From an uncultured Alphaproteobacteria bacterium (GTDB taxonomy: Bacteria; Pseudomonadota; Alphaproteobacteria; Paracaedibacterales; CAIULA01), in assembly GCA_903905285.1 (NCBI GenBank), contig CAIVFQ010000102.1:1-20903 (forward strand): a DNA stretch of 20,903 nt, in the 5' to 3' direction. Positions within the stretch are counted from its first letter, which is position 1, and each line of letters starts with the position of its first letter. Under the pieces are notes generated by a model, which saw only the letters and a list, made by a program, of their open reading frames with translations, was not told where the DNA came from and did no database searches. Made by a program: the position numbers and the translations under genes. Shown here in pieces: positions 1 through 20,903 of this stretch.

Positions 1-125
1 CGGGTCCATGATAAACTCTCTCGGGTCCATGATAAACTCTCTCGGGTCCATGATAAACTCTCTCGGGTCCATGATAAACTCTCTCGGGTCCATGATAAAC
101 TCTCTCGGGTCCATGATAAACTCTC
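1..125. repeat. 21-bp tandem repeat, six units
   Basis: The unit CGGGTCCATGATAAACTCTCT is repeated head to tail with starts at 1, 22, 43, 64, 85 and 106. The last unit is one base short of complete before unique sequence begins. The copies are essentially identical, and the array may extend beyond the left edge. Because 21 is a multiple of three, changes in copy number keep the minus-strand reading frame and add or remove one RVYHGPE heptapeptide each. There are no spacers, so this is not a CRISPR array. Confidence 0.97.
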
Positions 126-235
126 GATGGGGAACTATAGATTCTGTTGCCAGAACTTGCTCCCAGTAATTTATCAGCTGAGATCCCAAATAGGGCTATT
201 CCAAGAATGCCTAAAGCGATAAAACTTTTTTTCAT
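1..235 (-). CDS. Small secreted protein with tandem RVYHGPE heptapeptides (3' end beyond window)
   Basis: Reading the minus strand from ATG 235-233 gives an open frame that runs off the left edge after 78 codons. The first 20 or so residues (MKKSFIALGILGIALFGISA) form a short basic and hydrophobic signal-peptide-like segment. After this come DKLLGASSGNRIYSSPS and then repeated RVYHGPE units, encoded by an in-frame 21-bp DNA tandem repeat. The mature part is therefore a low-complexity Tyr/His/Pro/Glu/Arg repeat exported to the periplasm or surface. A consensus-like -10 box (TATAAT on the minus strand, 267-272) lies about 30 nt upstream. The protein family is not recognised and no function is assigned. 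The true length and C-terminus are unknown because the gene is cut by the window edge. Open frame, signal peptide and repeats are seen directly; expression is inferred. Confidence 0.6.
   Translation of the reverse strand, partial: MKKSFIALGILGIALFGISADKLLGASSGNRIYSSPSRVYHGPERVYHGPERVYHGPERVYHGPERVYHGPERVYHGP
107..235. repeat. Direct repeat copy 1 (about 129 bp; partner at 2314-2442)
   Basis: This segment covers one 21-bp unit, the signal-peptide region and the start codon of the RVYHGPE-repeat gene. It aligns without gaps to 2314-2442 in the same orientation (offset 2207) with about seven mismatches by eye. Together the two copies flank the O-antigen ligase-like gene. Homology stops just beyond the start codon on one side and within the tandem repeat on the other. 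Confidence 0.95.
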
Positions 236-266
236 ATTATTTACTCTAAAAATTGATTGATATTGC

Positions 267-272
267 ATTATA
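267..272 (-). promoter_or_regulatory. Candidate -10 box for the RVYHGPE-repeat gene
   Basis: The minus strand reads TATAAT here, about 31 nt upstream of the ATG at 235, a sensible distance for a sigma-70 promoter with a short leader. No good -35 hexamer is seen at 16-18 bp spacing, so this is only a candidate. The diverged second copy of the gene (2305-2454) lacks this upstream region. Confidence 0.3.
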
Positions 273-340
273 GTATCTTTTTCCTTAATTTTTAGTAAAT
301 TAAGTGAAAATTAGATGTTATTTTTTTTTGCGATGTTTTG

Positions 341-2281
341 ATGGATCTTAAATTCTCTGGTTGTAAAAATATCTTAGAACGCTGTTTGGTTGTTTTCAGC
401 CTATTGTCCTTTTGGCTCTTCTTAGCCACTATTCCTCCGTTACGGATTGGAATATGGGGTGATGCGGAACTGCTTAACTGCCTAATGCATTTTATTTCCA
501 GCATTCTATTTTTCTGTGGGGCATTTTTTTGTTATTGCCGTTCCTCCTTTGTTAGCCATTCACAAATAGTTCTTTTAATCCCTCTTCTATCTTTTGTCTT
601 ATTTTCCGTAATCCTGTGGCCTTTTTACCAAAACCATTATCTGCATTTTTATGGTTTGCCCCAGACAGTAGAAGGCGTCTTATTTTATCTGAGTTTTCTG
701 GTTTTTTTTGTTGGTTTTTCTGTTCTGATTAATTCAGAAAAGGGAAAAATATTGGCATATAATGCCATAATTGCATCCCTAGCCATAACCATCCTAACTT
801 TTGCCAGCCACCCCGATAAATTATCCTTTTACTCAGACTGGTGCCCGTATGTGTTTAGTGCTTTTTTAGGCCCAATTGCGATTATGTTGCCTAGTTATGG
901 ATTTGTTTTTGAAAATGTTAAAATTCGCAAAGTCCTGTTAGCTCTCAGTTTCGTCATTATCGCTCTTTCTTCCAACAAAACGGCCCTTTGTGCCTCTGTG
1001 CTTTATGGGGTCATAATTCTTGCCCTTAAAAAATTAGAAATAAGCCGTAGAACTTATGCTTTTTTTATTGGATGTATACCAGTTTTAATACTTGGTTTTG
1101 AATTTATCCTTATTAGGATAGGAACGTTTGGTAGTATTGATTCCCGAATTAAATTGCTTCAAATCGTTTTTGAACACTTCAAAGAATCTCCCTTTTCGCT
1201 TTTGACAGGATGGGGATGGGGACACTATACCGAGGCACTAATGGCTCAGGCATCCAAGCTGCCCATAGCATTTTATCAAGAAGAAATTTTCTCCCCCACA
1301 TGGGACAGTTTTGAACGCGTCGATTTTCATTGTCATCACCAGGGTTTAGAAAGCCTTTTGGCATTAGGTGTAACAGGCTTCATTTTGGCTATTGTATTGC
1401 CGGCAATTCCGGTTCTTATGTGCAAAAAAGAAAATCTTAGTTTGACTGTATACATTTGTGCTTTGTGGACGACTATAAGCTCAACGTGGTTTACCTTAGG
1501 AATCCACTTGCCTTTTCTTGCACTGGGGCTTGCTCTGATGGTAGAAAACAGCCGCTTCCGGTTTCCACAGTTTTCTATGGTTGGCATTAAGGTTTTAAAC
1601 CGTAGATTTTTAAGTATTTGTTTTTTTAGTGTAGGGTGCGTCTTAATTCTGGCAACTTATCATGAATGGCAACGAGCCAAAACTTATACGAGCAGGAATA
1701 ACAGATGGTTGGCCTGCGAGGTTGATAATCAATCATTAAATGAAAATCAACTTTTAACTCACGGGGGCTTAAATGGAATTCATCTGGCTAAGTATTTGCA
1801 AAAAAGTTTAGATCATGTTAGGGAATTTCCCGATGATGCTTATGGTAAGGATGAATTATTTTTATTAACAAAAGTTGCTTTGCGGCTTTCTCGGCCCAAT
1901 CTTTACTTATGCAGCATACTTTCCAACGTTTTGGATTACTTATCTTGCACCAATCAATTAAACAAAAATTCAGAAAAAGAATGGAAAGAACTTGTCTATT
2001 TCATTTTAAAGGTATTTCCCTCTCGCTCTGATCTTGTTGCGTCTTTTTTAACGCATTCTCTTTTTAAAGGGACATTTGTCGATGTTAACGAAATAATTGA
2101 TGTTCTTTTAGAAAGAGACTTTAATAATTCTATAGCAATCTGGTTTAAAGGTCTTAGCCTCAGCCAACAAGAAGATAACAACGGGGAAGGAATATTCTAT
2201 TTAAGGCAAGCTTTAGAGAGAGGGGTAGATCGATGGATTCCGATACCTATGCACTTCAAAAAACAGCTTGAAAAGAGTTAA
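341..2281 (+). CDS. O-antigen ligase/polymerase-like (Wzy/WaaL family) membrane protein
   Basis: This 646-residue protein has about ten hydrophobic segments over its first 440 residues, then a soluble C-terminal region of roughly 200 residues. The family pattern is visible: PQTVEG near residue 110, a cytoplasmic/TM stretch SSNKTAL near 211, DSRIKLLQIVFEHFKESPF followed by GWGWGH near 267-296, and a His-rich loop DFHCHHQGLESLLALG near 329-344. Wzy/WaaL proteins transfer or polymerise undecaprenyl-linked glycans on the periplasmic face of the inner membrane; which of these applies here cannot be told. ATG 341 is preferred over the in-frame TTG at 338, though no convincing ribosome-binding site precedes either. 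The gene is visibly more T-rich than mfd or accA, stands alone, and is flanked by direct repeats, which suggests an acquired or mobile cassette. The C-terminal region carries no motif I recognise. Confidence 0.75.
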   Translation: MDLKFSGCKNILERCLVVFSLLSFWLFLATIPPLRIGIWGDAELLNCLMHFISSILFFCGAFFCYCRSSFVSHSQIVLLIPLLSFVLFSVILWPFYQNHYLHFYGLPQTVEGVLFYLSFLVFFVGFSVLINSEKGKILAYNAIIASLAITILTFASHPDKLSFYSDWCPYVFSAFLGPIAIMLPSYGFVFENVKIRKVLLALSFVIIALSSNKTALCASVLYGVIILALKKLEISRRTYAFFIGCIPVLILGFEFILIRIGTFGSIDSRIKLLQIVFEHFKESPFSLLTGWGWGHYTEALMAQASKLPIAFYQEEIFSPTWDSFERVDFHCHHQGLESLLALGVTGFILAIVLPAIPVLMCKKENLSLTVYICALWTTISSTWFTLGIHLPFLALGLALMVENSRFRFPQFSMVGIKVLNRRFLSICFFSVGCVLILATYHEWQRAKTYTSRNNRWLACEVDNQSLNENQLLTHGGLNGIHLAKYLQKSLDHVREFPDDAYGKDELFLLTKVALRLSRPNLYLCSILSNVLDYLSCTNQLNKNSEKEWKELVYFILKVFPSRSDLVASFLTHSLFKGTFVDVNEIIDVLLERDFNNSIAIWFKGLSLSQQEDNNGEGIFYLRQALERGVDRWIPIPMHFKKQLEKS

Positions 2282-2304
2282 ACCAATCCTTCTGTCCCTT
2301 ATTT

Positions 2305-2454
2305 TTATCTTGCAGGTCCATGATAAACTCGTGATGGGGAACTATAGATTCTGTTGCCAGAACTTGCTCCCAGTAATTTATCAGCTGAGATCCCAAATAG
2401 GGCTATCCCAAGAATGCCTAAAGCGATAAAATTTCTTTTTATACGCTTATCCAA
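2305..2454 (-). pseudogene. Diverged, shortened copy of the RVYHGPE-repeat gene
   Basis: The minus strand from 2442 reproduces the signal peptide and linker of the left-edge gene almost perfectly (IALGILGIALFGISADKLL). The start codon is changed from ATG to ATA (2442-2440), and only one heptapeptide (RVYHGPA) remains before a TAA stop at 2307-2305. An upstream in-frame TTG at 2454-2452 could in principle start a 49-residue protein (MDKRIKRNF...), but no ribosome-binding site or promoter is seen and the original leader is missing. I therefore call it a degenerate copy, while noting that a functional mini-protein is not excluded. It lies just downstream of the amylase stop codon on the same strand. 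Confidence 0.6.
2314..2442. repeat. Direct repeat copy 2 (partner at 107-235)
   Basis: Gap-free match to 107-235 in the same orientation with about seven differences, including the T/C change at 2407 and the changes around the former start codon. Unlike copy 1 it contains a single 21-bp unit rather than an array. Confidence 0.95.
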
Positions 2455-2482
2455 AAAGCCCGGTTCAAAGGTAAAGAAAGAA

Positions 2483-4531
2483 TCAGTTGGGCCAGTTCGC
2501 AGGGGGAGATGCAGACACTGTCACATCATCCGTAACTGCGTATGTTCGGTTGACTCCACTTTCCCATTTTTTGATTGAGCCATTATTGGCTTGGGTGTTG
2601 GCTACGGCGAACTTATACTGAAGAGACATCCCCACGGGAAATCGTAGGGGAAGAGACGTCCAGTTAGGCCAGGTCACTCCTGAATTAGCAGGTGTCGGAT
2701 ATGACTTCTGGCACAGCAAACCGTTCAAAGAATCAGGACGGGCTCCCCAATTTCCCAACAGGGGATGGTTCCCAACAATAAAAACCAGGTCTCCGGTTAC
2801 TGTTGTGCTGCATGACGCCTTGAAAGTCACATCATAGGCATTTTGACCTGTTGTGTTTTTGAGGACAAGAAATTTTGCATCCATAGGACCAACCGCCAGA
2901 CCTTTGCTGAAGCCAGAGCTGGATAGTGTATATTGAGTGGTGTCTGTACCGCCTGTTCCTAAGCTTAATAATTCGTTGTATTCCCCATCGGGAAGGTAGG
3001 CAGAGGGTATGCCACTATTTTTGATAACGTCTTTTGTTATTTTATAATCGTACGTTGGGTTTCTATTGATAATAACAAAACCATACTGGCGGGCTATTAA
3101 AAGGACGTCATGGGTGTAAGGCAAAGCCGCAATATATTCGTGGGGTGCATTCTGTTGTTCCATCAAGACTCGAAAGGCTAGGGAACGCTGAATTAACGTC
3201 TTGCTATCTCTTTCATCTTCAAAACGCAAGATATGAGGATTACCATCCCGTTTCGCGCACAAATAGGCAATAGCCAGCTGGGATGTAGTTCTATCTATGA
3301 CATCCTCTGGACTTTGAGACTTGCTGTAGAATCCAGTTAGACTTCCTGTCCCTGTCGACACCCCAGGATATTGATCGTGGTTCACTGAAAATGTGGCGGT
3401 TGTGATATTTCCAAGCGCTTTGGGGGCAACAAGTGTGCTGACCGGCAGACCAACTACTAGACAATTGGCAAGTGAGTAATGCAATGGATGGTCTTGGACA
3501 GGCACGATAGCTCCATAGCTTTCTAGGTCTTGAAAAGATTGATCATTTTCTCCATAACCAAAGGGAGCGTCCTGGAACATTCCTGTTGCGTTTGCCTGTT
3601 CCAAGATCGTTTTGGTGGCACTGGGGCCAAGCCCATACAACAAATCAAAACGTATACCGCAAATCCCAATGTCGCTCAGAAGTTGCATATACCCCACAAT
3701 CATTTGCTGTACCATTGAATATTCAACGTTTAAATCAGGACCATAAACCCAAGAACTTGGTGCATACCATGGATCCATGCTATTACGGGGGTGGAAAAAA
3801 GTCGTTAAATCCACCGTTTTGTCCCAGGTATATGTGGCTTTTTCTGATCCCCTGGCTGACACATAGGTGTAGGGATGAAATTGAGGACTGCTATCCCCAG
3901 GTTGATTGGTCATGTAACCAGACGTTTGATTAAAAACGGCATCCGCAATAATTTTGAGCCCATTTCTATTGGCAGCGTCGATAAGATCTTTCAGGTCTTT
4001 AAGAGAACCATAGCGATCAGAACCCAGGCGGTACCCGACGACTTTCCCATTTATAGTCACCCCGTATTGGGAAACAATTTTTATTCCTGTTCCGAACACA
4101 GCATCCAATTCTGCCTGATAAGCATCATCCAAAACGCAAAGCAAGGGTTGGTAAGAAAATTCCCAGCCATTTGTTTTTGGATTGTGAGAGATTACTGTTG
4201 GTGTGTTTCCATCTTGGGTCACTGTTGACGATATCGACGGCGTTGTTAGATGAGGTGGCGAGATTTGTATGTGGGTGTAACCCCTACTTGCGATAGCCGC
4301 TAGATTTCCACTGATTGGGGCTGTGATTGTTTCAGAAGGAAAAGTCGGCCCTATACTTGTTTGGCTTGTATAAGGTAAATCAAACGCATGATAAATTCGG
4401 TGCCCCCAATTTTGCTTGTTATTAAACAGAAGCGTTCCATCTAATGCGGAAGAAGTGATTGCGTGAGCGGGCATGGAAAAGGTTGAAAACAACAATGCTA
4501 ATAATAAGAGTTTATGCTTGCCTTTATTCAT
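2483..4531 (-). CDS. Secreted GH13 alpha-amylase with C-terminal CBM20 starch-binding domain
   Basis: The 682-residue product begins with a clear Sec signal peptide (charged MNKGKHK, hydrophobic core, likely cleavage after MPAHA at residue 24). The catalytic barrel shows the GH13 regions: region I DAVFNQ (197-202), region II GIRFD with the nucleophile Asp296, a likely acid/base Glu328 in FGYGEND, and region IV VNHD with Asp386. Residues from about 568 to the end match CBM20, with VGNHPLLGNW, a YP...W segment, LQYKF and KWESGVNR. The enzyme should cleave internal alpha-1,4 bonds of starch or glycogen outside the cytoplasm. The usual His of region I (DVVxNH) is Gln here, so activity or specificity may differ. 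The gene follows mfd on the same strand, but a probable terminator lies between them, so it is probably transcribed separately. Family assignment is firm; the substrate is inferred. Confidence 0.92.
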   Translation of the reverse strand: MNKGKHKLLLLALLFSTFSMPAHAITSSALDGTLLFNNKQNWGHRIYHAFDLPYTSQTSIGPTFPSETITAPISGNLAAIASRGYTHIQISPPHLTTPSISSTVTQDGNTPTVISHNPKTNGWEFSYQPLLCVLDDAYQAELDAVFGTGIKIVSQYGVTINGKVVGYRLGSDRYGSLKDLKDLIDAANRNGLKIIADAVFNQTSGYMTNQPGDSSPQFHPYTYVSARGSEKATYTWDKTVDLTTFFHPRNSMDPWYAPSSWVYGPDLNVEYSMVQQMIVGYMQLLSDIGICGIRFDLLYGLGPSATKTILEQANATGMFQDAPFGYGENDQSFQDLESYGAIVPVQDHPLHYSLANCLVVGLPVSTLVAPKALGNITTATFSVNHDQYPGVSTGTGSLTGFYSKSQSPEDVIDRTTSQLAIAYLCAKRDGNPHILRFEDERDSKTLIQRSLAFRVLMEQQNAPHEYIAALPYTHDVLLIARQYGFVIINRNPTYDYKITKDVIKNSGIPSAYLPDGEYNELLSLGTGGTDTTQYTLSSSGFSKGLAVGPMDAKFLVLKNTTGQNAYDVTFKASCSTTVTGDLVFIVGNHPLLGNWGARPDSLNGLLCQKSYPTPANSGVTWPNWTSLPLRFPVGMSLQYKFAVANTQANNGSIKKWESGVNRTYAVTDDVTVSASPPANWPN

Positions 4532-4573
4532 TTGATGGCCAATAAAAAAATCGTATATGATCTTTTTTACATG

Positions 4574-4596
4574 AAAAACATTAAGAAATTCTTAAT
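4574..4596 (-). terminator. Probable Rho-independent terminator after mfd
   Basis: A perfect 7-bp stem ATTAAGA/TCTTAAT (4580-4586 with 4590-4596, 3-nt loop) begins six bases past the mfd stop codon. On the minus strand it is followed by a run of five T (4574-4578). The stem is AT-rich and therefore weak, but its position and T tract fit a terminator ending the accA-to-mfd transcript. Confidence 0.5.
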
Positions 4597-4601
4597 TGTG
4601 T

Positions 4602-7600
4602 CTAAACCAATCCTGCGATCGCCTTTACAATCTCAGTTGTTCCCTTTAGGCGCAGTTGTTCAGAGGGCCAGTCGCGAATAAAGACCAGCTTTTGATCGGG
4701 ACGGATTTTCGTAACGCCAGCCTGGCGGACAGTCGCCGATTGTAAATACCCAATCAGTGCCTTAGGGTTGGGGAATTTTCCTTCCCTAAAACCAATCACC
4801 AACCCTTTCGGGCCTGCATCAACTTTTTCAATGTTGGCATGGCGACACAAACTTTTCAGCTCAATTACTGCCAACAGGTTTTTAACTTCCCGGGGCAGGG
4901 AACCAAAACGATCCACCAGCTCGGCGGCGAATTCATTGATTTGAACACTCTCCTGCAAATGGGCCAAACGGCGATAAAGTTCTAACCGTAAACCCAAATC
5001 TTTGACATAGGTTTCTGGAATCAAAATCGCCATGCCAAGGTTAATTTGGGGTGTCCAAGATTCTTGATAAGTCTCTTCTTGATTGGCTTGTTCGGCCCTG
5101 GCCATGATGATCGCCTCTTGCAACAGGTGCTGATACAGATCTACCCCCACCTCGCGAATATGGCCTGATTGTTCTTCACCCACAATATTACCCGCACCCC
5201 GAATATCCATATCATGACTGGCCAGTCGAAAGCCTGCGCCCAGGCTGTCCAGGCTTTGCATCACCGTTAACCTCTTTTGCGCGGTATCAGATATGGGTTT
5301 GTCGGCGGGCAGGGTTAAATAGGCATATCCTTGTGCCTTTGCGCGCCCAACTCGGCCTCTTAATTGATACAATTGTGACAGACCAAATAAGTCAGCCCGG
5401 TGAATAATCAGGGTATTAGCGGTGGGAATATCAATGCCCGATTCCACAATATTCGTTGATAACAAAACATGAAAAGCCCGGTCATAAAAAGCGGTCATCA
5501 CGTCTTCTAATTGAGTCGGTGGCATTTGCCCATGGGCGATGGCAATTTTGACCTCTGGGACTAAAACATGCAGTTGTTCTTGTAGGGTTGCCAGGTCCTC
5601 TAACCGCGGTGACACATAAAAAATCTGCCCGCCCCGATGGTATTCCCTTAGGATGGCTTCTTTAATGACAACGCTGTCATAGGGCATTACGAACGTCCGT
5701 ACGGCCAGGCGGTCAATAGGTGGCGTAGTGATCAAGCTCAGCTCACGCACGCCACTCAGGGCCAACTGCAGGGTACGGGGAATCGGTGTGGCGGTCAGGG
5801 TTAGGACATGCACATCGCTTTTTAAGCTTTTCAGTTTTTCTTTTTGCTTCACGCCAAAGTGTTGTTCCTCATCCACAATCAAAAGGCCCAAATCGTGAAA
5901 GCGAACGTCATTGGCCAGAATCGCCTGCGTTGCGATGATGATATGAACATGACCTGATTCTAAGTTTTTCTTAATCTCAGTGGCTTGCCTAGGTTTAACC
6001 AGGCGCGAGAGTTGCTCCACCCGATAAGGCAGCCCGTGAAACCGTTGACGAAACGTTTGGTAATGTTGACGCGCTAAAAGCGTGGTGGGAACGATCAGGG
6101 CAACTTGTTTGCCATTCGCCACGGCCATATAGGCCGCGCGCAACGCAACCTCGGTCTTACCAAAGCCCACATCCCCACACACCAGGCGATCCATCGGTTT
6201 ACCTAACGTCAAGTCATTAAGGGTTTCGTCGATAACGCGTTGTTGATCTTCTGTCTCGGCGTAAGGAAAACGGGCGCAAAATTGGTCATATTCATTGGAA
6301 ACTTTATCCAGGATAACACCCTGGTGCAAAGCCCGTTCTGCTGCCAACCGAATCAAATAATCAGCAATGATGCGGATGCGTTTTTTAACTTTTGATTTTC
6401 GATTCTGCCAGGCGGCTGATCCCAGGCGGTCAAGAGACGCCAGGCTGTTCTCGTCGCCATAACGGCTAATCAACTCAAGGTTTTCAACGGGCAAGAAAAG
6501 CTTGTCGCCCCCCTCATATTCCAAACAAAGGCAGTCATGGGCCTTCTGATTGATGGTCAGGGTTTCCAACCTCAAGTAACGGCCAATGCCGTGATCGTTA
6601 TGAACAATAAGATCACCCACGGATAACTGACTTGCGTCTTGAAAAACAGAACTCTTTTTGCGTTTGGGCGATTTGCGAACCATACGGTCGCCCAAAATGT
6701 CTTGTTCTGTTAAAACCAACTGGTCAGGGGTTATAAATCCCTGTTCGAACGGGGCTGTCAGACTGTAAATTACGGTGCGATCGGCCTCATCAACGGGCCA
6801 ATTTTGAACCGCTAAAATACGTTTTAGCCCTTGATCACGCAGCAAGCTTTCTAACCGTTGCCTGGAACCATCCGTGTGGCTGGTTACAACAATTTGCCTG
6901 CCCTCTTGTTGGTGCGTTTGAATGGTTTCACAAATGGTCTCAAACAATTTATCAGGCTGCGATTGACGAATGGCCGTAAAATCAGGGGGTAACCGTCCGC
7001 CCTGGTCTTGCGTATTTTCAGCAGCAAAAGGGCTGAATGTAATAACGTCTGAACTTTGGTGAAAACTTTGCCATTCTTCGTTTGTCCAGTACAACTGCGA
7101 TGGCGGCAGGGGGCGATAAGTGGCCTCGCGCCCAATGGGGTTTACCCGTGCCTGGTAATAGTCGTTGATAGATTGTTGACGGCTGATAAGGGCCTGGTCA
7201 ACATGGTCTTCCTTAATGATTAAGACGTTTGGAAAATAATCAAGAAGCGTCTCGCATCCCTCATAAAACAAAGGCAGCCAATGTTCCATACCTGCGTAAG
7301 TTCTGCCATTAGAGATGGACTCATACAAGACATCCGATTCAATGCCCCCTTTGCTGGCCCCAAACAATTGACGATATTTTTGGCGAAACTGTTGAATGGT
7401 TTCGGTGGTTAAGGTGACTTCATGAATGGGTTTTAATTCGACCTTTTCACAAACTTCAAGGGTTTTTTGGGTCAGGGGATCAAAGCTTTTTAAGGCGTCT
7501 AAAACGTCATCAAAAAAATCAAGCCGTAACGGGTTTTCGCAAGATGTTGGGAATATATCAATGATGCTGCCCCTGACGGCATAGTCACCCGGTTCGTAAA

Positions 7601-8036
7601 CTGTTTCACAACGGCGGAACCCTTTATGGACAAGATAGTTTAACAAGGTTTCGCGAGGTATCGCCTGGCCAATCTTTAAGTCAAGAGACTCACCAAGCAG
7701 AGATAACCGCGGCGTCACACGTTGCGTCAAAGCTGCAACAGACGTGATCACGCAATACCGCCCAGGACTATGTAAAAGCGTTGTCAGCGTTTCTAACCGT
7801 TGGGTCACAATATCTTGGCTGGGTGATACGCGGTCATAGGGTAAACAATCCCAGGCAGGGAAGCTAAGGCACGGAATATGCGGGGCTATGCGATTCAGTT
7901 GGTCTTGAAGGCTGACAACATGTTCCTCCGTCGCTGTTACTACCAACAACGGTTGGGTATAGTCCTGCCATAACCTTCTGATAACGAAAGACTGATAGCT
8001 TGAGGGAACGCCCCCTAAATATATAGATCCAGCCAT
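4602..8036 (-). CDS. mfd: Transcription-repair coupling factor Mfd
   Basis: Full-length Mfd (1144 residues from ATG 8036; E. coli Mfd is about 1148). It removes RNA polymerase stalled at DNA lesions and recruits UvrA for nucleotide excision repair. In order it shows the UvrB-like N-terminal module (FPAWDCLPYDRVSPS near 60-74; RGSIIDIFP near 156), the RNA polymerase-interacting domain beginning VGDLIVHNDHGIGRY (about 474-488), and the RecG/SF2 translocase. The translocase has Walker A GDVGFGKT (622-629), Walker B DEEQHFG (723-729), TATPIPRTL (about 749), then ESGIDIPTANT and LRGRVGRAKAQGYAYL, and a C-terminal TRCF domain. A GTG one codon earlier (8039) is possible, but AGGA ending 4 nt before ATG 8036 favours ATG. 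The gene follows the TraB/GumN-like gene by 6 nt, so translation may be coupled, an unusual partner for mfd. Confidence 0.98.
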   Translation of the reverse strand: MAGSIYLGGVPSSYQSFVIRRLWQDYTQPLLVVTATEEHVVSLQDQLNRIAPHIPCLSFPAWDCLPYDRVSPSQDIVTQRLETLTTLLHSPGRYCVITSVAALTQRVTPRLSLLGESLDLKIGQAIPRETLLNYLVHKGFRRCETVYEPGDYAVRGSIIDIFPTSCENPLRLDFFDDVLDALKSFDPLTQKTLEVCEKVELKPIHEVTLTTETIQQFRQKYRQLFGASKGGIESDVLYESISNGRTYAGMEHWLPLFYEGCETLLDYFPNVLIIKEDHVDQALISRQQSINDYYQARVNPIGREATYRPLPPSQLYWTNEEWQSFHQSSDVITFSPFAAENTQDQGGRLPPDFTAIRQSQPDKLFETICETIQTHQQEGRQIVVTSHTDGSRQRLESLLRDQGLKRILAVQNWPVDEADRTVIYSLTAPFEQGFITPDQLVLTEQDILGDRMVRKSPKRKKSSVFQDASQLSVGDLIVHNDHGIGRYLRLETLTINQKAHDCLCLEYEGGDKLFLPVENLELISRYGDENSLASLDRLGSAAWQNRKSKVKKRIRIIADYLIRLAAERALHQGVILDKVSNEYDQFCARFPYAETEDQQRVIDETLNDLTLGKPMDRLVCGDVGFGKTEVALRAAYMAVANGKQVALIVPTTLLARQHYQTFRQRFHGLPYRVEQLSRLVKPRQATEIKKNLESGHVHIIIATQAILANDVRFHDLGLLIVDEEQHFGVKQKEKLKSLKSDVHVLTLTATPIPRTLQLALSGVRELSLITTPPIDRLAVRTFVMPYDSVVIKEAILREYHRGGQIFYVSPRLEDLATLQEQLHVLVPEVKIAIAHGQMPPTQLEDVMTAFYDRAFHVLLSTNIVESGIDIPTANTLIIHRADLFGLSQLYQLRGRVGRAKAQGYAYLTLPADKPISDTAQKRLTVMQSLDSLGAGFRLASHDMDIRGAGNIVGEEQSGHIREVGVDLYQHLLQEAIIMARAEQANQEETYQESWTPQINLGMAILIPETYVKDLGLRLELYRRLAHLQESVQINEFAAELVDRFGSLPREVKNLLAVIELKSLCRHANIEKVDAGPKGLVIGFREGKFPNPKALIGYLQSATVRQAGVTKIRPDQKLVFIRDWPSEQLRLKGTTEIVKAIAGLV

Positions 8037-8042
8037 CACATC

Positions 8043-9419
8043 CTAATACGCATAATCGAAATACCCACCACTTGCATCTGGTTTAAAGCCAACAGGAACC
8101 CACCCACGCGTTGCATCATAACGGGTTATACGTTTAATCAAATCGGGCTGTTGGCCCAATGTTTGCAACATATAATACAAATGCCCTTGGCCTACATACA
8201 TCAAAAAAGGTTGAGGGGAATAATTTTCAACGTACTCTTGAATACGGGGCATGTAAACAGGAACCCATGCTCTGTCCCTGCCTGCAGCATTAGAATCATT
8301 ATTCTTTGATATTCGTTTGACACCCGCGTGATACTCAACGAAAAAGCTGTTCCATGTGAAAACATGCTCCGAAGCGTCCTCCACGTTTGGTTTTGTTTTC
8401 ATCACTGCTAGTTTATTTACTTTTTCTTGGAATCCATGGCGCGTTTCCGAGGTAACTGCCTCTGTCAGATGGTCAAGGAATCCGGTGTCCAGTCTATTTT
8501 GGGTTGTTTCTAGTCCATACACGTTCTCTTGATTCCCGTCACAATCGGCAAAACAACGTCTAATCATTAAGTCTAATCCTCTACTTTTCTGGGCAAATCC
8601 TTGTAATTTGTTATCGTGTAGAAAATGCACAATTGTTGGGTGAAGTGTGTTTAGATCAAAGTTTCTTCCCAATAAATGCAGTATTTTATTTTTCACAGGC
8701 TTTGGCAAACACTCAGCCCATGAATCTACCTGGATTCGCACTGAATCTAGAATGAATTCCCTCTCCAATTGCAACTCTCTTTTCTTTTTTTTAATAAAAA
8801 GATCGTGCATCCTCAATACTGCGCATTCAGAAAGAGGAGAGATGCTCCTAACATAGGTGTTGGCTTTTTCCTCAATCTTGCTATCTTTGAATTCGGACCA
8901 TTCATAATCCGTTAAGTACGATATGTCTGTTGCAGCCAGTTGATGTATAAAGGCTTCTTTAGCTGCGCCTTCTAACATCAGCCCACGTTCTCGAAACTTT
9001 TGAATGTTGCGTGCATAAATTTTAGATTCAGAGGATTCTTCTGGTATCATTTCGCCTATTATGTGGCTGCAACTGGATAAAAGCTGGCGCAACATACGAG
9101 GATGGAGAGTTGCTTCAATCGGGAAATTGTGACACGTGCCCCATACGTAAAAATGCTTAGGAATTCCATTGGGCCCAGGCACGCATTCAATTCTAAACAA
9201 ATACGGCCTCTGTTGCAGGGGAACTGGGTGAAGGATATTATCCCGGGTCGGATCTCCCCTTAAAAACGCCTCCATAAGTGGGTGGAGCCTAATTGTATAT
9301 TTCGGTTGTCGATGTTCAACAAGTGCTGTTGAACAGCTTGGGGCACTTTCAGAGATGGCTGCTTGACCTATATCGCCAAAAAACGCCATTAATATAAATG
9401 CAGATAAAAACTTAAACAC
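8043..9419 (-). CDS. Secreted TraB/GumN-family protein
   Basis: A 458-residue protein with an N-terminal signal peptide (MFKFLSAFILMAFFGDIGQA, cleavage near residue 20-21). It carries the marks of the TraB/PrgY/GumN (TIKI-like) family: YVWGTCHNFP with the GxxH motif at about 94-97, IIGE at 120-123, and a second GxxH in MYVGQGHLYYML (Gly410-His413) near the C-terminus. Members are thought to use a metal-dependent EreA/ChaN/TIKI-like fold, and some TIKI proteins are proteases; the substrate is unknown here. The middle (about 150-380) is longer and more charged than in the short GumN proteins. The start is GTG 9419, chosen because AAGGAAG sits 3-9 nt upstream on the minus strand and the signal peptide follows at once. 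It lies 78 nt downstream of the bicarbonate permease gene and 6 nt upstream of mfd. Confidence 0.75.
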   Translation of the reverse strand: MFKFLSAFILMAFFGDIGQAAISESAPSCSTALVEHRQPKYTIRLHPLMEAFLRGDPTRDNILHPVPLQQRPYLFRIECVPGPNGIPKHFYVWGTCHNFPIEATLHPRMLRQLLSSCSHIIGEMIPEESSESKIYARNIQKFRERGLMLEGAAKEAFIHQLAATDISYLTDYEWSEFKDSKIEEKANTYVRSISPLSECAVLRMHDLFIKKKKRELQLEREFILDSVRIQVDSWAECLPKPVKNKILHLLGRNFDLNTLHPTIVHFLHDNKLQGFAQKSRGLDLMIRRCFADCDGNQENVYGLETTQNRLDTGFLDHLTEAVTSETRHGFQEKVNKLAVMKTKPNVEDASEHVFTWNSFFVEYHAGVKRISKNNDSNAAGRDRAWVPVYMPRIQEYVENYSPQPFLMYVGQGHLYYMLQTLGQQPDLIKRITRYDATRGWVPVGFKPDASGGYFDYAY

Positions 9420-9497
9420 TTTCTTCCTTATAATGATTTCTTAATTCTCACGTAGAAAATATATGTGTTCTCTTTTTCTTATTCAATCTGTTTTTAT

Positions 9498-10472
9498 TTA
9501 CCGCCCAAATAACCAAACAGCAAATTGGTAATACAACGGAATGCCAAAGGCCAGGTTAAAGGGGAAAGTCAGCGCAATGGCCGAGGTTAAATAATAAACC
9601 GGGTTGGCATCGGGAATCGAAATGCGGACCGCAGCAGGGGCTGCAATATAAGATGCGCTGGCTGACATGGCCCCCAATATGGTGGCTCCGCCCAATGATA
9701 AACCAGCCAGGTAACCGCCATAAACACCAAGGGCACCGTTTAGAATGGGAACTAAGAAGGCGTATACGAATAAGAAGCCCTTAACCTGTTTTAAGTCATT
9801 CAACCGTTCTCCTGCCACCAAGCCCATGTCTAACATGAACAGAACCAGAACTCCCTGGAATGGCGCAATAAAGAACGGGGAGATTTTTTCTAAACCAGGC
9901 TTGCCAGAGATAAAACCAATGAGTAATCCCCCTAACAATAACAAAATGCTTTTGCTGAAAAGAATGCCTTCCAACCGGTGCCAAAGACTTGATTCTTGCT
10001 TAACACCAGGTCGATGTTCTGCAAGCAACAAGGCGATAATAATGCCAGGAATTTCCAAAATGGCCACCAGGGCAGCCATGAAGCCTTCCCCTGGAGTGCC
10101 CAAGGTTTCCACAAAAACCTCACACGCCATAAACGTGACCACCGAAACCGACCCATAGTGGGCCGCCAGGGCAGCCGAATCAGCCTGGGAAAAACGCCCA
10201 ATGAAATGCGCAATAACATAGGCAATAACGGGTAACGCCATCCCCAACAACAAGGTCATAGCCGCTGGCACGCCAATGATACTAAATGACGTTTGGGAAA
10301 GATACGCGCCGCCCTTTAAGCCCAATGCCAACAGCAAATACATGGACAAGCCGGCGTACAACCCCTCTGGCAATTGAAGGTCGCTTTTGGCCCAAACAGC
10401 CATAACGCCCAAGAAAAAGGCTAGCACCATAGGGGATAGTAGGTTGAGTTGTAAAAGCTCGAAGGAAATCAT
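9498..10472 (-). CDS. SbtA-like sodium-dependent bicarbonate permease
   Basis: A 324-residue, almost wholly hydrophobic inner-membrane protein with about ten transmembrane segments in two halves. It matches the SbtA (DUF897, sodium-dependent bicarbonate transporter) family: SPMVLAFFLGVMAV, then LPEGLYAGLSMYLLLALGLKGG near residues 34-55, LAAHYGSVSVVTF near 102-114 and ILGAMSASASYIAAPAA near 265-281. Cyanobacterial SbtA imports HCO3- with Na+ and is somewhat longer (about 370 residues). The start ATG 10472 has AAGGG 9 nt upstream, overlapping the accA stop codon. The gene begins 12 nt after accA and is almost certainly co-transcribed with it. Because acetyl-CoA carboxylase consumes bicarbonate, a supply role is a reasonable inference. 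Family assignment is good; ion specificity in this organism is not proven. Confidence 0.85.
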   Translation of the reverse strand: MISFELLQLNLLSPMVLAFFLGVMAVWAKSDLQLPEGLYAGLSMYLLLALGLKGGAYLSQTSFSIIGVPAAMTLLLGMALPVIAYVIAHFIGRFSQADSAALAAHYGSVSVVTFMACEVFVETLGTPGEGFMAALVAILEIPGIIIALLLAEHRPGVKQESSLWHRLEGILFSKSILLLLGGLLIGFISGKPGLEKISPFFIAPFQGVLVLFMLDMGLVAGERLNDLKQVKGFLFVYAFLVPILNGALGVYGGYLAGLSLGGATILGAMSASASYIAAPAAVRISIPDANPVYYLTSAIALTFPFNLAFGIPLYYQFAVWLFGR

Positions 10473-10484
10473 GATCAGGTACCC

Positions 10485-11438
10485 TTAAGAGAGCTTTGTG
10501 CCCATGTTTAAAAATTTATCGCGGCGGTGAGTCAGAAGCTTGTGGCTGTCTAGGTGGGAAAGATTTTGAAAGGCTTGTTGGATGGCTTCTTTGACAGACT
10601 GCATGGCAACCTCAGGAAGTCGATGGGCACCCCCCATTGGTTCAGGGATAATCTTATCAATAACGCCAAATTGAAGCAGGTCTTGCGCTGTTAGGCGTTG
10701 AGCCTCTGCTGCTTCAGCGGCTTTGGTAGCACTTCGCCATAAAATAGACGCGCACCCTTCGGGTGAGATAACAGAATAGACCGAGTGTTCAAGCATAAGC
10801 ACAGCATTGGCTGCTGCAATCGCAATGGCACCCCCTGACCCCCCTTCGCCAATCACAACGCTGACCAAGGGAACCTTAACCTTTAAACAGGTTTCAATGC
10901 ACCGTGCAATGGCTTCGGCCTGGCCGCGTTCTTCGGCGTCAATGCCTGGATAAGCACCAGCGGTATCAACAAACGTTAAAATGGGGATGCCAAAACGATC
11001 AGCCAATTCCATCAGGCGGATGGCTTTTCGATATCCCTCGGGCTTAGCCATGCCAAAGTTATGTTTAACGCGGCTTTCGGTATCGTTGCCTTTTTGTTGG
11101 CCAATGACAAGGGTCACCTTGCCCATAAAGTACCCCAACCCGCCTATAATGGCATTGTCTTCACCGAATAATCGATCGCCCGACAGGGGGATAAAATCTT
11201 GGATGAGGGTATTTAAATAATCAAAAAACTTAGGCCGATCAGGGTGACGGGCAACCTGAACCTTTTGCCAAGGTGTTAAGCTTTTATATGTTTTTTGTAA
11301 AAGGGTGTCAGCCGAAGTTTGAAGGCTTAAAACTTCCTTAGCAATATTCAGGTTGCCTGTATTAGAAAGGTTTCTAAGTTCTTCTATTTTATTTTCTAAT
11401 TCAGCTATAGGACGTTCAAAATCTAAAAATTTAGTCAT
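10485..11438 (-). CDS. accA: Acetyl-CoA carboxylase carboxyltransferase alpha subunit AccA
   Basis: A 317-residue AccA of the usual length (E. coli 319). With AccD it forms the carboxyltransferase that moves CO2 from biotin-carboxyl carrier protein to acetyl-CoA, giving malonyl-CoA for fatty acid synthesis in the cytoplasm. Family signatures include [16 protein letters not shown] at the N-terminus, [47 protein letters not shown], the oxyanion-forming [12 protein letters not shown] and [14 protein letters not shown]. Nothing essential is missing. It is the first gene of the minus-strand series accA, bicarbonate permease, TraB/GumN, mfd, preceded by a 523-bp gap. The start ATG 11438 fits the family N-terminus, though the ribosome-binding site is weak. 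A 16-bp dyad lies about 60-75 nt upstream. Confidence 0.98.
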
Positions 11439-11497
11439 GCAACTTTATTTAGGTTGGGATTCTGGAATTACCCTTCGTTTCTAAAAGGTTCCTGGCC

Positions 11498-11513
11498 ACA
11501 AAGCAAGCTTTGT
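11498..11513. promoter_or_regulatory. 16-bp dyad upstream of accA
   Basis: ACAAAGC (11498-11504) and GCTTTGT (11507-11513) form a perfect 7-bp inverted repeat with two bases between. On the minus strand it overlaps TTGCTT, which stands 17 bp before TAGAAA, a weak possible -35/-10 pair for accA. An operator is possible, but only symmetry and position support it. Confidence 0.25.
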
Positions 11514-11631
11514 TTGTATGAGTTCAGACACTTTGAGACTCAGGCTGCGTCCTTGAATAGGATGTTAGAAAGATTTTTTTAACCGTTTCTTAATCTTTCA
11601 CCCCCCTATTCTAACAGTGGTGGTTTAGTTA

Positions 11632-11651
11632 CACCCGAGATGAGTCGGGTG
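11632..11651. other. Strong hairpin in the accA-M48 gap
   Basis: A perfect 7-bp GC-rich stem CACCCGA/TCGGGTG surrounds the loop GATGAG. It is not directly followed by a T run on either strand, so it is not a standard terminator. It might be part of a structured RNA. Confidence 0.4.
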
Positions 11652-11961
11652 CGCGATGGGGTATATAAAACCCTTTTCTTGTTTTTTTAAAGAGCAAGGG
11701 AATTGCCTGAGGTAGAGTCTTGGAACCGGTTTCTGGACTTTAGCTGAATTTCTATGGGATTGGAACCCCATGGGAAGACATATCCAAAGACTGAAAGGTT
11801 TTGGGGCACAGGGAGAATTGTGTTGTGTGAGGTGGCGGGGAGGGACGTTGCAGCGGATTCGGGGAGGGCCCCACAAGGGCGCATTATGTCCGCAATTTGA
11901 CTGAAGAACTTCCCTAAATCTAATTGATTACATGCCGTAATTTATTGCCAAATTTAATCGA

Positions 11962-13626
11962 CTATTTTGGTTTTGCACCTTCAGCAGGATCAATCTGTTT
12001 CAAAATATCTTTAGCGCGTTTGCTCACCACAGGGTCTTTGCTTTTAGAGGCTGTGCCAGCCTGTACTTTTGCCCTGGGTAATTCATTGATCAAAAAGGCT
12101 TCTTCGGCCAGGCACAAGGCCACATGATCCATTTGATTGTTTTTACCATAGGCTTTTGCCAATAAACGCCAGGCAAAGATATTTTCCGACGAGTGATCAG
12201 TAACCTGTCTTAAAAGGCTAATCGCTTCATTTAAAGTTTTACCGTCGGGGTTGGGGGTTTCTAATAAAGCCTGCGCCAATAAAACAGGAATGGTTTTGGC
12301 CTTAGGTAAAAGCTTCAACGCTTGTCGGAAATAATCTGCGGCCTCAGAAACCTTGCCTGTTTCAAAACAAATCTGGCCTTTAAATTCCAAAAAGAAAGGG
12401 TCAGCGGGGTTTTCTTTTATCAGAGCATTTAACAAATTTAGTGCATCAGAATGTTTGCCTTTGCGATACAAAGCAATCGCCCGCCCATACTGCGCCGGAA
12501 TGCTTCTATCATCTGACTTATAGCTTCGCAAAACGGCATCAGGTTTGTTCATAAAACCGTTAATCTTGGCCTTGATGCGTTGAAACTTTTCCTCTTCCTT
12601 TGGTAACGATTGTATAGTCGTGCGGGGCTGCCCTTCAGGGTAAGAAACCTTTTCCTTTCCCTCTGGTAAGGATTGTATAGTCGTGCGGGGCTGCCCCTCA
12701 GGGTAAGAAACCTTTTCCTCTTCCTTTGGTAACGATTGTATAGTCGTGCGGGGCTGCCCCTCAGGGTAAGAAACCTTTTCCTTTCCCTCTGGTAAGGATT
12801 GTATAGTCGTGCGGGGCTGCCCCTCAGGGTAAGAAACCTTTTCCTCTTCCTTTGGTAACGATTGTATAGTCGTGCGGGACTGCCCTTCAGGGTAAGAAAC
12901 CTTTTCCTTTCCCTCTGGTAAGGATTGTATAGTTCTATGAGCTTCTTTTTCAAACAAAGCCACTTTTTCCTTACGGTCATTCGATAAAGGGTGGGTTGAT
13001 GTATAGGGGTCAACGTGGCCTGTGTAGCCAGCACCTAGTAGATTTAGAAATTCACTTAATCCTCTAGTTGGCCAACCTAAAGCTGTTAAATACCTAAGCG
13101 CGGCACTGTCGGCTGTTTCTTCTTGATCACGACTATGTTTTAAAAGACCCCGTTCAAATATCTGGGATCCCCCCATTAAACCAGCTATTAAAGCTTCGCT
13201 GGAACCTGTGGCCAATGCAGCGGCTCCACTTAAAAGCATGGTGGCAACGGCTGGGACAAGGGCCTGGGTTTGGGCATCAGCCGCGCGTGCGCTGTGGGCG
13301 CCAGCAATGTGCCCCGTTTCATGTGCCAATACGCCCAACAGTTGATAAACGTTTTCACATTTCAAAATTAAGCCGGTGTAAACAATGATCATGCCACCCA
13401 AAGTCGCCCCTGCGTTGACATCAGAAGACGACAGAAGCAATACTTTAGGTTCCATGCGGACGTTGGCAACTTCGAAGATTTTAGTTAACCAATCCGTTAA
13501 GGTTTGTTCAATTTCTTCGTCACTAATAAATTGATCTTTCTGAATCTCGGCTGCCTGCGCTGTCGACAAACATAAAAACAAAAGGGCGAATATTGCCACA
13601 AGGAATTTGTGCACACTGCTCGTCAT
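11962..13626 (-). CDS. BepA-like M48 metalloprotease with tandem repeats and TPR domain
   Basis: From ATG 13626 the protein has 554 residues. A signal peptide (MTSSVHKFLV..., cleavage near STAQA) leads into an M48 zinc peptidase with HETGH (residues 102-106), downstream Glu in QEETADSAAL (about 168-177) and THPLSNDR (about 211-218). Next come about 115 residues of alternating 21-residue repeats, then a TPR-type helical region (ALYRKGKHSDALNLL, EAADYFRQALKLLP). The domain plan resembles BepA/YfgC, a periplasmic protease and chaperone that helps or removes stalled outer-membrane barrel proteins; the repeat block is absent from typical members. The frame stays open up to 13746, overlapping rne, but those extra 40 residues are encoded by a palindromic repeat and precede the signal peptide, so 13626 is chosen. 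No clear ribosome-binding site precedes it; GTG 13614 is an alternative. Confidence 0.88.
   Translation of the reverse strand: MTSSVHKFLVAIFALLFLCLSTAQAAEIQKDQFISDEEIEQTLTDWLTKIFEVANVRMEPKVLLLSSSDVNAGATLGGMIIVYTGLILKCENVYQLLGVLAHETGHIAGAHSARAADAQTQALVPAVATMLLSGAAALATGSSEALIAGLMGGSQIFERGLLKHSRDQEETADSAALRYLTALGWPTRGLSEFLNLLGAGYTGHVDPYTSTHPLSNDRKEKVALFEKEAHRTIQSLPEGKEKVSYPEGQSRTTIQSLPKEEEKVSYPEGQPRTTIQSLPEGKEKVSYPEGQPRTTIQSLPKEEEKVSYPEGQPRTTIQSLPEGKEKVSYPEGQPRTTIQSLPKEEEKFQRIKAKINGFMNKPDAVLRSYKSDDRSIPAQYGRAIALYRKGKHSDALNLLNALIKENPADPFFLEFKGQICFETGKVSEAADYFRQALKLLPKAKTIPVLLAQALLETPNPDGKTLNEAISLLRQVTDHSSENIFAWRLLAKAYGKNNQMDHVALCLAEEAFLINELPRAKVQAGTASKSKDPVVSKRAKDILKQIDPAEGAKPK
12586..12933. repeat. 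63-bp coding tandem repeat with a 126-bp higher-order period
   Basis: Five full 63-bp units and one partial unit lie inside the M48 gene. Each encodes a 21-residue unit TIQSLPxxxEKVSYPEGQPR(T). The units strictly alternate between a PEGKEK and a PKEEEK version, giving a 126-bp (42-residue) higher-order period. Copies are near identical, which indicates recent expansion by pairs. The unit keeps the reading frame, so copy number can vary without breaking the gene. Confidence 0.97.
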
Positions 13627-13703
13627 TGTGCGCAACCAAGAGGAACGCGGCGATCCATATGCTTCCTGAATTGCCACGTGACTTCGCTTTTCGCAATGAC
13701 GAG
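13619..13703. repeat. Palindromic repeat element between rne and the M48 gene
   Basis: CTCGTCATTG (13619-13628) and CAATGACGAG (13694-13703) form a perfect 10-bp inverted repeat bounding 85 bp. The interior includes TTGCCACGTGACTTCGC, typical of dispersed palindromes known from Rickettsiales and related genomes. It begins 15 bp after the rne stop codon on the minus strand. Its far arm contains the probable ATG of the M48 gene. It may also fold in the transcript as an end or processing hairpin for rne. Similar sequence (TTCGCAATGAC) recurs at 20481-20491. Confidence 0.8.
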
Positions 13704-13718
13704 AAAGTTTGTGTAATT

Positions 13719-15935
13719 TTAAGAGTCTAAGAGGCGTCTGAACCACCCGCCATTCCTTTTCCTTGAAGAAGAACCTTCCTTATTATCACTCTTAACAGCG
13801 TCAGAGGGAAGACCCTCATGTGTATTATTGTTGGTGATAACCTGTTTTTCAGCGGTGACCACAGGAGGAGGGGCATTCTCGGCGCCAGCAACGTCTGTCC
13901 TGTTGGTTGCAGGACGCCTGCGACGGGGACGACGATTCTTACTAGGCACACGCGCTTCACCATCTGTTTTCGGCTGCGCATCCAAAGTATCACCTTTTGA
14001 CTCAGAAGCTTGGACAGGTAATTCAAGCGCAGAAGCTTCTCCTTGGGGCTGACCATTTGCTTGGTCTGTATTTTGTTGAGCGGGCGCAGCAGGGCGTCGA
14101 CGGCGTTGACGGCGGCGATTGTTACGACTTTTCGTTGCGGCTGCTTCATCTTCGCCTTGACCCTGTTGCGCTGTCTGTTTTTCTTCTTCATCTTCTTCAG
14201 GTTTGGCTAATAACGGTCTCGGACTTACAGCTGGGGCAATTCTGGCTGTTTCCTGAATCGCCAAGACATCTAGCTTAAAGTCAGGTGAATTCAAGGCAGG
14301 GTCGCGATTAACCTGTATCGATAAGGAAAAACGATTTTCTAAAGCAATAAGATTCTGACGTTTCTGGTTTAAAAGGTAAAGATCAACGCCATTAGGAACA
14401 GTCAAAAGAATTTCTTTTGCAGGTTGTTGCAAGGCACAGGTTTCAACAGCACGCAAGACATGCAACGACATGGATTCAATAGAACGCACCAAACCAGTTC
14501 CATGACAGTGGATACAAGGAATGGTATAAGTCTCAATCAAACTGGGGCGTAATCGTTGGCGCGATAACTCCATCAACCCAAATTGACTAATTTTTCCTAA
14601 CTGAATGCGGGCGCGGTCTGTCTTGACAGCTTCGCGTAGTTTTTTCTCAACTTGTTGAATGTGATTGGTATCACTCATGTCAATAAAGTCGATGACCACA
14701 AGGCCCGCAAGATCGCGCAGGCGCATTTGCCGCGCCACTTCGTCAACAGCCTCTAGGTTTGTTTTTAAAGCTGTGTCGTCAATATGACGTTCCCGTGTTG
14801 AACGGCCAGAGTTGACATCAATCGCCACCAAAGCTTCTGTCACATTGATAACGATGGACCCACCTGACGGTAACCTGACAGAAGGCTGCATCATTTGGTT
14901 GATTTGTTCCTCAACCTTAAAACGATGCAACAAAGGGCAATTTTCATCTTGATATAATTTAATCTTGCGAACATGACTTGGAATCAGTTGGCGCATGAAA
15001 GACTTGGCTTGTTTATAAGCCTCTTCTCCCTGTACCAAGATTTCATCAATGTCCCTGTTGTAAATATCACGGATTGCCTTTTTGATAAGGTCGCCTTCGG
15101 CATAAACCAGGAAGGGTGCAATTGACTGTAAGGTCAAGTCGCGGATTTCGCTCCACAATCGCAGCAAGTAATCGTAATCTCGGCGGATTTCAATCTTATT
15201 TCGTTCTTGGCCAGCCGTACGTACAATCAAGCCCATTCCATCGGGGATGCTTAAATCTTTGACAAGGTCTTTCAAACGGCGACGATCTTCTCCGTCGTTA
15301 ATTTTACGGGAAACTCCCCCTGCTCGATATCCAGCATTCGGCATCAAAACGCAATAACGGCCAGGAAGACTGAGGTACGTTGTTAAAGAGGCACCTTTGT
15401 TGCCCCGTTCTTCTTTAACGACCTGAATCAACATAATGTGGCGGCGTTTGATAACCTCCTGAATTTTATAGCGATAGCCAGAGGTTCGCGAAGATTGAGG
15501 TTTTTTGCTGGTTTTTTCCTCATCATCAGCGTCAATGTTTTGGTCTTTTTCTGGGGAATTTTCATCAAGATCTGAAACAACTTCTGCTTCATCATCAGTA
15601 GATTCATCAGGTTCGCTGTTGAATGAACTGTCATCTAAGTTTTCTTCGTCAGCTCCCAAGACTGATTCAGCGGCAGGAAGATCAGAAACCGGCACACGAT
15701 AGTAGTCAGGATGAATTTCGCTAAAGGGCAAAAAGCCATGGCGATTGCCACCGAATTCAACGAAGGCAGCTTGCAGCGACGGCTCGACGCGTACGACTCT
15801 GGCAAGGTAAATGTTGCCTTTTATTTGTTTTTTGGTTGAGGTTTCGGAATCAAAATCTTCTAAGATCTGTCCGTTAACGACAGCAACCCGAACTTCTTCG
15901 GGATGATTCGCATCAATAAGTAATTTTTTAGCCAT
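13719..15935 (-). CDS. rne: Ribonuclease E
   Basis: A 738-residue RNase E/G endonuclease for mRNA decay and rRNA/tRNA processing, normally the degradosome scaffold. The N-terminal S1 domain (GNIYLARVVRVEPSLQAAFV at 40-59, GNRHGFLPFSEI) is split by an acidic insert of about 60 residues (91-150), a known trait of alphaproteobacterial RNase E. The DNase I-like site shows Asp373 in AIDVNSG and Asp416 in VIDFIDM, and the Zn-link is CIHCHGTG (Cys474, Cys477). The C-terminus (about 595-738) is low-complexity and basic, with KSRNNRRRQRRRRPA and KNRRPRRRRPATNR, probably RNA-binding. The start ATG 15935 has GGAG about 11 nt upstream, and a TATAAT box lies about 76 nt upstream. It is divergent from gpmI and followed by the M48 protease gene. 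Confidence 0.96.
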   Translation of the reverse strand: MAKKLLIDANHPEEVRVAVVNGQILEDFDSETSTKKQIKGNIYLARVVRVEPSLQAAFVEFGGNRHGFLPFSEIHPDYYRVPVSDLPAAESVLGADEENLDDSSFNSEPDESTDDEAEVVSDLDENSPEKDQNIDADDEEKTSKKPQSSRTSGYRYKIQEVIKRRHIMLIQVVKEERGNKGASLTTYLSLPGRYCVLMPNAGYRAGGVSRKINDGEDRRRLKDLVKDLSIPDGMGLIVRTAGQERNKIEIRRDYDYLLRLWSEIRDLTLQSIAPFLVYAEGDLIKKAIRDIYNRDIDEILVQGEEAYKQAKSFMRQLIPSHVRKIKLYQDENCPLLHRFKVEEQINQMMQPSVRLPSGGSIVINVTEALVAIDVNSGRSTRERHIDDTALKTNLEAVDEVARQMRLRDLAGLVVIDFIDMSDTNHIQQVEKKLREAVKTDRARIQLGKISQFGLMELSRQRLRPSLIETYTIPCIHCHGTGLVRSIESMSLHVLRAVETCALQQPAKEILLTVPNGVDLYLLNQKRQNLIALENRFSLSIQVNRDPALNSPDFKLDVLAIQETARIAPAVSPRPLLAKPEEDEEEKQTAQQGQGEDEAAATKSRNNRRRQRRRRPAAPAQQNTDQANGQPQGEASALELPVQASESKGDTLDAQPKTDGEARVPSKNRRPRRRRPATNRTDVAGAENAPPPVVTAEKQVITNNNTHEGLPSDAVKSDNKEGSSSRKRNGGWFRRLLDS

Positions 15936-16315
15936 TTGGCAACGATCTCCATGCGCAGCCTGATCGACACCGAAACATGATCCTTAGTGTAAAAGACGTT
16001 AAGAGGATAAATTATAGGTATGACAGGCATCTTTATTATTAAAATATTTTGTTGAACGAGGTTAGAAAAACAGTGTGATAGATGCCGAACCATTGTTAAA
16101 TCCTTAAGAGGGCACCAAAAATCAAACCGATACAATAAACCTTTTTGTTTCTTGGATTTAAGCACATTTTGCAAGTAATAACCAGCGAAAAAATTAGGTT
16201 ATTGTTCGTGTTTCAGTTGGGATTGTGCTTATGCTAAAACTCTTCATACCCACTGGGAAATCGTTGAAAACTCTGTTAGTTTATATGAAATAAAAACAAC
16301 TTTATTGTTTGAAAA
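15936..16315. other. 380-bp divergent intergenic region between rne and gpmI
   Basis: This gap must hold the promoters and leaders of both divergent genes. A TATAAT box for rne is seen at 16011-16016. For gpmI, TTGAAA (16264-16269) upstream of an AT-rich stretch is a possible -35, but no well-spaced -10 was found. A minus-strand frame crossing 15936-16174 has no family signature and overlaps the rne start in another frame. No RNA gene was recognised. Confidence 0.5.
16011..16016 (-). promoter_or_regulatory. Candidate -10 box for rne
   Basis: The minus strand reads TATAAT 76 nt upstream of the rne start, which would give a leader of about 65-70 nt. No clear -35 at ideal spacing was found, so the call depends on the perfect -10 and its position. 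Confidence 0.35.
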
Positions 16316-17857
16316 ATGAGCACTTCAGAAACCAAAGGCGTCGTTTTGTGTATTTTAGATGGTTGGGGTGTCGCTGAAGCCAGCGAAACAAATGCCATCA
16401 GCTTGGCCGCGCCTTATTGGGCGCAGATGCTTAAAAACTATCCCAATACAACGTTAGCGGCTTCAGAGGAGAAGGTAGGGTTGCCTGACGGGCAAATGGG
16501 AAATTCTGAGGTTGGTCACATGACGATTGGCTTGGGGCGCGTGGTTTCCCAAGACTTGCCAAGAATTAATCAGGCTGCTGCAGATGGAACTTTAAAAGAC
16601 CAAGGGCCGCTTGAAAATCTTGTCAAACGGCTCAGTCAAAACAAAAGTGTTTGCCACGTGATGGGGTTGCTTTCAGACGGTGGCGTGCATTCCCATCAAG
16701 ACCATTTTTTTGCCCTGTTGAAAATTCTCAATCACGCCCAAATTCCTGTTAAAATTCATGCATTCTTAGACGGGCGCGATACACCCCCAAAAAGTGCGGC
16801 TGACTCGCTTAAAGCGTTGCAACCCTTTTTGAATGATCACACACAGTTGGTGACGTTAAGTGGTCGTTATTATGCGATGGATCGTGATCAACGGTGGGAC
16901 AGAACCGGTAAAACTTACCAGGCGATTGCGAATGGGAAATCTGATCATCATTTCAAGGATGCGTTTGAGGCAATTGATGCTTTTTATAAGCAAGATATCA
17001 ATGATGAATTTATTCCGCCTTGTGTGATTGATACCATGTCCAATCCCTATCAAGGTATTGCGGACGGTGAGGGGCTTATCATGGTTAACTTTCGGGCTGA
17101 CCGTGTGCGTCAATTATTAAGAATGTTGGTGAAGCCAGATTTTTCCTTGGCAGAACGCACTCATCTTATTCAATGGGCGGCGGCGATTGGTATGACTGAA
17201 TATTCTGATGATTTAACGCCTTATCTTCCTGCTGTTTTTCCAAGAGTTCCCTTAAACAATAGCTTGGGGGAAGTTATTGCCAATGCTGGAAACGCACAAC
17301 TGCGTATAGCTGAAACAGAAAAGTATGGCCATGTAACCTTCTTTTTTAATGGGGGACGTGAGCAACCCTTTGATAAGGAAGACCGCATTCTGATTCCGTC
17401 ACCTGATGTTGCTACCTATGATTTGCAACCGGAAATGTCAGCGGCGATTGTTACAGAAAACGTTGTGAAGGCCATTCACCAAGGTAAACATCAGCTGATT
17501 ATTGTGAACTATGCTAACGCTGATATGGTCGGTCATACAGGGAATTTAAAGGCCACCAAGAAAGCTATTCAAGCTGTCGATACTTGTTTGAAAGATTTAG
17601 AGCAAGCGGCGCTAACCCACAACTGGGTTATTGTTATTACTGCTGACCATGGAAATGCTGAGCAAATGACTGATCATGATGGTGATATTCATACAGCGCA
17701 TACGTGCAATCCTGTTCCTTTTTTGCTTGTTGGAAAAGGCGAGCAGCAGCTGCGTGTCGATGGAGCGTTAGGGGATATCGCGCCGACAATCTTGGAAATG
17801 TTAGGCTATCAAGTTCCTTTTGAGATGACCAGTCAATCATTATTTGTGAAGTTATGA
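16316..17857 (+). CDS. gpmI: 2,3-bisphosphoglycerate-independent phosphoglycerate mutase
   Basis: A 513-residue cofactor-independent phosphoglycerate mutase that interconverts 3- and 2-phosphoglycerate in glycolysis and gluconeogenesis, using two Mn ions and a phosphoserine intermediate. Visible signatures are LCILDGWG with metal-ligand Asp15, GQMGNSEVGHMTIG with nucleophile Ser64, SDGGVHSHQDH, FLDGRDTPPKS, MDRDQRWDRT, NFRADRVRQL, NYANADMVGHTGN and TADHGNAEQM. The length is normal for the family and all key residues are present. The start ATG 16316 fits the family N-terminus, though the ribosome-binding site is poor. It is the first gene of a compact operon: its TGA stop overlaps the next gene's ATG in the tetranucleotide ATGA (17854-17857). 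Presence of glycolysis enzymes argues against extreme metabolic reduction. Confidence 0.98.
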   Translation: MSTSETKGVVLCILDGWGVAEASETNAISLAAPYWAQMLKNYPNTTLAASEEKVGLPDGQMGNSEVGHMTIGLGRVVSQDLPRINQAAADGTLKDQGPLENLVKRLSQNKSVCHVMGLLSDGGVHSHQDHFFALLKILNHAQIPVKIHAFLDGRDTPPKSAADSLKALQPFLNDHTQLVTLSGRYYAMDRDQRWDRTGKTYQAIANGKSDHHFKDAFEAIDAFYKQDINDEFIPPCVIDTMSNPYQGIADGEGLIMVNFRADRVRQLLRMLVKPDFSLAERTHLIQWAAAIGMTEYSDDLTPYLPAVFPRVPLNNSLGEVIANAGNAQLRIAETEKYGHVTFFFNGGREQPFDKEDRILIPSPDVATYDLQPEMSAAIVTENVVKAIHQGKHQLIIVNYANADMVGHTGNLKATKKAIQAVDTCLKDLEQAALTHNWVIVITADHGNAEQMTDHDGDIHTAHTCNPVPFLLVGKGEQQLRVDGALGDIAPTILEMLGYQVPFEMTSQSLFVKL

Positions 17858-18204
17858 AAATTTTGGTCTTAGTTCTAATGTGTTCGGTCCAATATCTGTG
17901 TGCTGCAAGTTTTCCTCCTGCCGTGGCCGAACTTAAACAGCGTGAAACGATGCTTTTAGAAAAATGGCATCAACAGCAGTTTCAAATTGGCCAAGTTTTG
18001 CGGCGATTAAGAAAAATGCAACCTTGTCCCTATCGGCTAACGACCTCCTTGTCACAGAATCTTAAAGACTTGGTTCACCAAAATTTAGCGATACGATCTT
18101 TAGATGTTCTTTTTAAAAAGCAACACGACCAAATTGTAAAATTGTGCAATGATATTGCGCAGGTGCGTCAGCATCTAAAAATGCTTAATGATGTGCCTAG
18201 GTAG
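17854..18204 (+). CDS. Short secreted coiled-coil protein in the EnvC position
   Basis: A 116-residue protein with an N-terminal signal peptide (MKILVLVLMCSVQYLCAA, cleavage near residue 17-18). The rest is helical, Gln/Lys/Leu-rich and coiled-coil-like (AELKQRETMLLEKWHQQQ, LDVLFKKQHDQIVKLCND). It overlaps the gpmI stop by ATGA and ends 7 nt before the preferred ctpA start. In many proteobacteria the order gpmI - envC - ctpA is conserved, EnvC being a periplasmic coiled-coil plus LytM-domain activator of cell-wall amidases. Here only a short coiled-coil part is present and no LytM domain is seen in any frame before ctpA. It is best read as a reduced EnvC remnant or an unrelated replacement; the EnvC link rests on position and coiled-coil character, not on clear homology. 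Confidence 0.7.
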   Translation: MKILVLVLMCSVQYLCAASFPPAVAELKQRETMLLEKWHQQQFQIGQVLRRLRKMQPCPYRLTTSLSQNLKDLVHQNLAIRSLDVLFKKQHDQIVKLCNDIAQVRQHLKMLNDVPR

Positions 18205-18211
18205 TAATTGC

Positions 18212-19417
18212 ATGACTTTTATTCAGGTTGGATATAGATTCCTTATCATCTTGTTCTTTTTGGGTTGGGCATTAACGGGCTGTAATCAAGATCAAGATGC
18301 AGAAAATATTAGCTTAAATTTAGAAGCCTTGATTTCAGAGATTGTTGACAAAATTCGGCAAGATTATGTGGATGATGTACCGCAGGAAAAGCTTGTTGAA
18401 GGGGCTTTAAATGGGCTTTTGTCTAATTTAGATCCGTATTCAGGGTATTTAAATGCCCAAGATTATAAGTCTTTGACGGATCGTGCCAAGGGCGAATTTG
18501 CTGGCTTAGGGCTAGAGATTATGATCACCAAAGGAGTTATCAAAGTTATTGCTGCCATTGATGAAACACCTGCTTTCAAGGCTGGCATCAAAGCTGGCGA
18601 TACGATCACCCATATCAATAATCAAGAAGTGCATAAACTGACGAACCAAGTTGCTTTGCAGTCTTTGCAAGGCCCGCCTGGTACAGAAGTCACTTTGACC
18701 ATAGCACGCCCCGATACAGAACCTTTTGCAATCAAAATTAAGCGGGCCATTATCGAAATTAACCCCGTCCGCTTTAGCATGAAAGAAACTGTGGCCTATG
18801 TGCGTCTTAGCTTTTTTAGTGAGAATGCGGCGTCTAAGTTGGGCGATGTTCTGAAGGGATTAAAGAAAAATAACCCAAGGATTCAAGGGCTGATTCTTGA
18901 TTTAAGAGATAACCCTGGTGGCACACTTGATCAGGCTGTTGCTGTGGCTAGTTATTTCCTGGATTCTGGTCTTGTTGTTGAGATAAAAAGTCGTAATCCA
19001 GCCTATAACCAAAAATTGTACAGCAAGGGTCACGATTTATTAAAGGGTGTGCCCATGGTTGTTCTGATAAACCGTGGTACGGCCTCAGCCTCGGAAATTG
19101 TGGCAGGGGCTTTGCGTGACCATAAGCGGGCCATTATTATGGGGGCGCGGTCTTTTGGAAAAGGGTCTGTTCAGACGTTATTTGGTATTCCAGGGCATGG
19201 TGGTGTGCGGTTAACAACGGCACGCTTTTTTACGCCTAAGGGGCAGCCCATTCACGAGCAAGGGGTGGAACCTGACATTATGATAGAAAATAATCCACCG
19301 AAGGAAGATCCCAAGTCTCAAAAAGGGGCCATGCTTCCCAGGAACGACCTTCCAGATACCCAATTACAAAGGGCCATTGACCTTCTTCGGGGGTTGTCTG
19401 TTTTTCAAAAACGTTAG
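18212..19417 (+). CDS. ctpA: C-terminal processing peptidase CtpA (S41), predicted lipoprotein
   Basis: A 401-residue S41 tail-specific protease from the preferred ATG 18212. It cleaves periplasmic proteins near their C-termini and often controls cell-wall hydrolases. In order it has an N-terminal helical region with LDPYSGYL, a PDZ domain (about 105-175; GLGLEIMITKGVIKV, GIKAGDTITHINNQ), and the catalytic core with LILDLRDNPGGTLDQAV, GTASASEIVAGAL (Ser292) and GARSFGKGSVQ (Lys317). Numbers count from 18212. The 18212 start is chosen because AGGTAG lies about 10 nt upstream and the N-terminus becomes a lipoprotein signal, with lipobox LTGC at residues 21-24. The longer frame from 18188 overlaps the previous gene and gives a poorer signal. 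It ends the gpmI operon and may act with the preceding coiled-coil protein. Confidence 0.96.
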   Translation: MTFIQVGYRFLIILFFLGWALTGCNQDQDAENISLNLEALISEIVDKIRQDYVDDVPQEKLVEGALNGLLSNLDPYSGYLNAQDYKSLTDRAKGEFAGLGLEIMITKGVIKVIAAIDETPAFKAGIKAGDTITHINNQEVHKLTNQVALQSLQGPPGTEVTLTIARPDTEPFAIKIKRAIIEINPVRFSMKETVAYVRLSFFSENAASKLGDVLKGLKKNNPRIQGLILDLRDNPGGTLDQAVAVASYFLDSGLVVEIKSRNPAYNQKLYSKGHDLLKGVPMVVLINRGTASASEIVAGALRDHKRAIIMGARSFGKGSVQTLFGIPGHGGVRLTTARFFTPKGQPIHEQGVEPDIMIENNPPKEDPKSQKGAMLPRNDLPDTQLQRAIDLLRGLSVFQKR

Positions 19418-19554
19418 AATGTGATCCTTTTTCCAAAAAACAAAAAGAGGTGTAAATAATTATTGAAGTGGATTTAACGAAAAATTAACCTCTATAAAGT
19501 ATTATCTAATAAAATAATCTATTGTATAGTAATAAAGTGTCTAATTGCTTTAAT

Positions 19555-19560
19555 TATAAT
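19555..19560 (+). promoter_or_regulatory. Candidate -10 box for the lipid desaturase gene
   Basis: TATAAT about 62 nt before the ATG at 19622, inside a very AT-rich 204-bp gap after ctpA. The gap shows that the downstream gene is probably transcribed on its own. No good -35 was found, and in such AT-rich DNA a chance match is quite possible. Confidence 0.25.
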
Positions 19561-19621
19561 AAAAAAAACAGCCTTTTTTGCATTTCTAATTTTAATTTTA
19601 TATCAAGATTCTGTTTATTCA

Positions 19622-20434
19622 ATGAATGAAGAAACTGATTCAGCTCCGCCATCTATGGGGGTGACCAAATTGATGTCGACTGACAATCGAGAAGAAAAAA
19701 AGCTTTTGCAAAGGCCCGGCTCTTTAGCAAGATATACAGAAGCAGAACTGGGACTCTTAGGAGGATGGACTCATGAAAACTTTTTTGATAAAGCCCTTAT
19801 CCTTACACCATCGGCTTTGATGCTGGCTTATAACCTTTATTCAGCGACACAAACCTTAAGCCCTGTCAGCCTAGCCTTAGGAGCGGCGATCGGTTTCCTT
19901 GCGGCTGATGAATCATCAGGCGTTGTTCACGCTATTGGTGATGCATCAACGGATGACAAGGTTTGTGGAAATCCTTCCCTAGCCACACGAATCACATTGA
20001 CAATGTTTCCCGCAAGTTTTATGCACCATGAGTATCCGCAGAATCTGACTTTAATGACTTATTGGGAAAAAACGCGTGGCTATAATATTTGTCTTATTCC
20101 CGTTTTGGTAGGTGCTAGTTTATTAGGGGGTGTACCTGGGTATGCTTTAACAATTGGGGGCGTTTTTTTGGCGAATTGTGAAGTTTTCCACTCCATCTCT
20201 CATGGTCAATATAAGGACAAAACGTTAGTAAAAGCAGCCAAAAATGAAAAAATCATCCTCGATGAGGCGCATCACAGAGTTCACCACTATGGCAATGAAT
20301 ACAAAGGAATTGAACCTTTTACACAAAATTTCTGTCTTATTCAGGGGCACATTATGGACAAAGTTTTAAATCCAATTTTTAACTTTTTTCGCAAGTGGTG
20401 TGGGGCAAGAGTAGGATTACAAAAAGACGATTAG
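19622..20434 (+). CDS. CarF/PEDS1 (TMEM189/Kua)-family lipid desaturase, candidate plasmanylethanolamine desaturase
   Basis: A 270-residue membrane protein with a polar N-terminus (about 1-50), hydrophobic segments near 56-75, 82-95 and 155-185, and the spaced His/Asp motifs of the lipid-desaturase family (CarF, PEDS1/TMEM189, plant FAD4/Kua). These are DESSGVVHAIGD (Asp96, His103, Asp107), FMHHEYP (His135, His136), EVFHSISH (His190, His194) and EAHHRVHHYG (His217, His218, His221, His222). A C-terminal NFCLIQGHIMDKVL recalls the family's YC..G ending. These residues bind a di-iron centre. CarF and PEDS1 introduce the vinyl-ether double bond of plasmalogens; FAD4 desaturates phosphatidylglycerol, so the exact substrate is open. 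The gene stands alone between an AT-rich gap and palindromic repeats, suggesting acquisition by transfer. Start ATG 19622; a later ATG at 19655 or 19673 is possible, as no clear ribosome-binding site is seen. Confidence 0.8.
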   Translation: MNEETDSAPPSMGVTKLMSTDNREEKKLLQRPGSLARYTEAELGLLGGWTHENFFDKALILTPSALMLAYNLYSATQTLSPVSLALGAAIGFLAADESSGVVHAIGDASTDDKVCGNPSLATRITLTMFPASFMHHEYPQNLTLMTYWEKTRGYNICLIPVLVGASLLGGVPGYALTIGGVFLANCEVFHSISHGQYKDKTLVKAAKNEKIILDEAHHRVHHYGNEYKGIEPFTQNFCLIQGHIMDKVLNPIFNFFRKWCGARVGLQKDD

Positions 20435-20549
20435 GTATGCCGGCGATGAAACGATAAAATCCTCACGTTCTCTTTGAAAGTTCGCAATGACAAGGTGGAT
20501 GTTGCCTCTTTGTCGTCACTCGCCCTTGATATTCTCTCTCCTTATTGTT

Positions 20550-20569
20550 ATTCCCGCGAAGTCGGGAAT
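20550..20569. repeat. Palindromic repeat hairpin ATTCCCG/CGGGAAT
   Basis: ATTCCCG (20550-20556) and CGGGAAT (20563-20569) form a perfect 7-bp stem with a 6-nt loop CGAAGT. The sequence matches the widely dispersed TTCCCGCGAAAGCGGGAA type of intergenic palindrome. It lies about 115 bp past the desaturase stop codon and lacks a following T run. Confidence 0.6.
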
Positions 20570-20691
20570 GATGCTCTGCTCATTAGTTTAGAAATAACTT
20601 CCTATACTCAATAGAATTATCTCAAAAAACATTTTGCATTATTTGTATAATTCGCATATACAGTAATTTGTTGTTAAAATATATTCGCTGT

Positions 20692-20765
20692 GCAGGTTTA
20701 GTCTGGTATATTGAGAATCTCTCAAAGAAATTCTAAGTAAGCTTGTTCACTGTAACTAAACCTGC
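20692..20765. repeat. 74-nt element closed by a perfect 11-bp inverted repeat
   Basis: GCAGGTTTAGT (20692-20702) is the exact reverse complement of ACTAAACCTGC (20755-20765). Inside lies a second perfect hairpin, TTGAGA/TCTCAA (20711-20716 with 20720-20725), and an alternative pairing AGAAT/ATTCT (20714-20718 with 20730-20734). The outer stem may be extended by CGC/GCG (20686-20688 with 20767-20769) past a small internal loop. It could be a structured RNA or a tiny mobile-element remnant; strand is unknown. Confidence 0.5.
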
Positions 20766-20903
20766 TGCGTAAGTCGAGGCAGTTGGCTCAAAGAAGCTGA
20801 CAGATCCCATTCCCCTATTTTTGTTTAGGCTATAGCGAATCCATTTTTGAGATTGACGATTCCAGCGATGATTTTGAATTTTACGTTATATCGTTTTCGT
20901 TTA

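Follow-up and report, generated by a model that had tools for sequence, protein, structure and literature searches.

The locus studied here raises the question of what a gene with the histidine motifs of the plasmalogen desaturases encodes in an uncultured alphaproteobacterium. The original prediction, made on the window (the whole stretch of 20,903 nucleotides that was analysed), proposed a CarF/PEDS1 plasmalogen desaturase, encoded by an isolated gene flanked by AT-rich DNA and repeats in a presumed intracellular alphaproteobacterium. The open reading frame proved to be real, running from an ATG at 19622 to a stop codon that ends at 20434, and the residues listed for it (D96, H103, D107, H135, H136, H190, H194, H217, H218, H221 and H222) all occupy the positions given. 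The alphaproteobacterial source also stands, one genome of its order carrying the Holosporales bacterium label (on its protein P0010); intracellular life is presumed by analogy with parts of a Holosporales review (PMC11909080). The AT-rich flank was confirmed (21% G+C in the 204 bases before the ATG), but only one weak 16-nt repeat, in three copies, was found within 19400-20903. The gene is isolated in gene order but not in its genome, where five further family members were found. Among 12 window genes the desaturase alone gave a tblastn match in the stretches around two related loci (L011 and L017).

Family membership and the di-iron site

Analysis of the window protein against Pfam gave 36.2 bits for Lipid_desat (PF10520; curated cut-off 26.4), which bears out the predicted family, and a sub-threshold match to FA_hydroxylase. 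Comparison with mouse PEDS1 revealed that all eight essential histidines and the essential aspartate D100 are kept, following the site list in the accessible part of PMC8960569; the predicted di-iron histidine set is thus complete in the window protein (Table 1). When the window domain was aligned with 97 relatives, a set without the degenerate copies L003, L050 and L051, exactly eight histidines, two aspartates and one glycine proved invariant. This set of eight histidines and D100 is common to the window protein and the PF10520 family at large (CarF/PEDS1, FAD4 and bacterial relatives), whereas the window branch adds an export-signal-like N-terminus and a linker, and its helices are less hydrophobic. 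The plant desaturase FAD4, considered here by description alone, has eight histidines and lacks the ninth (PMC8960569, in part). Publications naming PF10520 are, by their titles, mostly plant surveys.

Foldseek alone gave no significant solved structure in the PDB, its match lists being noise, and a sequence search of solved structures returned nothing useful. Identity over the aligned part was 13% with the fatty acid 2-hydroxylase Scs7p (4zr0) and 12% with stearoyl-CoA desaturase (4zyo).

Table 1. Coordinates of the desaturase-like gene, its motifs and other features of the window.
Feature	Position	Strand	Basis or remark
Lipid desaturase-like open reading frame, 270 amino acids from ATG	19622-20434	+	Open reading frame call and Pfam match
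Signal-peptide-like stretch in frame with the open reading frame, 21 codons beginning with ATA and lacking a standard start	19559-19621	+	Export-signal-like segments precede the domain in relatives
Linker joining the signal-like stretch to the membrane domain	19622-19756	+	Low model confidence
PF10520 Lipid_desat match, residues 94-257	19901-20392	+	Pfam profile
D96-H103-D107 motif; H103 and D107 equal mouse PEDS1 H96 and D100	19907-19942	+	Alignment
H135 H136, equal to mouse PEDS1 H121 and H122	20024-20029	+	Alignment
M145, at the place of PEDS1-specific H131	20054-20056	+	Alignment; PMC8960569 (in part)
H190xxxH194, equal to mouse PEDS1 H187 and H191	20189-20203	+	Alignment
HHxxHH, H217-H222; H218, H221 and H222 equal mouse PEDS1 H215, H218 and H219	20270-20287	+	Alignment
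21-bp tandem repeat, six perfect copies, at contig end	1-125
Alpha-amylase with starch-binding domain	2483-4531	-	Signal-like start by eye
458-amino-acid protein	8043-9419	-	No Pfam match at E 0.01; signal-like start by eye
63-bp tandem repeat inside an M48 peptidase/TPR gene	12582-12933
Rfam Rp_sR47 match, antisense to an S41 peptidase gene	18902-19200	-	Perhaps coding conservation only

Comparison with plasmalogen desaturases

The window protein shares the Pfam family and the histidine/aspartate set with CarF/PEDS1 (TMEM189, plasmanylethanolamine desaturase), but differs from it at the two further sites of strong effect in PEDS1. The ninth histidine (mouse H131, CarF H113) is replaced by M145, and the F118 site of PEDS1 is occupied by S132, with a phenylalanine adjoining at 133. 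According to the available parts of PMC8960569, mouse PEDS1 keeps about 6% activity when F118 is lost and about 7% in the H131A variant; the H131 site alone is therefore not absolute. H113 is described as essential in CarF; homologues from plants and Alphaproteobacteria lack it, and the tested homologue of the latter group failed to replace CarF (PMC8960569 and PMC9131029, both in part). A histidine at the H131 place in the same-order proteins P0008 and P0010 was considered as a PEDS1 mark and dropped, as their group has histidine, asparagine or other residues there; alignment A1 places serine in this column for the proteins of the two genomes concerned (G008 and G021). These two proteins, together with at least about 50 similar ones among the 120 listed, form a large, mostly unnamed PF10520 group that lacks the N-terminal segment and frequently has histidine or asparagine at the H131 place.

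The NCBIfam CarF model (NF045946) gave 32.7 bits for the window protein against an equivalog cut-off of 500, which is strict since the CarF-like controls P0066 (238.8), P0083 (202.1) and P0092 (165.7) miss it too; a Jannaschia protein scored 93.5. A tree of 47 rows split 12 signal-type and 10 L009-like rows (100/100) from 25 rows holding four CarF-like proteins, which do not form one firm clade; it holds no eukaryotic PEDS1 or FAD4 rows. Within it the window protein groups with the metagenome protein P0003 and proteins of G003 and G037 (100/99), and the signal-type rows have long branches and are not demonstrated as one clade. Judged by its sequence, the window protein does not pass as CarF/PEDS1 and fails the published residue tests for a plasmalogen desaturase.

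Analysis of substrate genes likewise went against the predicted ether-lipid substrate of the bacterium's own: an AGPS-type (alkyl-DHAP-synthase-type, PF02913) gene was found in none of the seven carrier genomes, against 11 of 14 control genomes. Cytochrome b5 domains were absent from all seven as well, and the controls had just one in 14. Phosphatidylserine decarboxylase, for phosphatidylethanolamine synthesis, is present in six of the seven carriers, and the window genome (G000) and G003 have a fatty acyl ligase-ACP-reductase protein accompanied by a short-chain dehydrogenase. Strong PF07993 matches occur in five of the 42 order genomes, including all three with the window subtype (3/3 versus 2/39; Fisher 0.0009); this association, found after looking, is a hint only, because it was sought out, two of the three carriers belong to one bacterial family and the G037 protein is partial at a contig end with no short-chain dehydrogenase beside it. 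The lipid-type cluster of the window genome (G000:C105, L031, 5078-16025) comprises the acyl ligase-ACP-reductase, the short-chain dehydrogenase, a MetK-like protein (by eye), DUF3419 in a split frame, an AMP ligase and a UbiA-like protein; a VgrG-like spike protein adjoins at 1-1626.

A vinyl-ether desaturase acting on own or host plasmanyl lipids would fit the conserved eight histidines and D100, the phosphatidylethanolamine synthesis gene and the PF07993 association, and the acyl ligase-ACP-reductase could supply an aldehyde or alcohol. Set against the residues at the H131 and F118 sites, the CarF model score, the separation from the CarF-like rows, the missing AGPS-type gene and the failure of the tested homologue to replace CarF, such an activity is very improbable. 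Host lipids may nevertheless serve as substrate for the enzyme.

Distribution, N-terminal segments and membrane helices

The window genome contains six family members, namely four PF10520 loci and two more (L050 and L051) detected with a branch profile (E 3.6e-5 and 9.9e-5). The latter have no Pfam match, and profile-profile comparison supports their membership (E 5e-8, probability 95%). Seven of the 42 genomes of the order, the window genome included, carry the family. Signal-type copies occur in five of these: six in the window genome, three in G037 (one split), three in G038 and one each in G003 and G034; G008 and G021 have a single copy each that lacks the N-terminal segment. Matches over the cut-off were found in 6/41 order genomes other than the window genome versus 4/380 in the rest of the class sample (Fisher 9e-5), and a phylum sample of 398 added three carriers, all of the same class. 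A protein search with the window protein returned only itself and P0003, and a search with the 10-row alignment A2 returned three proteins among 7995 candidates scored. PHROGs gave no family for the three proteins scanned, 92 pattern matches on viral contigs included no relatives by tblastn, and plasmids gave no match to the ordinary relative L005, the sole query. Within the reach of these sequence searches, the window branch is so far limited to one metagenome protein and a handful of genomes from this alphaproteobacterial order.

In the two families concerned (f1 and f8), continuous members begin with a hydrophobic segment followed by a hydrophilic linker, with a small residue, read by eye, at a cleavage-like place behind the segment. 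Under one rule, an export-signal-like segment was found in 10/10 compared proteins (the window protein from ATA 19559, L003, L006, L007, L008, L011, L012, L013, L015 and P0003), 79-119 residues ahead of the domain motif, and in 1/125 other relatives among the matches listed. The 125 comprise the 120 proteins listed out of 272 and five loci, and include P0008 and P0010, which stand for G008 and G021 and were grouped with the others before counting. This rule, which also requires distance from the domain, omits L001, L002, L014/L016, L050 and L051. A first, looser rule fired in 28/125 of the others among the matches listed, mostly on the domain's own first helix, missed L008 and L012, and was rejected. 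All such rules combine hydropathy and site requirements that were chosen with the sequences already in view.

Read from ATG 19622, the window copy lacks an export-signal-like segment. The reading frame is open upstream as far as 19478, and no in-frame ATG, GTG or TTG occurs within the signal-like stretch or before it in this open frame. A comparable stretch arose in 22 of 200,000 resamples of the flank, under criteria set after the stretch had been seen. ATG 19622 may not be the original start.

Comparison of the membrane helices revealed lower hydrophobicity in the signal-type rows, with overlapping ranges: the best 19-residue stretch averaged 1.39 versus 2.03 in relatives for TM1/2 (12 and 115 rows) and 1.58 versus 2.07 in the relatives listed for TM3/4 (12 and 125 rows). 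P0008 and P0010 lie on the ordinary side. Net charge on the histidine side was also lower than in relatives (p 0.005 when summed and 0.12 over the first 70 residues of the tail), p-values that are too small because the rows are related. The tail is positive in all 12 signal-type rows, which favours an inside location, and the summed histidine-side charge is positive in seven of the 12. Lowered helix hydrophobicity is shared with membrane-inserting exported effectors of intracellular bacteria (PMC6110835 and PMC12981334, in part), and in most of the type III and IV membrane effectors tested the helices fall just short of the targeting threshold, according to part of PMC6110835. Those effectors, however, travel by type III or IV secretion, whereas the window branch has a Sec-like signal for its putative translocation.

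Literature searches, with preprints and most subscription journals outside their coverage, returned nothing linking Holosporales with a desaturase or Paracaedibacter with plasmalogen, and nothing on a desaturase as translocated effector on host lipid in intracellular bacteria. Papers retrieved for Paracaedibacter with desaturase, or for lipid desaturase, endosymbiont and signal peptide together, concern other matters by their titles and the start of their abstracts. New here are the six family members in the genome and the export-signal-like start with less hydrophobic membrane helices in two families of the order.

State of the copies and function of the family

As assembled, none of the six copies in the window genome is free of flaws. 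In the window copy the signal-like stretch has no standard start, and the domain keeps all nine sites. L001 and L002 are frameshifted, so that a segment of the same kind lies in another frame than the domain. L003 is continuous but has R, N, N and Y at H96, D100, H122 and H218 and has thus lost four of nine sites, and L050 and L051 retain the signal-like segment together with a portion of the membrane region, with HH changed to NQ, the tail gone and eight of nine sites lost. The first 26 residues of L050 (G000:C93, 170-1057) and L051 (G000:C100, 737-1645, minus strand) are almost identical and the remainder has diverged. Since each of the four PF10520 copies sits no more than about 1.5 kb from a contig end, assembly errors could account for some of the breaks; L050 and L051 are placed deeper in their contigs. 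In another genome of the order a copy (L014/L016, G037:C41) is split over two frames that repeat about 15 residues, by duplication or an assembly join. The motif TTAAAAGTCTCTAA, with at most one mismatch, occurs at 21 places in the window genome (for example G000:C173:87-100 and C183:88-101) versus two for the reversed control; each of the nine forward motifs is no further than about 210 bases from a contig start, and two stand upstream of family copies.

Overall, we favour, with moderate confidence, a divergent family of di-iron lipid desaturases or hydroxylases that would be exported from the cytoplasm and is decaying in this genome. Its family, residues, copy number, N-terminal segments and lower helix hydrophobicity were observed directly; activity, substrate and export are proposed. 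Branch members would combine a Sec-like export signal, a hydrophilic linker and a four-helix di-iron domain. An intact protein, once exported, would act with O2 and its di-iron centre on a lipid chain of the envelope or of host membranes, introducing a double bond or a hydroxyl group. The window copy may now be translated without the signal or not at all. Because most members begin with an apparent export signal, the family may act outside the cell interior.

The decay could go further, such that no copy of the six still works as an enzyme and the window open reading frame is a relic of a dead or dying family. The window stretch with no standard start, the split frames of L001 and L002, and the sites lost from L003, L050 and L051 all fit this, and we regard it as a serious possibility, though somewhat short of an even chance: the window domain retains every site, continuous relatives with all nine sites exist in G003, G034, G037 and G038, and the breaks in L001 and L002, near contig starts, may be assembly errors. 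That the enzyme fold is a mere scaffold of non-enzymatic exported membrane proteins would agree with the signal-like segments and partial membrane regions that outlast the site in L050 and L051 and with the state of L003. We consider it improbable, as 11 of the 12 other signal-type rows keep all nine sites, and catalysis therefore seems selected elsewhere.

An ordinary inner-membrane desaturase would act on the bacterium's own phospholipids, at the FAD4-like or another position, with a cytoplasmic active site. Its N-terminal segment would be an extra anchor, which is all that a Sec signal may amount to when it precedes four helices. Phospholipid chains are known substrates of the family, CarF is a four-helix protein with its histidines on the cytoplasmic side (PMC9131029, in part), the charges of the tail and, less uniformly, of the histidine side agree, and two same-order members lack the segment. 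We nevertheless think it rather unlikely, given a segment so far ahead of the domain motif in every compared protein, its cleavage-like ends as read by eye, and helices less hydrophobic than those of relatives, P0008 and P0010 included. Returning to the exported desaturases, a bolder and doubtful extension is that intracellular members of the order send multi-copy di-iron desaturases into host membranes, where they would change host lipids, the electron donor possibly being host cytochrome b5 and some copies serving as catalytically dead partners.

These results correct a tempting annotation, in that PF10520 and its histidines are insufficient to claim plasmalogens. If the signal segments work, a class of lipid-modifying enzymes of the cytoplasmic membrane face would have been relocated beyond the bacterial cytoplasm, with several copies to a genome. 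This, if true, would give a symbiont a new means of altering host or envelope lipids, in an order known for life inside protists.
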